From: Cyanobacterium aponinum PCC 10605
Lineage (GTDB): Bacteria > Cyanobacteriota > Cyanobacteriia > Cyanobacteriales > Cyanobacteriaceae
Assembly: GCF_000317675.1 (NCBI RefSeq)
Contig: NC_019776.1
Span: 2,294,001-2,358,000, forward strand
Direction of reading: 5' to 3'
Length of the DNA stretch: 64,000 nucleotides
A program made the position numbers and the translations under genes. Within the stretch, counting starts at the first letter, position 1. Every line of letters begins with the position of its first letter. The notes below the pieces were generated by a model, which saw only the letters and a program-made list of their open reading frames with translations, searched no databases and was not told where the DNA came from. Below are positions 1-64,000 of this stretch, piece after piece.

Positions 1-51
1 GCAGTTATTGCCACTATGTTATTGCTTCTTTATCATGTTACTTTTACCTAA
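1..51 (+). CDS. 3' end of an upstream gene (hydrophobic C-terminus), partial
   Basis: Frame 1 is open from the window edge to a TAA at 49-51 and encodes sixteen residues, AVIATMLLLLYHVTFT, a hydrophobic tail as expected at the end of a membrane protein. Only the last residues are visible, so the call rests on the open frame and hydrophobicity. It could also be a chance open frame. The 250 bases that follow are AT-rich and show no gene. Confidence 0.3.
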   Translation, partial: AVIATMLLLLYHVTFT

Positions 52-303
52 TTATTAAAGATTCCCCTCAATTCTCCTTTTCTTTCTCAAGACCATAATG
101 GTAAAATGGTAGGGGTGAAAAAATAATAATTGATAAATTTAGTTTATTATTGTTTCTTTGTTTAACTCATAAAATTATAATAACTATCTAACTAATTTCT
201 AAAAATATAAAAAACTATTAGCCATTATTCAAAATAAAATCTTGAATTAGAGGTAATAGAAATTATCTTAAAAAGAATATTTTAAAATAACAAATAATCA
301 ACA

Positions 304-987
304 ATGAATGAATTAGAAACCCTTAAAGATAAATTTGCCAAAACTTCTGATAAAAATAAAATAGCTTTAATTGATGAGATTGTTGAAAAAGGAGAAGAAA
401 ATTACCAATTTTTAAGAGATTTTTTATTATCTAATCCCGAAGAAGTATCACCACTAAAAGGTAAAATATATCAAGTATTAAAACATAGTAATCATCCAGA
501 AAATGAGACCTTTTTAAATCAACATTTTCCCCAAGGAATCGTTCAATTATCCTCAGAAAAGAATATTGATTACAGTGAATTACAAGAATTATTGATAGCA
601 AAAAAATATCAAGAAGCAGATAGTTTAACCAGAGTAAAACTTTGTGAATTAGCAGGAGAAACAGCCATTAGAAGGAAATGGGTATATTTCACCGAAGTAG
701 AAAAATTCCCAGAAACAGATTTGTTGACCATTGATACTCTTTGGCAAACCTACTCTGAAGGCAAATTTGGTTATCAAATCCAACGTCAATTGTGGTTATC
801 TTTAGGCAAAGACTATACTCAACTTTGGACTAAATTAAAATGGAAAAGTGGCAACAAATGGACAAAATATCCTCAAGAATTCATCTGGGATTTGTCTGCA
901 CCTATCGGGCATTTACCCCTATCAAATCAACTTAGGGGTGTAAGAGTAATGGATGCGTTACTTTCTCATCCTGCATGGCAAAAATAA
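304..987 (+). CDS. gun4: GUN4 tetrapyrrole-binding protein
   Basis: GUN4 family protein of 227 residues, the usual length of stand-alone cyanobacterial Gun4 (about 230). GUN4 binds protoporphyrin IX and Mg-protoporphyrin and stimulates the magnesium chelatase ChlH subunit, directing flux into chlorophyll synthesis. Residues 1 to about 80 form a charged helical N-terminal domain. Residues from about 85 form the GUN4 core, recognisable from the stretch around LLIAKKYQEADSLT, the GKFGYQIQRQLW segment and the LPLSNQLRG region. The ATG at 304 is the first in frame and sits after an AT-rich leader. It stands alone on the + strand. Full length, with no key segment visibly missing. Confidence 0.88.
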   Translation: MNELETLKDKFAKTSDKNKIALIDEIVEKGEENYQFLRDFLLSNPEEVSPLKGKIYQVLKHSNHPENETFLNQHFPQGIVQLSSEKNIDYSELQELLIAKKYQEADSLTRVKLCELAGETAIRRKWVYFTEVEKFPETDLLTIDTLWQTYSEGKFGYQIQRQLWLSLGKDYTQLWTKLKWKSGNKWTKYPQEFIWDLSAPIGHLPLSNQLRGVRVMDALLSHPAWQK

Positions 988-1085
988 ACTCTTAATTTTT
1001 ATTTAACCTGACACCTGAAACCTTTTTTAAGCAATAAAACAAAATCTGATTAAAATGGGGTAAAAATTTTGCTTAGTTATTGATT

Positions 1086-2813
1086 ATGAAGAAATTGAAA
1101 AGACTTTCTGGTTATCTTACTATTTGTCTGAGCAGTTTAGCCCTAATTGCTTGTAACTCCGATTCTCAGTCTTCCAATATCAATAATTTGAAACAGGCAA
1201 AATTACTTTATTGGCAAGCACCGACAATTCTTAATCCTCATCTCTCCACAGGATTTAAAGATTCTGAAGCTAGTCGTCTTACTCTTGAACCTTTAGCATC
1301 TTTTGACAAAGAAGGTAAACTTATACCTATCCTAGCTCAAGAAATACCAACTCTGGAGAATGGAGGTATTGGCAAGGATGGAAAATCTGTAGTCTGGAAA
1401 TTACGAAAAGATGTAAAATGGTCTGATGGTCAACCTTTTACAGCTAAAGATGTCGTTTTTACCTACGAATTCATTACTAATCCTCAAGTGGGTAGTGTTA
1501 ATGCTGGAGATTATGCCATCGTTGATAAAGTAGAAACATTAGATGACTATACCGTCAAAGTTTCATTTAAAGAAGTTACCCCGGCTTGGTATTCAGTGTT
1601 TGTGGGAAATGCAGGTTTAATTTTACCTCAACATTTATATGCCCAATATAACGGTGCCAATGTGCGAGAAGCTCCTTATAACCTTATGCCAGTGGGAACG
1701 GGAGCTTATAAAGTAGTACGATTCAAGCCTGGAGATTCTGTTATTTATCAGCCTAACTCCTACTACCGTCAACCAGAAAAATTGAATTTTGAACAAATTG
1801 AAATTAAAGGGGGAGGGGATGCCACGTCTGCCGCTAGGGCTGTATTACAAACGGGAGAGGCTGATTTTGCCCATAATTTACAGGTTGAGGCGAATATTCT
1901 CGAAAGTCTGCAAAAGAGTGGAAAAGGTCAATTGGTGGCTAATTTTGGGTCTTTGAGTGAAAGAATAATCTTTAATTTTACCGATCCAAATCGTAGCACA
2001 GATGAAGGAGAAAAATCGAGTTTACAATATCCTCATCCTTTCTTTTCCGATGTAAAAGTGAGACAAGCCCTAGCAATGGCAGTGGACAAAGAAACTATTG
2101 CTAACCAGTTGTATGGTGTGACGGGAAAAGCAACGAATAACTATATTGTTGCACCAGAAGAATATGTATCCTCAGAAAATTTAATGACGTATAATCCAGA
2201 AAAAGCGTCTCAACTGTTAGATGAGGCAGGATGGAAAGACACCAATGGGGATGGCATCAGAGATAAAAATGGTGTAGAAATGAAGATTGTTTTTCAAACC
2301 TCTGTTAATCCTTTACGGCAAAAAACTCAAGCTATTGTTAAACAAAACTGGCAATCTTTAGGGGTGGGAGTGGAATTAAAAAGTGTTGATGCTAGTGTCT
2401 TATTTTCTAGTGATCCTAGTAATAATGATACTGTGGAAAAATTTTCTGCTGATGTTCAAATGTTTACAACAGGTAACTTAAGCCCAGATCCGATCGCTTA
2501 TTTAAAAAATCATACTTGTGATAATATTCCTCAAAAAAGTAATAATTGGTCTGGGGATAATTACTCTCGCTACTGTAATCCTGAATATGATCAACTCTGG
2601 CAAAAGGCAACCAAAGAATTAAATCCACAGACAAGGGCGGAAATATTCAAACAGATGAATGATTTATTGGTAGAAGAAGCGGCGGTAATTCCTCTCATTC
2701 ACCGTGCGGATGTGGTGGGAGTTAGTAATAATTTATTTGGTGTGAATTTAACTCCTTGGGATTTTAAAACATGGAATATTGCAGATTGGGAAAAAAAGGC
2801 AGAGGGTAAATAG
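1086..2813 (+). CDS. ABC transporter substrate-binding lipoprotein, family 5 (peptide/nickel type)
   Basis: Extracytoplasmic solute-binding protein of the OppA/DppA family, 575 residues from the ATG at 1086. A TTG two codons upstream is open but a less likely start. The N-terminus is a lipoprotein signal: basic start, hydrophobic run, lipobox ending LIAC with the lipidated Cys near residue 23. The mature part shows family hallmarks: LLYWQAPTILNPHL, WKLRKDVKWSDGQPFTAKDVVFTYE, a VRQALAMAVDKETI segment and a C-terminal DLLVEEAAVIPLIH. It should capture an oligopeptide or similar ligand for an ABC importer. No permease or ATPase partner is adjacent, so the substrate is unknown. Confidence 0.88.
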   Translation: MKKLKRLSGYLTICLSSLALIACNSDSQSSNINNLKQAKLLYWQAPTILNPHLSTGFKDSEASRLTLEPLASFDKEGKLIPILAQEIPTLENGGIGKDGKSVVWKLRKDVKWSDGQPFTAKDVVFTYEFITNPQVGSVNAGDYAIVDKVETLDDYTVKVSFKEVTPAWYSVFVGNAGLILPQHLYAQYNGANVREAPYNLMPVGTGAYKVVRFKPGDSVIYQPNSYYRQPEKLNFEQIEIKGGGDATSAARAVLQTGEADFAHNLQVEANILESLQKSGKGQLVANFGSLSERIIFNFTDPNRSTDEGEKSSLQYPHPFFSDVKVRQALAMAVDKETIANQLYGVTGKATNNYIVAPEEYVSSENLMTYNPEKASQLLDEAGWKDTNGDGIRDKNGVEMKIVFQTSVNPLRQKTQAIVKQNWQSLGVGVELKSVDASVLFSSDPSNNDTVEKFSADVQMFTTGNLSPDPIAYLKNHTCDNIPQKSNNWSGDNYSRYCNPEYDQLWQKATKELNPQTRAEIFKQMNDLLVEEAAVIPLIHRADVVGVSNNLFGVNLTPWDFKTWNIADWEKKAEGK

Positions 2814-2823
2814 ATTTTAAAAG

Positions 2824-2867
2824 GGCAAACCCCCCTTTATCCCCCCTCTCGAGGGGGGAGGGCAAAG
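2824..2867. repeat. GC-rich palindromic repeat, C6/G6 family, copy 1
   Basis: GGCAAACCCCCCTTTATC is followed by CCCCCCTCTCGAGGGGGG, a near-perfect palindrome, and then AGGGCAAAG. Related copies lie at 33701-33744, 54297-54370 (expanded and disrupted) and 55920-55960 (opposite orientation), always flanked by GGCAAA or TTTGCC. It lies 10 bases downstream of the binding-protein stop codon and could fold in RNA. Confidence 0.8.
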
Positions 2868-2909
2868 ATGAATAGTGAATAGTTGATAATTAAGAATTAA
2901 AAATCCCTA

Positions 2910-2950
2910 ACTCCTGTACGGGCGAATAGCCATTCGCCCCTAACTAACTC
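2910..2950. repeat. Palindromic repeat GGGCGAATGGCCATTCGCCC family, copy 1
   Basis: The unit reads ACTCCTGTAC, then a 20-base palindrome (here one base off, GGGCGAATAGCCATTCGCCC), then CTAACTAACTC. Other copies are at 5362-5396, 20452-20495 (inverted) and 52660-52701. All are intergenic. The remaining bases to 3036 are low-complexity CT-rich repeat debris and CCTGAAACCTGACACC heptamers. Confidence 0.8.
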
Positions 2951-3036
2951 ATTACTTATTTCTCCCTCTCCCCTCATCCCCTTATCTCCTCATCCCCTAA
3001 ACACCCTCTCACCTGAAACCTGACACCTACCTGTTT

Positions 3037-5055
3037 TTAAGCCGCTAAGACTTGGTGAGAAACCTTATCAGGGACTATTTCTAAGTGGTCATATTGCCAG
3101 TTAAAAAAGCCTACTCCCAAAGAAAGCGATCGCAATTCAATAATAAAATCTTGCATTTCTCCCTGGGGAAGATAAGCATTGACTTGATCCCAATTTTTCC
3201 AATCCCTTACACCCTCATAACCAAGAATTTGTCCCCGATGGGCAGAAACCAGTTGCAAAACCTTTGATGTAAACTCATTGGGAGTGAAAATGTCCACCAA
3301 TAAAACAGGTTCAAGCAAAATAGGATCACACTGTACAATTCCCTCTGTCATGGCAATACGAGCGGCTTGTTTAAAAGCCTGTTCAGAACTATCTACAGAG
3401 TGATAAGAGCCATCGGTAAGGGTTACATCCACATCTACCACAGGATAACCTAAAGGACCTTGTTGTAAATATTCTCTAACTCCTGTTTCTACCCCCGGAA
3501 TATACTGTTTGGGAACAACTCCCCCCACAATGGTTTCATGGAATTGGAAACCTTCGCCCCTTGCTAGAGGTTTGATGTCTAAATAAACATCTCCAAACGC
3601 CCCATGGCCACCACTTTGATGCTTATAACGTCCATGAACTTGTGTGGATTTGCGGATAGTTTCTTTATAGGGAATTTTGGGATTTTGTGCCACCATAGAC
3701 AGGTTATATTTATTGCTTAGTCGCTCCAGTGTTACCTGCAAATGAATTGCTCCTTGTCCCCAAAGTATTACTTCATGGGTGTTTTCATCTTGTTCCCATT
3801 TGAGAGAGGGATCTTCTTCTAAGATTTTTGCGATCGCACCTGAAATTTTCACTTCATCCCGACGATGTTCGGCTGTCACTGCTTGGGCATATACAGGGGG
3901 GATTAAATTCGCTTTTGGTAAGGGCTTGATTTCCTTCTCGGAATCGGTAAGAGTGTCTCCTGTTTTTATTCCTTCTAACCTTGCTAGAGCAACGATTTCC
4001 CCCACTTGTGCTATATTTTGAGATTTTTGTTGTCCTCCCATTAAACGATAAATACCGCCCACTCTGACCCCATTAAGAGTCATGCCATCTGTAATTTTTC
4101 CTTGCCATACCCGTACCAAAGATAACCTTCCTCCTTGGGGACTGTAATAAGTTTTTAATACCTGAGCAATAACAGGGCTATGGGCAACGGTTTTTAATCC
4201 TCTCCTTTCCGCAGTAATATTGGGAGATGGGGCTTCTTTGATGAGACAATCTAGTAGTGGACGCACCCCATAATCCTCTTTTGCCATACCAAAGAAAACA
4301 GGTACAATTAAATCTGCACTTAAGTCCTGCTTTAAATCTTTTAAAATTTCCTCTTTAGAGGGTTCAATATCTTCAATCAACTCTTCCAATAAATGATCAT
4401 CAAAATCAGCAAGGGTTTCTAGCATTTCCTGTCTTGCTTGGGTTTCTAACTCCTTAAGATTTTCAGGAAAAGGAACTAAATCTGCTTTATCTCCTTGATG
4501 ATAATGGTATGCTTGTTCTGTAATTAAATCAATATAGCCGATAATATCATGATCCTGTTTAATGGGATACTGTTGCGGTACCAGAGGACGACTAGATACA
4601 TCTTTAATGGCATTTAAAACATCCATAAAATCATCTTGCGATCGATCCATCTTATTGATATAAACTAGATGGGGAATCTGCCAATCATCAAGAAACTTAA
4701 ACAAAGGTGCGAGAGTTAAAACCCTACTTACAGAAGGTTCACAGACAACCACTGCCGTACCTGCTCCCACTAAAGCATTATAGGTTTCTTGCATAAATTC
4801 CACGGACCCCGGACAATCGAGAAAGGTAAAATTTATATCTTCATATTCCGTATAACCTGAACTGACTTCCACGCTCATTTGCCTGTTTTTTGCTTCGATG
4901 GAATTATCCCCAATGGTATTACCATCTTCCACACGTCCTTTTCGATTAATTGCTCCTGAAACGAATAATAAACTTTCTAACAAAGTGGTTTTCCCACTAG
5001 AATAAGGACCGACAATTGCCACATTTCTGGCAGGAGTTTCTACCCTATCATTCAT
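3037..5055 (-). CDS. Elongation factor G-like GTPase (EF-G paralogue)
   Basis: Translation-factor GTPase of 672 residues with EF-G architecture: G domain with P-loop GPYSSGKTT near residue 16, G4 NKMD near residue 135, then domain II (about 285-370), III, IV and V. The domain IV stretch SGGHGAFGDVYLDIKP is clear. The G3 motif reads DCPGS where canonical EF-G has DTPGH, so the catalytic-type His is Ser. This fits the EF-G-like/EF-G-2 paralogues rather than the essential FusA, and no rpsL, rpsG or tuf genes flank it. Its physiological role is not established. ATG at 5055 on the minus strand follows an AAGGAG-like sequence. Confidence 0.87.
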   Translation of the reverse strand: MNDRVETPARNVAIVGPYSSGKTTLLESLLFVSGAINRKGRVEDGNTIGDNSIEAKNRQMSVEVSSGYTEYEDINFTFLDCPGSVEFMQETYNALVGAGTAVVVCEPSVSRVLTLAPLFKFLDDWQIPHLVYINKMDRSQDDFMDVLNAIKDVSSRPLVPQQYPIKQDHDIIGYIDLITEQAYHYHQGDKADLVPFPENLKELETQARQEMLETLADFDDHLLEELIEDIEPSKEEILKDLKQDLSADLIVPVFFGMAKEDYGVRPLLDCLIKEAPSPNITAERRGLKTVAHSPVIAQVLKTYYSPQGGRLSLVRVWQGKITDGMTLNGVRVGGIYRLMGGQQKSQNIAQVGEIVALARLEGIKTGDTLTDSEKEIKPLPKANLIPPVYAQAVTAEHRRDEVKISGAIAKILEEDPSLKWEQDENTHEVILWGQGAIHLQVTLERLSNKYNLSMVAQNPKIPYKETIRKSTQVHGRYKHQSGGHGAFGDVYLDIKPLARGEGFQFHETIVGGVVPKQYIPGVETGVREYLQQGPLGYPVVDVDVTLTDGSYHSVDSSEQAFKQAARIAMTEGIVQCDPILLEPVLLVDIFTPNEFTSKVLQLVSAHRGQILGYEGVRDWKNWDQVNAYLPQGEMQDFIIELRSLSLGVGFFNWQYDHLEIVPDKVSHQVLAA

Positions 5056-5263
5056 AATTTATACTCCTTTTCTATTTTTCAACGAGACATTAATTAGACA
5101 GTTTTTTCTCTGAGAATTTAATTATTATTTATCTTTTTTATGGTTCTCATATTTTCACAGTAGCTTATATTTTGATTAATTTACCAGAATATTTTATTTA
5201 TCTTAAACATAAAAAAAAATGTAAACTTTTCTATATTTTCTCTTAACAAATGTAAAGAAATAA

Positions 5264-5306
5264 GGCTCTCTTACTTTAGGTATCTAAATTATTGATTAGG
5301 GTAGGC
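5264..5306. repeat. Truncated MITE-A end
   Basis: GGCTCTCTTACTTTAGGTAT followed by CTAAATTATTGATTAGGGTAGGC matches the left end of the complete element at 7742. No opposite end is found before tex at 5504, so this looks like a remnant. Confidence 0.6.
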
Positions 5307-5361
5307 AATGGGCAATTAGTGAATAGTTGATAATTCAAAACTTCGTTCACGACTGAAAGAA

Positions 5362-5396
5362 TAACTCCTGTACGGGCGAATGGCCATTCGCCCCTA
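5362..5396. repeat. Palindromic repeat GGGCGAATGGCCATTCGCCC family, copy 2
   Basis: Perfect 20-base palindrome at 5374-5393, preceded by AACTCCTGTAC as in the other copies and followed by CCTA. Confidence 0.8.
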
Positions 5397-5503
5397 CTTC
5401 CCCCTCTCAATCGCTCCCCTCATAATCACCTCCCCTGAACTCGGAACATTGAACTCAAGTTTTCGTTTTAGTGTAAAATTTTAGCAAAAAGTCCTATTAG
5501 CCT

Positions 5504-7675
5504 ATGCTCAATATTCCTCAAGTTATAGCTTCTGAATTATCCCTCAATCTCGAAAACGTCGAAAGTGCCTTAGAGTTGCTTAATGAAGGGGCAACCATCC
5601 CCTTTATCGCTCGTTACCGCAAAGAACGCACTGGGTCACTCAATGAGATACAATTAAGAGACATTCAAGAGCGTTTTAATTATCTCCAAGAATTAGAGCA
5701 AAGAAGGCAATTTATCTTAGATGCGATCGCCTCTCAAAACAAACTCAGTGAACCCTTAAAGGCTCAAATTACCGCTTGTTTACAAAAAAATGAACTCGAA
5801 GACCTTTATTTGCCTTATAAACCTAAAAAGAGAACCCGTGCTACTATTGCCAGAGAAAAAGGTTTAACTTCCTTAGCAGAGTGGGTTAAAAATCAAAATC
5901 AATCGGAAGATGGGCAAAAGGCAAAAGGCAAGAGACAAGAGGTAATTTCTTTGAGTCAAGAAGCCGAAAAATATGTCTCTGATAGTGTTAACAGCAGTGA
6001 AGAAGCCTTAAGCGGTGCAAGGGATATTTTAGCGGAAGAAATCGCCGAAAAAGCTGAATTAAGAGCCTATTTGAGAGAATTTATTTTGAATAACGGTACT
6101 TTTGTCTCTCAGATAAAAAAAGATTACCCCGAAGGAAGCACAAAGTATGAGATGTATCGTAGTTTTACCTGTAAATTAACCAAAATCGCCCCCCATAACA
6201 TTCTTGCTTTATATCGAGGAGAAGGAGAAAAAATCCTCAGTTTAGACGTTGATTTTGAGGAAGAAAGGGCAATTAACTATTTAGAGTCCAAGATAATTAA
6301 AACCAAAAACCCTGAAATTAAGCAATTTTACCAAGAAACTATTAAAGATAGCTTTAATCGCTTATTAAAACCAGCTTTACTGCGAGATGTGCGTTCAGAA
6401 ATGAAAATATGGGCAGATACAGAGTCAATTAAAACCTTTGAGGCAAATTTGCGAGAATTGTTATTATCTCCTCCTGCAGGGATGAAACCGACAATGGGTA
6501 TTGATCCGGGGTTTCGTACGGGTTGCAAAGTGGCGATTCTTTCCGAAACAGGGCAATTTTTAGAGTATCAGGCAATATTTCCTCATAATGGGTCAGAAAA
6601 AAGAAATCTTGCCAAAAATAGCTTAAAAAAACTAATCCAAAAATATCATATTGCTTTAATTGCCATTGGTAACGGCACTGCTTCCCGGGAAACCGATGAT
6701 TTTGTCACGGAGGTGTTAAAGGAGATTGACACTAAACCCATCAAGGTGATGGTGAATGAGTCTGGTGCGTCTATTTATTCCGCTAGTGATGTGGCGATTA
6801 GTGAATTTCCTGATTTGGATGTCACCGTCAGAGGTGCGATTAGTATTGGTAGGAGGTTACAAGATCCCCTTGCCGAATTGGTGAAAATTGACCCAAAATC
6901 CATTGGAATAGGGCAGTATCAACACGATGTGGATCAAAAATTATTGAAACAAAAATTAGAAGAAACTGTCGAAAGTTGTGTTAATTATGTGGGAGTTGAT
7001 TTGAATACTGCTTCTAAGGAATTGTTAGTTTTTGTCTCTGGAATTAATAGCACTATTGCGAATAATATTGTGCAGTATCGCAATGAAAAAGGGGTATTTA
7101 AAAATAGAAAAGAATTACTAAAAGTTAAGAAATTAGGGTCAAAAACTTTTGAATTGGCAGGAGGTTTTTTACGTATTCGAGACGGTGATAATCCTTTGGA
7201 TAATACTGCTGTGCATCCAGAAAGTTATCCCATTGTTAAAAAAATTTCTAGTGATTTAAAAGTACCTTTAACGGAAATAACTCAACTTAATCAACATCTG
7301 AAAAAACTAGATTTAAAGCAGTATATCACTGACGAAATTGGCTTACCTACCCTACAAGATATTATTCAAGAATTGGAAAAACCCGGGCGCGATCCTCGTG
7401 CTGAATTTCAGTATGCTACTTTTAAGGAGGGTGTCACGGAAATTACCGATTTAAAAGAAGGTATGATTTTAGAGGGAGTTGTCACTAATGTGGTTAATTT
7501 TGGTGCTTTCGTGGATATAGGTGTGCATCAAGATGGTTTAGTACATATATCCCAAATGTGCGATCGCTTCGTGAGTGATGTTACAGAGGTTGTCAGAGTC
7601 GGGCAGGTTGTAAAAGTAAGAGTGTTAGAGGTTAACGAAAAATTAAAACGTATCGGTTTATCTATGAAGAATTAA
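5504..7675 (+). CDS. tex: Tex-family RNA-binding transcription accessory protein
   Basis: Tex/Spt6-like protein of 723 residues. Domains in order: Tex N-terminal helical domain (about 1-200, with the hallmark EGATIPFIARYRKERTGSL), YqgF/RNase H-like domain starting at MGIDPGFRTGCK (about 330-460), helix-hairpin-helix region (about 490-560) and a C-terminal S1 RNA-binding domain (about 650-720, GVVTNVVNFGAFVDIG). It acts in transcription or RNA metabolism by binding nucleic acid. An odd feature is the stretch DGQKAKGKRQE at about residues 136-146, encoded by GGGCAAAAGGCAAAAGGCAA, a heptamer-type repeat otherwise seen between genes. It looks like an in-frame repeat insertion. Confidence 0.93.
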   Translation: MLNIPQVIASELSLNLENVESALELLNEGATIPFIARYRKERTGSLNEIQLRDIQERFNYLQELEQRRQFILDAIASQNKLSEPLKAQITACLQKNELEDLYLPYKPKKRTRATIAREKGLTSLAEWVKNQNQSEDGQKAKGKRQEVISLSQEAEKYVSDSVNSSEEALSGARDILAEEIAEKAELRAYLREFILNNGTFVSQIKKDYPEGSTKYEMYRSFTCKLTKIAPHNILALYRGEGEKILSLDVDFEEERAINYLESKIIKTKNPEIKQFYQETIKDSFNRLLKPALLRDVRSEMKIWADTESIKTFEANLRELLLSPPAGMKPTMGIDPGFRTGCKVAILSETGQFLEYQAIFPHNGSEKRNLAKNSLKKLIQKYHIALIAIGNGTASRETDDFVTEVLKEIDTKPIKVMVNESGASIYSASDVAISEFPDLDVTVRGAISIGRRLQDPLAELVKIDPKSIGIGQYQHDVDQKLLKQKLEETVESCVNYVGVDLNTASKELLVFVSGINSTIANNIVQYRNEKGVFKNRKELLKVKKLGSKTFELAGGFLRIRDGDNPLDNTAVHPESYPIVKKISSDLKVPLTEITQLNQHLKKLDLKQYITDEIGLPTLQDIIQELEKPGRDPRAEFQYATFKEGVTEITDLKEGMILEGVVTNVVNFGAFVDIGVHQDGLVHISQMCDRFVSDVTEVVRVGQVVKVRVLEVNEKLKRIGLSMKN
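5909..5942 (+). repeat. Heptamer-type repeat inserted in frame in tex
   Basis: GGGCAAAAGGCAAAAGGCAA followed by GAGACAAGAGG resembles the intergenic GGCAAGA/GGCAATA units at 7786-7810 and the reverse units at 55960-55990. It leaves the tex frame intact and adds a basic KAKGKRQE segment. Confidence 0.5.
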
Positions 7676-7741
7676 TGACTAGGGTCTGCTGAGTAAATCA
7701 AAAATCCATCAGACAAAAACTGATTTCGATGAAAAAAGTAT

Positions 7742-7916
7742 GGCTCTATCAGTTTGAGTATGTAAATTATTAGTTAGGGTAGGCTGAAAGGCAAGAGGCA
7801 ATAGGCAATAGGGGATTATTAAATAATAATTTATAAACTTTTAGTTTTTATTTTACTATAAACACTATTTAGGAAGTTATTTTCTATTAATTCATCATAA
7901 CCACTGTAGAAGAACC
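7742..7916. mobile_element. MITE-A copy 1 (175 bp, 8-bp target duplication)
   Basis: Non-coding element with imperfect inverted ends: GGCTCTATCAGTTTGAGTAT on the left, CATAACCACTGTAGAAGAACC on the right. It is flanked by perfect 8-bp direct repeats AAAAGTAT at 7734-7741 and 7917-7924. The interior carries GGCAAGA/GGCAATA heptamers and an AT-rich core shared, in inverted orientation, with 39827-39992. GGCTCT ends and 8-bp duplications match what is known of the ISL3 family, so mobilisation by an ISL3-type transposase is a reasonable inference. No transposase is in the window. Confidence 0.8.
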
Positions 7917-8006
7917 AAAAGTATTGAAAAATAGATTGCTAAAAAATATTAAAACTATGATTAAGAAAATTGTTTTTAAATCAATTATAAAGTTCCTACT
8001 TTAATT

Positions 8007-8969
8007 ATGAAAATGGAAACGGGTCTAACATTGCTCATTGTTATTGTTAATTATAAAACTCCTGATTTAACAATTAATTGTCTAAAATCTCTGTCAAATC
8101 AAATAGTAAAAATCAAAAATAGTCATGTTGTTGTTGTAGATAATAATTCTCAAGATGGTTCGCCAGAAAAAATAAATCAAATAATAAAAGAAAATAATTG
8201 GCAATGGGTTACGGTTTTAGCTGAATCCAAAAATTGGGGTTTTTCGGGGGGGAATAATCGAGGTTGAGAAACTTTTTCCAATCATGAATATGCTTTATTA
8301 CTTAATAGCGATACAATTGTGTACGATCGCACCTTAGAATACTGTTTACAAGTGATGGAGGAGCAAAAAGATATTGGTGTGATGAGTTGTAAATTGTTAA
8401 ATGAAGATGGTTCTTTACAGAATGTAACTCGAAAATTTCCAAATCCGATGCGATCGCTTATTTCTGCTTTAGGTTTACCGTGGTATTTACCCTTTTTATT
8501 CAACTGGGCGAACATTGATGATGACACTTGGGATAAAGAAAATACGAAAAAAGATGTTGACTGGTTAGGAGGTGCTTTTCTCTTGATTAGAGGCTCTCTT
8601 TTAAGGAAAATTGGCGGTTTGGATGAAGATTTTTTCTTTTATGGAGAAGACATCGAATTTAACTATCGTGTCTATAAAGCAGGATGGCGTCGTTATTATG
8701 ATCCTACTGTTTCTATTATTCATTTAGGTGGCGGTTCTTCCGATGAAGAAAAAATGGCACAGTTAAAAAGAAAAACCTATTATTGGCAAGGTAGATATTT
8801 AGTGCAATCTAAATGTTATGGCAAAATTTTTGCTTTGATTTTATACTATGTAGATTTGTTAATCTTAGAATTAAAAATTCTAGTTTATAATCAACGGGAT
8901 ACCTATAAGTATAAATTAGCCCAAGAGATGCGATCGGTCTTAAAAAATCTGAACTTGAATTTTAACTAA
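8007..8969 (+). pseudogene. Glycosyltransferase family 2, interrupted by an in-frame TGA
   Basis: One continuous frame encodes a GT2 (GT-A fold) glycosyltransferase of about 320 codons, broken by a TGA at 8265-8267 (codon 87). Before it: IVIVNYKTPDLTINCLKSL, VVVVDNNSQDGS and GFSGGNNRG. After it in the same frame: YALLLNSDTIV (the DxD-type region), DWLGGAFLLIRGSLLRKIGG and FFFYGEDIEFNYRVYKAGW, all in normal order and spacing. Such enzymes build polysaccharide or O-antigen. The stop lies between two conserved motifs, so truncated products would be inactive. It may be a point nonsense mutation, a sequencing error or, much less likely, readthrough. The next two genes are also damaged. Confidence 0.85.
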
Positions 8970-9023
8970 GGTATTTTGATTTGCAGTTATTATTCAACTT
9001 TTAACAAAAATTTAATTACGATA

Positions 9024-9949
9024 ATGAATAACGAGATTAATAATTTATTAATTCATGTAGGATATGCAAAATGTGCATCTAGCTGGTTACAACAATACTT
9101 TTTCGATAATGAACAACAAGGCTTTCTGAATCTTTTATCCTATCGTGAAACTTTTTTTCAGTTTGCTAGTACAAATAGTTTTGATTTTGAATCAGATCAG
9201 GTTCGTCAAAATTTATTATCTAAAATAAATCAAATTTCTCAAAAGGGACTTATTCCCGTTTTATCTCATGAGGATTTAGTTGGAAGCCCTCTATGTGGTT
9301 ATTGGGGAAAAGAAGTTGCAGATCGTTTTTGTTCAACTTTTCCAGAGGCGAAAATTTTTATTATTATTAGAGAACAAAAATCAATGCTAATGTCTCTTTA
9401 CCGGCAATATATTATAGTTGGTGGAACAGCCACAATTGATAATTTTTTAGCATAAATAACACTTCAAAACCTTTTTTAGAAACACCAATGTATTTAGACT
9501 TTTTTGAATTTGATAAACTGATTGAATATTATCAAAACTTGTTTGGAAAAAATAAAGTTTTAGTATTGCCTTTGGAGCTATTAAAATTTAATCAACAACT
9601 CTTTTTTGAAAAATTATTAAATTTTCTTAATATATCAAATGTGCCCAATATTGATATAAAGCCGTCTAACATTGGTCATCAAGGATTAGAACTAATGTAT
9701 ATGAGATTTTTTAACCGATTAGCAGGACCTTCCTATGAAGAAAATTTAGGTAGGTTGGTTAAGAACAAATTTTTATATAAACCTATGAAAATCATATCAA
9801 ATTTATTACCATTAAAGTTACATGAAGGAATTGAAAATCATTGGAAGGAATCTATTAATGAGCGTGTAAAAAACACATTTAATTTTAGTAATCAAAAAAC
9901 CAGTCATTTAATTGGATTTGATTTAAAAGAATTGGGTTATGATTGTTGA
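9024..9949 (+). pseudogene. Sulfotransferase-like protein split by a -1 frameshift
   Basis: The first part (9024-9455, ATG start 9024) begins with LLIHVGYAKCASSWLQ, matching the 5'-phosphosulfate-binding loop of sulfotransferases, and includes FIIIREQKSMLMSLYRQY, the 3'-phosphate-binding region. The second part (second-frame residues 9443-9949) continues with YLDFFEFDKLIEYY and VLVLPLELL, typical of the C-terminal half. The frames join by a -1 shift inside T TTT TTA at 9443-9449, a canonical slippery heptamer in the correct phase, giving DNFLSINN across the junction. A 6-T homopolymer is also a classic place for indel mutation or sequencing error. The joined protein would be about 305 residues. 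The acceptor substrate is unknown. Confidence 0.75.
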
Positions 9950-9975
9950 CTCAATTACTAAGTATTTACAAACCT

Positions 9976-10500
9976 ATGATTAATAAAAAGGTTAAATCAT
10001 TGAAAATTGCGATCGCACCTTATTTTGGCGGTTATATTGGCAATAGTAATAACAAAGATACACTAATATCTTGGACAAAAGAAGCTGATGGAGGCTTAAG
10101 CAAACTATTTGACGAAATCAATAATGGCGGTTTATTAAGCAATAGTCCTAGTGGTGGTGCATTAGCAAAATCCTATCAAGATATGAGCAGCTATCTTCAA
10201 TTAGCAAAAGAACAAGGTCTTTCCTTAGTGGCTTACGAAGGAGGACAACACTTAGTCGATAAAACGGCAACACCTGAAATAATTGATTTATTTGCCAAGG
10301 CTAACCGTGATCCTCGCATGGGTGAAATTTATAAAGAGTATTTTCAAACATGGTTTAACATGGGGGGAGGAGAATTTATTAACTTTAATGATGTTGGTTC
10401 TTATGGTAAATATGGTTATTGGGGTTTAACAGAGGGTTTAAATCAAAGTTCACCTAAGTATGAGGCAGTTATGGATTTAATAAATAACTCCACAAATTAA
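9976..10500 (+). pseudogene. C-terminal remnant of a larger secreted glycan-associated protein
   Basis: 175 residues from the ATG at 9976 (an upstream TTG at 9943 is also open). Segments IAPYFGGYIG, LVAYEGGQHLV, ANRDPRMGEIYKEYFQTWFNMGGG and SSPKYEAVM resemble the C-terminal catalytic-like end of large extracellular proteins, from memory of cyanobacterial cellulose-binding or fibronectin-repeat proteins. No signal peptide or upstream domains precede it, and the preceding gene stops within 30 bases. It therefore looks like a 5'-deleted fragment. A good terminator follows at 10541. Confidence 0.55.
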
Positions 10501-10540
10501 AGATAATTTTTTACGCTTGTCGTTAGCCATATTTTACTTA

Positions 10541-10576
10541 AGAGGTCTATTTATTATAATAGATCTCTATTTTTTA
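10541..10576 (+). terminator. Rho-independent terminator
   Basis: AGAGGTCTAT and ATAGATCTCT form a 10-bp stem (one G-U) around an AT loop, followed by ATTTTTTATTT. It sits 40 bases after the stop of the 9976-10500 fragment. Confidence 0.75.
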
Positions 10577-10690
10577 TTTAAGGTGGCTTAATTGTGATTA
10601 GATTAAATAAAGAGCAAAAAAAACATTCTGAATTCTTTTGACAAAACTATTTGACCAAAGAAAGTGGGCTAGAAGTTGACAGGAAATAAA

Positions 10691-11635
10691 TCACTTCAAG
10701 AAAGTTTTAATACCTTGTTTTTGCCATTGCTGAGATTTTGTTTTAGCTTCTATTTCTGTGTTAAAAACTCCTAGCTGAATTTTCATTTCTCCTTCAATAT
10801 TAGTTATAAAAGCGTTAGGAATTTCTTTTTTTATATTATTAAATTGAGTCATATTTTCATAATTAGTTAATATAATATATTCTTTTTTTTGATTATTTTG
10901 AGAGGAGGAATTAGCCTCTATAGGCTCATCTTGATTCGGTAATGTATTTGAGTTTTCTTCCGATAAAGGGGGAGGTAATGGTAAAGAGGATTCACTTAAT
11001 TCGTTATTATTAATTTCCTTCATTAAAGCTGTTTTTAAATCAGGATAGGGAGATGCGGGAATACTATTTTTAATATTTGCATTATCTACACTTGGGAGAG
11101 ATGAGGGTAAAGGAGGAGATTTTTGTTCATTTTCTTCTTTTATTTGCTCGTCTATTATTTGCTCATCTTTTTGTTCTATTTCTGGTGTCACTTCATTAAT
11201 GATTTGTTGATCTTTTCTACTCTGATCAACTATTTCTGCCTTTTGATTTGAACTGTTGAAATTAAAGTTATTGATTCCTAAAAATATCAAAATATTCGTT
11301 CCGAAAAACATAATTATTCCAAAAATTCCCCAAGGAGTTAAGATTAAATCTAGTAAGGAAGCTCGATCGCGGCTTATCAATCGAGAAGCAACGGGTATTG
11401 GCTCATCTTCATCATCTTCACCATCTTCATCGTAGTTATCAAGAGGGAGATGATAAACTAAAGAACTAGAATTTGAGGGCAAGTCAATAGATTCAGTTTC
11501 TATTAATTCAGGAATTAGAATATCGCTATCCACTGTATTCTTTTCATAGCGTCTTAATTCTGCTCCAAGATCTAAATCTAAATTTTGTATAATCTTTTTT
11601 ATCAGGGGATGAACTGACATAGGTACTTTACTCAT
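10691..11635 (-). CDS. Single-pass membrane protein with C-terminal SPOR-like domain
   Basis: 314 residues. The N-terminal ~110 are acidic and cytoplasmic (MSVHPLIKKIIQNLDLDLGAELRRYE). One transmembrane helix (ILTPWGIFGIIMFFGTNILIFLGI) lies near 107-125. A long E/Q/P/S-rich linker follows, then a compact end where YIILTNYENMTQF and KIQLGVFNTEIEAKTKSQQWQKQG fit the SPOR fold. SPOR domains bind denuded peptidoglycan and often act at the division site; assignment here is by pattern. Its start codon lies only 9 bases from the divergent DciA-like gene, so the two must share or overlap promoters. Confidence 0.6.
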   Translation of the reverse strand: MSKVPMSVHPLIKKIIQNLDLDLGAELRRYEKNTVDSDILIPELIETESIDLPSNSSSLVYHLPLDNYDEDGEDDEDEPIPVASRLISRDRASLLDLILTPWGIFGIIMFFGTNILIFLGINNFNFNSSNQKAEIVDQSRKDQQIINEVTPEIEQKDEQIIDEQIKEENEQKSPPLPSSLPSVDNANIKNSIPASPYPDLKTALMKEINNNELSESSLPLPPPLSEENSNTLPNQDEPIEANSSSQNNQKKEYIILTNYENMTQFNNIKKEIPNAFITNIEGEMKIQLGVFNTEIEAKTKSQQWQKQGIKTFLK

Positions 11636-11644
11636 AATCTATTA

Positions 11645-12181
11645 ATGACCTTAAATTCGATCGATAAATTACTAAATTCTATTCTCTCTCAACCACAATG
11701 GGAAAAACAAAGAAGATACTATGAGTTAAAAAAAATCTGGTATGAAATTGTTAATCAAAAGATAGCACAACATACATCTCCTATTTATCTTAAAGAAGAA
11801 GTATTGTTCATTGCCACTCAAAGTGCAGTATGGGCTCAAGAATTATCCTTACAAAGACGCACTTTGATTATCAAAATTAATCGCCGTATTCAGAATCCCA
11901 TCAAAGACATATATTTTGTTTTTGGAAAATGGTATAGTCAAAACACTCCCCCCATTCCAGAAGCAGAAACAAACTTAAGTCATCCTAGTCTAGTCGAATC
12001 GACGGAGTTTATCACACAGCCTAAAGAAACCCCTCAAGAAGCCCTGCAACAATGGTTTGAAATTATTAAACAAAGAGCAAAAAATAACTCTACTTGCCCC
12101 TGTTGTCAAAGTTTTTGCCCAGAGGGAGAATTAAACCGTTGGGGAATGTGTGCTTACTGTTTTCGAGAAAATAATCAATAA
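11645..12181 (+). CDS. DUF721/DciA-like protein
   Basis: 178 residues. The N-terminal ~95 match the DciA/DUF721 pattern (LLNSILSQPQWEKQRRYYELKKIWYEIV, then LFIATQSAVWAQELSLQR, then LIIKINRRI), a KH-like fold used by DciA to load the replicative helicase DnaB. A variable linker follows, and the C-terminus holds a zinc-ribbon-like CPCC ... CPEGELNRWGMCAYC. A link to replication is inference from the family. It starts 9 bases from the divergent SPOR-like gene. Confidence 0.7.
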   Translation: MTLNSIDKLLNSILSQPQWEKQRRYYELKKIWYEIVNQKIAQHTSPIYLKEEVLFIATQSAVWAQELSLQRRTLIIKINRRIQNPIKDIYFVFGKWYSQNTPPIPEAETNLSHPSLVESTEFITQPKETPQEALQQWFEIIKQRAKNNSTCPCCQSFCPEGELNRWGMCAYCFRENNQ

Positions 12182-12239
12182 TAATTGGGGATTGCTCAAA
12201 AAGCAGGGTGTTTTAATTAATCAATATATTCGGAAAAAT

Positions 12240-12280
12240 TCTCCCCTCGCCCTGTGGGAGAGGGGTTGGGGGTGAGGGTA
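12240..12280 (-). repeat. CCCTCACCCCCAACCCCTCTCCC repeat family, copy 1
   Basis: Read on the minus strand this is ACCCTCACCCCCAACCCCTC then TCCCACAGGGCGAGGGGAG, with a CCCCTCTCC/GGCGAGGGG hairpin. The same unit occurs inside and just after the Type IIG gene at 21655-21718, 22700-22788 and 24612-24648. Confidence 0.8.
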
Positions 12281-12375
12281 AAACGTTTTTATACTAACCC
12301 TGAATACTTTATTCCTTTACTGAGTATAGTAAATACTAGATTTCAAATAATTCTTAATTTTTTATTCATTAAGTT

Positions 12376-13968
12376 ATGTTACCAGTTGAAAAACTCTCTC
12401 TGCCTGAAAAAATTGGGCAATTAATTATTGTACGCACCACAGGTTATATTTTTGATCATCAAATACGTTATCCCGCATGGGAAGCCACTCAACCCCAATT
12501 GAAAAAATGGATAGAAGAATTGAATTTAGGTGGAGTTATTTTATTAGGAGGTAGCTGTGCAGAAATCGCCTATCGCACTCAACAATTGCAAACATGGGCA
12601 AAAACACCTTTATTTATTGCCGCCGATATAGAGGAAGGAGTAGGGCAAAGATTTTCTGGTGCGTCTTGGTTTCCTCCTCCGATGGCATTAGCGGAAATTT
12701 ACAATGAGAATCCGAGTTTGGCGATTAAATATGCCGAAAAAATGGGAGAAATTACCGCCCTAGAAGCCCTTGCCATTGGTATTAACTGGATTTTAGCCCC
12801 TGTGACAGATATTAATAACAATCCTGATAATCCCGTTATTAATGTTCGTGCTTTTGGAGATAAATTAAAAACAGTGGAAGATTTAACTTCTGCTTTTGTT
12901 AGGGGTTGTCATAATTATCCTATCTTAACAAGTGCAAAACATTTTCCCGGTCATGGTGACACAGCAACAGATTCTCATCTTGATTTACCCATTATTAATC
13001 ATAGTTTAGAGCGTTTACAATCCCTTGAATTAGTTGCATTTGAAAGGGTTATTAAGGAAAAAGTTGATAGCGTTATGACTGCCCATTTGTTGGTAAATGC
13101 CCTAGACTCCTACAATCCTGCGACTCTTTCACCAAAGGTGTTAATGGATTTGTTACGGAAAAAAATGGGTTTTGAGGGTTTGATTATTACCGATGCTTTA
13201 ATTATGGGGGGAGTAAAAAAATATGCTTCCCCAGAAGAAATCGCCGTTAAAGCGCTACAGGCAGGGGCGGATATTTTACTCATGCCTGAAAATCCAGAGA
13301 TAGCAATTAAATCGGTAATTAAAGCCATAGATTCGGGTATTTTATCGGAAAGTCGCATTGATGAAAGTTATTTACGTGTTACTTATGCCAAACAAAAACT
13401 ATTTGGTGAAAGTGTGAATTCACAATCTCATTCTATGAGTGATATTTACAGTTTAGAAGCCAGTCAAGCAGTGAATGAAATTTTAGCCCAAAGTATGAGT
13501 AGAGGGGGCAATATACCCATTCAAAATGCCTCTGAGGGAATAAATTTAGTTGTGGTGGAAGATTTATTAAATTGTGAATACCTCGATCGCAGCTCACCTG
13601 CTATTACAATACCACAAACAAGAGGTTATCATCGTCAGGTTTTTGATGAATATAATCTATTTTCAGTACAAAATACTCAACAACCATTACTATTACAGGT
13701 TTTTTTACGAGGAAATCCTTTTCGAGGAAGGGCAGGTTTAACCCCTGAAAGTCAAAAATTCTATCTTAAATTATTCACCGAAAATAATCTTCAAGGGGTA
13801 GTTATTTATGGTAGCCCTTATGTTAAAAATTGGTTTTTATCCCATATGCCAAAATCTATACCTTGGGTATTTTCCTATGGACAAATGCCTATTGCCCAAG
13901 AATTAGCCCTAAAATTTCTATTTAATTTGTCAGGAAAATTTGACATTGTTAAAGGGGATTTTTTATAG
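12376..13968 (+). CDS. nagZ: Beta-N-acetylhexosaminidase, GH3 (NagZ-like)
   Basis: Glycoside hydrolase family 3 enzyme of 530 residues, longer than minimal NagZ (about 340) because of a C-terminal extension from about residue 345. The signature KHFPGHGDTATDSHLDLP at about 188-205 contains the His/Asp pair used in NagZ-type catalysis. LIITDALIMGGV near 271-282 carries the nucleophile-region Asp. It removes N-acetylglucosamine from muropeptides during cell-wall recycling. No signal peptide is seen, as expected for a cytoplasmic NagZ. The extension resembles the GH3 C-terminal domain of longer homologues. Confidence 0.87.
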   Translation: MLPVEKLSLPEKIGQLIIVRTTGYIFDHQIRYPAWEATQPQLKKWIEELNLGGVILLGGSCAEIAYRTQQLQTWAKTPLFIAADIEEGVGQRFSGASWFPPPMALAEIYNENPSLAIKYAEKMGEITALEALAIGINWILAPVTDINNNPDNPVINVRAFGDKLKTVEDLTSAFVRGCHNYPILTSAKHFPGHGDTATDSHLDLPIINHSLERLQSLELVAFERVIKEKVDSVMTAHLLVNALDSYNPATLSPKVLMDLLRKKMGFEGLIITDALIMGGVKKYASPEEIAVKALQAGADILLMPENPEIAIKSVIKAIDSGILSESRIDESYLRVTYAKQKLFGESVNSQSHSMSDIYSLEASQAVNEILAQSMSRGGNIPIQNASEGINLVVVEDLLNCEYLDRSSPAITIPQTRGYHRQVFDEYNLFSVQNTQQPLLLQVFLRGNPFRGRAGLTPESQKFYLKLFTENNLQGVVIYGSPYVKNWFLSHMPKSIPWVFSYGQMPIAQELALKFLFNLSGKFDIVKGDFL

Positions 13969-14121
13969 TATTTTTTCTCTATTAGGCTTATAGCAACCCT
14001 TTAGGATATCTGATTTTTTTTTAGAAAAATGTAATTTAAGATACATTAAGTAACTATAATCAATTCCCTTGGGTTAGACTATATTAAGTATTGAAACAAG
14101 ATAAAAATTAACGGGGCAAAA

Positions 14122-14358
14122 ATGATGAAAACTTTAACCAAAAACGCCACGGATTACTCAATTGAGATGATTAGAGACGAGGCACGTCATTTAGTGGAAA
14201 AAGGAGTTGTTAGTCGTCATCAACCCATTTACATTTTATGTCAATACATCCCCGCTAGGGAATGGGTTTGTGTTGAATGTGAATTAGAACAATGCGATTA
14301 TTTATTAAGAGACCAAATTGGTGATTTAATTGCCTGTGAAAATTGGGAATCTGATTAA
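14122..14358 (+). CDS. Conserved cyanobacterial small protein, DUF4327 family
   Basis: 78 residues, soluble and Cys-containing. The pattern SIEMIRDEARHLVEKGVVSRHQPIYIL followed by CQYIPAREWVCVECELE and YLLRDQIGDLI matches the DUF4327 family, found widely in cyanobacteria with unknown function. ATG at 14122 with a second ATG directly behind. It is followed by a clear terminator at 14503. Confidence 0.75.
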   Translation: MMKTLTKNATDYSIEMIRDEARHLVEKGVVSRHQPIYILCQYIPAREWVCVECELEQCDYLLRDQIGDLIACENWESD

Positions 14359-14720
14359 CTAAAGTTAATTTAGGACGCATCGAAAGTTTACCGATAAAGG
14401 TGGGCAAAAGACAACAATAGAGAGTTATAGTAATTCTCAAAAGCTAATAAAAATGTCAAATTAAATGCGCCTTGACTTATAAAAAAATAACTATTGATAC
14501 TTGGCTATAAAATTCATAGCCTGTTTTTTAGGTGTTGGAAAGAGTAAAGAAAAAAGTAAACGAAAATGCAGTTTGAAAAGCAAAATTAATTTTTTGATTT
14601 TTCCTATCTTAACTTCTATTTTTATCTTTTTTGTAATGTTCTAATTGAGCAATTTATTTCGTTTCTGCTAATAATTAATTGCTTAGTTGTAGATTTTTCA
14701 GCAAAAAATAAAGAGAAATA
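14359..14720. other. Intergenic region
   Basis: Between convergent genes. Besides the terminator at 14503-14530 I see only AT-rich sequence with no gene. Confidence 0.6.
14503..14530 (+). terminator. Rho-independent terminator
   Basis: GGCTAT-AAAATTC-ATAGCC hairpin followed by TGTTTTTTA, about 145 bases downstream of the DUF4327 gene. Confidence 0.7.
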
Positions 14721-15833
14721 CTATAGATTATTTAGACGTGCAATAAATGTTGGTCTTCTGGAATACTTTTGTTTTATATCTTCTAATTTATGATAGAATT
14801 CCACTTCTTTTCCCTGATAAATAGCTAATTCTTTCAGCTTTATTAATATCATCTTCGCTTCATCATAGGCTTTGGGGTTTGATTTTTGAATAAGATTGTC
14901 AACATTTAGCCATGCTTGATTTTCTTGATTAGCAAAAGCCTTTAATTCCTTAATTTTTTTCTGCCTTGCTTCTTCTTTTTGTCTTTTTTCCTCTGATTGT
15001 GCAATTTTTTCCGCTTCTGTGAATAACTGCTTAATTGTACGTTTTTCGATGGTAGTTTTATTATTAGTTAACTCACTTAATTCTAATAATTTTTGCTTTA
15101 ATTTTAAGCTAAGATTTGGTTCTTCTTGTAGTAATCTCGATAAAAAATCATCTTTTTCAATATTAGATAGTTTACTGATATTTTCTAAAAAAATATTATC
15201 TGGTATGGGCGTAATTTTAGAACTATTAGTTGCTCCTACTTTTATCAAATTTTGATTAACTTCAAATAGTTCAACAAAAATTTTTAATGATTCTGATAGT
15301 TGATTTAAACCATGGGGAATGGGAGGTTCTGGAATATCTTTCAATGGGGCATCATCGTATAATTTACTCAATTCGATCGCTTTTAACCATGCTAGATAAA
15401 GCACTCGATAATCTTGTGCTAAAATTTGTTGTCTAAGCTCTATTAAATCATCTAAATAACTGTTATCTTCTTCTATCCAGTCACTTCTTTCCTCGTCATT
15501 AATTTCTATTTTGAGGATTAAATAACTACCTATTTTATCGATAGTAATAAAATCATCATAAGTGTATTTTTTTAATTCGTTAATATTAACTAAAGAGATA
15601 GGGAAACGAAACATTAATTTCACTGTTCCCCAATTCGCTATGTAAAATAGAGCATCAAAATAATCAGCTAAAATCTGATCTTCATTTGCAGGAAAATCAC
15701 CGTAGCTATAAGTAAAAATAGCCTTTCTTGAGTTTAACCTAACTCGACTAGATAACTGGGAAATTTTCTGCTGTTGTTGCTTTGTTAAAGGTTGATCTAA
15801 TGTTTGAAATTCGTAGTATTGATATTCACTCAT
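14721..15833 (-). CDS. Conserved hypothetical protein (MSEYQYYEF family)
   Basis: 370 residues, cytoplasmic, no membrane segment. The N-terminal half (SEYQYYEFQTLDQPLTKQQQ, LADYFDALFYIANWGTVKLMFRFP) belongs to a widespread conserved hypothetical family that I recall beside SWIM zinc-finger genes. No SWIM gene is adjacent here. A strongly charged coiled-coil (about residues 265-300, EKRQKEEARQKKIKEL) follows, then a helical tail. Function unknown. Single gene on the minus strand. Confidence 0.65.
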   Translation of the reverse strand: MSEYQYYEFQTLDQPLTKQQQQKISQLSSRVRLNSRKAIFTYSYGDFPANEDQILADYFDALFYIANWGTVKLMFRFPISLVNINELKKYTYDDFITIDKIGSYLILKIEINDEERSDWIEEDNSYLDDLIELRQQILAQDYRVLYLAWLKAIELSKLYDDAPLKDIPEPPIPHGLNQLSESLKIFVELFEVNQNLIKVGATNSSKITPIPDNIFLENISKLSNIEKDDFLSRLLQEEPNLSLKLKQKLLELSELTNNKTTIEKRTIKQLFTEAEKIAQSEEKRQKEEARQKKIKELKAFANQENQAWLNVDNLIQKSNPKAYDEAKMILIKLKELAIYQGKEVEFYHKLEDIKQKYSRRPTFIARLNNL

Positions 15834-16023
15834 TGGTTAATTCTCATTAATATTTAACAGTCATAATTTTAAGGGAAAAAAGTCCCGTTAGAAATTAAGA
15901 TTAAGCTAACAAGAAACTTCGATAAATTTGTTCATATTTAATTTCAAACTAGAAGGTAAATTAAGAAAATTAATGGAGTCTTGATGTTATTACAAAAAAA
16001 TAGCATCGGTTATATAATAACTG

Positions 16024-16491
16024 TTAATCAGGTTGTTGATTTTTTGATTGAGATAACTGTTGTTCTAATTGATTTTGCTTAGATTCGATCGCATCTAACT
16101 TGTTTAAAATTAGTTGATAAAATTCTTCTTTAAGAGTATCTTGCTGATTATTTTTCAGTAATGATTTTCCTAAGATAAAAGGTGATTTAAACACAGATAA
16201 CCACAGTCGCACTAATAATGAGGGAATCATCTGAATTACTCCCCAAATAGTTAAAACTAAAGTTATCATGACAATAATAAAAATAAGAGGATGAGAAACA
16301 AAAAATCCAATGAGAGGATGATTTCCAATCCAATTATTCCACAAAGACTCTAGGCTAGATTGAACATTTTTTGACATTGCATCAGTCAAATTATTAGAAC
16401 TATTAATAGCTCGATCTCCTAATTCTTTAAGCATATTTTTACCCGTTTCTAAACTGTTATTTATGGTATAATTAGTAATATTTGATAACAT
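16024..16491 (-). CDS. Hypothetical single-pass membrane protein
   Basis: 155 residues. An amphipathic N-terminus is followed by one or two hydrophobic stretches (about 60-82, IGFFVSHPLIFIIVMITLVL, and 85-105) and a Q-rich coiled-coil tail (LILNKLDAIESKQNQLEQQL). It lies 45 bases downstream of the secreted hypothetical gene at 16537-17004 on the same strand, so the two are probably co-transcribed. No family recognised with confidence. Confidence 0.6.
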   Translation of the reverse strand: MLSNITNYTINNSLETGKNMLKELGDRAINSSNNLTDAMSKNVQSSLESLWNNWIGNHPLIGFFVSHPLIFIIVMITLVLTIWGVIQMIPSLLVRLWLSVFKSPFILGKSLLKNNQQDTLKEEFYQLILNKLDAIESKQNQLEQQLSQSKNQQPD

Positions 16492-16536
16492 AATTTTTAG
16501 TTCAATATAATTGAATATATAAAAGAAAAAATAAAT

Positions 16537-17004
16537 TTAATTTGGTAAAAGTTGTCGGAAAAAATCGTTAACTTCTTCCTCATGAATTGGGCTGAAAGTA
16601 GAGTCATCCCAAATAACAGAAGCCTTATAATGTTTGTTATTAACTATTTCCCAAGCTATTCTGGTAACATGATTGCGGGAATTTAAATTTCGATGCCAGT
16701 GTATATCAACTTCAAAAATAATCCCACCTCCATCTCTAGGAGCAACAAAAATGGGTCTAGTATAATCATAAGTACCCCAAGGATGTGATATTAATAAAGC
16801 TAATTGACCAATACTATCTCTGGTACTGTTGAGGCGGTTTTGAATCTCTTGAGAAAAATTTTGAGGATTTTTGCTGAAATTGGTTTGCTCTTGATTCCAT
16901 TCCAGAGAAGAAAACAAAGATAAATTACCAGCATGGGCTTCTTGAACAGGTATAAAACAAAGCAATAAAATCAATAAGAAACAGACAATGTTTTTCTTTG
17001 ACAT
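16537..17004 (-). CDS. Hypothetical secreted/periplasmic protein
   Basis: 155 residues with a clear Sec signal peptide: MSKK, a hydrophobic core, and a cleavage site after HAHAG-type QEAHAG near residue 26. The mature domain contains HPWGTYDYTRPIFVAPRDGG and a C-terminal IHEEEVNDFFRQLLP. No family was recognised. It is the first gene of a likely two-gene unit with the membrane protein at 16024. Confidence 0.6.
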   Translation of the reverse strand: MSKKNIVCFLLILLLCFIPVQEAHAGNLSLFSSLEWNQEQTNFSKNPQNFSQEIQNRLNSTRDSIGQLALLISHPWGTYDYTRPIFVAPRDGGGIIFEVDIHWHRNLNSRNHVTRIAWEIVNNKHYKASVIWDDSTFSPIHEEEVNDFFRQLLPN

Positions 17005-17186
17005 AGATAATAAATTCTTTTAGCTCTTATTGATCTATCAGTCTCATTTTTCTGATTTATGCAGTAATTTAGGAATTTTCTCCCACGAATTTAATTAACT
17101 TTTGCTTTTGCCCGATAAATTTCCAATCCATCCAAGATTTCAAATAATGTTCGTTATCCTAGAAAAAAGTTTCTAATTCTTCAATT

Positions 17187-18248
17187 ATGCCTTCAGATAG
17201 ACCTTTACAAAGAAGACAAGTCTTACGTTTAGCAACTTTAGCCACTGGTGCATCTTTATTTCCCTCCGCCTGTCGTGCTATTAATTCAACTGTTGCCGAT
17301 AACAAGGTAACGGCTCAATCTGCCTCATCTTCCCCTTTAAATCCGCCTCAAATAAGTAAAGTAGTACTGGTTTATAATGAGGATCGTTCTGCTGGTACTC
17401 GTCAGGCATTGGATCTTTTACAACCCACTGGATTAAAGGGTAAAACTGTTTTTCTTAAGCCTAACTATAACACTGGTGATCCTGCCCCTGCGGCTACTGA
17501 TAGTCAACTCTTAGAAACCTTGATTCAAGAATTTCAAGGCGCTCAAGTAGGAGAAATGACCATTGGCGATCGCTCTGGAATGGCAGATACCCGCCAAGCG
17601 ATGGAGCAAAAAGGGGTTTTTCAATTGGGAGAAAAATACGGTGTAAAAACCCTTGTTTTTGATGAAATGGAAGCCGAAAAATGGCAATATATCTCTGCGG
17701 AAGGAACACACTGGCAGAAGGGCTTTGCCTTTGCTCGTCCTATTTTAGACTCAGAAGCAATTGTCAATACCTGTTGCTTAAAAACTCATCAATATGGGGG
17801 ACATTTTACCCTTTCTCTCAAAAATTCGGTGGGAATGGTAGCAAAATACGTACCGGGAGACTCCTTTAACTATATGGGAGACTTACATTCTTCTGCCCAT
17901 CAACGGTTAATGATTGCGGAAATTAATCAAGCCTATAAGCCTTCTCTAGTTCTTTTAGACGGGGTGGAAGCCTTTGTTAATGGGGGACCTGCGTCTGGAA
18001 AAAAAGTCCGCTCTAACGTCATTTTAGCAGGAGTCGATCGAGTTGCAATAGATGTAGTTGCGATCGCCCTACTTCGTTTATTAGGTACAACAAATCAGGT
18101 ATCTAATGGATCAATATGGGAGTTAGAGCAAATTCAAAGAGCTGTTGAGTTAGGATTAGGAATAGGTCAAAGTGAACAAATAGAGTTTATTACACCCGAT
18201 GCAAAAAGTCGGGGAATAGTTGATCAAATCCGACCTTTAATTACTTAA
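17187..18248 (+). CDS. DUF362 domain protein with Tat-type signal
   Basis: 353 residues. The N-terminus RRQVLRLATLATGASLFPSAC has a twin-arginine-like pair, a hydrophobic run and a possible lipobox Cys near residue 29. The body is a DUF362 domain: KGKTVFLKPNYNTGDPAPA, then CLKTHQYGGHFTLSLKNSVGMV and LLDGVEAFVNGGPASG. DUF362 proteins have unknown biochemistry and are often linked to iron-sulfur or sugar-related contexts. No ferredoxin-like Cys cluster is visible here, so a redox role is not supported. It converges on ftsH. Confidence 0.82.
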   Translation: MPSDRPLQRRQVLRLATLATGASLFPSACRAINSTVADNKVTAQSASSSPLNPPQISKVVLVYNEDRSAGTRQALDLLQPTGLKGKTVFLKPNYNTGDPAPAATDSQLLETLIQEFQGAQVGEMTIGDRSGMADTRQAMEQKGVFQLGEKYGVKTLVFDEMEAEKWQYISAEGTHWQKGFAFARPILDSEAIVNTCCLKTHQYGGHFTLSLKNSVGMVAKYVPGDSFNYMGDLHSSAHQRLMIAEINQAYKPSLVLLDGVEAFVNGGPASGKKVRSNVILAGVDRVAIDVVAIALLRLLGTTNQVSNGSIWELEQIQRAVELGLGIGQSEQIEFITPDAKSRGIVDQIRPLIT

Positions 18249-18250
18249 GA

Positions 18251-18330
18251 AACCTCAGTTTGGTTTAAGTAAGAATATCCGATAAGGTTAGGTGTCAGGT
18301 TTCAGGTTTCAGGTTGCAGGTTGCAGGTTA
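18251..18330. repeat. MITE-B left end plus CAGGTNN heptamer array
   Basis: AACCTCAGTTTGGTTTAAGT then AAGAATATCCGATAAGG matches the left end of MITE-B. It is followed by five heptamers, CAGGTTT, CAGGTTT, CAGGTTG, CAGGTTG and CAGGTTA. No right end is present. Confidence 0.65.
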
Positions 18331-18335
18331 AGCAC

Positions 18336-18366
18336 AAAAAAAGGGTCTTAGAAAAGCTAAAACCCC
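18336..18366 (-). terminator. Rho-independent terminator of ftsH
   Basis: Minus strand: GGGTTTTAG-CTTTT-CTAAGACCC hairpin (one mismatch) followed by seven T. It lies about 40 bases past the ftsH stop codon. Confidence 0.75.
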
Positions 18367-18404
18367 TAAATTTTATCTATTTTATCGAGAGATAATGTAA
18401 ATTT

Positions 18405-20285
18405 TTACAGTTGAGGAATAAACTGTTCTTTTTCAGGAACTTCGGTGTATTCTGCCACGATTTGGCGGAATTCTTCCCCATCAATGGTTTCTTTTTCGAT
18501 CAATAAATCCACAAGGCGATCGATCACTTCACGGTTATCACGGATAATTTGCCTTGCCATCTTATGACCATGTTCGGCAATCATCTTAATTTGACCGTCA
18601 ATACGAGCGGCACTTTCTTCGGAATATTCAGCTCTGTTCATTAAGCCTCCCCCTAAGAAAACTTCTCCTCCTTGTCCTTCCAGAGAAAGAGGTCCTAACT
18701 CGCTCATGCCGAAACGTGTTACCATTTGACGAGCCATTCCTGTAACCTGTTGTAAGTCTCCTCCTGCACCGGTGGTTACTTCGTCATCGCCAAAAATTTC
18801 TTCCTCGGCGGCACGGCCTCCCATTGCTCCAGCAATTCTAGCCATTAATTGAGCTTTGGTGATTAATCCTTGCTCTTCGTTGGGGGTAAACCATGTTAAA
18901 CCTTGAGCTTGTCCACGAGGAATTAAGGTTACTTTCTGGACAGGATCGTGATCTTTTAGTAATGTACCGACGATCGCATGACCTACTTCATGATAAGCAA
19001 TCAGACGTTTACTCTTACTGTCCACTAAAGGAGTGCCTTCCATACCTGCAATAACCCGATCCACCGCATCATCAATTTCTGCCATGGTAATTTCAGGTTT
19101 ACGACGACGGGCGGTTAAAATTGCCGCTTCATTGAGTAAGTTAGCTAAATCTGCTCCACTGAATCCGGGGGTGCGACGTGCGATCGCTTCTATGGAAATT
19201 TCGGGGGCGATTTTTTTATTACGAGCGTGAACTTCTAAAACACCAACTCTACCTTTGAAATCAGGGGGATCAACCATTACTTGACGGTCAAAACGTCCAG
19301 GACGCATCAAAGCACTATCTAAAACATCAGCGCGGTTAGTAGCGGCAATGACGATAATACCAGTATTACCTTCAAAACCATCCATTTCTGTTAATAATTG
19401 GTTTAAGGTTTGTTCTCTTTCATCGTTACCACCACCGATACCTGCACCTCTCTGTCTGCCCACAGCATCAATCTCATCGATAAAGATTAGACAGGGAGCA
19501 TTTTCTTTCGCTTTTTTGAATAAATCACGGACACGGGAAGCACCTACACCCACAAACATTTCTACAAACTCAGATCCAGAAATGCTGAAGAAAGGAACAC
19601 CAGCCTCTCCTGCGATCGCTTTTGCCAATAAAGTTTTACCAGTTCCGGGAGGACCTACTAATAAAACACCTTTAGGAATTCTTGCACCAACAGCAGTAAA
19701 CTTCTCAGGCTGTTTTAAGAAAGTAACAACTTCTTGTAATTCTTCTTTTGCCTCATCAATACCCGCCACATCATCAAACATAACACCAGTTTTGGCTTCC
19801 ATCATAAAACGGGCTTTGGACTTACCAAAATTCATCGCCTGTCCGGGGCCACCGGGCATATTACTGGAGCGACGGAAAAGGAAAAATAGAGAAGCAATCA
19901 ACAATACGGGGAAGACTAAATTACCTAAAATGCCCCAAATAGCACCTTCATTACGAACAGGATGAGAATCAAAATTAACCCCAGATTCTCTTAACTTGGT
20001 AACTAACTCAGGAGAAGTACCGGGTAAGTCAACTCTTAATCTTTGTACTTGATGTAACTCAGGATCGATCGCTTCTACAATTGCAGTACGACCACCTTCA
20101 TACAAATCAACACTGCTGACTCTACCCTTGTCTAAGTATTCTAAAAATCTACCATAGGTCATGCGAGTACTAGCAGTATTAGCAGTGTTACCCACATTAG
20201 TCGCAAAACTTCCTTGCCAAATGAAAAATCCTATTACTAAAAAAGGAATCGTCCATAATAGGACTGTACGCCACGATAATTTCAT
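18405..20285 (-). CDS. ftsH2: ATP-dependent zinc metalloprotease FtsH (FtsH2 type)
   Basis: 626 residues, the length of Synechocystis FtsH2 (Slr0228), which it resembles closely along the whole chain. Two transmembrane helices (about 7-25 and 117-137) bracket a lumenal/periplasmic domain. The AAA+ ATPase follows with Walker A GPPGTGKT, Walker B LIFIDEID and the SRH region. The zinc protease motif HEVGH lies near residue 424. FtsH2 with FtsH3 forms the thylakoid hetero-hexamer that removes damaged PSII D1 protein. The C-terminus [15 protein letters not shown] is full length. Its own terminator is at 18336. The specific FtsH2 paralogue call is from remembered sequence similarity. Confidence 0.94.
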
Positions 20286-20451
20286 ATTTTCTTATTTTGT
20301 TTGTTTGCAAAAGGGTATAAGTTGTTAACTTATTTTATCTTTTCTGCTTTTTATATCTATTTTATTGTAACAACTATTGCTTAACTAAACTTAACATAAT
20401 TCTCATTTTGATGACAATTCGGTATTTACACCAAGGAGATTAAATGGGTTC

Positions 20452-20495
20452 GGAGTTAGTTAGGGGCGAATGGCCATTCACCCGTACAGGAGTTC
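20452..20495. repeat. Palindromic repeat GGGCGAATGGCCATTCGCCC family, copy 3 (inverted)
   Basis: GAGTTAGTTAG, then GGGCGAATGGCCATTCACCC (one base from perfect), then GTACAGGAGTT. Same unit as at 5362, opposite orientation. Confidence 0.8.
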
Positions 20496-20520
20496 GGGGT
20501 TAAAATTAAATGGGGATTTT

Positions 20521-20580
20521 TGCACCGTATTTCGGGCATAAGACCCCAATTTTTGGAAATAGCTACGGTGTATTTGTGCA
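20521..20580. repeat. Nested inverted repeat upstream of the Type IIG gene
   Basis: TGCACCGTATTTC ... GAAATAGCTACGGTG with outer TGCAC/GTGCA and inner GGG/CCCC pairs. It ends 60 bases before the ATG at 20641. It could be an operator or an RNA structure; I see no second copy in the window. Confidence 0.45.
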
Positions 20581-20640
20581 AGATGTGAGTTATATATTAC
20601 AATTAGATTGATAGTTGAAATCCTCACCCATGATTAATCA

Positions 20641-23600
20641 ATGAAAACGATTCTTCATAGTCTGAATAAAGCCTTTTTAAAAGTTAAGCCCTCACGACAA
20701 GAAATTAATCAATTCAAACAGAATTTACAAGAATTATACACTCAAATCAACACTAATTTAAGCGAAACAGAAGAATATCATAAAAACAATTTAGCTAACT
20801 TTTTTAAACAGACTTATTACCATCCTAACTATTATATAAATACTAAGGAAAGCCATGATCTAGTTATTTATAATGGTAAAAATGCCAAATCATCTGTAGG
20901 GGTAATTATCGAAACTAAAAGCCCCACTAACAGCCAAGAAATGATTAATGAGCAGAAGTTTAATAGTAAATCATTACAGCAACTTCTTTTTTACTATTTA
21001 CAGGAAAGAGTTATTAATAAAAACCTAGAATTAAAGCATTTAATTATTACTAACTCTCTTGATTTTTATGTTTTCCCTGCCACTTTATTTGAAAAATTAT
21101 TTTATCAAGATAAAAAACTTATTAAATTATTTGATGATTTTAATAACAAATTATTATCTAGTAGTAATCGTAATTTTTTCTATCAAGAAATTGCTAAAAC
21201 TACTATTAATAAGGTAGAAAATGAGTTAAAAGATAACTGTATTCATTTTACTTTAAATAATTTCTATAAAAAAGAAGATGAAAAAGAGTTAATTATTTTA
21301 TATAAATTTTTCTCTCCTCAACACCTTTTAAAACAACCTTTTGCCAACGATAGTAATAGTTTAGATCAAGGTTTTTACAGCGAATTATTACACATTATTG
21401 GATTAGCAGAAGTTAAACAGGGAAGCAAGAAAATTATTCAAAGATTACCCGAAAATCAACGGCACTCCGCTTCATTGTTAGAAAATACTATCAATCAGTT
21501 AGATATTAGCGAAAAAGTCCATTATCTGCAAAATCCTGAAGAATACGGCGAAAATTATCAACAAAGACTCTTTAATATCGCTTTAGAATTAGTTATTACA
21601 TGGGTTAACCGCATTTTATTTCTTAAACTTCTTGAGGCGCAACTAATTCGCTATAACTCCCCTCTAACCCCTCTTTTACCCTCACCCCCAACCCCTCTCC
21701 CAAAGGCGAGGAGAGACTTTAGTAACGATGAGTTAAGGGGATTTAATTTTCTTAATAGCAAAATAATCACTAATTTTCACGAGTTAGAATGTCTCTTTTT
21801 TCAAGTATTAGCAAAACAAAATCACGAAAGAAAAGCAGATATTCAAGCTAAATTTAACCATATTCCTTATCTTAATAGTTCACTTTTTGAAGTAACAGTT
21901 ATTGAAAGACAAACTATTGGTATTAGTAGCCTTAATTATCAGATAGAATTAGATTTATATTCCCATACGGTTTTAAAAGATAGTCAAGGAAAACCTCTTA
22001 CTCAACCGCAAAAAACCCTTGATTATTTATTTAACTTTCTTTCTGCCTATGATTTTAGTAGTGAGGGCAGTTTAGAAATTCAAGAAGATAATAAAACTCT
22101 CATTAATGCCTCGGTATTGGGGTTAATCTTTGAGAAAATTAACGGTTATCAAGATGGTTCTTATTTTACCCCTGGTTTCATTACTATGTATATGTGTCGG
22201 GAAACTATTCGCCGTGCTATTGTCAATAAGTTTAATCAAGTTAAAGGATGGAATTGTCAAAATATTGATGATTTGTATGAAAAAATAGAGGATAAACAAG
22301 AAGCTAACCAGATTATTAATAGTATCAAAATATGCGATCCTGCGGTGGGTAGTGGACATTTTTTAGTTTCGGCTTTAAATGAAATTATCGCCCTCAAGAG
22401 TGAATTGAATATTTTGCTTGATAGGCAAGGAAAAACCATCAAAAAAACTGATTATTTTGTCACGGTGGAAAATGATGAATTAATAGTAACTGATGAAGAT
22501 AATAAACCTTTTGCTTATAATCCTAAAAATCGAGAATCAAGACGGATTCAAGAGGCTTTATTTCACGAAAAGCAAGTGATTATTGAAAATTGCTTATTTG
22601 GGGTAGATATAAATATTAATTCGGTGAAAATATGCCGTTTGCGTCTTTGGATTGAGTTGTTAAAAAATGCCTATTATATTATTCCTGACAATGGGGTTTT
22701 ATCCTCATCCCTAACTCCTCTCTCACAGGAGAATTTACCCTCACCCCTAGCCCCTCTCCCGCAGGAGAGGGGAATAAGAGGCGGTGGTTTTTCTTTTTTT
22801 CCTCTGCAAACTTTACCGAATATCGATATTAATATTAAGTGTGGTAATTCTTTAATTAGTCGTTTTGATTTAAAGGATAGTATCTCCTCACCGAAGGTAA
22901 AGCGTCAAATTGCTGAATATAAGGAGGCGGTGAAAGCCTATCGCAACCCTGAGAGTAAGCAGGAAAAACAAAGAGTTGAAAGGGTAATCAATGAAATTAA
23001 GGCAAGTCTTAGCAGTGAGATTACGGGAGTTGATGCTATTTCTACTCGTTTACGGCAGTTGGAAGGGGAGTTAAATGGTTTAGTGAATCAAACTTCTTTG
23101 TTTGCGGAAACGGCGAAGGAAAAAAAGGCAAGGGAGAAAAAACAAAAACAGTTAGAAAAAGAGATTAATAAATTACGGTTGGAGAGAGAAGATAAAAGGG
23201 ATAATCGTATTTATCAAAATGGTTTTGAGTGGCGTTTTGAGTTTCCCGAAATTCTCGATGACAATGGGGATTTTCTTGGTTTTGACATCATCATCGGTAA
23301 TCCCCCCTATATTCGTCAAGAGGAATTTTCTGCATTAAAGCCTATTTTAAAAAGTAAATATCAAATTTATCATTCTATTGCTGATTTGCTTACTTATTTT
23401 GTGGAATTAGGTTTTAATTTGCTTAAAGTTAACGGTGTTTTTCAGTTTATCATTTCTAACAAGTTTACTCGTGCTAATTATGGGCAAAAAATGCGTCAAT
23501 TTTTATTAGATAATACTGCTTTAACTCATTTTATTGATTTTAGTGGTTTATCAGTGTTCGAGGAAGCGACGGTAGATGCTTGTATTGTGGGTTTTGTGAA

Positions 23601-24603
23601 AAATAAAATTAATAATCATCATTTTCTATACGGCAATTTTGCCAGTTATCATCTCAATATTAATAATTTTAGGCAATGTTTAGCAGAGGTTAAGCGAGAT
23701 TTTTTACAAAGCAATTTAACTATAGATAGTTGGAGTTTTGAATCTTCAGAAGTATTAAGAATTAAAAGAAAAGTTGAAAGTCAAGGCACACCTTTAAAAA
23801 ACTGGGATATTACTATCAATTATGGTATTAAAACTGGTTATAATGAAGCGTTTATTATTGATGGTAAAACAAGGGAAAATTTAATTAATCAAGATAGTAA
23901 ATCAGCCGAGATAATGAAGCCTTTATTGCGTGGTAGGGATATTCAAAAATACTATCCTAATTTCCAAGATTTATGGTTAATTTATATTCCTTGGCATTTT
24001 CCTTTACATAAAGATAACTCAATCAAAGGTGTTTCTACAATATCTGAAAATCAATTTAAAAATGAATATTCAGCCATTTATAATCATCTTTTACAATTTA
24101 AAGATAAACTTTCACAAAGAAACAAATCTGAAACTGGTATCAGATACGAATGGTATGCTTTACAGAGATTTGCTTCTAATTATTGGGAAGATTTTGAGAA
24201 ACCTAAAATAATGTATCCTGAGTTTTCATCAAGAAGTAGTTTTTGTTGGGATAATAATAAATTTTACACATTAGATACTTGTTGGATTTTAAATGGTGGT
24301 AATTATTATTTATTAGGATTATTAAATTCTAGTTTAATTTGGTTTTATCTTAAAACTATTGTTTCTGTTTTAGGTAGTCAGGCATTTAGAATGAAAAAAA
24401 TTTATTTAGAGGAATTACCGATAAAAAAAATAAGTGAAAGAGAAGAAAAAACATTTATGGAAATAGTGGAAAAAATATTAGAGAAAAAGAAAGAAAATCC
24501 TGAAGCAGATACAGAAAAATTAGAGAGAAAGATAGATGAAATGGTTTATAAGTTGTATGGGTTGACGGCGGAAGAGATTGCCATAGTTGAGGGTGGTTTG
24601 TAG
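20641..24603 (+). CDS. Type IIG-like restriction-modification enzyme (fused nuclease, N6-adenine methylase, specificity domain)
   Basis: 1320 residues. N-terminal PD-(D/E)xK-like site: HDLVIYNG near 70 followed by VIIETKSP with E91-T-K93. A helical connector follows. The methylase domain has motif I DPAVGSGHF near 565 and motif IV GNPPYIRQEEF near 885, the adenine-N6 NPPY type. The C-terminal ~350 residues look like a target-recognition domain and end in a coiled-coil (EKILEKKKENPEADTEKLERK). Such enzymes cut and methylate with one polypeptide. Two proline-rich inserts, near residues 339-360 and 687-716, are encoded by the CCCTCACCCCCAACCCCTC intergenic repeat. Neither breaks the frame. No separate R, M or S gene is nearby. 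Confidence 0.85.
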   Translation: MKTILHSLNKAFLKVKPSRQEINQFKQNLQELYTQINTNLSETEEYHKNNLANFFKQTYYHPNYYINTKESHDLVIYNGKNAKSSVGVIIETKSPTNSQEMINEQKFNSKSLQQLLFYYLQERVINKNLELKHLIITNSLDFYVFPATLFEKLFYQDKKLIKLFDDFNNKLLSSSNRNFFYQEIAKTTINKVENELKDNCIHFTLNNFYKKEDEKELIILYKFFSPQHLLKQPFANDSNSLDQGFYSELLHIIGLAEVKQGSKKIIQRLPENQRHSASLLENTINQLDISEKVHYLQNPEEYGENYQQRLFNIALELVITWVNRILFLKLLEAQLIRYNSPLTPLLPSPPTPLPKARRDFSNDELRGFNFLNSKIITNFHELECLFFQVLAKQNHERKADIQAKFNHIPYLNSSLFEVTVIERQTIGISSLNYQIELDLYSHTVLKDSQGKPLTQPQKTLDYLFNFLSAYDFSSEGSLEIQEDNKTLINASVLGLIFEKINGYQDGSYFTPGFITMYMCRETIRRAIVNKFNQVKGWNCQNIDDLYEKIEDKQEANQIINSIKICDPAVGSGHFLVSALNEIIALKSELNILLDRQGKTIKKTDYFVTVENDELIVTDEDNKPFAYNPKNRESRRIQEALFHEKQVIIENCLFGVDININSVKICRLRLWIELLKNAYYIIPDNGVLSSSLTPLSQENLPSPLAPLPQERGIRGGGFSFFPLQTLPNIDINIKCGNSLISRFDLKDSISSPKVKRQIAEYKEAVKAYRNPESKQEKQRVERVINEIKASLSSEITGVDAISTRLRQLEGELNGLVNQTSLFAETAKEKKAREKKQKQLEKEINKLRLEREDKRDNRIYQNGFEWRFEFPEILDDNGDFLGFDIIIGNPPYIRQEEFSALKPILKSKYQIYHSIADLLTYFVELGFNLLKVNGVFQFIISNKFTRANYGQKMRQFLLDNTALTHFIDFSGLSVFEEATVDACIVGFVKNKINNHHFLYGNFASYHLNINNFRQCLAEVKRDFLQSNLTIDSWSFESSEVLRIKRKVESQGTPLKNWDITINYGIKTGYNEAFIIDGKTRENLINQDSKSAEIMKPLLRGRDIQKYYPNFQDLWLIYIPWHFPLHKDNSIKGVSTISENQFKNEYSAIYNHLLQFKDKLSQRNKSETGIRYEWYALQRFASNYWEDFEKPKIMYPEFSSRSSFCWDNNKFYTLDTCWILNGGNYYLLGLLNSSLIWFYLKTIVSVLGSQAFRMKKIYLEELPIKKISEREEKTFMEIVEKILEKKKENPEADTEKLERKIDEMVYKLYGLTAEEIAIVEGGL
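21655..21718 (+). repeat. CCCTCACCCCCAACCCCTCTCCC repeat inserted in frame, copy 2
   Basis: Inside the Type IIG gene. ACCCTCACCCCCAACCCCTC then TCCCAAAGGCGAGGAGAG encodes PSPPTPLPKARR, lying between LIRYNS and DFSNDELRGF. It is a coding copy of the intergenic unit at 12240. Confidence 0.75.
22700..22788 (+). repeat. CCCTCACCCCCAACCCCTCTCCC repeat inserted in frame, copy 3 (1.5 tandem units)
   Basis: Two partial-to-full units in tandem: CCTAACTCCTCTCTCACAGG, then TTACCCTCACCCCTAGCCCC TCTCCCGCAGGAGAGGGG. The second holds a perfect 9-bp hairpin, CCCCTCTCC-CGCA-GGAGAGGGG. It encodes SLTPLSQENLPSPLAPLPQE and more, with the frame preserved. Confidence 0.75.
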
Positions 24604-24611
24604 GTTAATTT

Positions 24612-24656
24612 TCCCTCACCCCCAACCCCTCTCCCATAGGCGAGGGGCGTTTTTTT
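24612..24656 (+). terminator. Repeat-derived Rho-independent terminator after the Type IIG gene
   Basis: A further copy of the CCCTCACCCCCAACCCCTC unit begins 9 bases after the stop. Its CCCCTCTCC-CATA-GGCGAGGGG hairpin (24626-24647, one mismatch) is followed by CGTTTTTTTG, so this copy has the form of an intrinsic terminator. Confidence 0.7.
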
Positions 24657-24733
24657 GTTAAAATTGCTTTATGGTATTCCTTAAAGGATTGCTATTTAAA
24701 GTATTTTATTATTGATGAGAGAATGAACTAATC

Positions 24734-25507
24734 ATGAATATAAGCCGTATTTTTGCGATCGCAACTAATGGTTTTCGTGAAGTAATTAGAGATCGTATTT
24801 TATATGTTATCGGTTTGTTTGTCCTCATTTTGGTGTTAGCGTCTCGCATTCTTCCCCCCATTGCTGTTAGTGCGGATGAAAAAATTTTCCTTGATTTAGG
24901 TATCGGTGGTATCAGTTTATTAGGTGCGATCGTAGCTATCTTTGTAGGTACTGGATTAATTAATAAGGAGATTGAGAAAAAAACTGTTTTAATTCTTGTG
25001 CCTAAGCCCATAACGAATACAGAATTTATTGTCGGAAAACACTTAGGTTTATCTACGGTGCTTTTGGTGTTAGTTGCTGTAATGACAATTACTTATTTCG
25101 CTCTTATGGCAATGTTAGGTATTGCTTTCCCTTTAGTTAGTCTTTTGGTTGCGATCGCATTTATTTTACTAGAATTAGCCCTATTAACTGCAGTAGCCAT
25201 GACTTTTGGGGTTTTTACTAGCTCGATTTTAGCAACTCTCCTCAGTTTTGGGGTCTATATTATGGGACATTTGAGCCGAGATCTATTAGAATTAGGTAGA
25301 ATCACTGAGAATCCCAGCATTGAAAAAATTACAAAAGCATTGTTTTTAATCTTACCAGATCTGGAGAGACTCAATTTAAAAAATGAGGCTGTTTATAACA
25401 TTTTGCCTTCTACAGGAGAACTATTAAGTAGTGTTGTTTACGCAATTTTATATATTGTTTTGCTGTTAACAATTAGTATTTTAATTTTTTCTCGGAGGCA
25501 GTTTTAA
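24734..25507 (+). CDS. ABC-2 type transporter permease
   Basis: 257 residues with about six transmembrane helices: ILYVIGLFVLILVLASRI near 22-40, a long run from 55, paired helices at 110-175 and a final helix at 232-250 before SRRQF. Segments FREVIRDRILY and INKEIEKKTVLILVPKPITNTEFIVGK are typical of NosY/ABC-2 permeases. The ATPase partner is not in the window, so the cargo is unknown. ATG at 24734, 78 bases after the terminator of the preceding gene. Confidence 0.82.
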   Translation: MNISRIFAIATNGFREVIRDRILYVIGLFVLILVLASRILPPIAVSADEKIFLDLGIGGISLLGAIVAIFVGTGLINKEIEKKTVLILVPKPITNTEFIVGKHLGLSTVLLVLVAVMTITYFALMAMLGIAFPLVSLLVAIAFILLELALLTAVAMTFGVFTSSILATLLSFGVYIMGHLSRDLLELGRITENPSIEKITKALFLILPDLERLNLKNEAVYNILPSTGELLSSVVYAILYIVLLLTISILIFSRRQF

Positions 25508-25617
25508 ACAGTAATGAAGGTTAGAACCTAGAAAAAACTAGGAGTGTAGATGTATAAATTATATACTTCGTTTAACCATTTACCTTAGATGTTTAACTGA
25601 ATAAATCATGGAAAATT

Positions 25618-26880
25618 ATGTCCTATAATATTGTCGTAGAAGATAATGATGTCATAGATAACAATCAAAATTTAGATAAAAATAATTCCCTACTATTCTT
25701 GCTAGAAACAGCAGAAAATTTAGAAGATTTTTGCAACTCCTGTGTAAATTTTATTTCTGAATTAATTGAAGTAAAAAATATTATTGTTTGTCAACAATTA
25801 GCAGAAAACGAAGATGAGATAGAAATTATATATGATCGAATATTAATGGGAGAAAGAGAAAATAAATTAGAAGTTATCAAAAAAAGAATTAAAGATGAAT
25901 TAATTTTAAATTCAAATTATAGTTGTTACAGCAATTTTCCCAAAAATGAGGTGCAGAAAAATCGTGAAAATATATACATTATTCCCTTAATTTTTAAAAA
26001 GTATCATCTGGGTTATTTATACATAGAGACTGAATCCAATAAAAAATTTTTAAAAAACAAAATAAAAGAAATTGATACTATTGCTAAATATATTACCTTA
26101 TATCTTTATAATCAAACCCTTGAAGAAAAACAAGAAACCCTAAAAAAAGAAGAAGAAAGGCTCAAAGAAAATCACAGAAATCAGAGTCAATATATCTCCC
26201 ACATGAATCATGAATTAAGAACTCCCATCGCCGCAGTAATTGGATTTGCAAAAATGTTACAGCAAAGATTATATGGAGATTTAAACCCAAAACAAGCTCA
26301 ATATATAGATGCAATTTATCAGTCGGGAACATATCTCTTAGAATTAATTAGTGATTTGCTAGACATCAGTAAAATACAAGCAGAAAAAGAAGAATTATTT
26401 ATTGAACAAATATTAGTATATGAGCTTTGTGAATCATCTTTAGCACTGATAAAAACTAAGGCTGATGAAAAAAATTTAAACTTAAATTTGGAAATAAGTT
26501 CAGATATTAGTTATTGTTTTGCAGATCAAAGACGTATAAAACAAATATTAGTTAATCTTCTTTCCAATGCTGTAAAATTCACCGAAAAAGGCTCTGTAAC
26601 TCTTGAAGTTACTAAAGAAAAAAATAATCTAATTTTTCAAATTATTGATACAGGTATTGGCATAGATAAAGAATCTCAAAGTAAATTATTTAAACCTTTC
26701 TCTCAATTACAAACTCATCTGCAAAAAAAACATAGAGGTAGCGGTTTAGGGTTAGTAATTTCTCGTGAATTAGCAAGGCTTCATGGGGGGGATATTACTC
26801 TAACATCAGAAAAAAATCAGGGGAGTTGTTTTACTTTTTATTTACCGATGAATCTTAAGCCCTCAGTGATAGAAGAATGA
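25618..26880 (+). CDS. Cytoplasmic sensor histidine kinase
   Basis: 420 residues with no transmembrane helix. A GAF-like sensor region (about 20-165) leads into a coiled-coil (LEEKQETLKKEEERLKEN). The HisKA domain has phospho-acceptor His198 in HMNHELRTPIAAVIGFAKML. The HATPase_c domain has the N box NLLSNAVKFTEKG, G1 DTGIGI and G2 GSGLGLVIS. No response regulator gene is adjacent, so it is an orphan kinase here. Sensor ligand unknown. Confidence 0.9.
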   Translation: MSYNIVVEDNDVIDNNQNLDKNNSLLFLLETAENLEDFCNSCVNFISELIEVKNIIVCQQLAENEDEIEIIYDRILMGERENKLEVIKKRIKDELILNSNYSCYSNFPKNEVQKNRENIYIIPLIFKKYHLGYLYIETESNKKFLKNKIKEIDTIAKYITLYLYNQTLEEKQETLKKEEERLKENHRNQSQYISHMNHELRTPIAAVIGFAKMLQQRLYGDLNPKQAQYIDAIYQSGTYLLELISDLLDISKIQAEKEELFIEQILVYELCESSLALIKTKADEKNLNLNLEISSDISYCFADQRRIKQILVNLLSNAVKFTEKGSVTLEVTKEKNNLIFQIIDTGIGIDKESQSKLFKPFSQLQTHLQKKHRGSGLGLVISRELARLHGGDITLTSEKNQGSCFTFYLPMNLKPSVIEE

Positions 26881-27099
26881 GGCAAATAGTGAATAGTGAA
26901 TAGTGAATAGTTGAAAATTAAGAATTAAGAATTAAGAATTAAAAACCCTTAACTCATTACCCCTTACTCATTACTCATTACTTGTTTCTCCCTCTCCCCT
27001 CATCTCCTCATCACCCTAGCACCTGCAACCTGCAACCTGCAACCTGCAACCTGCAACCTGAAACCTAATAAAACTCTAAATTAATTGCGTAACGTCAGC
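26881..27099. repeat. Heptamer arrays downstream of the histidine kinase
   Basis: Contains GTGAATA units (26886-26912), AAGAATT units (26918-26940), ACTCATT/CCTTACT-type units (26948-26985) and a CCTGCAA array with five perfect copies at 27022-27056 plus two variants. All share a 7-base period. No gene is present. Confidence 0.75.
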
Positions 27100-28266
27100 T
27101 TATAATTCTGCGGTGCGTCCTTTTTGAGGGAAAATACCAGAGGGTTTAACTTGCAGAAAACCAATAATAATTACGAAAACAAGAACTTTCGCCATACTTG
27201 TGGTTGCAAAAAAGTTGACGATGTCTAATAAAGGAGTTAAGGATTCTTGAGACATAATTATTAAACCAAGAGTGCCAGAACCGACAATATAACTAACAGT
27301 GCCAATGGCAAAGGCGGCGATGATTGAACCTAAAAGATTACCAACTCCTCCTACTACCACCACCATAAACGCATCAACAATATAGTTTTGTCCTGTGTTT
27401 GGTCCCACTGAGCCTAAAAGGCTGATGGCGACTCCTGCAATCCCTGCTAAACCTGAACCGAGGGCGAAGGTAAGAGCGTCAACGGTAGCGGTGGGAATAC
27501 CTAAACAAGAACTCATGGTACGGTTTTGGGTAACAGCACGAATTTTTAAGCCCCAGTCTGTGACATTTAAAAACCAATATACTCCTGCTAAACAAAGTAA
27601 GGTTAAAACGATAATAAAAATACGGGCAGTGGGAAATTGAAAGTCTCCTAAAGGTATTCCTCCTCTTAACCATTCTGGGGCGGTTACATCCACGTTTCTG
27701 GCACTAAACCAGGGAGTTGTTAGGGATTTATTTTGAGATTGATTGATTAAAATTCCTGTGGTAATTGCGATCGCACCTGTGAGAGGTAAGGTAATATAAA
27801 GGAAAAGGTTGCGAATTTGTAACCAATTTTGACGGCGGGAAAAGAAAAACATCGCCCCGAAAAAGAGAAGGGAAAAAATAGTTAAACCGATAGCCATTGA
27901 GCCGTTAACGCTACGCACAAATTGACGCAGAATTAAACTAACTCCCCATGTTGCTAAAAGGGTTTCTAAAGGTCTGCCATAGAGAAATTTTATGACTCCT
28001 TTTTCTAAAATTAGTCCTGCTAATGCTGTAACGATAAAAGCAACGGGAATGGCAACGATAATATACCAATCGAAAAAAGGTTCACCTAAAGGCTTAAATA
28101 TATTCTGGATCACAAAGGTGGTATAAGCACCAATCATCATTAATTCACCGTGAGCGAGATTAATTACCCCCATCAAACCGAAAACAATCGCTAACCCTAA
28201 AGCGGCGATGAGCAAGACTGAGCCAATGCTAATACCATTTAAAATAGCTTCAATTAAAGGTAACAT
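27100..28266 (-). CDS. urtB: Urea ABC transporter permease UrtB
   Basis: 388 residues. Branched-chain-amino-acid-type permease (LivH fold), most like UrtB of the cyanobacterial high-affinity urea transporter. LNGISIGSVLLIAALGLAIVFGLMGVINLAHGELMMIGAY near the N-terminus, a long UrtB-type central insertion (about 130-200), then IRAVTQNRTMSSCLGIPT and VVVVGGVGNLLGS. Eight to ten helices expected. No urtA, C, D or E is nearby; scattered urt genes are known in Synechocystis. An NtcA-like promoter lies upstream. Confidence 0.85.
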   Translation of the reverse strand: MLPLIEAILNGISIGSVLLIAALGLAIVFGLMGVINLAHGELMMIGAYTTFVIQNIFKPLGEPFFDWYIIVAIPVAFIVTALAGLILEKGVIKFLYGRPLETLLATWGVSLILRQFVRSVNGSMAIGLTIFSLLFFGAMFFFSRRQNWLQIRNLFLYITLPLTGAIAITTGILINQSQNKSLTTPWFSARNVDVTAPEWLRGGIPLGDFQFPTARIFIIVLTLLCLAGVYWFLNVTDWGLKIRAVTQNRTMSSCLGIPTATVDALTFALGSGLAGIAGVAISLLGSVGPNTGQNYIVDAFMVVVVGGVGNLLGSIIAAFAIGTVSYIVGSGTLGLIIMSQESLTPLLDIVNFFATTSMAKVLVFVIIIGFLQVKPSGIFPQKGRTAEL

Positions 28267-28295
28267 TTTTATATCAATTATGATTTATGGCATTA

Positions 28296-28338
28296 ATTAT
28301 GCTCATGAAAGAAGATTATATTTAGTATCATTGATCAC
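28296..28338 (-). promoter_or_regulatory. Putative NtcA-activated promoter of urtB
   Basis: Minus strand: GTG-ATCAATGA-TAC at 28338-28325, one mismatch from the NtcA box GTA-N8-TAC. It is followed after 23 bases by CATAAT at 28301-28296, a good -10 element. The NtcA-activated layout is box, about 22 bases, -10. The urtB ATG is 30 bases further on. Control of urea uptake by NtcA is known in cyanobacteria. The site also lies upstream of the divergent ygfZ gene. Confidence 0.55.
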
Positions 28339-28366
28339 AAGTTTTCATTGGCTTGACCATAATATT

Positions 28367-29422
28367 ATGAATAAATTAAAGGAATTACAGATACAATCAG
28401 GGGCAGTTTTTGCAGAAAATCTTGAAGTACCATTGACTTTTAACAATCAAAATTTTTCCCTTTCTCAATGGGAAGATAACATTTTTTTGTGCGATCGCAG
28501 TGATTGGGGTTTATTAAAAGTTACAGGATGCGATCGTCTTAGGTTTTTACATAATCAAAGCACAAATGATATTCAATCTTTAAAATCTGGGCAAGGATGT
28601 GATACAGTTTTTGTCAATTCTACTGGTAGAAATATCGATTTAGTTAGTGTTTACTTTAAAGAGGAAGAAGTTTTATTATTAACATCACCAAATCAAAATC
28701 AGAAATTATACCAATGGATGGATCGTTATATATTTCCTTTTGATAAAGTAGAATTAAAGGATATTTCCTCAGATTATAAAATATTTACAATATTCGGTAA
28801 TAACAGTCAAGAATTATTAAGTAATTGGGTAGATAAAGAAATATTAGAAAAGCCAGAATTTTATCACCAAAATTTAACCATAGATGGTATAGAAATTTTA
28901 TTAACTGTGGGATGTAACTTAAAAATAAAAGGATATAACTTAATAGTTAACCAAGATCAAGCAGACATTATTTGGCAGAAATTAATCGAAAAAAAACCTA
29001 AATTAATAGGTAGTAAAGAATGGGAAATCCTAAGAGTATTAAGAGGCAGACCAGCCCCAGAAAAAGAATTAACAGAAGATTTTAACCCTTTAGAAACAGG
29101 CTTATGGGACTCAATTTCATTTAGTAAAGGCTGTTATATTGGACAGGAAACCATTGCTAGATTAAATACTTATAAAGGAGTTAAACAAAGACTCTGGGGT
29201 ATAAAATTAAACCAAGAAATTAATCCAGACATAGAAAATACTATTTTTTTAGGAGAAGAAAAAATAGGAAGAATTACCAGTTTCATTAATTATGAAAATG
29301 AACCTTTTGCCCTTGGTTATATTCGCACCAAAGCAGGAGGAGAAGGATTACAGGTGAAAATAGGAAAAGCAGAGGGGAGAGTAATTAGTTTACCTTACGT
29401 TATTCACGAGTATAGAAATTAA
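28367..29422 (+). CDS. ygfZ: YgfZ/GcvT folate-binding protein
   Basis: 351 residues from the ATG at 28367. The frame is open upstream into urtB, but homology starts here (MNKLKELQIQSGAVFAEN). The YgfZ signature KGCYIGQE, with its conserved Cys, lies in the second half (SFSKGCYIGQETIARLNTYKGVKQRLWG). The N-terminal part has the GcvT-like DRLRFLHNQSTNDI and FVNSTGRNIDLVSVY. YgfZ proteins are tetrahydrofolate-dependent and support assembly or repair of iron-sulfur enzymes. Divergent from urtB. Confidence 0.88.
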   Translation: MNKLKELQIQSGAVFAENLEVPLTFNNQNFSLSQWEDNIFLCDRSDWGLLKVTGCDRLRFLHNQSTNDIQSLKSGQGCDTVFVNSTGRNIDLVSVYFKEEEVLLLTSPNQNQKLYQWMDRYIFPFDKVELKDISSDYKIFTIFGNNSQELLSNWVDKEILEKPEFYHQNLTIDGIEILLTVGCNLKIKGYNLIVNQDQADIIWQKLIEKKPKLIGSKEWEILRVLRGRPAPEKELTEDFNPLETGLWDSISFSKGCYIGQETIARLNTYKGVKQRLWGIKLNQEINPDIENTIFLGEEKIGRITSFINYENEPFALGYIRTKAGGEGLQVKIGKAEGRVISLPYVIHEYRN

Positions 29423-29640
29423 GGAATAATGAGAATAGGGGGTTATGGGGGGAGGAGGTGACAGGGAGATAAGATGTCGGGTTTCAGGTTTCAGGTTTCA
29501 GGTTTTAGAAAAAAGTAATGAGTAACGAGTAACGAGTAATTATCAACTACTCACTATTCACTATTCACTACTCACTATTCACCCCAACACTATTTACCTT
29601 TGCCCCTTGCCCCTTACCCTTTGATTACCAATTCCTAGTT
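29423..29640. repeat. Heptamer arrays downstream of ygfZ
   Basis: Runs of CAGGTTT (29479-29506), GAGTAAY units (29513-29542) and reverse-oriented TCACTAT units (29550-29580), all 7-base period, followed by GCCCCTT repeats. No gene seen. Confidence 0.7.
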
Positions 29641-29859
29641 AACCTGAGTTTTGGATAAGCTGAAAGCAGACCAACTCGTAGTCAAAAAACCTTATAGCTT
29701 CTTAGAAATAACTTAGAAATAACGATAAAATTGCCTTAATCCGAACTGACTTAAACAAAGGGCTTAAGCCCCTTGCTAAAAACCCCTACCACCTGCTGTT
29801 CCTGCAACCTGACACCTAACACCTAACCTTATCGGATATTCTTAAACCGAACTGAGGTT
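29641..29859. mobile_element. MITE-B copy 1 (219 bp, 4-bp target duplication)
   Basis: Begins AACCTGAGTTTTGGATAAGC and ends CCGAACTGAGGTT, inverted ends AACCTSAGTTYGG. Flanked by AGTT at 29637-29640 and 29860-29863. The left 110 bases match 42174-42276, and the right end TTATCGGATATTCTTAAACC matches, inverted, the left ends at 18251, 45999 and 55775. Non-coding, 12 bases past the rne stop. Confidence 0.7.
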
Positions 29860-29871
29860 AGTTAACTAAAA

Positions 29872-31926
29872 TCAAGAATTACGAGAAGTGCGACGACGAC
29901 GGGTTCTGACAACGGGGCGATCGCTCTGTGACGCCTCTTTTATAATGGCATCAGTAATAGTTTCTTCAGCAGTTTCACTATTATCACCATCAAAGACTTC
30001 TTTGGAACTTTCCTCAAAGTGGTCATCTTCCTCTAATTCTATTTGCTCATCCACTTCTCCCACTTGTACATCAATTTCTAATTCATTTACCATCGTTTCC
30101 TTCCCTTGGGGGAAAATAACCTCGGCGGCGGGAGCTACCTCGATCGCATTTTTGTCCTCATCATCAGCTATTTCTATATCCTCTTGCTGATTTTTTTCCG
30201 TGGCAGTATCTATATTTTCTATATTTTCCTGCTCCTCTGGATTACGCACATAAACTAAAACCGATTTAGGGTCTTTAAATTCTTGTTCTAAACGGAGTAA
30301 AGGAGAAACCCCCATAAAAGCATAAACATCTTGCTCCGCAGGAGTCATTTCTACTACCACTTTTTCCCACTGACTTTCATCTCTGCGTAAAGAACGAGAT
30401 AATAAACTACGCTCTTTTCTTTCAGGCTTACTTTCAGTCTCTCCCCCATTACCATTACTTCCCGCTAAAATAGGCTCTTCTTTCACCCCATTTTCTCGAC
30501 GACGACGACGGCGACGACTATTACCATTGTTGCTTTCTTGATAACTAGGATGATTAACTAAATCTAACTCATCATTATCGCTACTAAAATCATCAAGAGA
30601 AATAATTTTTTCATCGAGAATAGGCTTCTCTGTTTTGCTAATTTGAGGAGGTTGATAATAATTATTAGAAGTAAGACTTTCTAAATCATAATGCCCGGGG
30701 AAATGACCCACTAAGCCTAAACCACCACAATGACTACAGGGTTGACTAAATAATTCATAAATATTTTTACCCTGACGCTTACGAGTTAGTTCCACTAATC
30801 CTAATTCTGATAACTGTGCGATTTGAGGTCTAGCCTTATCGCTTTGTAAAACTCGGTTAAAATGCTCTAACAATTTTAATTTATCTCGGCGAGAATCCAT
30901 ATCAATGAAGTCAACCACAATCACCCCACCAATATTACGTAATTTTAACTGACGAGCAATTTCGATCGCAGCTTCAGTATTAGTCCATAAAACCGTTTCT
31001 CGGGAAGTCGCTGAATGAGTAAAAGAGCCAGAGTTAACATCAATTACCGTTAATGCTTCTGTGGGTTCAATGATAATATATCCCCCAGAAGGTAAATCAA
31101 CCCTCGGTTTCAATGCTTCTTTAATGGCACTATTAACTCGGAAATAATCTAAAATAGAACGGCTATCTTGATGAGAGTCAATTAATAAACCATGAGGATT
31201 TTTACCACTTCCCCAATTATTTAACTGTTTTTTGACCCTTCTTACCGCATCATCAGAATCAACTACAATACGATTAACATCGTCACTATACATATCTCGC
31301 AAAACCCGTTGAATGAAATCATCATCTCGATTCAACAACGCAGGAGGATTTAAGGTATTCGCTTCCTGTTGGATTTTTTCCCACTGTTTTTTGAGAAACT
31401 CCAAATCCTCAATAATCGCATCTTCTCCTTTACCATCAGCTTCTGTGCGAACCAACAAACCCATCCCCGCAGGTTTCAAAAGAATAGCTAATGCTCTAAG
31501 GCGATTACGCTCATTATCATTCTTGATACGTCGAGAAAGACTAACTCCCTTTCCATAAGGCATTAACACCAAATAACGCCCCGGTAAACTAATATTACCT
31601 GTCAAACGAGGTCCTTTTGTTCCTGTAGGTTCTTTCATTACTTGAACCAATACGGATTGATGAGGAGTTAATAATTCAGTAATCGCCCCTGCACTTCTTT
31701 TTAATCGTAAAGGACCCAAATCAGTAACATGGATAAAACCATTCTTTTCCGCATCGCCTATATTGACAAAAGCCGCATCAATACCCGAAATAACATTTTC
31801 GACTGTTCCTAAATAAATATCTCCTACCTGTTGGTTTCCGGTAGCAACCACTAATTCTTGAATTTGATCTTCAGCAAATACTGCCGCTATATGATTTTTT
31901 TCTGCAATTATTATTTGTTTTGGCAT
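29872..31926 (-). CDS. rne: Ribonuclease E (Rne/Rng family)
   Basis: 684 residues, the size of cyanobacterial RNase E. Catalytic half: S1 domain at about 35-125 (VGDIYLGTVENVISGIDAAFV), RNase H-like and DNase I-like parts with IDVNSGSF and VVDFIDMDSRRD carrying the metal-binding Asp residues, and the zinc-link CSHCGG near residue 405. The non-catalytic tail is acidic, broken by an arginine run (RRRRRRRENG, about 487-496) and ending VVRTRRRRTSRNS. An arginine-rich nonapeptide in cyanobacterial RNase E is known to recruit PNPase; which cluster does so here is inference. A long AT-rich leader precedes it. Confidence 0.93.
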   Translation of the reverse strand: MPKQIIIAEKNHIAAVFAEDQIQELVVATGNQQVGDIYLGTVENVISGIDAAFVNIGDAEKNGFIHVTDLGPLRLKRSAGAITELLTPHQSVLVQVMKEPTGTKGPRLTGNISLPGRYLVLMPYGKGVSLSRRIKNDNERNRLRALAILLKPAGMGLLVRTEADGKGEDAIIEDLEFLKKQWEKIQQEANTLNPPALLNRDDDFIQRVLRDMYSDDVNRIVVDSDDAVRRVKKQLNNWGSGKNPHGLLIDSHQDSRSILDYFRVNSAIKEALKPRVDLPSGGYIIIEPTEALTVIDVNSGSFTHSATSRETVLWTNTEAAIEIARQLKLRNIGGVIVVDFIDMDSRRDKLKLLEHFNRVLQSDKARPQIAQLSELGLVELTRKRQGKNIYELFSQPCSHCGGLGLVGHFPGHYDLESLTSNNYYQPPQISKTEKPILDEKIISLDDFSSDNDELDLVNHPSYQESNNGNSRRRRRRRENGVKEEPILAGSNGNGGETESKPERKERSLLSRSLRRDESQWEKVVVEMTPAEQDVYAFMGVSPLLRLEQEFKDPKSVLVYVRNPEEQENIENIDTATEKNQQEDIEIADDEDKNAIEVAPAAEVIFPQGKETMVNELEIDVQVGEVDEQIELEEDDHFEESSKEVFDGDNSETAEETITDAIIKEASQSDRPVVRTRRRRTSRNS

Positions 31927-33229
31927 TCAATTCCCTCACAAAATTTTCGCTTCTGTGTTGATAATTTTGAAAATATTTTGCTTAAATTTGTCACAATCAG
32001 ATAATGTTTAGTTAACGATATAAAGCTAATAAAAAGAGTCTGACTTTCAACTGTTTTAATCACAATTAGTTATGAAAAGACAAAGTAATTATGGTAAAGA
32101 AATCAATTATTAATGTTAGTTCAATCTTAAAATTTTGCCTTGTTTTTATGTAGTCTCATGGATTAGTTTTTCTTAATTTTCTTAACTTAGGAAAGTTTTT
32201 TTATATCTCTTCATAAATTCTTGTGATTCCCAGAAAATCATTTTTTATTAACTTATCCTATCGTTTCTTTATCATTTATCAAAGAACAATGGGTTTAAAA
32301 CTCAGTCTTTTAAGACGAGTAATTTTTGGTTTGTCAAGGTACTTGCAAAATCATTTTGCCCTTTGCCCATCGAACTTTGTCCTATTGACTTCAGGAATAA
32401 ATAAAGTTTTTCATACTTTATATTTTCAGTTTCCTAAAAGTTGTAAAATTTAAAAAACCCGACTTTTCCATGTTCACAATTAGACTCATATCATCTTAGA
32501 ATGAAAGTTTTAATCGGTGACTAATTATATCTTTATACATAATTTTAAAAAAGTAAATACTTGACTTTTCTCCTCGCAAAAATAATCAGGAGAATAGCGA
32601 ATTTATTAACTAACAAGGCAATCCTAAACAGAATTTAGTAGAGAGTCCACTAATTTTGAGCTGAGACTAAAGGAATAGTAGCTATTTCTTTAATAAAAGT
32701 TAATTCTATTTCTATTGGCACTAGCATCAATCTAACGATTCTAAATTCTAAATCGCTTGAATTATCAACTATTTCTCTGATACCCATAGTGTTGCTTTAT
32801 TACTAACTTCTGTTTCTGTCAATACTGCGGAAAATGCAATATATTTTGATCTTCATGAACTATAACAATTAGTTATACTTAGACAACTATCGATTAAGTT
32901 AAGATAATTGACCTTAAAATTTAGGTTTTCAATCCTTACCATGAGTGCAATTATAGCAGAAAAAGCATTGATAAACAATTGAAGATTCCTCAATGGAAAG
33001 TTAGGGGATAATCTAGTAACAAAAAAATAGGCTTTACTGATTTTGTATATGATTTCTCATTTAGATGGGGTTGGGGAAATGGGCATTCTTGCAGTAATGA
33101 TAATATTTTGATGTCTCAATTTTTGGCATAATTTCAGTAAATTTCATACCATGATTAAGCAACGCCAAAAAATATATTCTAAATTCTGAATTGTCTTGTA
33201 GAATACTATTTGACGTGCAGAAGATCAGA
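31927..33229. other. 1.3-kb intergenic region upstream of rne
   Basis: No convincing gene. The part next to rne (31927-32460) is AT-rich with U-rich stretches on the rne strand and probably contains its promoter and a long 5' UTR; RNase E autoregulation through a long leader is known in Synechocystis. Between 32650 and 32880 the minus strand shows short open pieces in shifting frames (for example MGIREIVDNSSDLEFRIVRL), which may be a decayed gene. No tRNA, tmRNA or RNase P motif was found. Confidence 0.5.
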
Positions 33230-33658
33230 TTAAAAAGCATTTTCCAAATAATCAACCATTTCAAATTGATAGCCTTCATAGTTAAACTTTGGTCTTAAAC
33301 AATTATCATTAACAGAAAATACTGTCCCAAAGTTAGTTAATTTTTTGTAAGTTAATAAAGCAATATCAAAACGACAGTTCCAATCAGTAAATATTTGATT
33401 TTTTTCTAAAAATAAACTAGCTGTTAACCAGAGTTTTTCTTGTTTTTTGTTATTAATAGAGTATAGCCCATTATCATCCCAATTTTTTATACTGCGAGTT
33501 TTAACTTCAACAAATATAATCTCTTTTAAACTTTTATTTATTACTATAAGGTCAATTTCACCCCAACGACAATGCCAATTTGATTCTATAACAGAATAAC
33601 CTTTATTTATTAACCACTGGGCAATTATTTTTTCTCCTAAACTGCCTATTTTTTTCAT
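33230..33658 (-). CDS. UPF0102/YraN family endonuclease-like protein
   Basis: 142 residues. Matches the YraN family: GEKIIAQWLINKGYSVIESNWHCRWGEIDLIVIN and IIFVEVKTRS form the PD-(D/E)xK-type active site (GEIDLI ... EVK). YraN proteins are Holliday-junction-resolvase-like but have no settled role. Full-length by family standards (about 120-140). It lies far upstream of the flv3 cluster and is followed by a long empty region. Confidence 0.85.
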   Translation of the reverse strand: MKKIGSLGEKIIAQWLINKGYSVIESNWHCRWGEIDLIVINKSLKEIIFVEVKTRSIKNWDDNGLYSINNKKQEKLWLTASLFLEKNQIFTDWNCRFDIALLTYKKLTNFGTVFSVNDNCLRPKFNYEGYQFEMVDYLENAF

Positions 33659-33700
33659 TTCTGATTAGCTTTTAATTCTTTTTTTATTAAAAGGGCTAGG

Positions 33701-33744
33701 GGCAAACCCCCCTTTATCCCTCTCGAGAGGGGGGAGGGCAAAGG
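33701..33744. repeat. GC-rich palindromic repeat, C6/G6 family, copy 2
   Basis: GGCAAACCCCCCTTTATCCC followed by TCTCGAGAGGGGGGAGGGCAAAGG. It directly abuts the MITE-B copy at 33750. Confidence 0.75.
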
Positions 33745-33749
33745 TGAAT

Positions 33750-33831
33750 AACCTGAGTTTTGGATAAGCTGAAAGCATTATTTTCTCGTAGTCAGAAAAC
33801 CTTTCCGAACCCCGAACTCTGAACTGAGATT
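33750..33831. mobile_element. MITE-B copy 2 (short, 82 bp)
   Basis: Starts AACCTGAGTTTTGGATAAGC, contains CTCGTAGTCAGAAAACCTT and ends CTGAACTGAGATT. Ends are inverted, with no clear target duplication. It ends 9 bases before the flv3 stop codon on the minus strand. Confidence 0.6.
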
Positions 33832-33839
33832 ACCTATTC

Positions 33840-35561
33840 TTAATAGTAATTACCGACTTTGCGATGATGTACGGCGGTTAATGCGTCTGATTTTGAAACT
33901 CTACCTGCTGTAACTTTACTATAAACGATCCAATGATCCCCGCAATCCATTCTACTAACGACTTGACATTCTAAGTAGGCTAAGGCATCAATGAGAATGG
34001 GTGAACCATTATTGGCTGTTTGAACTTTTACTCCTGCAAAACGATCAGCACCGGGGGGGAAACGTTTTAAAAAGTGTTTCATTAAGTTTTGATAGTTTCC
34101 TTCTTCAAGGATATTTAAAACAAAGGTATCATCTACTTGTAGTAAGGATTCGATCGCACGATCTTTAGCAACGGCAACGGTAAATCCGGGGGGTTCAAAA
34201 CTAGCCTGTGTTACCCAAGAAGCTAACATAGCTCCGTTAGTTTCACCTTTTTGGGCTGTAATAATATATAAACCACCACTTATACGCCCAATGGCTTTAT
34301 CTAAGTCACTATCAAGGGCTTTTCTTTGCTTAATGGTTGCTTTTTTGGTTAAAAACTGTCCTAAGTCAACTCCAGACTCTTCGCATATTTGATAAGTGGT
34401 TTCTAGGGGAGTTTCTTTAATCCGAATAGAGGCAAAGGCTTCATTTAAGCCTAAATCTCTTAGTTTAGTCCCTAAAGGATCGATAGGTTCGTCATCGCCA
34501 CCATAAGACTCGTATAAGCCAAAGTATTGCTTGCTGTTAACTGTAGCTAAAATTGTGCCAACTTTGTTGTTTAAGGCTTGAGATGATAGGGGGGGCATTC
34601 CCAAGACTATTCCTGCACTAGAACTTACTATTTCGGGAATTTCTTGAATTTCTATGCCATTGAGATCGAACATTTCTACTGTAATCCCAGTTTTGGTAAT
34701 TCCTTTGGCAATAGCTTGAGAGATGCGATCGCTGTATCCATAATCAGAAATATAAAATACTGCAACCGTTTTTTCCCCTTTACTTTGTTCGCTACTCCAA
34801 CGGTGATAGCGATCGAGCAATTCTTTGACATTATACTTGAGAATAGGTCCGTGACCATTAGCTACAAGGTTAATTTCTCCCAATGCGTCCATTCTTTTCA
34901 TGGCGGATAAAACCGAACGGGCATTTGGTGCCATCAAACACTCATAATAAAAGCGGTAGTCTGGCTCAATGTCTTGTAAATTTTCGTCGTAGAGATAATC
35001 ACTACAATAGTGCATCCCAAAAGCATCACAGGTAAACATAATACCAGTACCATGATCGTAGCTAAAAATGGTGTCGGGCCAATGCAAATTAGGAGCATTA
35101 ACAAATTCGATTACATGACCATTACCTAAATCGAGGCGATCGCCATTTTTGACAATCTGTTTTTTAAAATCGAGGTGAACAAATCCCTCTAAAAATTGAA
35201 TGGCAACTTTAGAAGCCACTACCGTAATGTGGGGACCAATTTCTAACAAGTCTTTAACTAAGCCACTATGATCAGGTTCAGTGTGGGAAATAATCAGATA
35301 ATCAAGATCTTGGGGATTAATAACCTGATTTAATGCGTCAAAGTATAACTGTTTAAATTTAAGATGAGAGGTATCAACTAAAGCCTTTTTTTCTGACTCG
35401 ATAATATAGGAATTATAAGTTGTGCCGTTTTGCAAACCAAATTCAATATCAAAGCGATCACGATCCCAATCTAAAGAACGAATTGCGGTAGTATCCTTAG
35501 CAATAATATCAATTTGCGTAGTTAAACGATGAGAGGTTTTTTGAACGGTGGTCGCTACCAT
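33840..35561 (-). CDS. flv3: Flavodiiron protein, Flv3 type
   Basis: 573 residues in the three-domain cyanobacterial arrangement: beta-lactamase-like diiron domain (about 30-250), flavodoxin domain (about 265-400) and C-terminal flavin-reductase domain (about 425-573). All diiron ligand motifs are present: HTEPDH, LHWPDT, CDAFGMHYCSD and NGHGP. That points to a ligand-complete paralogue such as Flv3 rather than one with substituted ligands. Flv1/Flv3 pass electrons from photosystem I to O2 without making reactive oxygen. The Flv3 assignment over Flv2 is from remembered sequence similarity. It lies 111 bases downstream of ccmP. Confidence 0.87.
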   Translation of the reverse strand: MVATTVQKTSHRLTTQIDIIAKDTTAIRSLDWDRDRFDIEFGLQNGTTYNSYIIESEKKALVDTSHLKFKQLYFDALNQVINPQDLDYLIISHTEPDHSGLVKDLLEIGPHITVVASKVAIQFLEGFVHLDFKKQIVKNGDRLDLGNGHVIEFVNAPNLHWPDTIFSYDHGTGIMFTCDAFGMHYCSDYLYDENLQDIEPDYRFYYECLMAPNARSVLSAMKRMDALGEINLVANGHGPILKYNVKELLDRYHRWSSEQSKGEKTVAVFYISDYGYSDRISQAIAKGITKTGITVEMFDLNGIEIQEIPEIVSSSAGIVLGMPPLSSQALNNKVGTILATVNSKQYFGLYESYGGDDEPIDPLGTKLRDLGLNEAFASIRIKETPLETTYQICEESGVDLGQFLTKKATIKQRKALDSDLDKAIGRISGGLYIITAQKGETNGAMLASWVTQASFEPPGFTVAVAKDRAIESLLQVDDTFVLNILEEGNYQNLMKHFLKRFPPGADRFAGVKVQTANNGSPILIDALAYLECQVVSRMDCGDHWIVYSKVTAGRVSKSDALTAVHHRKVGNYY

Positions 35562-35672
35562 AAATTAAATCCTCTTTAATAGTAATTTTTTATCTTATTA
35601 AACCATTATAGGTTTGTCTTAACTTATCTGAGGATGAGGATTATTTATAATTCCCATAAACAAAGAGTTTTT

Positions 35673-36311
35673 TTATTCATTTATTTTTGAAACACTTACT
35701 CTCCCACCGATATTTGCGATCGCATCTAAAGCCGCCGCCGCCCCTGCCTTAATATCCCTTTCAGCACCTCCTAAATAAAGTCGTCCAAAACTACCCACCG
35801 CCTGAACCGTCAAAATATTAATCAACGCCGCCTTCTCCGCTTCGTTTGCCGCCAATGCCGCATAAGCGGCTGGTTTAACTTCCAACACATAAAGAGTTTC
35901 TCCTGCTAACAACATTTGTCCTCGACGATTACGATTAATGATTTGGGCTTGATAAGGGTCAATATTGCGAATAATTTGGCTAGAAACCACCTCTGGTTTA
36001 AGAGAATCTTTTTCACTCACACCTAAAGCATCTAAAATCGCCATTCCAGCCGTTTTCACTTCCCCTTGATTACTAGAATGAATCTCCAATAAACCATAAA
36101 GACGTTCCACAAATTGAACTCCCGGTCTGACTACAGCAGACTTCAAAGCCACATCAGTAATTCGATTTATTTCAATTCCGGGGGATATTTCAATCCATAA
36201 AGAAGCATCACCGGGTAAAGGTAAAAATCCTAGAGCAACCGTACCTATATAGGAAGCGTGTTGAGGTTGTAATCGATCGAGATAGACATAGCTTCGGAGT
36301 TCAACACCCAT
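35673..36311 (-). CDS. ccmP: Carboxysome shell protein CcmP (tandem BMC domains)
   Basis: 212 residues from the ATG at 36311, matching the 213 residues known for CcmP; an upstream in-frame extension of 11 codons is open but lacks homology. Two BMC domains: residues 1 to about 105 ([18 protein letters not shown] ...) and about 110-212 ([20 protein letters not shown], then [20 protein letters not shown]). CcmP forms stacked pseudohexameric trimers with a gated central pore in the beta-carboxysome shell and is encoded away from the main ccm operon, as here. It may be co-transcribed with flv3 downstream. Confidence 0.88.
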
Positions 36312-36412
36312 GTTAAAAATGACAATTGAGTTAACAAGAATCAATTATTAATGATTCTCTGAGTTTAAGCAACCTGAATCATTATTTGGGTTCGGAGTTA
36401 TGAAATAAATTT

Positions 36413-36454
36413 CAGGTGTCAGGTATCAGGTGTCAGGTATCAGGTGTCAGGTTT
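36413..36454. repeat. CAGGTNT heptamer array (6 units)
   Basis: Alternating CAGGTGT and CAGGTAT units, five in a row, then CAGGTTT. Lies between trpE and ccmP on the non-coding strand. Confidence 0.8.
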
Positions 36455-36496
36455 AAAGTCACAAAAATTTGCCCTTTTTTTATTACGAATTTTCAC

Positions 36497-38029
36497 TTAG
36501 CTTAAGCTACTAATCGCCTCTAGCAAACCTCTAGCTTTATTCAAAGTTTCTTGATACTCCTTGTCTGGATCTGAGTCAGCGACTAAGCCTGCTCCAGCTT
36601 GAACGGATACCAAGTGATTTTCCGTCCCAGAAAGGGTTTCCACAACCATCGTTCTAATTGTGATAGCAGTATTTAACTGTCCTTCAAAATCATAGTAACC
36701 ATAAACCCCAGAATAAGGTCCCCTCCTTTCGGGTTCAAGTTCATTAATAATTTCCATTGCTCGAATTTTAGGCGCTCCACTTACTGTACCTGCGGGGAAA
36801 GCCGCCTTTAGTAAATCCCATGCACAGTAATCCCCTGCTAACTCCCCCACAACATTACTAACTATGTGCATTACGTGGGAATAACGTTCAATAACCATCA
36901 ATTCATCGACTTCCACGCTTCCTTTTACACAGACCCTGCCTAAGTCATTTCTGCCTAAATCTACTAACATGACGTGTTCTGCCCTTTCTTTGGGATCATT
37001 GAGTAAGTCTTGGGCTAAAAATTGGTCTTCTTGATAGTTTCTGCCCCTTGGACGTGTTCCTGCAATGGGACGGACTACGGCTTTGGTTTTACCATCATTA
37101 GTTTTTTCTGCTTTAACCATTACTTCAGGAGAAGAGCCGATTAACTGCCATCCGTGAAAGTTATAGTAAGCCATATAAGGGGAAGGGTTAATCAAACGTA
37201 AAGAGCGATACAACTCAAAAGGATGACCTTGATAATGAGATTGTAATTTCTGAGAAATGACTACTTGAAAAATATCTCCTGCTTTAATGTATTCTTTAGC
37301 TTTTTCCACATTGGCACAAAATGCCTCTTTGCTGGTGTTGCTTTTGTATTGAATGCGATGATTTTTTTGAGTTTTTGGCGGGGGGTTAAATTCAAGGGGT
37401 TTTGCGGATACAGGTAAAGGTAATTGTAGCTTTAAAACTAATTTAGAAATTTTGTCACAAGCCTGATTGTAGATTTCTTCTAGGCTTAAATGCTCCTGTC
37501 TTAAATCTGCATATGCGATCGCCCATATTTTTCTTTTAACTTGATCAAAAATCAATAAATTATCTACCTGCATCCAAATACCATCGGGTAAACTTTCCGC
37601 AGAGGCAGGATAAACGTTGACTCGTGGTTCAATCCAAGAAATTAACTCATAACCCCAATAGCCAAATAGTCCGCCAATACCGGGGGGCAACTCTGGTAAT
37701 TTAACAGGTTTAATAGTTTCTAAACATTGAGAGAGGATGTTAAAGGGATTTCCTGAAAAAGTTTCGATTTTACCGTCACGATGAACTTGTTTGGTCTGAT
37801 TTCCCCTTGCTTCTAGTATCCAAACCGGATCACAACCTAAAAAGCTATATCTTCCTAAATTTTCCCCACCTTCTACTGACTCTAACAAGAAACTATGGGG
37901 CTGGTCTGCACAAACTTTATACCAAGCAGAAACAGGGGTTTCTAAATCCGCTACCAATTCTCGATAAACAGGAATAAAATTTCCCTGATGAACAAGGTTA
38001 GAAAATGCAGAAAAATCGGGAAAAATCAT
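36497..38029 (-). CDS. trpE: Anthranilate synthase component I
   Basis: 510 residues. Chorismate-binding enzyme converting chorismate, with glutamine-derived ammonia, to anthranilate at the start of tryptophan synthesis. The N-terminal domain holds the tryptophan-feedback element LLESVEGGENLGRYSFLG. The C-terminal catalytic domain has SPEVMVKAE, RPIAGTRPRG, ERAEHVMLVDLGRNDLGRV, FPAGTVSGAPKIRAMEII and VQAGAGLVADSDPDKEY. The feedback LLES motif favours TrpE over PabB. The glutamine amidotransferase (TrpG) is not in the window. Confidence 0.92.
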   Translation of the reverse strand: MIFPDFSAFSNLVHQGNFIPVYRELVADLETPVSAWYKVCADQPHSFLLESVEGGENLGRYSFLGCDPVWILEARGNQTKQVHRDGKIETFSGNPFNILSQCLETIKPVKLPELPPGIGGLFGYWGYELISWIEPRVNVYPASAESLPDGIWMQVDNLLIFDQVKRKIWAIAYADLRQEHLSLEEIYNQACDKISKLVLKLQLPLPVSAKPLEFNPPPKTQKNHRIQYKSNTSKEAFCANVEKAKEYIKAGDIFQVVISQKLQSHYQGHPFELYRSLRLINPSPYMAYYNFHGWQLIGSSPEVMVKAEKTNDGKTKAVVRPIAGTRPRGRNYQEDQFLAQDLLNDPKERAEHVMLVDLGRNDLGRVCVKGSVEVDELMVIERYSHVMHIVSNVVGELAGDYCAWDLLKAAFPAGTVSGAPKIRAMEIINELEPERRGPYSGVYGYYDFEGQLNTAITIRTMVVETLSGTENHLVSVQAGAGLVADSDPDKEYQETLNKARGLLEAISSLS

Positions 38030-38150
38030 GGGTTATAAACATCAATCACATTACGAGTATAAAAATAATTCTACCCTAAATGTTGCATGGTCTTGGATTT
38101 GTCGAGGGTAAAATAGTTAATGATACTTGCTTAAAATATTTCTATAACTA

Positions 38151-38582
38151 ATGGTTAACACAAATAAAAAAACCACTCCTAAACAAATTTTTCGTAGGGT
38201 TTTAGTAATTTTATCTGGGCTTTCTTTTTTCTCTTTTTCAATTTTTGGCGTTGTAAAAATGTTGAAAAGTCCTAGTAATGCCAATCAACCTCAACAACAA
38301 GAAACTGATTCGGCTCAAGCAATTTTAGAAAAAGAGGCTCAGGGTTATAAATTGGTTTTGCAAAGAGAACCTGATAACATTTTTGCCTTAGAAAAGCTAG
38401 TTCAAATTTATCTATCTGGTGGAGATTTAGCTTCTGCCCTACCCCTAATGGAAAAATTAGTAAGTCTTCAACCAGAAAATCAAAGTTATCAAGAAGCCCT
38501 AAGTTTTATTAAACAAGGTTTAGCACAGCAAAATAATCCATCTACAAACACCCCAAATCCTCCTTCTCAATCTCCTGAATGA
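38151..38582 (+). CDS. Membrane-anchored TPR protein
   Basis: 143 residues. One N-terminal transmembrane helix (ILSGLSFFSFSIFGVVKML, about 20-38), then a helical region with two TPR-like units (EKEAQGYKLVLQREPDNIFALEKLVQIYL and SALPLMEKLVSLQPENQSY) and a Pro/Asn/Ser tail. Small cyanobacterial TPR proteins of this kind are common and mostly uncharacterised. It sits 65 bases upstream of the aminotransferase gene on the same strand, possibly one transcript. Confidence 0.75.
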   Translation: MVNTNKKTTPKQIFRRVLVILSGLSFFSFSIFGVVKMLKSPSNANQPQQQETDSAQAILEKEAQGYKLVLQREPDNIFALEKLVQIYLSGGDLASALPLMEKLVSLQPENQSYQEALSFIKQGLAQQNNPSTNTPNPPSQSPE

Positions 38583-38647
38583 TGATGTTTTTTCCGATGA
38601 AAAAATAGTGTAAACTCTTAGATTAATCATCCTCTTAGTAGTCATTC

Positions 38648-39802
38648 ATGAAAATTCCCATTCTTGATTTAAAGCCTCAATACCAATCCTTAAAGGGGGA
38701 AATCGATAGTGCGATCGCCTCTGTATTAGAATCAACTCAATTTGTTCTAGGTTCAGAAGTAACAGCCCTAGAAACAGAAATAGCCGATTATTTAGGTGTG
38801 AAACACGCTATTGGGGTAAATTCTGGAACAGATGCCTTAGTTATTGCCTTGAGAGCTTTAAATATAGGAGCGGGAGACGAAGTTATTACCACTTCATTTT
38901 CTTTTTATGCTACGGCTGAATCTATCAGTATTGTCGGGGCGACACCCATTTTTGCTGATATTTCTACCACCACTTTCAACATCGATGCCAGCTCAATTTT
39001 AGAAAAAATTACCCCAAAAACCAAAGCAATTATACCTGTACACCTTTATGGACAACCTGCCGCTATGGGGAAAATTCAGGAAATCGCCAAACAACATAAC
39101 TTAAAGGTTATCGAAGATTGTGCTCAAGCATTTGGTGCAATATACTATGGTGATTGTCCAGATTGTCAGGAAAACTGTCAAAAACCCTTAAGAGATTCCT
39201 TAGTTGGTAAATACGTGGGTAATTTAGGGGATTTCGGTGCTTATTCTTTCTATCCCACCAAAAACCTAGGGGCATACGGAGACGCAGGAATGATTGTCAC
39301 GAATGATGATGAACTTGCTGAGTTAGCGAAAATGTTGCGAGTTCACGGCTCAAAAAAGAATTATCACAATGAATTGTTAGGTTATAATTCACGCCTTGAT
39401 AGTTTACAAGCCTGTATTTTAAGAGTAAAATTAAAGTATATAAATCAGTGGAATCAAACAAGACAAAAAGTTGCAGAAATTTATAATCACCTATTAGCAA
39501 ATAACGAAAATATCATTACTCCTAATATTAGTAAAGGTCATGTTTTTCATCAATATACCATCAGAGTAATAAATGGAAAAAGAGATCAACTGAAAGAATA
39601 TTTAGCTCAACAAGGCATAGGCTCAATGATTTACTATCCCATTCCTCAAGATCAATTACCTGTTTATAAAGATAAATACTACCCAAATCCTATTTCAATG
39701 AAGTTAGCGCAAGAAGTTTTAAGTTTACCAATTTACCCAGAATTGACTCAGGAAAATATAGAATTTGTTGCTCAAACTATTAATGATTTTTTCTATAATT
39801 AA
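38648..39802 (+). CDS. DegT/DnrJ/EryC1/StrS family PLP-dependent aminotransferase
   Basis: 384 residues. Sugar aminotransferase fold: [16 protein letters not shown] (PLP phosphate binding), [11 protein letters not shown], and [15 protein letters not shown] with the Schiff-base Lys. [25 protein letters not shown] is the family hallmark. It aminates a nucleotide-linked keto-sugar for cell-surface polysaccharide. A Cys-rich insertion, [11 protein letters not shown], near residues 170-180 is also present in some family members. No other sugar-nucleotide genes are adjacent. Confidence 0.9.
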
Positions 39803-39826
39803 TTCCTTAATTTTAAAAAACTTAAA

Positions 39827-39992
39827 GCTCTTCAGAGTGTGGTTATAATAAATTAAGAGAAACAGGACTTCCATAACCTTTATTGAATAGTGTTTATAGC
39901 AAAATAAAAACTAAAAGTTTATAGGTTATTATTTAATAATCTCCTATTGCCTACCCTAACTAATAATTTACATACTCAAACTGATAGAGCCA
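39827..39992. mobile_element. MITE-A copy 2 (166 bp, 8-bp target duplication)
   Basis: Opposite orientation to the 7742 copy. Begins GCTCTTCAGAGTGTGGTTAT and ends CATACTCAAACTGATAGAGCC(A). Flanked by perfect 8-bp repeats AACTTAAA at 39819-39826 and 39993-40000. The interior shares GAATAGTGTTTATAGCAAAA and AGTTTATAGGTTATTATTTA with the 7742 copy. Boundaries are certain to about one base. Confidence 0.82.
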
Positions 39993-40033
39993 AACTTAAA
40001 TCCTAATTCTTAACTTTTTTTCTTTATGACATC

Positions 40034-40933
40034 ATGACATCTTTTGAAACAAGAATCACGGAAGATGGTTCAAAAACTTTTTACTCGTCAGAGTTTGGAG
40101 AAACATTCCATACTAAATATGGAGCAAAAACAGAAGCAGAAATAACTTATATAAAAGGTTGTCAGATACCAGAAAAAATTAAGTATCAAAATCATTTACG
40201 CATTCTCGATATTTGTTTTGGTTTAGGTTATAATACGGCGGCGGCTATAGACTATATTCTGAAAGAGAATCCTCAGTGCTTTATAGAAATCATTGGTTTA
40301 GAATTAGATGAAAATGTTCCCATTCAAGCCTTAAATAATAATCTGCTAAATGATTGGCAACCAACAATTGTCGATATTTTACAAGAATTAATTATTAACA
40401 AACAAGTAATTTCACCTAACTTTAAATTAAGTTTATTAATTGGAGATGCAAGAGATGCGATCGCATCTTTAGTAGAACAAAATTGGCAGGGAGATGCTAT
40501 TTTTCTTGACCCCTTTTCCCCCCCTAAATGCCCTCAATTATGGACTGTAGAATTTTTATCTTTAGTGGCAAAATGTCTTAATCAAGAAGGTATTTTAGCG
40601 ACTTATTCTTGCTCTGCCGCAGTACGCACAGCCTTACAATTAGCAGGATTAAAATTAGGTGCAAACTTTTGTATCGGGAGGCGATCGCCCGGAACTTTAG
40701 CTAGTTACAATGAAAGAATACTGCCCCCTCTATCATTAATGGAATTAGAACATTTACAAACGAGAGCATCAATTCCCTTCCGAGATTTATCCTTAAGGGA
40801 TACAGCAGAAATTATCAAAAAAAGAAGAGAAAAAGAGCAACTATTAAGTAATTTAGAATCAACAAGTAAGTGGAAAAAAAGATGGTTTAATCCGAAAAAA
40901 TTGCGTAAATTAACTGATGACAATCCATCATAA
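40034..40933 (+). CDS. mnmD: MnmD-type tRNA U34 methyltransferase
   Basis: 299 residues. Matches the methyltransferase half of MnmC (MnmD), which methylates 5-aminomethyl-2-thiouridine to mnm5s2U34 in tRNA. Features: ETRITEDGSKTFYSSEFGETFHTKYGA at the N-terminus, SAM motif ILDICFGLGYNTAAAI, GDARDAI, IFLDPFSPPKCPQLW and LATYSCSAAVRTALQLAGL. There is no FAD oxidoreductase domain, as usual for stand-alone MnmD. The basic C-terminal tail (KWKKRWFNPKKLRKL) is an extension. Single gene. Confidence 0.85.
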   Translation: MTSFETRITEDGSKTFYSSEFGETFHTKYGAKTEAEITYIKGCQIPEKIKYQNHLRILDICFGLGYNTAAAIDYILKENPQCFIEIIGLELDENVPIQALNNNLLNDWQPTIVDILQELIINKQVISPNFKLSLLIGDARDAIASLVEQNWQGDAIFLDPFSPPKCPQLWTVEFLSLVAKCLNQEGILATYSCSAAVRTALQLAGLKLGANFCIGRRSPGTLASYNERILPPLSLMELEHLQTRASIPFRDLSLRDTAEIIKKRREKEQLLSNLESTSKWKKRWFNPKKLRKLTDDNPS

Positions 40934-41125
40934 ATATCTAACAATAGAAGTATCAATAAAATAGAAAAAATAAAATTTAATATTTCTTCGATTTTTGTGT
41001 AGCATTCCGAAATCATTTGTAAATAAAATTCCTTTCATTGCTCTTTGTGAAAAGGAGTAAATGCAGTGATTCAAATAGGATTGCTATATAAATTAAATAA
41101 AAAATATAGAGGGTTGTGATTAATT

Positions 41126-42160
41126 ATGATTAAATGTAAACAAGTGCAAGAACTCAGCACACAGGAAATAACCCTTCCCACAGTTTCTACACCGAGTAAG
41201 GTTATGGTAGTAGATGATCAACCTTTGAGTTTACTTCACGCCGTTGATTTAGTGCAATATCAAGGTTATAGAGTGGTAGAAGTTAATGATAGTCGTCAAG
41301 CATTAAAAATTGCTTTTGAAGAACAACCCGACGTTATTCTTGCCGATGTAGTAATGCCAGAAATTAACGGTGTGGAATTGACTAAGCATCTAAAACTCGA
41401 ACCTCATACTCAATCAATCCCCGTTTTATTGATGTCTGTTACAGAAGAATCCCAACTGCGTCATCAAGCTTTGAAAGCAGGAGCAGAAGATGTAGTATTA
41501 AAACCACTCGATCATACTGTTTTGTACCCAAAACTCAAAAATCTCGCTCAACAAAAACGCCTCAATGAAGTTCTAAATCAAACTCAAAAAGTTTTGCTCA
41601 ATCTCGCCACTTTAATAAAAGCAAAATCTGGTTATGACTATCAATCATCATTTCAGTTAGCAAATTTAGTTAGAGGTTTTGCTGAGTATTTAGAATTACC
41701 TCATAGCGATATAGAAGATTTAGTATTCGCCGCTTATATTCATGATATAGGAACAGTGAGTATTCCCGATTATATTTTCCACAAACATGGAGCATTAACA
41801 TCAGAAGAAAAAGAAATAATTCATCAACACTGTGTTATCGGAGAACAAATTTGCCAACCTTTACACAATCGTCCTAATTTGTTAAAAATAATTCGTCATC
41901 ATCACGAAAAATATGATGGTAGTGGTTATCCAGATGGTTTAACTATGGAACAAATTCCTTATCTTGCACAAATTTTTCAATTAGTTGATATATACTATGC
42001 TCTAACCAAAAATCGTCAATCCAAAACCACTTACACTCCTTCATCTGCCCTAGACATTCTTGAAGAAGAAGTGATCAAAGGGTGGCGTAATCCTAAATTA
42101 TGGGAACAATTTCAGCAATTTATTTTTCTTCAGCTATCCTCTTTTTGCTTATCAGTTTAG
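41126..42160 (+). CDS. Response regulator with HD-GYP domain
   Basis: 344 residues. REC domain at about 25-145 with acidic DD at 30-31, phospho-acceptor D74 in ILADVVMPEING and the KPLD lysine. A coiled linker leads to an HD-GYP domain (about 165-335) with YIHDIGTVSIPDYIF, the HHHEKYDGSGYPDGL hallmark and QLVDIYYALT. HD-GYP domains hydrolyse cyclic di-GMP. The late DxxDAL element reads DIYYAL, losing the second Asp, so full activity is uncertain. No cognate kinase is adjacent. Confidence 0.87.
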   Translation: MIKCKQVQELSTQEITLPTVSTPSKVMVVDDQPLSLLHAVDLVQYQGYRVVEVNDSRQALKIAFEEQPDVILADVVMPEINGVELTKHLKLEPHTQSIPVLLMSVTEESQLRHQALKAGAEDVVLKPLDHTVLYPKLKNLAQQKRLNEVLNQTQKVLLNLATLIKAKSGYDYQSSFQLANLVRGFAEYLELPHSDIEDLVFAAYIHDIGTVSIPDYIFHKHGALTSEEKEIIHQHCVIGEQICQPLHNRPNLLKIIRHHHEKYDGSGYPDGLTMEQIPYLAQIFQLVDIYYALTKNRQSKTTYTPSSALDILEEEVIKGWRNPKLWEQFQQFIFLQLSSFCLSV

Positions 42161-42173
42161 AGAAATAATAAGT

Positions 42174-42276
42174 AACCTGAATTTTGGACAAGCTGAAAGC
42201 ACTATTTTTTCGTAGTCGGAAAACCTTATAGCTTCTTAGAAATAACAATAAAATTGCCTTAACCCGAACTGACGTT
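42174..42276. mobile_element. MITE-B copy 3 (103 bp)
   Basis: Starts AACCTGAATTTTGGACAAGC and ends CCCGAACTGACGTT, with inverted ends. Flanks AAGT and AACT agree at three of four positions. The interior CGTAGTCGGAAAACCTTATA GCTTCTTAGAAATAAC is shared with 29641. Confidence 0.6.
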
Positions 42277-42350
42277 AACTAACTTCAGATCGGCTGATGG
42301 GCAAAAGTGCTTCGAGAAATAACCTTTACACTGTTGAAAATGTCATATCT

Positions 42351-43358
42351 TTAACTAACTTCAGAAATTAAACTCTCTCCAACCTCTAACCTTGTCCCAT
42401 TAATAAAACTCCATGCTGACTGTAACTTTTTCCCCGCTAACTGTACTTCTAAAATCAGTAATAAACCGTTTCCCGTTTGCACCACAAAACCAAAATTTTT
42501 AATAGTTTTTACGATCTCCCCAACATTGCCTGAAATTTCATTGATGCCTTGTAGATAATTAGGGAGTTTTTGAAATTGAGGGGGTAATTCTAAGTTTTCA
42601 ATTTCTCCCAAAGGCAAACTTTGAGTTATCTTCAGATTTTGTCCCCGAAATATTGTTACGCAATTAGGATAAAATCCACGAATTTGATTATGAATTTCTA
42701 AGGCAGATTTAGACCAGTCAATGGTATAGTCTTCTTTACTTATTAATCTAGCATAGGTTGCTTTTGTATCATTTTGAGGAATAGGGGTAAGTTGTCCTAA
42801 ACTAATTTTCTCCAAAGTTTCTAACAATAAATCAGCACCTTGATTTGCTAGTTGAACAGATAGATCATTAAAATTGGTAAATAAATTAATGGGAGTATAA
42901 GATTTTAGTAGCATATCTCCTGTGTCCATACCCTCATTCATTAACATAGTGGTAATACCAGTTTCCTTCTTCCCATCAAAGAGACTCCATTGAATAGGGG
43001 CGGCTCCTCTATATTCAGGCAAAATAGAACCATGAACATTGACACAACCAAATTTTGGTATTGCTAATATTTCCGAGGAAAGAATTTGTCCATAAGCGAC
43101 AACTACAAAAACATCTGCTTGGCTATCTTTGAGTCGCTGTAAAGTTTCTTGATCTTTTTTTATTCTTGACGGTTGCCATATTGGTAAACCATTTTTTAAC
43201 GCTACCTGTTTCACTGGGGAAGGAATCATTTGACTTCCTCTACCTCTTTTTTTATCTGGTTGGGTTACAACGGCGATTATTTCGTGATTGTCTGTAATAA
43301 TTAATTTTTCTAAAGTAGTAACTGCAAATTCAGGTGTCCCAAAAAAAACAATACGCAT
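42351..43358 (-). CDS. fmt: Methionyl-tRNA formyltransferase
   Basis: 335 residues. Formylates initiator Met-tRNA with 10-formyl-tetrahydrofolate. The formyltransferase domain starts MRIVFFGTPEFAVTTLEKL, contains the Asn/His catalytic region VNVHGSILPEYRGAAPIQW and the Asp element MNEGMDTGDML. The C-terminal OB-fold domain covers about 215-335. It lies 24 bases downstream of the cupin gene on the same strand, so the two are probably co-transcribed. Confidence 0.94.
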   Translation of the reverse strand: MRIVFFGTPEFAVTTLEKLIITDNHEIIAVVTQPDKKRGRGSQMIPSPVKQVALKNGLPIWQPSRIKKDQETLQRLKDSQADVFVVVAYGQILSSEILAIPKFGCVNVHGSILPEYRGAAPIQWSLFDGKKETGITTMLMNEGMDTGDMLLKSYTPINLFTNFNDLSVQLANQGADLLLETLEKISLGQLTPIPQNDTKATYARLISKEDYTIDWSKSALEIHNQIRGFYPNCVTIFRGQNLKITQSLPLGEIENLELPPQFQKLPNYLQGINEISGNVGEIVKTIKNFGFVVQTGNGLLLILEVQLAGKKLQSAWSFINGTRLEVGESLISEVS

Positions 43359-43382
43359 TCTTTCTTATATATAAATATTTGA

Positions 43383-43754
43383 TCATTCTTCGTCAGGAAA
43401 ACGAATTATATCATCATCCCCTAAATATTCCCCATTTTGAATTTCAATCATTACCAGAGGCACAACCCCCGGATTTTCTACTCTATGACGAGTATTCATA
43501 GGAACATAAGTTGACTGTTTAGGCAATAAAAGTTGCTCTTTTCCATTAAAGGTTACTTTTGCTGTTCCCGCAACTACGACCCAATGTTCGCTACGATGAT
43601 AGTGAAGTTGAGTACTGATATGATGTCCCGGCTTAACGGTAATCTTGTTAATACGGTAATTTTTACCTTGTTCTAAAACGGCAACCATACCCCAAGGGGG
43701 AGTTCTAATATTTGCTGATGATGCAGATTCGGGAAAATTAGAATTAATACTCAT
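43383..43754 (-). CDS. Cupin, mannose-6-phosphate isomerase type II-like
   Basis: 123 residues. A single cupin barrel with metal-binding motifs QLHYHRSEHWVVVAGTAKV and YVPMNTRHRVENPGVVPLVMIEIQNGEYLGEDD-like end (here GDDDIIRFPDEE). This is the C-terminal isomerase domain of the bifunctional mannose-1-phosphate guanylyltransferase/isomerase family, present as a stand-alone protein. It would interconvert fructose- and mannose-6-phosphate. First gene of a unit with fmt. Confidence 0.83.
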   Translation of the reverse strand: MSINSNFPESASSANIRTPPWGMVAVLEQGKNYRINKITVKPGHHISTQLHYHRSEHWVVVAGTAKVTFNGKEQLLLPKQSTYVPMNTRHRVENPGVVPLVMIEIQNGEYLGDDDIIRFPDEE

Positions 43755-44086
43755 GATTCATCTAACTTGATTGAATGTGATTTGTCTTCAAATCAAAAAG
43801 AAAAAGCCCCCGAGAGTCTTGCCATGTTTCGACCTCAAGGACTTTTACTTATTTCACTCCTCACCTAAATCTAATTATATACCAACTATTAGTTAGTTGT
43901 GTAAAAAAAATAACATTTGGGTACTTTATTTTAGAAATTTAACAATATTTTAATTATTTCGTATTCGTTGCAATAAGTTTTTAGAAGATGAAGATAAAGA
44001 GGTAAACAAAAAAATAAGAGCAGAATAATAACTTTCCACCCTCATTATTAATTTAGGTTATAATCAAATCTACCTATGGTATAAAT
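43755..44086. other. Intergenic region between apcC and the cupin gene
   Basis: No gene. It contains the hairpin at 43801-43842 and an AT-rich portion (43870-44086), and lies downstream of apcC on the transcribed strand. Confidence 0.55.
43801..43870 (-). ncRNA. Hairpin with T-run: small RNA or apc operon terminator
   Basis: On the minus strand GTCCTTGAG-GTC and GAC-T-CTCGGGGGC (43842-43806) pair over 12 positions with one bulged base, around the loop GAAACATGGCAA. CTTTTTCTTTTT follows. The upstream AGGTGAGGAGTG (43868 region) is purine-rich. The unusually long GC-rich stem, the exposed GAAACA loop and the distance of 245 bases from the apcC stop suggest a small RNA. It resembles the Yfr2-type GAAACA loop, from memory. 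A plain terminator for apcABC is the alternative. Confidence 0.5.
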
Positions 44087-44290
44087 CTATTTTAAGCCAG
44101 TATTAGTACCGGGGCGACCAGTTGCTAACTCAACTTTAACAATAGAACCACCCATTTTTTGGATTCTTTGTTGCTCTTTGAACCAATTTTCGTAGGGAAC
44201 TAATTTGGTAAAGTAAGTATTTTGTAATTCTCTTTGAGTTCTAATTCTGGTTTGACTTGGGACACAAGCCGTTACTTTAAACATTCTCAT
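44087..44290 (-). CDS. apcC: Phycobilisome small core linker LC7.8
   Basis: 67 residues, the standard length of ApcC, which caps allophycocyanin trimers in the phycobilisome core. MRMFKVTACVPSQTRIRTQR is the family N-terminus, followed by YFTKLVPYENWFKEQQRIQ and the basic tail RPGTNTGLK. AAGGAG lies 11 bases before the ATG, a strong Shine-Dalgarno site. Third gene of apcABC, 266 bases after apcB; that gap may hold a processing or attenuation site, but no clear hairpin was found. Confidence 0.96.
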   Translation of the reverse strand: MRMFKVTACVPSQTRIRTQRELQNTYFTKLVPYENWFKEQQRIQKMGGSIVKVELATGRPGTNTGLK

Positions 44291-44556
44291 GGGGCAAAGC
44301 TCCTTAAATAGTTATTAAAAACCCGAAACTATAATCTTAAAAAAAATTTGATTCCAGCCTTATTTCTGGATTAGTAATTTTAAAACTAAAATCTTATTTA
44401 TATCATTTGATGGTCAGGAGTCAAGAGTCAATGCTAAATCAACTAAGCCAAAATTATCAAAATTAGGTTTCAATTAAACTAGCACTCACTCTGGACATTC
44501 CTAACCTCAATAGTTAAGCCTTAAGCAGTTAATGGTGACTGAAGTTTCTAGTCAAA

Positions 44557-45042
44557 TTAGCTTAAGCCAGAGCAGATGTAGTCGAAGTAAACACCCATTT
44601 CTTTGCCAGCGTCAGCACCGACTAAACTAGCGGTAACTTCTTTCATTGCTTGGATAGCTTGAATGGTGGAGCTAATGGGTACACCTAAAGAGTTGTAGGT
44701 TTCTTTTAAACCATTTAATACACGCTCATCGAGAATAGAAGCATCACCAGCTAACATTGCATAGGTAGCATAACGGAGATAGTAGTCTAAGTCACGAATA
44801 CAAGCGGCGTAACGACGGGTGGTGTACATATTTCCACCGGGGCGAGTTACATCGGAGTATAATAAAGATTTAGCTACAGCTTCTTTAACGATGGTAGCAG
44901 CGTTAGCACTAATTACACTAGCTGCACGAACACGGAGTTGTCCCGTTTGGAAGTAGGTTTTGAGTTTGCCTAAAGAACCAGCGTCGAGGTATTTACCTTG
45001 TACGTCAGAAGAGTTGATTACGGCAGTAATTGCGTCTTGCAT
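44557..45042 (-). CDS. apcB: Allophycocyanin beta subunit
   Basis: 161 residues, standard length. [20 protein letters not shown] start, chromophore-binding Cys in [25 protein letters not shown], and the end DYICSGLS. It binds one phycocyanobilin and pairs with ApcA in the phycobilisome core. AAGGAA lies before the ATG. It begins 96 bases after the apcA stop. Confidence 0.97.
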
Positions 45043-45138
45043 TGTTATTTCCTTTTTTACTTAAATGAACTTTTGCTTACTGTTTTAGCAGAGTAATATT
45101 ATTGGTTAAATAGGAGAGAACGAAATAAAATCTCAATC

Positions 45139-45624
45139 CTATTGCATAGCACCGATAACGTAGTCGAAGTAAGTACCAGCTTCTGCTGCGTCTTCTGCGG
45201 ACATTAAAGCGGTGGCTACTTCTTTCATTTCACGTACACTTTGAGCTACTGCACCAACGTCAGTACCTAAAGATTTGTACATTTCTTTTACACCAACTAA
45301 ACCGATTTCTTCAATGGGGGTAACATCACCAGCTACTACACCATAGGAGATTAAACGTAAGTAGTAGTCCATATCACGTAAACAGGTAGCAGTCATTTCT
45401 TCACCGTAAGCGTTTCCGCCGGGAGAAACAACATCAGGACGTTTTTGGAAGAGGCGATCGCCAGCTTCTTTAACGATACGTTCACGAGCACCAGTTAAGG
45501 TTTCAGCGATGCGTAAACGAGCTTCACCGGAGGTAACGAATGCTTTGATTCTGTCTAATTCACCGGGGCTTAAGTAACGTGCTTCTGCGTCAGCATTCAC
45601 GATGGATTTCGTGACAATACTCAT
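45139..45624 (-). CDS. apcA: Allophycocyanin alpha subunit
   Basis: 161 residues. [27 protein letters not shown] start, chromophore Cys in [21 protein letters not shown], and end DYVIGAMQ. First gene of apcABC; apcE is not upstream here, as in Synechocystis-type arrangements. GGAGGA lies 8 bases before the ATG. Codon use is strongly biased, as expected for a very highly expressed gene. A long leader with a hairpin precedes it. Confidence 0.97.
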
Positions 45625-45998
45625 TTATGGATTCCTCCAAATAATTTGTTAAATACTATTTATTAATTAAACCAGAAATTCCGTTAAGCTGGTCTGGAGA
45701 TTTGAAAAACCCTATTCAATTTCTTGCTGAGTTTTTTCTTTTAATCAGTATAACCTTTTGAGGTTACTTTTACTGATTATTTTTTGTCAGAGGCTTAACA
45801 TCTCTTCGGTGATTATTTTGCGATATGATGCTACCTTTCGCCTCATTTTCTTAATACTTTTTAACAATTTTCCTTTAATATATTTTGGTGAAGATAGGAA
45901 AAATAGCGAAAGAGATTAGGACAAAGGACAAAGGGCAAGGTCAAAGGAAATATATTTTAATGGGGAAACACAAGGAGTAAGGGTTAATATTTTTATTT
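45625..45998. other. Upstream region of apcA
   Basis: Probable apcA promoter and leader (45625-45900), with the hairpin at 45743-45779, followed by low-complexity GGACAAAGGGCAAGG-type repeats up to the MITE-B copy at 45999. No gene seen. Confidence 0.55.
45743..45779 (-). promoter_or_regulatory. Stem-loop in the apcA leader region
   Basis: AATCAGTA ... TACTGATT encloses TAACCT/AGGTTA, a two-part stem of 14 bp, 119-155 bases before the apcA ATG. On the + strand it is followed by ATTTTTTG, on the apcA strand by AAAAGAAAAAAC. On the apc transcript it could be a leader structure; as a terminator it would act on transcription coming from the other side. Confidence 0.4.
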
Positions 45999-46155
45999 AA
46001 CCTCAGTTCGGTTTTAGAATATCGGATAAGATTAGGTTTCAGGTGTCAGGTTTCAGGTTGCAGGTGTTAGGGAGAAGTTTATTTTTATTGAACACTTTTG
46101 CCTCTTGCCCTCTTCATCATCACTCATAGATGAAAATTTAGCCTGAACTTAGGTT
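45999..46155. mobile_element. MITE-B copy 4 (157 bp)
   Basis: Starts AACCTCAGTTCGGTTTTAGA and ends CCTGAACTTAGGTT. Contains CAGGTNN heptamers at 46036-46072 and the right-end block CATAGATGAAAATTTA shared with 55775. Flanks ATTT and ATAT agree at three of four positions. Confidence 0.65.
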
Positions 46156-46193
46156 ATATTGGACTCAGGAGACTTTGGCTATTTTGCAATGAA

Positions 46194-47417
46194 TTACACT
46201 TCATCTGGCAATATGTTTAGGACTTCTTTAGGAGACAATTTATTTTTAAACCAAATAAGTTTATGGGGTAAATCTTTAAAATTGACTCCTGCTTTAGCTA
46301 GGTTTAAACGCTCGGATACTGCGAGGATTAAGTTGTTAGTTTCTGCTCGACGTACTTGATAAAACTTTTTTTGTAGATATTCAGGGCGCCAATAACCCAC
46401 TATTTCTAGTAAGAAATCTCTCCCATCAGGATGCACAAGACGAAAATCAGGAATCATGACACTACCGGGCAGGGGAATTAAATCGACTTCTCTTTCCAAA
46501 CGCCATGGGGTTTTTAGTTTTTCCCATCCTTTAGCAAAGGATTCTTCTAATAGACTGTCATAGGTTTTGTTGTTGGCATAGTGAGTTACTAAACCGCAGT
46601 TATCGTCTAAATAAAAATGACCTATTTTTTCTCGTTTACTGTAAAAGTCTTTTATTTTCAATTTGGCTTCTAGTTTCCATTTGCTTACATGGAGTAAGGC
46701 TGGTATCATTTTTGCTAGGGCTAAACCGTAACGATTACTGACTTTAAATAAGCTGGTAGGCCCATCAATAGTAATGGTAAATCCTGTGTCTGCATCTCCT
46801 TCGATATATGCCATTAATTGAAATAATTTTAGATAACGAAACAAAAGTTTATATTCTCCGGGGTCATTACGGTGGGCATGAATGAGAATATGACTAGCAC
46901 GGTAAAAAATTCCTTGTACTTGGGAGAGGTTATAGCGATGTATTAAAGTTTCTGGGGAGGGAGCATCAAATTCAGTTAAAATTCTGTTTTCTAGTAAGTC
47001 AGCATAAAGTCCTTTTTCTATCTCTTGGGGTAAAACTTCTCTATGTAGTTCTGCGGTTAAAGAAGATGCGATCGCATCTAGGGTTTTACTGCGATTTTGC
47101 GGAATAGATGGTAATTTTGCCGCCGCTTCAAATACTTTTTTTCGTAATATCTGAGGTTCAAGGGGACTGACTATGTTAAATTGAGAAAAATTACTTTTGA
47201 GTAAATGAGCTAACCCTCTCTTCACTCGATAGTCTGGGCTATCCCCCTCTAATTCTTGGAGTTTTGCGTCTAATTCCCCCTGAGTTTTGCCAAGATAGCT
47301 TTCAAAACAATCTATTTGTTCCCACGCTAAATCAATAAAACGAGGCTGTAAAGGTAATTTTTTAGGAACAATAGTTTCTCCGCTATAACGGTAAATTAAT
47401 AAATCACTTTTTAACAT
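46194..47417 (-). CDS. DUF790 family nuclease (Bax1-like)
   Basis: 407 residues. DUF790 is the family of archaeal Bax1, a nuclease partner of the XPB helicase. N-terminus MLKSDLLIYRYSGETIVPKKL and LAHLLKS. A central helical/NUDIX-like part follows. C-terminal PD-(D/E)xK core: VMIPDFRLVHPDGRDFLLEIVGYWRPEYLQKK, with Asp and Glu positioned as catalytic residues. It likely acts in DNA repair or unwinding-coupled cleavage. No DEAD/XPB helicase gene lies next to it in this window, unlike the usual pairing. Confidence 0.82.
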   Translation of the reverse strand: MLKSDLLIYRYSGETIVPKKLPLQPRFIDLAWEQIDCFESYLGKTQGELDAKLQELEGDSPDYRVKRGLAHLLKSNFSQFNIVSPLEPQILRKKVFEAAAKLPSIPQNRSKTLDAIASSLTAELHREVLPQEIEKGLYADLLENRILTEFDAPSPETLIHRYNLSQVQGIFYRASHILIHAHRNDPGEYKLLFRYLKLFQLMAYIEGDADTGFTITIDGPTSLFKVSNRYGLALAKMIPALLHVSKWKLEAKLKIKDFYSKREKIGHFYLDDNCGLVTHYANNKTYDSLLEESFAKGWEKLKTPWRLEREVDLIPLPGSVMIPDFRLVHPDGRDFLLEIVGYWRPEYLQKKFYQVRRAETNNLILAVSERLNLAKAGVNFKDLPHKLIWFKNKLSPKEVLNILPDEV

Positions 47418-47588
47418 TATCTCAGTTTATAGGGGTTTGAATTTGACGAGTATCTTTAGCTAACCAAAAAATAGAAAATTGGTTTACTAAATTTCGTTTT
47501 GACAGATAATGAGAAATCTGTAAAATTTTGTAAATTTAGTTAAGATAACAACTAGAATAGTAGAATAAGTATAAGAAAAAATACCACC

Positions 47589-47912
47589 ATGCAACCATCT
47601 CAACCTACTGAAAAAGAACTACTCAGGAAAATCTTGTTACCTCTACTAGAGGATTTTAAATACTGGTTTTCTCGTTCTTCTTCCTTGTTGGAGTCGGAAA
47701 ATATGCCTTTTCTTTCTCAAGAAGAACAAACGGGGCTATTAAACAGATTAAAACAAGCTCAAGGAGAGGTTGAAACGGCAAGGATGCTTTTTAATGTCAC
47801 CGATGGACAAGCAGGAGTTGATACTAGAGTATTATTACCTTGGCATCAGTTAGTAGCTGAATGTTGGGATGTTGCTCGAAGGTGGCGAGAAGTAAAACAA
47901 AAAGGTGAATGA
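47589..47912 (+). CDS. Conserved cyanobacterial protein, DUF2605 family
   Basis: 107 residues, soluble and helical. TEKELLRKILLPLLEDFKYWFSRSSSLLE and LPWHQLVAECWDVARRWRE fit DUF2605, restricted to cyanobacteria and of unknown function. Followed after 82 bases by the DUF2973 gene, a pairing recalled from other cyanobacteria. Probably one transcript. Confidence 0.72.
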   Translation: MQPSQPTEKELLRKILLPLLEDFKYWFSRSSSLLESENMPFLSQEEQTGLLNRLKQAQGEVETARMLFNVTDGQAGVDTRVLLPWHQLVAECWDVARRWREVKQKGE

Positions 47913-47994
47913 TTGATTAAAAATCAGGTTGGTCTTTTTTTCTGAAATTTTCGATATATAAAAACTATATAGTAACTATTGATAAGAGGTTGAA

Positions 47995-48309
47995 ATGTTA
48001 CATCTTATTTATATTTTAGCTTTTACAGTCATTGCTTTTTTTGCTATTAGCAACTTGATTCGCAGTTTGATTACCATTAGTGCTGATACTCAAAGAGGTA
48101 CTTGGACTGATACTCCTAGACCTAGTAAATCCCGCCAAAATTCTCCATATCAGGCTAGTCATCCTGAATTATATGATGAGCAAGGCAAACCGATTAATGA
48201 ACCACTATTGGTAATTCGTTCTGTATCTGTAGAAGATGCAAGACAAAAATTAGATTCTCTTTATGAGTCATCTCCTAGTCAAACTCGCCCTACGGAAGAT
48301 GAAAGTTAA
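47995..48309 (+). CDS. Conserved cyanobacterial membrane protein, DUF2973 family
   Basis: 104 residues. One N-terminal transmembrane helix (LHLIYILAFTVIAFFAISNLIRSL, about 2-25) and a soluble tail with HPELYDEQGKPINEPLLVIRS, the DUF2973 pattern. Function unknown. Follows the DUF2605 gene. Confidence 0.72.
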   Translation: MLHLIYILAFTVIAFFAISNLIRSLITISADTQRGTWTDTPRPSKSRQNSPYQASHPELYDEQGKPINEPLLVIRSVSVEDARQKLDSLYESSPSQTRPTEDES

Positions 48310-48656
48310 TTGAAAGCAAATTTAATTTTAATTGGGTCAGGTATAGAGTTTATCTAAATGCTAGGGTACATCATTTGTATTCGGAAATAGGTAATACTCG
48401 GATTTTGCTCCTAGCCAAAAATTGACGGGAGAAGTTAGGAAATAGGAAATAGAGAAGAGCAACAAGAATTGACACAAAAATTTGTTGAAATTGATTTTAA
48501 ATACATTTTTTATCAATTTAATAATTGATTGTTTCCGGGGAAATTTCGTTGATTAATAGGCTTCAATTCCTTATTTTTCAATACTTTTTTCATCAAACTC
48601 AAGTTAAGAATCTAGCTTTGCTTGAAAATTACATATAAAGATTTAATTATTAAAAA
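48310..48656. other. Intergenic region upstream of deoC
   Basis: AT-rich. GGAAATAGGAAATAGAGAAG is a short direct repeat of the 7-base type. No gene, tRNA or riboswitch recognised. Confidence 0.5.
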
Positions 48657-48662
48657 TTGATA

Positions 48663-49346
48663 ATGAGAAGTAATTTTATTTCGGCTACAGATATTGATAT
48701 TGCGGATTATATTGATTTTGCTCTTTTACAACCAACAGCGACGAGAAAAGACGTTGAAAATGCTTGTAAAGTGGCGATACAGTACAATTTTGCCTCCGTG
48801 TGCGTTTATCCTTCGGCAGTGAAAGTGGCGGCGGAGTTGCTTCATAATCAAAAATCAAAGGTTTGTACTGTTATCGGTTTTCCTTCCGGGGCTAGCACTA
48901 CTAATTGTAAGGTTTTTGAAGCTCAAGAAGCGGTGGAAAATGGGGTGCAGGAGTTGGATGTTGTTATTAATCTTGGATGGTTAAGGGAGGGTAATTCCGA
49001 GTTAATTTATAAAGAGATGGCTTCCATTGTGGAAGAAACAGGACAAGTTATCAAGGCTATTTTAGAAACTTCTGTATTAACTCCAACGGAAAAGCGTTTA
49101 GCGGCTGAAATTTGTATGGATGCGGGGGTTTCTTTTCTCAAGACTAGCACGGGATGGTTTGGGGGTGCTACGGTGGAGGATGTTAAATTTCTCCAAGAAA
49201 TTACAAAGGGCAGGATTGAAATAAAAGCCTCTGGAGGTATTAAAACCTTAGAAAATGCGATCGCACTTATTAATGCCGGAGCGACTCGTTTAGGCACTTC
49301 TAAGGGGGTTGAATTAGTTAGACAACAAAAAAACCAAGAAGGCTAA
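48663..49346 (+). CDS. deoC: Deoxyribose-phosphate aldolase
   Basis: 227 residues from the ATG at 48663; a TTG two codons earlier is less likely. Cleaves 2-deoxyribose-5-phosphate to glyceraldehyde-3-phosphate and acetaldehyde. Family motifs: [53 protein letters not shown] with the Schiff-base Lys, and [12 protein letters not shown] with the second Lys. Converges on the orthocaspase gene with only 9 bases between stop codons. Confidence 0.94.
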
Positions 49347-49355
49347 TCTCTAGTT

Positions 49356-51494
49356 CTAATTAATTTCATATACATATCTAAAAGTTGCCCAGTTATTCAT
49401 ATTAAGAGCATAAATATCATTATAGTTATTAAATAATTGTGGATTAATATCACTATTTTGATGGATGTCCTGCAGTATAGATTTAGCAACTAATTCGGGA
49501 TTTTCTAAAATTATTATTTGTTCCATATCTTTTTTCATTTCTATCATTTTGTCGATATTTTTTAGGGTATTTTCAAAAGAAAATTTACTAACAATAATGA
49601 TTAATTCTCCTATGCCTTTACCTGCGTTAACAATCCATTTTAAAGGACTAGCATTTTCAGGTATAGAAATTTTGTCTTGGGGGGAGATTAAGGTAGAATG
49701 AGGAGAAAAATATGCGATCGCTTCTCTGGAAGAATTAATTCCTAAGAGTAAATAGTATAAATTTTTTTCAGTTTCATTATTAATGTTGATCGTAAATTGA
49801 CTGCCTAAAGGAATATTAATTAATAAATTATCTGGGTGAACATTAGCTGATTCATGGGGTTTATTTAACTTACTATTAAAAGTATATTTTGAATGGGTTG
49901 AAGAAATGTTATCATGAGTAATTTCTAAGGCAATATTCACTGGTAAAGTAGAAGAATATTGATTATATGTAAGGTTAAATAATTTAGAAGCAAGAGTAGT
50001 TTTTAAAGGTTTAGTTAAGCGCTTAACCGCAGTAGAAACTGCTTCATGGGGAGATTGAGGCGTTGTATTGGGATATAAAACCCCTGTGGGAGAATATAAG
50101 CCATAGCCGTCAATATTACCATCTTCTGAGGTTAGTTTATCAAGGATACAATCAGCAAAAGTTTCACCAATATTACTAATAGAAACAACATTGTCAATTA
50201 CACTTAAAGCACTTGTAGCATCAACTTTTTCAATTTTTTCGAGGGTATCATTTAAAGCAATATTTAGACCCGTATCCTGATTTATCACTCTAATATATTC
50301 CTGCAAAACAGTATTAATTTTAAGTAAATTTTTATCTCCTTGAATCACAATTCCTTTTGCCTTGTTTCCTTGTAAAGAATTAATTTGTACAACGACAAAT
50401 TGCTCATCATTATCTACCCTAAAACAAGAATTTAAACAATAGTTAGATAATACTAATAAGGGAAGTCCTAGTAGTTCTAATTCTATGACATTTGATTCAA
50501 TAATTTTAGTTACAATTGCTGAACCACGATTATTAACTTCAAGGGGTAAATGATAAGATAAAACGTCGCTTTTATTATCAGTAGTAAAATCTATCTTTTC
50601 TTTATTACCGTGATATAAAGCCATTTGAGATGCAATATTTTTCATTAGGGCTAAGTTAGCCGTGGAAGGAAATTCTTGCCAAAGAGATTGAGTTAGGTTG
50701 TATGTGAATAGCCCTGATTTAAAATTGAGACTATTTATTTCGACAGAAATACTATCTTGAGAAGGAGATAAAATTAGCCCTTGCAAAGATTTGTTTTGGT
50801 TGTTTTTAATAATTGAATTACTATTACTTTTGACCAATTTTTGATAAAAGTCTTGCTCCTTTTCACTAATAATTAAGTTAGGTTGAAAATCATAAGATCT
50901 CAAAGATAATTTATTCCTAATTGTCAGGGGAGAAGGAATAAAACTGGTATCTAAAACAAGGGTATATTTAGTTGTTTTTAATGACTCTGCTAATTTAACT
51001 AAAGTATCTAATAAAATATCATCGACAAATGGATGGGAAAACTCAGAATCGGAGCGTAAACTATCATAAACGACTAAACTATCGACTAAATTGCGATTAT
51101 CATCACTGGAAAATAACTTAACTTGTCTGCCATAGCCACTAAAGTGGAAAACAACTACGTCATTAGCATTAGCTTGAAGGCAAAGATGTTCTTGAAAAGC
51201 TGTTAAAATATTTTCTCTAGTAGCTTGTTTATCGGTTAAAACAACAATATCTTCAGGAAAAAAGCCAAAACGATGAATTAGCAATTGTCTTTGTAACTCA
51301 ACATCCGTGACGCAACCATGAAGACTATCCCCATGGGCATAGTGATTAATACCCACCAAAAAGGCTAATTTACGAGTATTAGATTCAGCTAAAGTTTTAC
51401 CATAGGCTGTAGTTGCTTGATGATTCCACATATATAGAGAGGCGAGAGAGAATCCTACTCCTTGTAGAAAATTGCGTCTGGAAAAATTAATCAT
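49356..51494 (-). CDS. Orthocaspase-like protein with Tyr/Ser in place of the His/Cys dyad
   Basis: 712 residues. A twin-arginine signal (SRRNFLQGVGFSLASLYMW) is followed by a caspase p20-like domain (about 40-300): KLAFLVGINHYAHGDSLHGCVTDVELQ and VVVFHFSGYGRQ. Active caspases have SGHG and DxC; here Y121 replaces His and S184 (LDTSF) replaces the nucleophilic Cys. Cyanobacterial pseudo-orthocaspases of this YS type have been described. Proteolysis by the normal mechanism is therefore unlikely. The C-terminal half (about 420-712) is a DUF4384-like stretch typical of this family. Probably exported. Confidence 0.85.
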   Translation of the reverse strand: MINFSRRNFLQGVGFSLASLYMWNHQATTAYGKTLAESNTRKLAFLVGINHYAHGDSLHGCVTDVELQRQLLIHRFGFFPEDIVVLTDKQATRENILTAFQEHLCLQANANDVVVFHFSGYGRQVKLFSSDDNRNLVDSLVVYDSLRSDSEFSHPFVDDILLDTLVKLAESLKTTKYTLVLDTSFIPSPLTIRNKLSLRSYDFQPNLIISEKEQDFYQKLVKSNSNSIIKNNQNKSLQGLILSPSQDSISVEINSLNFKSGLFTYNLTQSLWQEFPSTANLALMKNIASQMALYHGNKEKIDFTTDNKSDVLSYHLPLEVNNRGSAIVTKIIESNVIELELLGLPLLVLSNYCLNSCFRVDNDEQFVVVQINSLQGNKAKGIVIQGDKNLLKINTVLQEYIRVINQDTGLNIALNDTLEKIEKVDATSALSVIDNVVSISNIGETFADCILDKLTSEDGNIDGYGLYSPTGVLYPNTTPQSPHEAVSTAVKRLTKPLKTTLASKLFNLTYNQYSSTLPVNIALEITHDNISSTHSKYTFNSKLNKPHESANVHPDNLLINIPLGSQFTININNETEKNLYYLLLGINSSREAIAYFSPHSTLISPQDKISIPENASPLKWIVNAGKGIGELIIIVSKFSFENTLKNIDKMIEMKKDMEQIIILENPELVAKSILQDIHQNSDINPQLFNNYNDIYALNMNNWATFRYVYEIN

Positions 51495-51709
51495 TGAGCT
51501 TTTTTGTGATTGGATTAGGGTGAGAAAATCTTATTAGAGAAATAAGTAAGTTATGGATAAATGAAAACTAATGGCAATATTTGTCGTCTAATTAGCTGAA
51601 ATAATCCTAGCAAAATTAGAGATATTTTTCAGCTATGGCAATTTTGATTACAATTTCTTCCTCTCACTCATAATATTTCTCCCAACAGACAACTTCAGGG
51701 AGGGCAGTG

Positions 51710-52519
51710 TCAAAAACCGACTAATTCTAAGTAGCTAGATATTAGATAGTCTCCCCAAAACATCGTAATAATTGCACCTATTACTAGATAAGGCCCGAAA
51801 GGCATGGGTTGTCCTTTTTTCATCAACCGAAATGCGATCGCACCTATACCCACAATTGTACCTACAGCACAAGCCAAAAAACCAGTTATTAAAACTCCTT
51901 GCCATCCTAACCATACTCCTATCATACTGGCTAACTTGGGGTCGCCGCCTCCCATTGCCGCCTTACCAAACACGATACTACCAACAATTAAAATAGTATC
52001 AAATAACCAAATTCCCACTACACCGCCAACGATAGCAGAAAATAAAGATAAAACTAAACCTTTGACATTTCCATCACTGAGGTTAAAACCAAACCATCCT
52101 TGCCAAAATAAACCTAAAACCAATCCTGATTGAGTGAGAGAATTAGGTAGAGTCATGGTATCAAAATCGATTAACGCCAAAGCAATTAACCAACTAATAA
52201 AAGCCATGTAACCCAGAGTTAACCAAGAAAAACCAAAATGTTGAAAAATCAAAACAAAGAAAAAACCCGTCATTGCTTCAATCAAAGGATAACGAGGAGA
52301 AATAGGGGTATGACACCAACGACATTTACCCTTCAACCATAGCCAACCAACCACAGGAATATTCTCAGTTTTGCCTAGGGGATGTTTACATTTTGGGCAT
52401 CGAGATGGAGGGTAAACAAGAGAAATCTTTTCTGGGATACGATAAATTACCACATTAAGAAAACTACCAATAGATGCACCAAAACTGAATATTATTAACA
52501 GAGTCAAAAAATTAGCCAC
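51710..52519 (-). CDS. pilD: Prepilin peptidase / N-methyltransferase
   Basis: 269 residues, A24 aspartic peptidase. N-terminal GASIGSFLNVVIYRIP, then a zinc-binding SRCPKCKHPLG ... KCRWCHTPIS (four Cys) as in methylating prepilin peptidases. The two catalytic Asp lie in ALIDFDTMTLPN and GGGDPKL. About seven transmembrane helices. It cleaves and N-methylates type IV pilins and pseudopilins at the inner membrane. Single gene on the minus strand. Confidence 0.93.
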   Translation of the reverse strand: MANFLTLLIIFSFGASIGSFLNVVIYRIPEKISLVYPPSRCPKCKHPLGKTENIPVVGWLWLKGKCRWCHTPISPRYPLIEAMTGFFFVLIFQHFGFSWLTLGYMAFISWLIALALIDFDTMTLPNSLTQSGLVLGLFWQGWFGFNLSDGNVKGLVLSLFSAIVGGVVGIWLFDTILIVGSIVFGKAAMGGGDPKLASMIGVWLGWQGVLITGFLACAVGTIVGIGAIAFRLMKKGQPMPFGPYLVIGAIITMFWGDYLISSYLELVGF

Positions 52520-52562
52520 GAATTCAATTAGTAATTAGAAGTTAAAGGGGCAAAGGGCAAAG

Positions 52563-52646
52563 GTGAATAGTGAATAGTGAATAGTGAATAGTGAATAGTG
52601 AATAGTGAATAGTGAATAGTGAATAGTGAATAGTGAATAGTTGATA
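52563..52646. repeat. GTGAATA heptamer array (11 perfect tandem copies)
   Basis: Eleven uninterrupted copies of GTGAATA at 52563-52639, then a degenerate GTTGATA. Shorter versions of the same unit lie at 2868-2885, 5310-5330 and 26886-26912. Intergenic, and immediately followed by the palindromic repeat at 52660. Confidence 0.95.
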
Positions 52647-52659
52647 ATTAAAAACTCCC

Positions 52660-52701
52660 AACTCCTGTACGGGCGAATGGCCATTCGCCCCTAACTAACT
52701 C
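52660..52701. repeat. Palindromic repeat GGGCGAATGGCCATTCGCCC family, copy 4
   Basis: CTCCTGTAC, then the perfect 20-base palindrome GGGCGAATGGCCATTCGCCC, then CTAACTAACTC. Confidence 0.85.
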
Positions 52702-52789
52702 ATTTCCCCCTCACCCCCTCCCCTCATCACCTTATCCTCTTTTCTTCCCAAAACTTACCTCAACTTAACATTGGAAATAAGTGAGTAAC

Positions 52790-54028
52790 CTAATTACTAA
52801 ACCATAATATCAAACTCTGCAATGCGCCGATAAAAACTCCTAAAACACCACCTAAATTAACAATGGCTTGTAACTCATTCTTAACTATACTTTGGGTTGC
52901 TACTTCTAATTGTTCAGGACTTGTAGCATTAACTCTATCAATGATAACCTGATCAATGGATAAAATCGGGATAGCTTCGGTGACAATTTTTTCTAAATCT
53001 TCTTCTAAATAACGCTCTAAAATTAAGGCTAGTTCTTCACTAATTACTTCTAATGAACTGTTAACCACACTAGAAGATTGTAAGCGATTAACGATTAATA
53101 CTGAAATTTTATCCCAATCAATACTATAACTAAATTCATGAAGTAATTCTGCTCCTTTTTCCTGAAGATAATCCCTAACAGCATTATTAGTCGTTTCTCT
53201 TAATTGTTTGACGGTGGCTACGGGTAAATTTTGTAAAGATAAATCGAGGAAAAATTCTTTTAATCTTGTTCTAATTTCTAAGGATAATAGTAGTTCTTGA
53301 ATTCTTGTATTAGCGGTTTCTTTATCATCTAAACAAAAACTTCTTAAACGACTTAGGGCATTTTTTACTCCGAATAAATTGGCTACTACCCAATAAGTGC
53401 CACTGGTTTTTTCTTTGAATCCTTCATCAATAACATTTATGTTTCTATCTGTCAAAAAATTAATCAATGCTTGTCTGATTAAGTCAGGGGAAAACACCAC
53501 CTTTAAAAGCCAGTCTGATAGTTGTCTCGCTTGACTTTCATTCATTCTCAATTCTAATAAGATGCGATCGAATATTTGATTAATTTGAGTTTCTAAAAAA
53601 TCCCCTCTTCTGGATAAAGTTTTTAGGAGTTTAGGGATTGAATCGCCAAATAAATCTCTTAAAATATCTGCTAAGATTTTAGCTGTTTTTTGTTGTTTAT
53701 CCTCTTTGATTTGTTTTAATGCTAATTGCAATAACCATAAAATAGCGGATTTAACTCTATCAATTTGTAAAAGTCTTTTTGCTAGTTTTTGTAATTCTTC
53801 TGGGGTTAAAAGAGAATTCATAATTGTGTCGGAAACTCTTTTAGCTAACCTTTCTTGATTACGGGGAATTAATCCGGGAGTAAAAGGTAATCTTCTCCCC
53901 CATAAATGAATAGGTTTGTAAGGACGAAATAGCATTTTTATGGCTAAATCGTTAGTAAAATATCCAATTACTCCCCCAGCAACAGGAGGGAGAATAATAC
54001 GCCACCAATAATCAAATTCTATGGGCAT
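52790..54028 (-). CDS. DUF445 family membrane protein
   Basis: 412 residues. Hydrophobic N-terminus [29 protein letters not shown] and C-terminus [19 protein letters not shown] flank a long helical middle, the DUF445 (YheB/UPF0754) arrangement. [13 protein letters not shown] and [17 protein letters not shown] are the most conserved family stretches. Function unknown; homologues are membrane-associated. Single gene. Confidence 0.83.
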
Positions 54029-54257
54029 TCCCTATGTGAGTAATATGACAACAAATTTGCAGATAAACGGAAAACAGACCAATTTTTCATCAAAAATTTT
54101 TTAATCTTTGAATTTATTAATTACTAATGATTGGTCATAGAGTTAGTCTTTTCTCACAATTTTAACGCAAATTATAAAGATATTTCCCAATCGAAAAGTA
54201 ACTTTACTTATAAGTTGAATAAATTTGATATTTTTGATTCTTGAAGTTTGTTGAGAT

Positions 54258-54449
54258 GGCTCTTCAGAGTGTGGTTATGATAAATAAAAAGCAAGAGGCA
54301 AACCCCCCTTTATCCCTAGGGCTGTTTTATTTTCGAGAAAGAAAAAAGAGCGGGAGATAGGGGGAGGGCAATAGTGTTTAAATATTATTTAATGAGTGTG
54401 AGAGTGTCTCCCCTAACCAATAATTTACATGACGAGAAGCAATAGAGAC
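54258..54449. mobile_element. MITE-A copy 3 (192 bp, 8-bp target duplication, nested repeat)
   Basis: Begins GGCTCTTCAGAGTGTGGTTA and ends CCTAACCAATAATTTACATG ACGAGAAGCAATAGAGAC. Flanked by perfect 8-bp repeats GTTGAGAT at 54250-54257 and 54450-54457. The interior contains an expanded copy of the C6/G6 repeat at 54297-54370. It ends 78 bases before prfB. Confidence 0.8.
54297..54370. repeat. C6/G6 repeat copy 3, expanded, inside MITE-A
   Basis: GGCAAACCCCCCTTTATCCC ... TAGGGGGAGGGCAA, with about 35 foreign bases between the arms. Nested in the 54258-54449 element. Confidence 0.65.
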
Positions 54450-54527
54450 GTTGAGATTCGACAATAGTCAGTTTTTTTGATAATATCTGGTGTTGTCGGT
54501 AATTTTTTTCACAATTATTCAATAGCA

Positions 54528-55635
54528 ATGGAATTATCAGAACTAAAGAAAGATATAAGCATAATCTCTGAGCGCCTGGGTAAAACTCAGGACTATCTTT
54601 GACTTACCTAATCTCAACGCACAAATTAGGGATTTAGAACAAGTTGCCGCACAGCCAGAGTTTTGGGAAGCAGGGGAAAAGGCACAGGAAACTCTACAGC
54701 AATTAAATGATTTCAAGTCTTTATGGGATACATTTCATCAATGGCAGAGTAGTTTGGAAGACACAAAGGCGATTGTTGAGTTATTAGAGATGGAATTAGA
54801 CTCAGAATTATTTAACGAGGCCCAATGTAATTTAAAATCTCTTGCCCAAGATTTAGACAAATGGGAATTACAGCAATTATTGAGTGGAACTTATGATCAA
54901 AAAGGTGCTATTTTAACGATTAATGCTGGTGCTGGTGGTACAGATGCTCAGGATTGGGCGCAAATGTTATTGAGAATGTACACTCGTTGGGCGGAAAATC
55001 AGAATTATCGAGTCACTTTGACGGAACTTTCCGAAGGGGATGAGGCGGGGATTAAATCGGCAACTTTAGAGATAGATGGGAAATATGCTTTTGGTTATCT
55101 TAAGGGAGAAAAAGGCACTCATCGTCTAGTCAGAATTTCTCCTTATAATGCGAATGGAAAGCGTCAAACCAGCTTTGCTGGGGTGGATGTGATGCCCAGT
55201 TTGGGAGAGGAAGCCATTAAGATTGATATTCCTGAAAAAGATTTAGAAGTTACTACCTCTAGGGCAGGAGGTAAAGGAGGACAAAATGTTAATAAGGTGG
55301 AAACGGCGGTGAGAATTGTTCATATTCCCACGGGTATAGCGGTCAGATGTACTCAGGAGCGATCGCAACTTCAAAATAAGGAAAAAGCCTTAGCTATTTT
55401 AAAGGGTAAACTCTTAGTTATTTTAGAGGAACAAAGGGCAAAAGCGATCGCAGATATTCGAGGGGATATAGTAGAAGCCGCTTGGGGTAATCAAATAAGA
55501 AATTATGTGTTTCATCCTTATCAATTAGTTAAAGATGTGCGTACCAATGTGGAAACAGCCGCCGTCGATGATGTTTTAGATGGTAATTTAGAGGCTTTTA
55601 TTGAAGCATATTTAAGAGAAAGCACAAATAGTTAG
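54528..55635 (+). CDS. prfB: Peptide chain release factor 2, programmed +1 frameshift
   Basis: Translation starts at 54528 ([13 protein letters not shown]) and reaches an in-frame TGA at 54600-54602 after 24 codons. The +1 frame then reads GAC TTA CCT from 54601 to the stop at 55635, giving 368 residues, the usual RF2 length. The site is TAT CTT TGA C, the classical prfB shift sequence, with an SD-like AGGA at 54589-54592 just upstream. RF2 thus regulates its own level. The C-terminal part has the GGQ loop ([13 protein letters not shown]) and YALYGG-less RF2 body. A call starting at 54754 would miss the N-terminus. Confidence 0.95.
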
Positions 55636-55774
55636 GAGTTGAGCAGAAAGGGGGATGAGGTGATGGGGAGAAACAAGTAATGAGTAACAAGGATGAGAGT
55701 TAAGAGTTATTTATTATTTATTATCCACTATTTACCTTTGCCCGTTGTCTTGTCTTAATTGCTAATTACTAATC
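55636..55774. other. Repeat-rich spacer after prfB
   Basis: Heptamer-type GAGTAAY and CTTTGCC fragments up to the MITE-B copy at 55775. No gene. Confidence 0.5.
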
Positions 55775-56031
55775 AACCTCAGTTCGGTTTAAGAATATTG
55801 GATAAGGGTAGGTGTCAGGTTTCAGGTTGCAGGTTGCAGGTGTTGAGAGAAAGTAATGAGTAACAAATAATGAGTGTTCGGGGTTTTTAATTCCTAATTC
55901 CTAATTCTTAATTTTTCCTTTGCCCTCCCCCCTCTCGAGGGGGGATATAAGGGGGGTTTGCCTCTTGCCTCTTGCCTCTTGCCTTTTTTTCTCCATCATT
56001 CATAGATGAAAATTTATCCCGAACTCAGGTT
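55775..56031. mobile_element. MITE-B copy 5 (257 bp, 4-bp target duplication)
   Basis: Starts AACCTCAGTTCGGTTTAAGA and ends CCCGAACTCAGGTT. Flanked by AATC at 55771-55774 and 56032-56035. Contains CAGGTNN heptamers (55808-55842), an inverted C6/G6 repeat copy (55920-55960), GCCTCTT heptamers (55960-55982) and the CATAGATGAAAATTTA right-end block. It lies just upstream of the Hsp70 operon. Confidence 0.72.
55920..55960. repeat. GC-rich palindromic repeat, C6/G6 family, copy 4 (inverted)
   Basis: TTGCCCTCCCCCCTCTCGAG followed by GGGGGATATAAGGGGGGTTTGCC, the reverse of copy 1, nested in MITE-B copy 5. Confidence 0.75.
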
Positions 56032-56124
56032 AATCATTAAATTTCAAAAAAATTTCCCTAATTTGCATAAATTCACATTTTGCTACTGATAAGTAGATAG
56101 CAAAGAAAAAATTAACTATCAATT

Positions 56125-58323
56125 ATGGGAAATATAGTCGGAATTGACTTAGGCACAACCAACTCCGTTGCCGCTTTCAAATTTGCAGAAGCACAAGTTG
56201 TTGATGATCCAAAACATGGTACTTTAGTTAGGTCTGTTGTATCCTTTTCTAATAATAGTTTAATAGTCGGTAAAGAAGCCTATAATCAATTATTACAAGA
56301 TCCAGAAAACGTTATTATCTCCATCAAACGTTTAATGGGGCGTGGTTTTGGGGATGATGTGGTGCAACAGCAGTTAAAAAACTTCGGTTATAAAATTACT
56401 CAATCCAGCGAAGGCACAGAAAACAGTCTCTCTGTGTGGTTGGGAGGCAAAGAGTATCAACCCGAAGACATTAGTGCAGAAATTCTCAAACAAGTGGTAG
56501 AAAATGCTCAAGCCTATCAGGAAAATATGGGGCAAACGGGCAATATTACTAAAGCTGTTATCACTATACCTGCTTACTTTAATGATAAACAACGCTACGC
56601 CACGGAAATCGCTTCTGTAAGGGCTGGTTTAGGAAAACCTGTTTTATTACCTGAACCCACTGCGGCGGCTATTTCCTACGGTTTTAAGCCCAATAGCGAT
56701 GATGTTAAAACTATCTTGGTATATGATTTTGGTGGTGGTACTTTTGACTCATCTTTGATTACTACCGCAGGAAGTCATTTTATTGAATCGGGTAAAGCAG
56801 GAGATTTATGGTTAGGGGGTGATGATATTGATAACAAGTTAGCTGAATTAGTTAAGCAGAAGGTAGCGAAGGAAGAAGGATTAGATAGTATTGATACCTT
56901 AATTGCTAATATGCCTTACTACCAACAAATAAGATTTAAAGCGGATTTGAAAATTGCCACAGAAAGAGCAAAAATTGATTTAAGCAGTAAAACCGAAGCC
57001 AAAGTTAATCCCTCTACTCCCCTCCTTGACGAGTTTGGTATGGCAATCCCCATTGATATAACTATCATAAGGAAAGAATTTGAGGCGATGATTTTGCCTT
57101 TGGTGAAGCGTAGTATCGAAATTTGTCACGATGCCATTAAGTATTCGGACTATCCTACGGATATGATTGATATTGTTTTAATGGTGGGGGGTTCAAGCCA
57201 GATACCATTGGTACAAGAGGAGGTGAAAAAGGCTTTTGGAAATGATAAAGTGGTGGTGCATCCTCGCCCCATGTATGCTGTTGCTGAAGGTGCGGGTATT
57301 GTGTCTGCTGGTGTCACGGAAGTGGTTGGCACTGTATCTCGTGATTATTGTATCCAATTAGTGGATGATCCTCGTTATCAATTAATTAAGCAAGGGGAAG
57401 TTTTACCGATTCAAAAGAATCATACTTTCAAAACTGAAGGGGAAGGGCAAGAGTTAATCCATTTTAAGTTTTTTAGCCCTGATGAAGTAAGGGAAGGCAT
57501 TGATTTACGCAAAAATGATGAGCGTATTGGGGATATGTGGTTAGCGTTAGATAAACCTTACCCTAGAGGCACGGAAGTTGATGTGATGGTAGAGTTAGAT
57601 GAGCAAAATTCTGCTTTAACCATGACTGCTTGTCTGAAAAATAATCCTTCGATTCGGGTTAGTGGTAGTTTTTCTAGGGGTAATCATGATGAACAAATTA
57701 ATCAAAAAGTTGAGGAGTTAATTCATAAACTTAATCAAGAGGGTAACTTAACAGAATATGGGGTGCAAAATGCTAATGAATTAGCGGGTGAGATTGTAAG
57801 AGCATCAAATCAAATATATCTCAATGGGGTTTTACAGCGAGATAGACAACAGGTTGCAGAAGAAAAACTTAAAGAATTAGAGGCTTTTGCTTGTGGCGAT
57901 CGCGATACCATATTGATGTATTTAAGAGATTTCAATTTTGCTTTAGAATTCTGTTCTCATATTATGCACGAGGATCAAGTTAACCGCCTCAAAATTTTAG
58001 TGTCGGAAATGCAAAATGCGGTTGATAGCAATAATGTTTCAGCGATGCAGAGATTGGCGGAAGATGGTAGTCGGGAATTTGATAATTTGCCTGATTTAGT
58101 GCGTATTCTCTTGTTAATTCGTTTTGGTGTCGCTCGCGCCTGTCGTATTGCACCCTCTCACGGTAAGGTTTTAGAAACTAAGTTTATCAATCTTCTCGAT
58201 GCGATGGAAAGAGGAGATGGCAATACAAGCGATCGCCTCTATCGTGAATTACTAGAAGAAATACGAGAGTATATTGATCAAGATTTACCCACAGGAGTGG
58301 TTGCTACTGGCTTGACTCGTTAA
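56125..58323 (+). CDS. Divergent Hsp70 family protein (DnaK-like)
   Basis: 732 residues. ATPase domain complete: GIDLGTTNSVAAF near the N-terminus, VLLPEPTAAAISYGF, VYDFGGGTFDSS and VLMVGGSSQIPLVQEEV. The usual DVLLLDVTPLSLG linker and start of the substrate domain are absent; after AVAEGAGIVSAGVTEVVGTV the chain reads SRDYCIQLVDDPRY. The rest is a divergent beta part and a long helical C-terminus ending VVATGLTR, with no EEVD-like tail. It does not match the canonical cyanobacterial DnaK1, 2 or 3 ends. First of six tightly packed + strand genes, including GrpE-like and J-like ones. Confidence 0.9.
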   Translation: MGNIVGIDLGTTNSVAAFKFAEAQVVDDPKHGTLVRSVVSFSNNSLIVGKEAYNQLLQDPENVIISIKRLMGRGFGDDVVQQQLKNFGYKITQSSEGTENSLSVWLGGKEYQPEDISAEILKQVVENAQAYQENMGQTGNITKAVITIPAYFNDKQRYATEIASVRAGLGKPVLLPEPTAAAISYGFKPNSDDVKTILVYDFGGGTFDSSLITTAGSHFIESGKAGDLWLGGDDIDNKLAELVKQKVAKEEGLDSIDTLIANMPYYQQIRFKADLKIATERAKIDLSSKTEAKVNPSTPLLDEFGMAIPIDITIIRKEFEAMILPLVKRSIEICHDAIKYSDYPTDMIDIVLMVGGSSQIPLVQEEVKKAFGNDKVVVHPRPMYAVAEGAGIVSAGVTEVVGTVSRDYCIQLVDDPRYQLIKQGEVLPIQKNHTFKTEGEGQELIHFKFFSPDEVREGIDLRKNDERIGDMWLALDKPYPRGTEVDVMVELDEQNSALTMTACLKNNPSIRVSGSFSRGNHDEQINQKVEELIHKLNQEGNLTEYGVQNANELAGEIVRASNQIYLNGVLQRDRQQVAEEKLKELEAFACGDRDTILMYLRDFNFALEFCSHIMHEDQVNRLKILVSEMQNAVDSNNVSAMQRLAEDGSREFDNLPDLVRILLLIRFGVARACRIAPSHGKVLETKFINLLDAMERGDGNTSDRLYRELLEEIREYIDQDLPTGVVATGLTR

Positions 58324-58337
58324 TTGTCAAAAAATGT

Positions 58338-58363
58338 GTTGGGTTAACAAAGTGTAGCCCAAC
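58338..58363 (+). promoter_or_regulatory. Intercistronic hairpin after the Hsp70 gene
   Basis: GTTGGGTT-AACAAAGTGT-AGCCCAAC, an 8-bp stem (one G-U) with no T-run after it, 15 bases past the stop codon. It may mark mRNA processing or partial termination between the Hsp70 gene and the rest of the operon. Confidence 0.45.
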
Positions 58364-58385
58364 CTAGAAAAATTATGGAGTTTTT

Positions 58386-58556
58386 ATGACTGAAAAAATT
58401 ACTGATTTAGAGAAACAAGAAAACTCAGATAAAACTGATAAAAAGAGAAAAAGAAAACAACGTCATAAATTTAACTTTTTTGGTTTATTTATCGATATTC
58501 TTTGCGAGATAGTAACATCTATTTTTAGCTTTTTTAATCAATTTTTTGGAGCTTAA
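58386..58556 (+). CDS. Small basic/hydrophobic protein in the Hsp70 operon
   Basis: 56 residues: an acidic start (MTEKITDLEKQENSDK), a strongly basic block (KKRKRKQRHK, about 18-28) and a hydrophobic, Phe-rich C-terminal helix (FGLFIDILCEIVTSIFSFFN). The first four residues, MTEK, also start the next protein. ATG preceded by GGAG (58378-58381). Most likely a membrane-associated peptide. No family recognised. It lies 62 bases after the Hsp70 stop and 25 before the next ATG, so it belongs to the operon. Confidence 0.65.
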   Translation: MTEKITDLEKQENSDKTDKKRKRKQRHKFNFFGLFIDILCEIVTSIFSFFNQFFGA

Positions 58557-58581
58557 TTTTATTTTTTAAATATATAACAAA

Positions 58582-59112
58582 ATGACTGAAAAATTAACTT
58601 GTCCAGTGTGCGATCGCACTGAAATTGAAACGAATATTTGTCCTAATTGTGAGACAGATTTATCTACTATCAAACTTTTAAAAGAGTTACCACAAGTAGA
58701 AGAAAAAGATAATAAAAAGTCACAAAAATTATTTATCATTACTCTAGCTAGCGTGTTAATAATGGGATTATTAGTAGGTAATTTGACTGGCTATTTTGTT
58801 TCAAAAAATAACTTCAATAACCGTTTACAAGCTATCAATCAAAACAAAAATCAATCCACAGAAGTAGCAAAAAAATCAGAAGCAATTAAGCCTGAATTAA
58901 ATTGGTGTGGAGGCTTTAATTATCGAGTTAAATCTGGTGATTCTCTTTATATGTTAGGGTTACGTTTTTATGGTGATGGAGACGGTTGGCAACTAATTTT
59001 TCAAGCGAATCCGACTATTAATAATCCCCAAAATTTACAAATAGGACAAGTCATTTTAATTCCTAATTTAACAGAATTATGTCAAACTAATCAATCTTAT
59101 ATGCAGAGGTAA
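58582..59112 (+). CDS. Zinc-ribbon, single-pass, LysM domain protein
   Basis: 176 residues. N-terminal zinc ribbon with CPVC (7-10) and CPNC (20-23). One transmembrane helix at about 49-70 (FIITLASVLIMGLLVGNLTG). A linker rich in Asn, Gln and Lys, then a LysM domain (about 115-165, YRVKSGDSLYMLGLRFYGDGDGWQLIFQANP ... IGQVILIPN). LysM binds peptidoglycan or chitin-type glycans, so the C-terminus probably faces the periplasm or lumen and the zinc ribbon the cytoplasm. Only 5 bases separate it from the next gene. Confidence 0.8.
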   Translation: MTEKLTCPVCDRTEIETNICPNCETDLSTIKLLKELPQVEEKDNKKSQKLFIITLASVLIMGLLVGNLTGYFVSKNNFNNRLQAINQNKNQSTEVAKKSEAIKPELNWCGGFNYRVKSGDSLYMLGLRFYGDGDGWQLIFQANPTINNPQNLQIGQVILIPNLTELCQTNQSYMQR

Positions 59113-59117
59113 TATCG

Positions 59118-61565
59118 ATGGGTTTATTTGATTTTATTGCTAAAACAAAAGCAGTTTTTGAAAATTCAGAGAAAAGTCAGAAAAAGTTTTTAGAGGCGAA
59201 GGAATTAGCTAAGTTAAAAAAACTGGAGGAAGCGATTAAGCTAGGGGAAGAAATTTTATCTTTATGGAAAGAAAATCCCTCTTGGCGTGAGCAAATAGTT
59301 AGAGAAATGTCTGGGGGTTATTTATTAGAAAATGTCAAAACAAAATTAACAGAATGGCGATTAAATCTGAATAAAGCTAGGCACTATATAAATCAAGGAA
59401 AAAATTTAATTGAACAAGATAAAAATGATCCTTTTGATAATAGTTTTTTAACTAAAGCCCTAGAATATTTAGAAAAATCTAATGAAATTTTATATGATAC
59501 TGAATCTACTGTTACGGCTCAAGTTTTAAAGGATAAAATTAATAGTAGAAATAAATTTCAGTCTTTGTATCAAAAAGGGAAAAATTTAGTTGATACGGGA
59601 TTTTTCAAAGAAGGATTACCCTACTTATTAGATGCACAAAAAATATATAGAGTTGCTGATTTAGATAAAGAAATTATTGAATGTGAATATCAAATAAAAC
59701 TACAGATTCAATATGAAAATGACTTAAAAATTATTAAATCCCTTGCTCAACAAGGCAATTTCATTTCTGCCTATAATCAATTAGAAGTTGCCTTAGATAA
59801 ATTTCAGCGTCAAGATGGGAATGAATTAAAAGAAAAATTGCGGATAGTTATTGATGCGAAAACTGACTATCGACAAGGTTTAATGGCTGAAAAAATTGAT
59901 AATCTAACTCTTGCTAAAAAACAGTATTTATCTGCTTTATCTAAATTACCCCAATTAAAAGATGCTTCTTATCGATTAGCATTGATTGACATCAAACAAC
60001 ATAATTTTACCTCTGCTCTATCTTATTTAAAAAATTTTCAGACAGAAAGGGCAAATTATTTACGGGGTTTTATTTATCTACAAAAAAATGACTATCAAAA
60101 TGCAGTCAAAGAATGGAAATTAGTTAATAATCCAACCATTAATACTAGCAAAGAATCATTAAAAAGTTTAATTGAAAGAGAAAAAATACAAATCATTAAA
60201 AAAATTGAAGATTTAGTTAAAGAATCTCAATATCAAGAGGCAAAAAATTACTGTCAAAATTTCCTTAAACAATACGGTTATGATCCCAAAATTGATCATA
60301 ATTTAAACAAACATATCCAACCAGCTTTACAACATCAACTATGGCAATCTCAAAATTTAATTAAGATTATAAATCAATTAGAGCAAGAATTTAAACAGAG
60401 TCCGAATTTAACCACTTTACATAATATGGCGATCGCACTTTATTATCAAGCCCAACTAGATGAAAACTATATAGAAAGATGGATTAATTGTTGGATGACA
60501 GTATTGTTAAATATTAACAAAAGTGAGGTTTTCCAGAATATATCTTGGTTGAATATCAATGAGATTAACTATGAAAAAATAAGAGAAGATTTGATTAAAA
60601 TAGTAGAAGGTGCGATCGACAAATATAAAGATAATAACCTAGATAAATACTATCAGCTTCGAGATGTATTGAGAAGAGAAAATCTAGCCTTAGAATTAAT
60701 GGGCAATCCACCCCAGATGGGAATAAAAATCAAACAAATATTTATCACTCCCGGATTTTATTTACAACATCAAACACAATTAAAAAGTATTCAATTAAAA
60801 ACAGATAAACTGTCAACCTTATTTACTAATTATGGTTTAGCCGTTGCCGCTTGTTTGAAAAACGACACAGAAAGGGCGATTAAAATTAAACCATCTCAAC
60901 AACATTCATCGGGAGTAGAAAAACTAGCCTATCATTTAATAAACTATTATGAGGGGTGTTATTATCTACAACATCATAGCTGGAGAAAAGCAAAAAATCC
61001 CTTAGAAATTTCTCAAACAGAAATAAAAAATAATCATGATTGGGTAGAAAATATTAATAAATTATGTGAAAAACAAAGACAAAAAATAGAGGATTTAAAA
61101 GAGCATTTAGAATTTGCTCAATTCTGGTATGATTTATTAAAATCAAATCAATCTGCCAGCTATTTAGCGGAGTTTAAAGCGAGAGAAATTTCTCAACAAG
61201 TAGCCGATGAAAAAATATCTTTTTCCCAAGCTATTAATAAACTAAAAGATGTACAAAATATTGATAGAAATAACCCTTTAGTTATAGATTTACTGAGTAG
61301 ATTAGAATATAGTCGAGAAGCAGAAGAAATTGATAAACTACTCAAACAAAATCGCTTTGAAGATGCCGTAAGAAAAGCAAGATATTCTTCCAATCAAGAA
61401 ATTAAATATTTAGTAGCTTCTATTTGTGTAGAAATTGCATTAAAGGGTGCAGAAGCGAGGGAATTAGACTGGGAAACTTTACAACAATTAGGAAGATGGG
61501 CTTATCAAATTTGTCCTCATGAGCCTAATTTTCGAGAGGTTTATCGTGCATTAAAAATTATTTAA
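59118..61565 (+). CDS. Large helical-repeat (TPR-like) protein
   Basis: 815 residues, almost all helical with TPR-type periodicity. YLEKSNEILYDTEST and GFFKEGLPYLLDAQKIYRVADL are early units; DNLTLAKKQYLSALSKLPQLKDASYRLALI and FTSALSYLKNFQTERANYLRGFIYLQKNDYQNAVKEWKLV (around 255-330) are the clearest. No membrane segment or signal peptide. TPR scaffolds often bind chaperones, fitting its place between the LysM protein and the J-like protein. Its precise role is unknown. Confidence 0.75.
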   Translation: MGLFDFIAKTKAVFENSEKSQKKFLEAKELAKLKKLEEAIKLGEEILSLWKENPSWREQIVREMSGGYLLENVKTKLTEWRLNLNKARHYINQGKNLIEQDKNDPFDNSFLTKALEYLEKSNEILYDTESTVTAQVLKDKINSRNKFQSLYQKGKNLVDTGFFKEGLPYLLDAQKIYRVADLDKEIIECEYQIKLQIQYENDLKIIKSLAQQGNFISAYNQLEVALDKFQRQDGNELKEKLRIVIDAKTDYRQGLMAEKIDNLTLAKKQYLSALSKLPQLKDASYRLALIDIKQHNFTSALSYLKNFQTERANYLRGFIYLQKNDYQNAVKEWKLVNNPTINTSKESLKSLIEREKIQIIKKIEDLVKESQYQEAKNYCQNFLKQYGYDPKIDHNLNKHIQPALQHQLWQSQNLIKIINQLEQEFKQSPNLTTLHNMAIALYYQAQLDENYIERWINCWMTVLLNINKSEVFQNISWLNINEINYEKIREDLIKIVEGAIDKYKDNNLDKYYQLRDVLRRENLALELMGNPPQMGIKIKQIFITPGFYLQHQTQLKSIQLKTDKLSTLFTNYGLAVAACLKNDTERAIKIKPSQQHSSGVEKLAYHLINYYEGCYYLQHHSWRKAKNPLEISQTEIKNNHDWVENINKLCEKQRQKIEDLKEHLEFAQFWYDLLKSNQSASYLAEFKAREISQQVADEKISFSQAINKLKDVQNIDRNNPLVIDLLSRLEYSREAEEIDKLLKQNRFEDAVRKARYSSNQEIKYLVASICVEIALKGAEARELDWETLQQLGRWAYQICPHEPNFREVYRALKII

Positions 61566-61580
61566 TTAAGAGGTTTAAAT

Positions 61581-61943
61581 ATGATTAAAAATGATAAAAT
61601 AATACCTAATCCTTATGATGTTTTAGAAGTATCTCCTGCCGCTTCTCATGCTGAAATAGTCAAAGCCTTTGCCATGGCAATGAAAAAAAAGAAGTATAAT
61701 CCTAAACAAATTGCCGAAGCTAGAAAGCAGTTAATGGATAATCAACAGCGTTTAATTGCAGATTTTCTTAGACCTAATTTACCGTTAATTCAAAGGTTTA
61801 AAAATCATGATTTATCTGCTTTAAATGAACCTATTCCCGTAATTAATTTAGTTCCTGAGTTTGATAATTTAGATCAAGCCTATCAGGAAAGTGAAATAAT
61901 TTCAGAGCGCGATCGCACTTTAGGCAAACAACTATTTTCTTAA
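61581..61943 (+). CDS. J-like domain protein lacking HPD
   Basis: 120 residues. NPYDVLEVSPAASHAEIVKAFAMAMKKKKYNP (about 10-42) has the pattern of J-domain helices I and II, but where DnaJ has HPD the sequence reads KKYNPKQIAEARKQL. Without HPD it should not stimulate an Hsp70 ATPase by the standard mechanism. A tail of about 60 residues follows. Its place after the TPR gene and before a GrpE-like gene ties it to the Hsp70. Alternative: a short CPP1-like protein. Confidence 0.7.
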   Translation: MIKNDKIIPNPYDVLEVSPAASHAEIVKAFAMAMKKKKYNPKQIAEARKQLMDNQQRLIADFLRPNLPLIQRFKNHDLSALNEPIPVINLVPEFDNLDQAYQESEIISERDRTLGKQLFS

Positions 61944-61976
61944 GACTTATTTAACTCTCTAAATAAATATAAAATT

Positions 61977-62504
61977 ATGAATAGTATTAATTTGTGGAAA
62001 AATATTTTTTCATCCCAGAAAAATCAACCAGAAAAAGACGGGTTAATTATCACAAAAACTCAAAGAGACAAACTACTATCAGAAAATCAAAACCTGTTGA
62101 AAGAAAAAACTAAATTACAACAATTAGTCAAAATTCAACAACAAGAAAGTGAAGCAAAAGAAGAGGCTTTATATAGTGAATTATTAGATATTTTTGATAG
62201 TTTAGAATTTTTAATTGATTACTTAGATAATAATTTACAAGAGGAAAATTTTAACCCCAAAGCCTTTAAAAGATTACCTAAATTTGTCAACACTATGCAA
62301 GAGAAATTGTTAACTATTTTATCCCGTAGAGAAGTAGAAAGAATTGATTTTGATGAAGATACCCCTGATTTTAGTGTTTGTAAAGTGGTAGATAGAGAAA
62401 TTCGTGATGATATACCCGAACAAACCATCACAAAAATTGTCCGTCAAGGCTTTAAAATAAAAGAAAAAATATTACGTTATGTGGAAGTAATTACAGCTAA
62501 ATAA
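61977..62504 (+). CDS. GrpE-like nucleotide exchange factor
   Basis: 175 residues. An N-terminal coiled-coil (KTQRDKLLSENQNLLKEKTKLQQLVKIQQQESEAKEE, about 27-62), a helical segment ILDIFDSLEFLIDYL, and a C-terminal part DFSVCKVVDREIRDDIPEQTITKIVRQGFKIKEKILRYVEVIT that fits the GrpE beta domain and its RPA-like end. Divergent from standard GrpE, and it lies in the operon of the divergent Hsp70. Probably a dedicated exchange factor. Last gene of the operon. Confidence 0.72.
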   Translation: MNSINLWKNIFSSQKNQPEKDGLIITKTQRDKLLSENQNLLKEKTKLQQLVKIQQQESEAKEEALYSELLDIFDSLEFLIDYLDNNLQEENFNPKAFKRLPKFVNTMQEKLLTILSRREVERIDFDEDTPDFSVCKVVDREIRDDIPEQTITKIVRQGFKIKEKILRYVEVITAK

Positions 62505-62553
62505 CTTCACGTTAAAAGATAAAAATAAATTGAAAATAAAAAACTTTTAGCTT

Positions 62554-64000
62554 TTAGGGAGTATAGGAAGGGGGAATTCCATAAGTCCTAATAATGGCTT
62601 TAATAACATCTTTAACTACAGGAGCGGCAACAGTTGAGCCATAAGTATTTGCTCCTTTTGGTTCATCTACTACGGCAAAAACAATATATTGAGGATCATC
62701 ACTGGGTAAAATGGAAATAAAACTGGTGATTTTAGCATCTGCTTTATATCTTCCTCTACCATCATGTTTTTGGGCTGTTCCTGTTTTACCGCCTATGTGA
62801 TAGCCTTCTATCTGAGCGGCTTTACCTGTACCATTGGCAACTACTGACTGCATCATAAGGTTGACACTACGGGCAGATTCGGGGGAAAATACCTGTTTAG
62901 TTTTTAATGAAGCACTAGATTCTATTTCTCCTTCTGCATTAACTAAACCTTTGACAACGTGAGGGGTAACTAGCTTTCCTCCATTAGCAATGGCCGCGTG
63001 AAGTTGTACTAATTTTAAAGGAGTGAGAGATAATCCTTGTCCAAAGGCAGATACTGCTGTTTCGATGTCTCTGGCGGTGAAAATATTTTTCGGCTTTATA
63101 TATCCTGTGGCTTCAAAAGGTAAATCAACTCCCATTAATTTATCTAAGCCTAATTCTTCTAATCTTTGGTAGTATTTTTCTCGGCTTAGTTTTTTCATGG
63201 TATAAATCATAGCTGTATTACTAGAATCTTCCATGGCTTTGGTGATACTCACCCACCCTTTTCCCGTTTTAGAAGCATTAGAAATAGGCCATCCATCAAT
63301 TACCACACTGGGAGCGTCTAATACTCTTGAGTTAGAATCAATAACCCCCTCATCAAGTGCGATCGCAATATTTATGGGTTTAAAAGTTGAACCCGGCTCA
63401 TAACTATCTGTTACAGTCCAATTTTTGTAAAGGGCAAAATCATAGCTCGAATAATTATTAGGATCGTAAGTAGGTTCACTCACTAGAGAAACTATCTCCC
63501 CTGTATGCACATTCATGACGATAACTGCCCCTCGTTTCGCATTAAATTTTTTAATTTGTGCTTTGAGAGAATCCCTTGCCGCCCTTTGTAGTTTTGTATC
63601 AAGGGTAAGTTGTAGTTGTAAATCATCTAATTGGACGATACCATCAGGCAAAGAAGCAGGAATAATAGCCCCCTCACCATCTTTTTTTACCGTCATCATC
63701 GATTTGAAATCTAGTTGAGTTAAATCTCGTTCTAATAAATCTTGCTGACTATATTCTATTCCCGCCTGTCCACTATGTTCTGTATCCACATAACCGATTA
63801 TGTCAGCAAACAATTCCCCTTGAGGGTAGAAACGAGCATAGCGTTTTTCTAGGTCAATTCCTTCAAATCCCAATTCTTTAATACTATTTCCTTGGTCTTC
63901 CGTTACAGTTCGAGCTAAAACGATGCCAGTATCACCACTATTTAAAACTTTTAAAATCTCATTTTTGTCCCTGTCTGTAAGAATAGTTGCTAATTTTTCA
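62554..64000 (-). CDS. ftsI: Class B penicillin-binding protein (FtsI/PBP3-like), partial at the window edge
   Basis: The frame is open to base 64000, so the N-terminus lies outside the window; at least 480 residues are visible. The dimerisation-domain end is followed by the transpeptidase: SxxK in EPGSTFKP, SxN in DSSNTAM and KTG in GGKTGTAQK. It catalyses septal or side-wall peptidoglycan cross-linking. The N-terminal visible part (DRDKNEILKVLNSGDTGIVLART) continues the domain. An internal TTG at 63873 is not a start. It converges on the GrpE-like gene. Confidence 0.92.
   Translation of the reverse strand, partial: EKLATILTDRDKNEILKVLNSGDTGIVLARTVTEDQGNSIKELGFEGIDLEKRYARFYPQGELFADIIGYVDTEHSGQAGIEYSQQDLLERDLTQLDFKSMMTVKKDGEGAIIPASLPDGIVQLDDLQLQLTLDTKLQRAARDSLKAQIKKFNAKRGAVIVMNVHTGEIVSLVSEPTYDPNNYSSYDFALYKNWTVTDSYEPGSTFKPINIAIALDEGVIDSNSRVLDAPSVVIDGWPISNASKTGKGWVSITKAMEDSSNTAMIYTMKKLSREKYYQRLEELGLDKLMGVDLPFEATGYIKPKNIFTARDIETAVSAFGQGLSLTPLKLVQLHAAIANGGKLVTPHVVKGLVNAEGEIESSASLKTKQVFSPESARSVNLMMQSVVANGTGKAAQIEGYHIGGKTGTAQKHDGRGRYKADAKITSFISILPSDDPQYIVFAVVDEPKGANTYGSTVAAPVVKDVIKAIIRTYGIPPSYTP

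Follow-up and report, generated by a model that had tools for sequence, protein, structure and literature searches.

MITE copies in the window

The window analysed here is a stretch of 64,000 nt from the genome of Cyanobacterium aponinum PCC 10605 (G000). It holds three complete copies of a MITE and one fragment; strands refer to the window, and G001 is a genome of the same genus.

About 5264 to 5325, minus strand: one-ended MITE fragment that keeps just the L end and sits where synteny with G001 breaks
7734 to 7741, unstranded: 8-bp target duplication flanking copy 1 on the left, AAAAGTAT
7742 to 7916, minus strand: MITE copy 1, 175 bp, R2 end GGTTCTTCTACAGTGG right and L1 end GGCTCTATCAGTTTGAG left
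7917 to 7924, unstranded: 8-bp target duplication flanking copy 1 on the right, AAAAGTAT
39818 to 39825, unstranded: 8-bp target duplication flanking copy 2 on the left, AAACTTAA, present as a single copy in the empty site of G001
39826 to 39991, plus strand: MITE copy 2, 166 bp, R1 end AGCTCTTCAGAGTGTGG left and L1 end right, missing from the orthologous site of G001
39992 to 39999, unstranded: 8-bp target duplication flanking copy 2 on the right, AAACTTAA
54250 to 54257, unstranded: 8-bp target duplication flanking copy 3 on the left, GTTGAGAT
54258 to 54449, plus strand: MITE copy 3, 192 bp, R1 end left and L2-like end right, missing from the orthologous site of G001
54450 to 54457, unstranded: 8-bp target duplication flanking copy 3 on the right, GTTGAGAT

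The preliminary description of this DNA had reported three complete copies with 8-bp duplications and a truncated copy at 5264. All are present: the three duplications are perfect at 8 bp, with identical flanking repeats on both sides of copies 1 and 3, and the truncated copy retains one end alone. Copy 2 had been placed at 39827–39992; the element itself stands, while homology shifts its coordinates by one base to 39826–39991 with the duplication AAACTTAA. Because nine bases match at this site, the repeat given earlier, AACTTAAA, is the AAACTTAA repeat displaced by one base. The first base of copy 2 is A where G is expected by homology (AGCTCTTC). The elements had also been called GGCTCT-ended, which applies to one terminus of each complete copy but not to the other, which reads GGTTCT, AGCTCT and GTCTCT in copies 1, 2 and 3.

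The interior of copy 3 is largely dissimilar to those of copies 1 and 2. Within it, at window positions 54289–54320, lies a 26-base stretch (AAGAGGCAAACCCCCCTTTATCC type) that recurs outside MITEs, for example near 55942–55986 and 33688–33721.

Copy number, ends and targets in the genome

A genome-wide count of copies had been proposed. With copy 1 as query we obtained 52 matches in its own genome, 41 of them at 80 bits or more and many almost full length. Searches with end patterns yielded 69 matches for the R1 type, 45 for L1 and 78 for L2, compared with 8, 0 and 0 for backward-pattern controls. The exact end patterns gave 0 matches in GTDB genome contigs and IMG/VR, which may lack entries for this genome or for one very close to it. 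For pairing, we used 594,419 bases of G000 in stretches picked around end matches (about 14% of the genome), allowing up to 9 mismatches per end and up to 14 combined, with the ends 120–460 bp apart. This sample contained 100 MITE copies with both ends.

The transposase-side end occurs in two types, R1 (GGTTCTTCAGAGTGTGGTTATGAT) and R2 (GGTTCTTCTACAGTGGTTATGAT), as does the opposite end, L1 (GGCTCTATCACTTTGAGTATGTAA) and L2 (GGCTCTATCACTTCTCGTCGTGTAA). All four combinations are found among the 100 paired copies: R1L2 in 38, R1L1 in 26, R2L2 in 19 and R2L1 in 17. R2 is thus carried by 36 of the 100, and within the window by copy 1 only. L and R ends share only GGYTCT and a few subterminal bases, forming imperfect inverted repeats as in ISL3 elements. 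While the ends are constant, the interiors vary between copies with the same ends.

Duplications are perfect (8/8) in 65 of the 100 paired copies, match at 7 bases in 14, at 6 in 7 and at 5 or fewer in 14. When the same flanks were mispaired 200 times, the number of perfect 8-bp duplications expected by chance averaged 0.69 per 100, with a maximum of 4. The 21 copies with six or fewer matching bases would be old, rearranged or mispaired. Copies with a perfect duplication are 161–426 bp long, mainly 166–203 bp, with those of the window at 166–192 bp. Their duplications are AT-rich, with 6.9% G+C compared to 28.8% in the 100-bp flanks (65 copies). The target is also biased in element orientation, with A at position 1 (48/65) and T at positions 5 (46/65) and 6 (53/65), and this bias is asymmetric.

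The family has several marks of a MITE. Its copies are short (below about 500 bp) and too small to encode a transposase, they are numerous with defined ends (100 pairs), their target duplication is of constant length (65/100 perfect at 8 bp), and orthologous sites are empty (three precisely, in G001). An autonomous IS would carry its own DDE transposase, and the MITEs have no coding capacity.

ATG-started ORFs of at least 100 aa occupy 69.8% of the DNA examined, and nevertheless 61 of the 65 copies with perfect duplications lie clear of them; the other 4 overlap partly. Such placement would fit copies kept as functional intergenic signals, either terminators or promoters, rather than passive MITEs. 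However, AT-rich targets and purifying selection could alternatively account for it. Folding of copy 2, the one copy folded, barely beats shuffled sequences (z −1.61, 13/200 as good), and copies that share ends differ in their interiors. We consider a retained signal function highly unlikely.

Comparison with a genome of the same genus

The 40 genomes searched include one other of this genus, G001. In the 455,018 bases of it that were compared, both flanks could be located for eight G000 sites. Of these, three are precisely empty in G001, three are occupied in both genomes, one lacks the element imprecisely and one is ambiguous. The empty sites, each with one target copy, correspond to the copies at 39826 and 54258 in the window and to C1:3147315. 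At the first two, the G001 flanks join with 9 and 8 shared bases, respectively, and no element. The single target is unchanged in two empty sites (GTTGAGAT and ATCTTTCT) and differs at two bases at the 39826 site; flanks of the empty sites are 93–97% identical between the two genomes.

The sites occupied in both genomes are 1323411, 2997060 and 3300318, the last with an identical duplication in G000 and G001. Since these three copies are common to both genomes, they are older, so the family appears to hold both older and younger copies. At site 3713640, G001 is without the element but has 23 other bases, and G000 shows no good duplication; at site 1016415, G001 has 822 bases. The site of copy 1 (7742) falls outside the comparison because G001 synteny stops at window position 7681, 61 bases before it.

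The preliminary description had called the transposition recent and had suggested comparing empty sites in related strains. The three single-target sites in G001 bear this out for insertions after the split from G001, whereas "recent" does not extend to the three shared copies. The pattern that it had named as contradicting this, the same copies with degraded duplications at every orthologous site of related strains, was not seen.

A different reading of this comparison is that the copies are old, immobile ancestral repeats and that the empty sites of G001 mark precise excisions rather than insertions in G000. The three copies at the same sites in G001 are compatible with it, as is the lack of a remaining transposase in either genome. 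On the other hand, the three empty sites have one target copy with otherwise continuous flanks (in a two-genome comparison), 65 of the 100 copies keep perfect duplications, and some copies are 98–99.5% alike. Ancestral immobility is very improbable on these grounds, and we retain insertion as the preferred account of the empty sites.

Window segments 3010–5263 and 5452–7681 match G001 in opposite orientations, and the synteny break between 5263 and 5452 lies at the one-ended fragment. A MITE-linked rearrangement at this break and at the one at 7681 is possible. Other dispersed repeats with many G001 matches lie at about 42159–42287, 45985–46160, 48470–48600 and 52630–52740 of the window, and are probably other small repeat families.

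Search for a transposase in the same genome

The preliminary description had stated that no transposase lies in the window. For ISL3 transposases this holds, and none was detected in the whole genome either: PF01610 (ISL3) was not found at E 0.01, and when G000 and G001 were searched at E 1 with a profile built from 16 ISL3 transposases of the same order, neither gave a match. Because neither genome yielded an ISL3 transposase, the MITE family looks orphaned.

In the search for an autonomous partner in its own genome, we also examined unpaired end matches for inward-reading ORFs. At L092, L077 and L104 these proved by Pfam to be an aminotransferase, an ABC1 kinase and a WecG-type glycosyltransferase. 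The ORFs beside 665879 and 428609 resemble by eye host genes, which we take them to be. Matches to AGCTCTACCGAGTGTGG at 59273, 1354835 and 1796262 were rejected as MITE ends and attributed to chance; the two inspected fall inside a pair of TnpB-like and TnpA-like ORFs, presumably of IS200/IS605 type. This pair is identical at L091 2207–3930 (C1:59.2–60.9 kb) and L098 2269–3992 (1354.8–1356.5 kb) of G000, and the match near 1796262 suggests a third copy there.

Relation of the MITE ends to ISL3 elements

Among 291 genomes of the same order, 155 carry an ISL3 transposase. To compare ends, we used an order-level set of 30 ISL3 loci (L191–L220) and a set of decayed same-family loci (L221–L226). 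Ends were scored as clean if they start with G and have at least 15/24 repeat bases and at least 7/8 duplication bases. By this rule 19 of the 30 order-level loci have clean ends, with 34 of the 38 ends beginning GGYTCT and a duplication of 8/8 in 18 loci and 7/8 in one. The MITEs share with ISL3 insertion sequences of both sets the GGYTCT-type imperfect ends and the 8-bp duplications; what sets the insertion sequences apart is a gene, intact or decayed, for a DDE transposase of about 400 aa.

An ISL3 source predicts a GGYTCT start, imperfect repeats and an 8-bp duplication, all of which the MITEs have, with R1 and L2 low on the full profile. On the profile of 35 distinct ISL3 ends, R2 scores 14.9, L1 6.9, R1 −0.2 and L2 −3.3. 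Scanned over the window (about 128,000 positions), it places MITE ends at ranks 5, 6 and 8, with three unrelated sites scoring above all of them.

A PF01610 transposase between or beside such ends in relatives is the further prediction, and this was found as an element in G010 and remnants in G008 and G005. The ISL3 profile search detected transposase remnants in 4 of 15 same-family genomes (G005, G008, G010 and G013), and the two fragments scanned match PF01610 at 4.1e-27 (G010) and 1.1e-29 (G008). The G010 element is 823 bp long, with a perfect 8-bp duplication ATAATTAA and ends GGCTCTTCTACAGTAGTTATGATAAATCTT and GGCTCTTCTACAGTGAGTATGACAAATTAA that are alike at 23/30 bases. Its transposase remnant lacks profile positions 131–290 between two matches, i.e. 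it carries an internal deletion, and contains further stops.

On its transposase side, the G010 element is identical to the end of MITE 3147315 at 27/27 bases and to the R2 consensus at 25/27. The same 27-base end occurs at 25–26/27 beside remnants L221 and L226 (G008) and L223 (G005); no MITE-like end was found at remnants L224 (G013) and L228–L230. On its own, the 27-base end recurs in G000, G001, G005, G006, G008, G010 and G012; G002 has a match to the opposite end. Because 8 of the 15 same-family genomes thus have a match to MITE ends, MITEs with such ends are spread through the family. The earlier assignment of the ends and 8-bp duplications to ISL3 is therefore supported by decayed same-family elements with closely similar ends, and the proposed search for an ISL3-type transposase with matching ends led to decayed ones in G010, G008 and G005, and to none in the genome itself.

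The ends could instead derive from another IS family that duplicates 8 bp, such as IS1595, with the likeness to ISL3 being convergent. The lack of a detected ISL3 transposase in the same genome fits such an origin, and Table 4 of PMC3852290 assigns to IS1595 an archaeal MITE that also has 8-bp repeats. PF12762, however, had 0 matches in the genome at E 0.01 (IS1595 was the only other family surveyed there), and in three genomes of the same family, ISL3 transposase remnants lie beside an almost identical end. The G010 element, in which such ends enclose ISL3 coding remnants, makes an origin in another IS family extremely unlikely.

Discussion

We conclude that these MITEs are very probably non-autonomous derivatives of ISL3 elements, moved in trans by a transposase that is now lost or was supplied from outside. 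This reading builds on the multiplicity of the copies, their ends, the 8-bp duplications, the AT-rich targets, the empty sites, the decayed ISL3 elements with similar ends, and the lack of a detected ISL3 transposase in G000. The MITEs, without a transposase of their own, would have arisen by internal deletion. An ISL3 transposase (DDE, PF01610) acting in trans would recognise the two imperfect ends through GGYTCT and a subterminal TATG-TAA-like block, excise the element and join it to an AT-rich 8-bp target, where repair would produce the 8-bp duplication. This enzyme may have been lost, or been only transiently supplied from outside, after some insertions that post-date the split from G001.

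Several points count against this account. The mobilising enzyme is not seen in the genomes where the insertions happened, since searches of G000 and G001 gave no ISL3 transposase. The tight match to ISL3 is to the R2 type, with R1 and L2 more distant, and three unrelated window sites score above the MITE ends on the ISL3 profile. No MITE-like end was found at L224 or L228–L230, and 21 of the 100 paired copies match at six or fewer duplication bases. There is a small chance that MITEs already orphaned went on inserting after the two species split, moved by an ISL3 element that visited transiently or cross-mobilised by a resident transposase from a different family.

Our literature searches turned up no publication that we recognised as describing the C. 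aponinum family. Nezha, to judge by the title of its publication, is likewise a MITE of cyanobacteria. Microcystis is presumably an order-level relative of C. aponinum. For Microcystis aeruginosa PCC 7806, the passages of PMC11448079 on its MITE describe a 187-nt ISL3-type element with 8-nt duplications and ends shared with ISL3 elements, so this kind of element and its link to ISL3 are already published. The likeness to our family lies in the length, the imperfect ends starting GGCTCTTCG, the 8-nt duplications and the ends held in common with ISL3 elements. The same passages place ISL3 transposases in the same genome and one copy inside the gene sbp, whereas G000 yielded no such transposase and has 61 of the 65 copies with perfect duplications outside ORFs. 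According to PMC12554700, the ends of the ISL3 element ISAeme19 are imperfect and 19 bp long, and its repeats are 8 bp. The ISMac21-related MITE of Methanosarcina acetivorans in Table 4 of PMC3852290 is ISL3-derived, as ours very probably are, and similar in length at 179 bp; it differs in being archaeal, with 6 copies, 7-bp repeats and a known autonomous partner. Partnerless MITE-like elements are also described in PMC3852290, with IS loss as the suggested cause.

The modest interest of the family lies in its orphan state and its family-wide spread. Here copies can be counted, empty sites used to date them, and their origin followed to decaying parent elements in sister genera, with no ISL3 transposase detected in the host. 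With such a family-wide case, the life cycle of MITEs in bacteria, from amplification through loss of the transposase to persistence, becomes testable.
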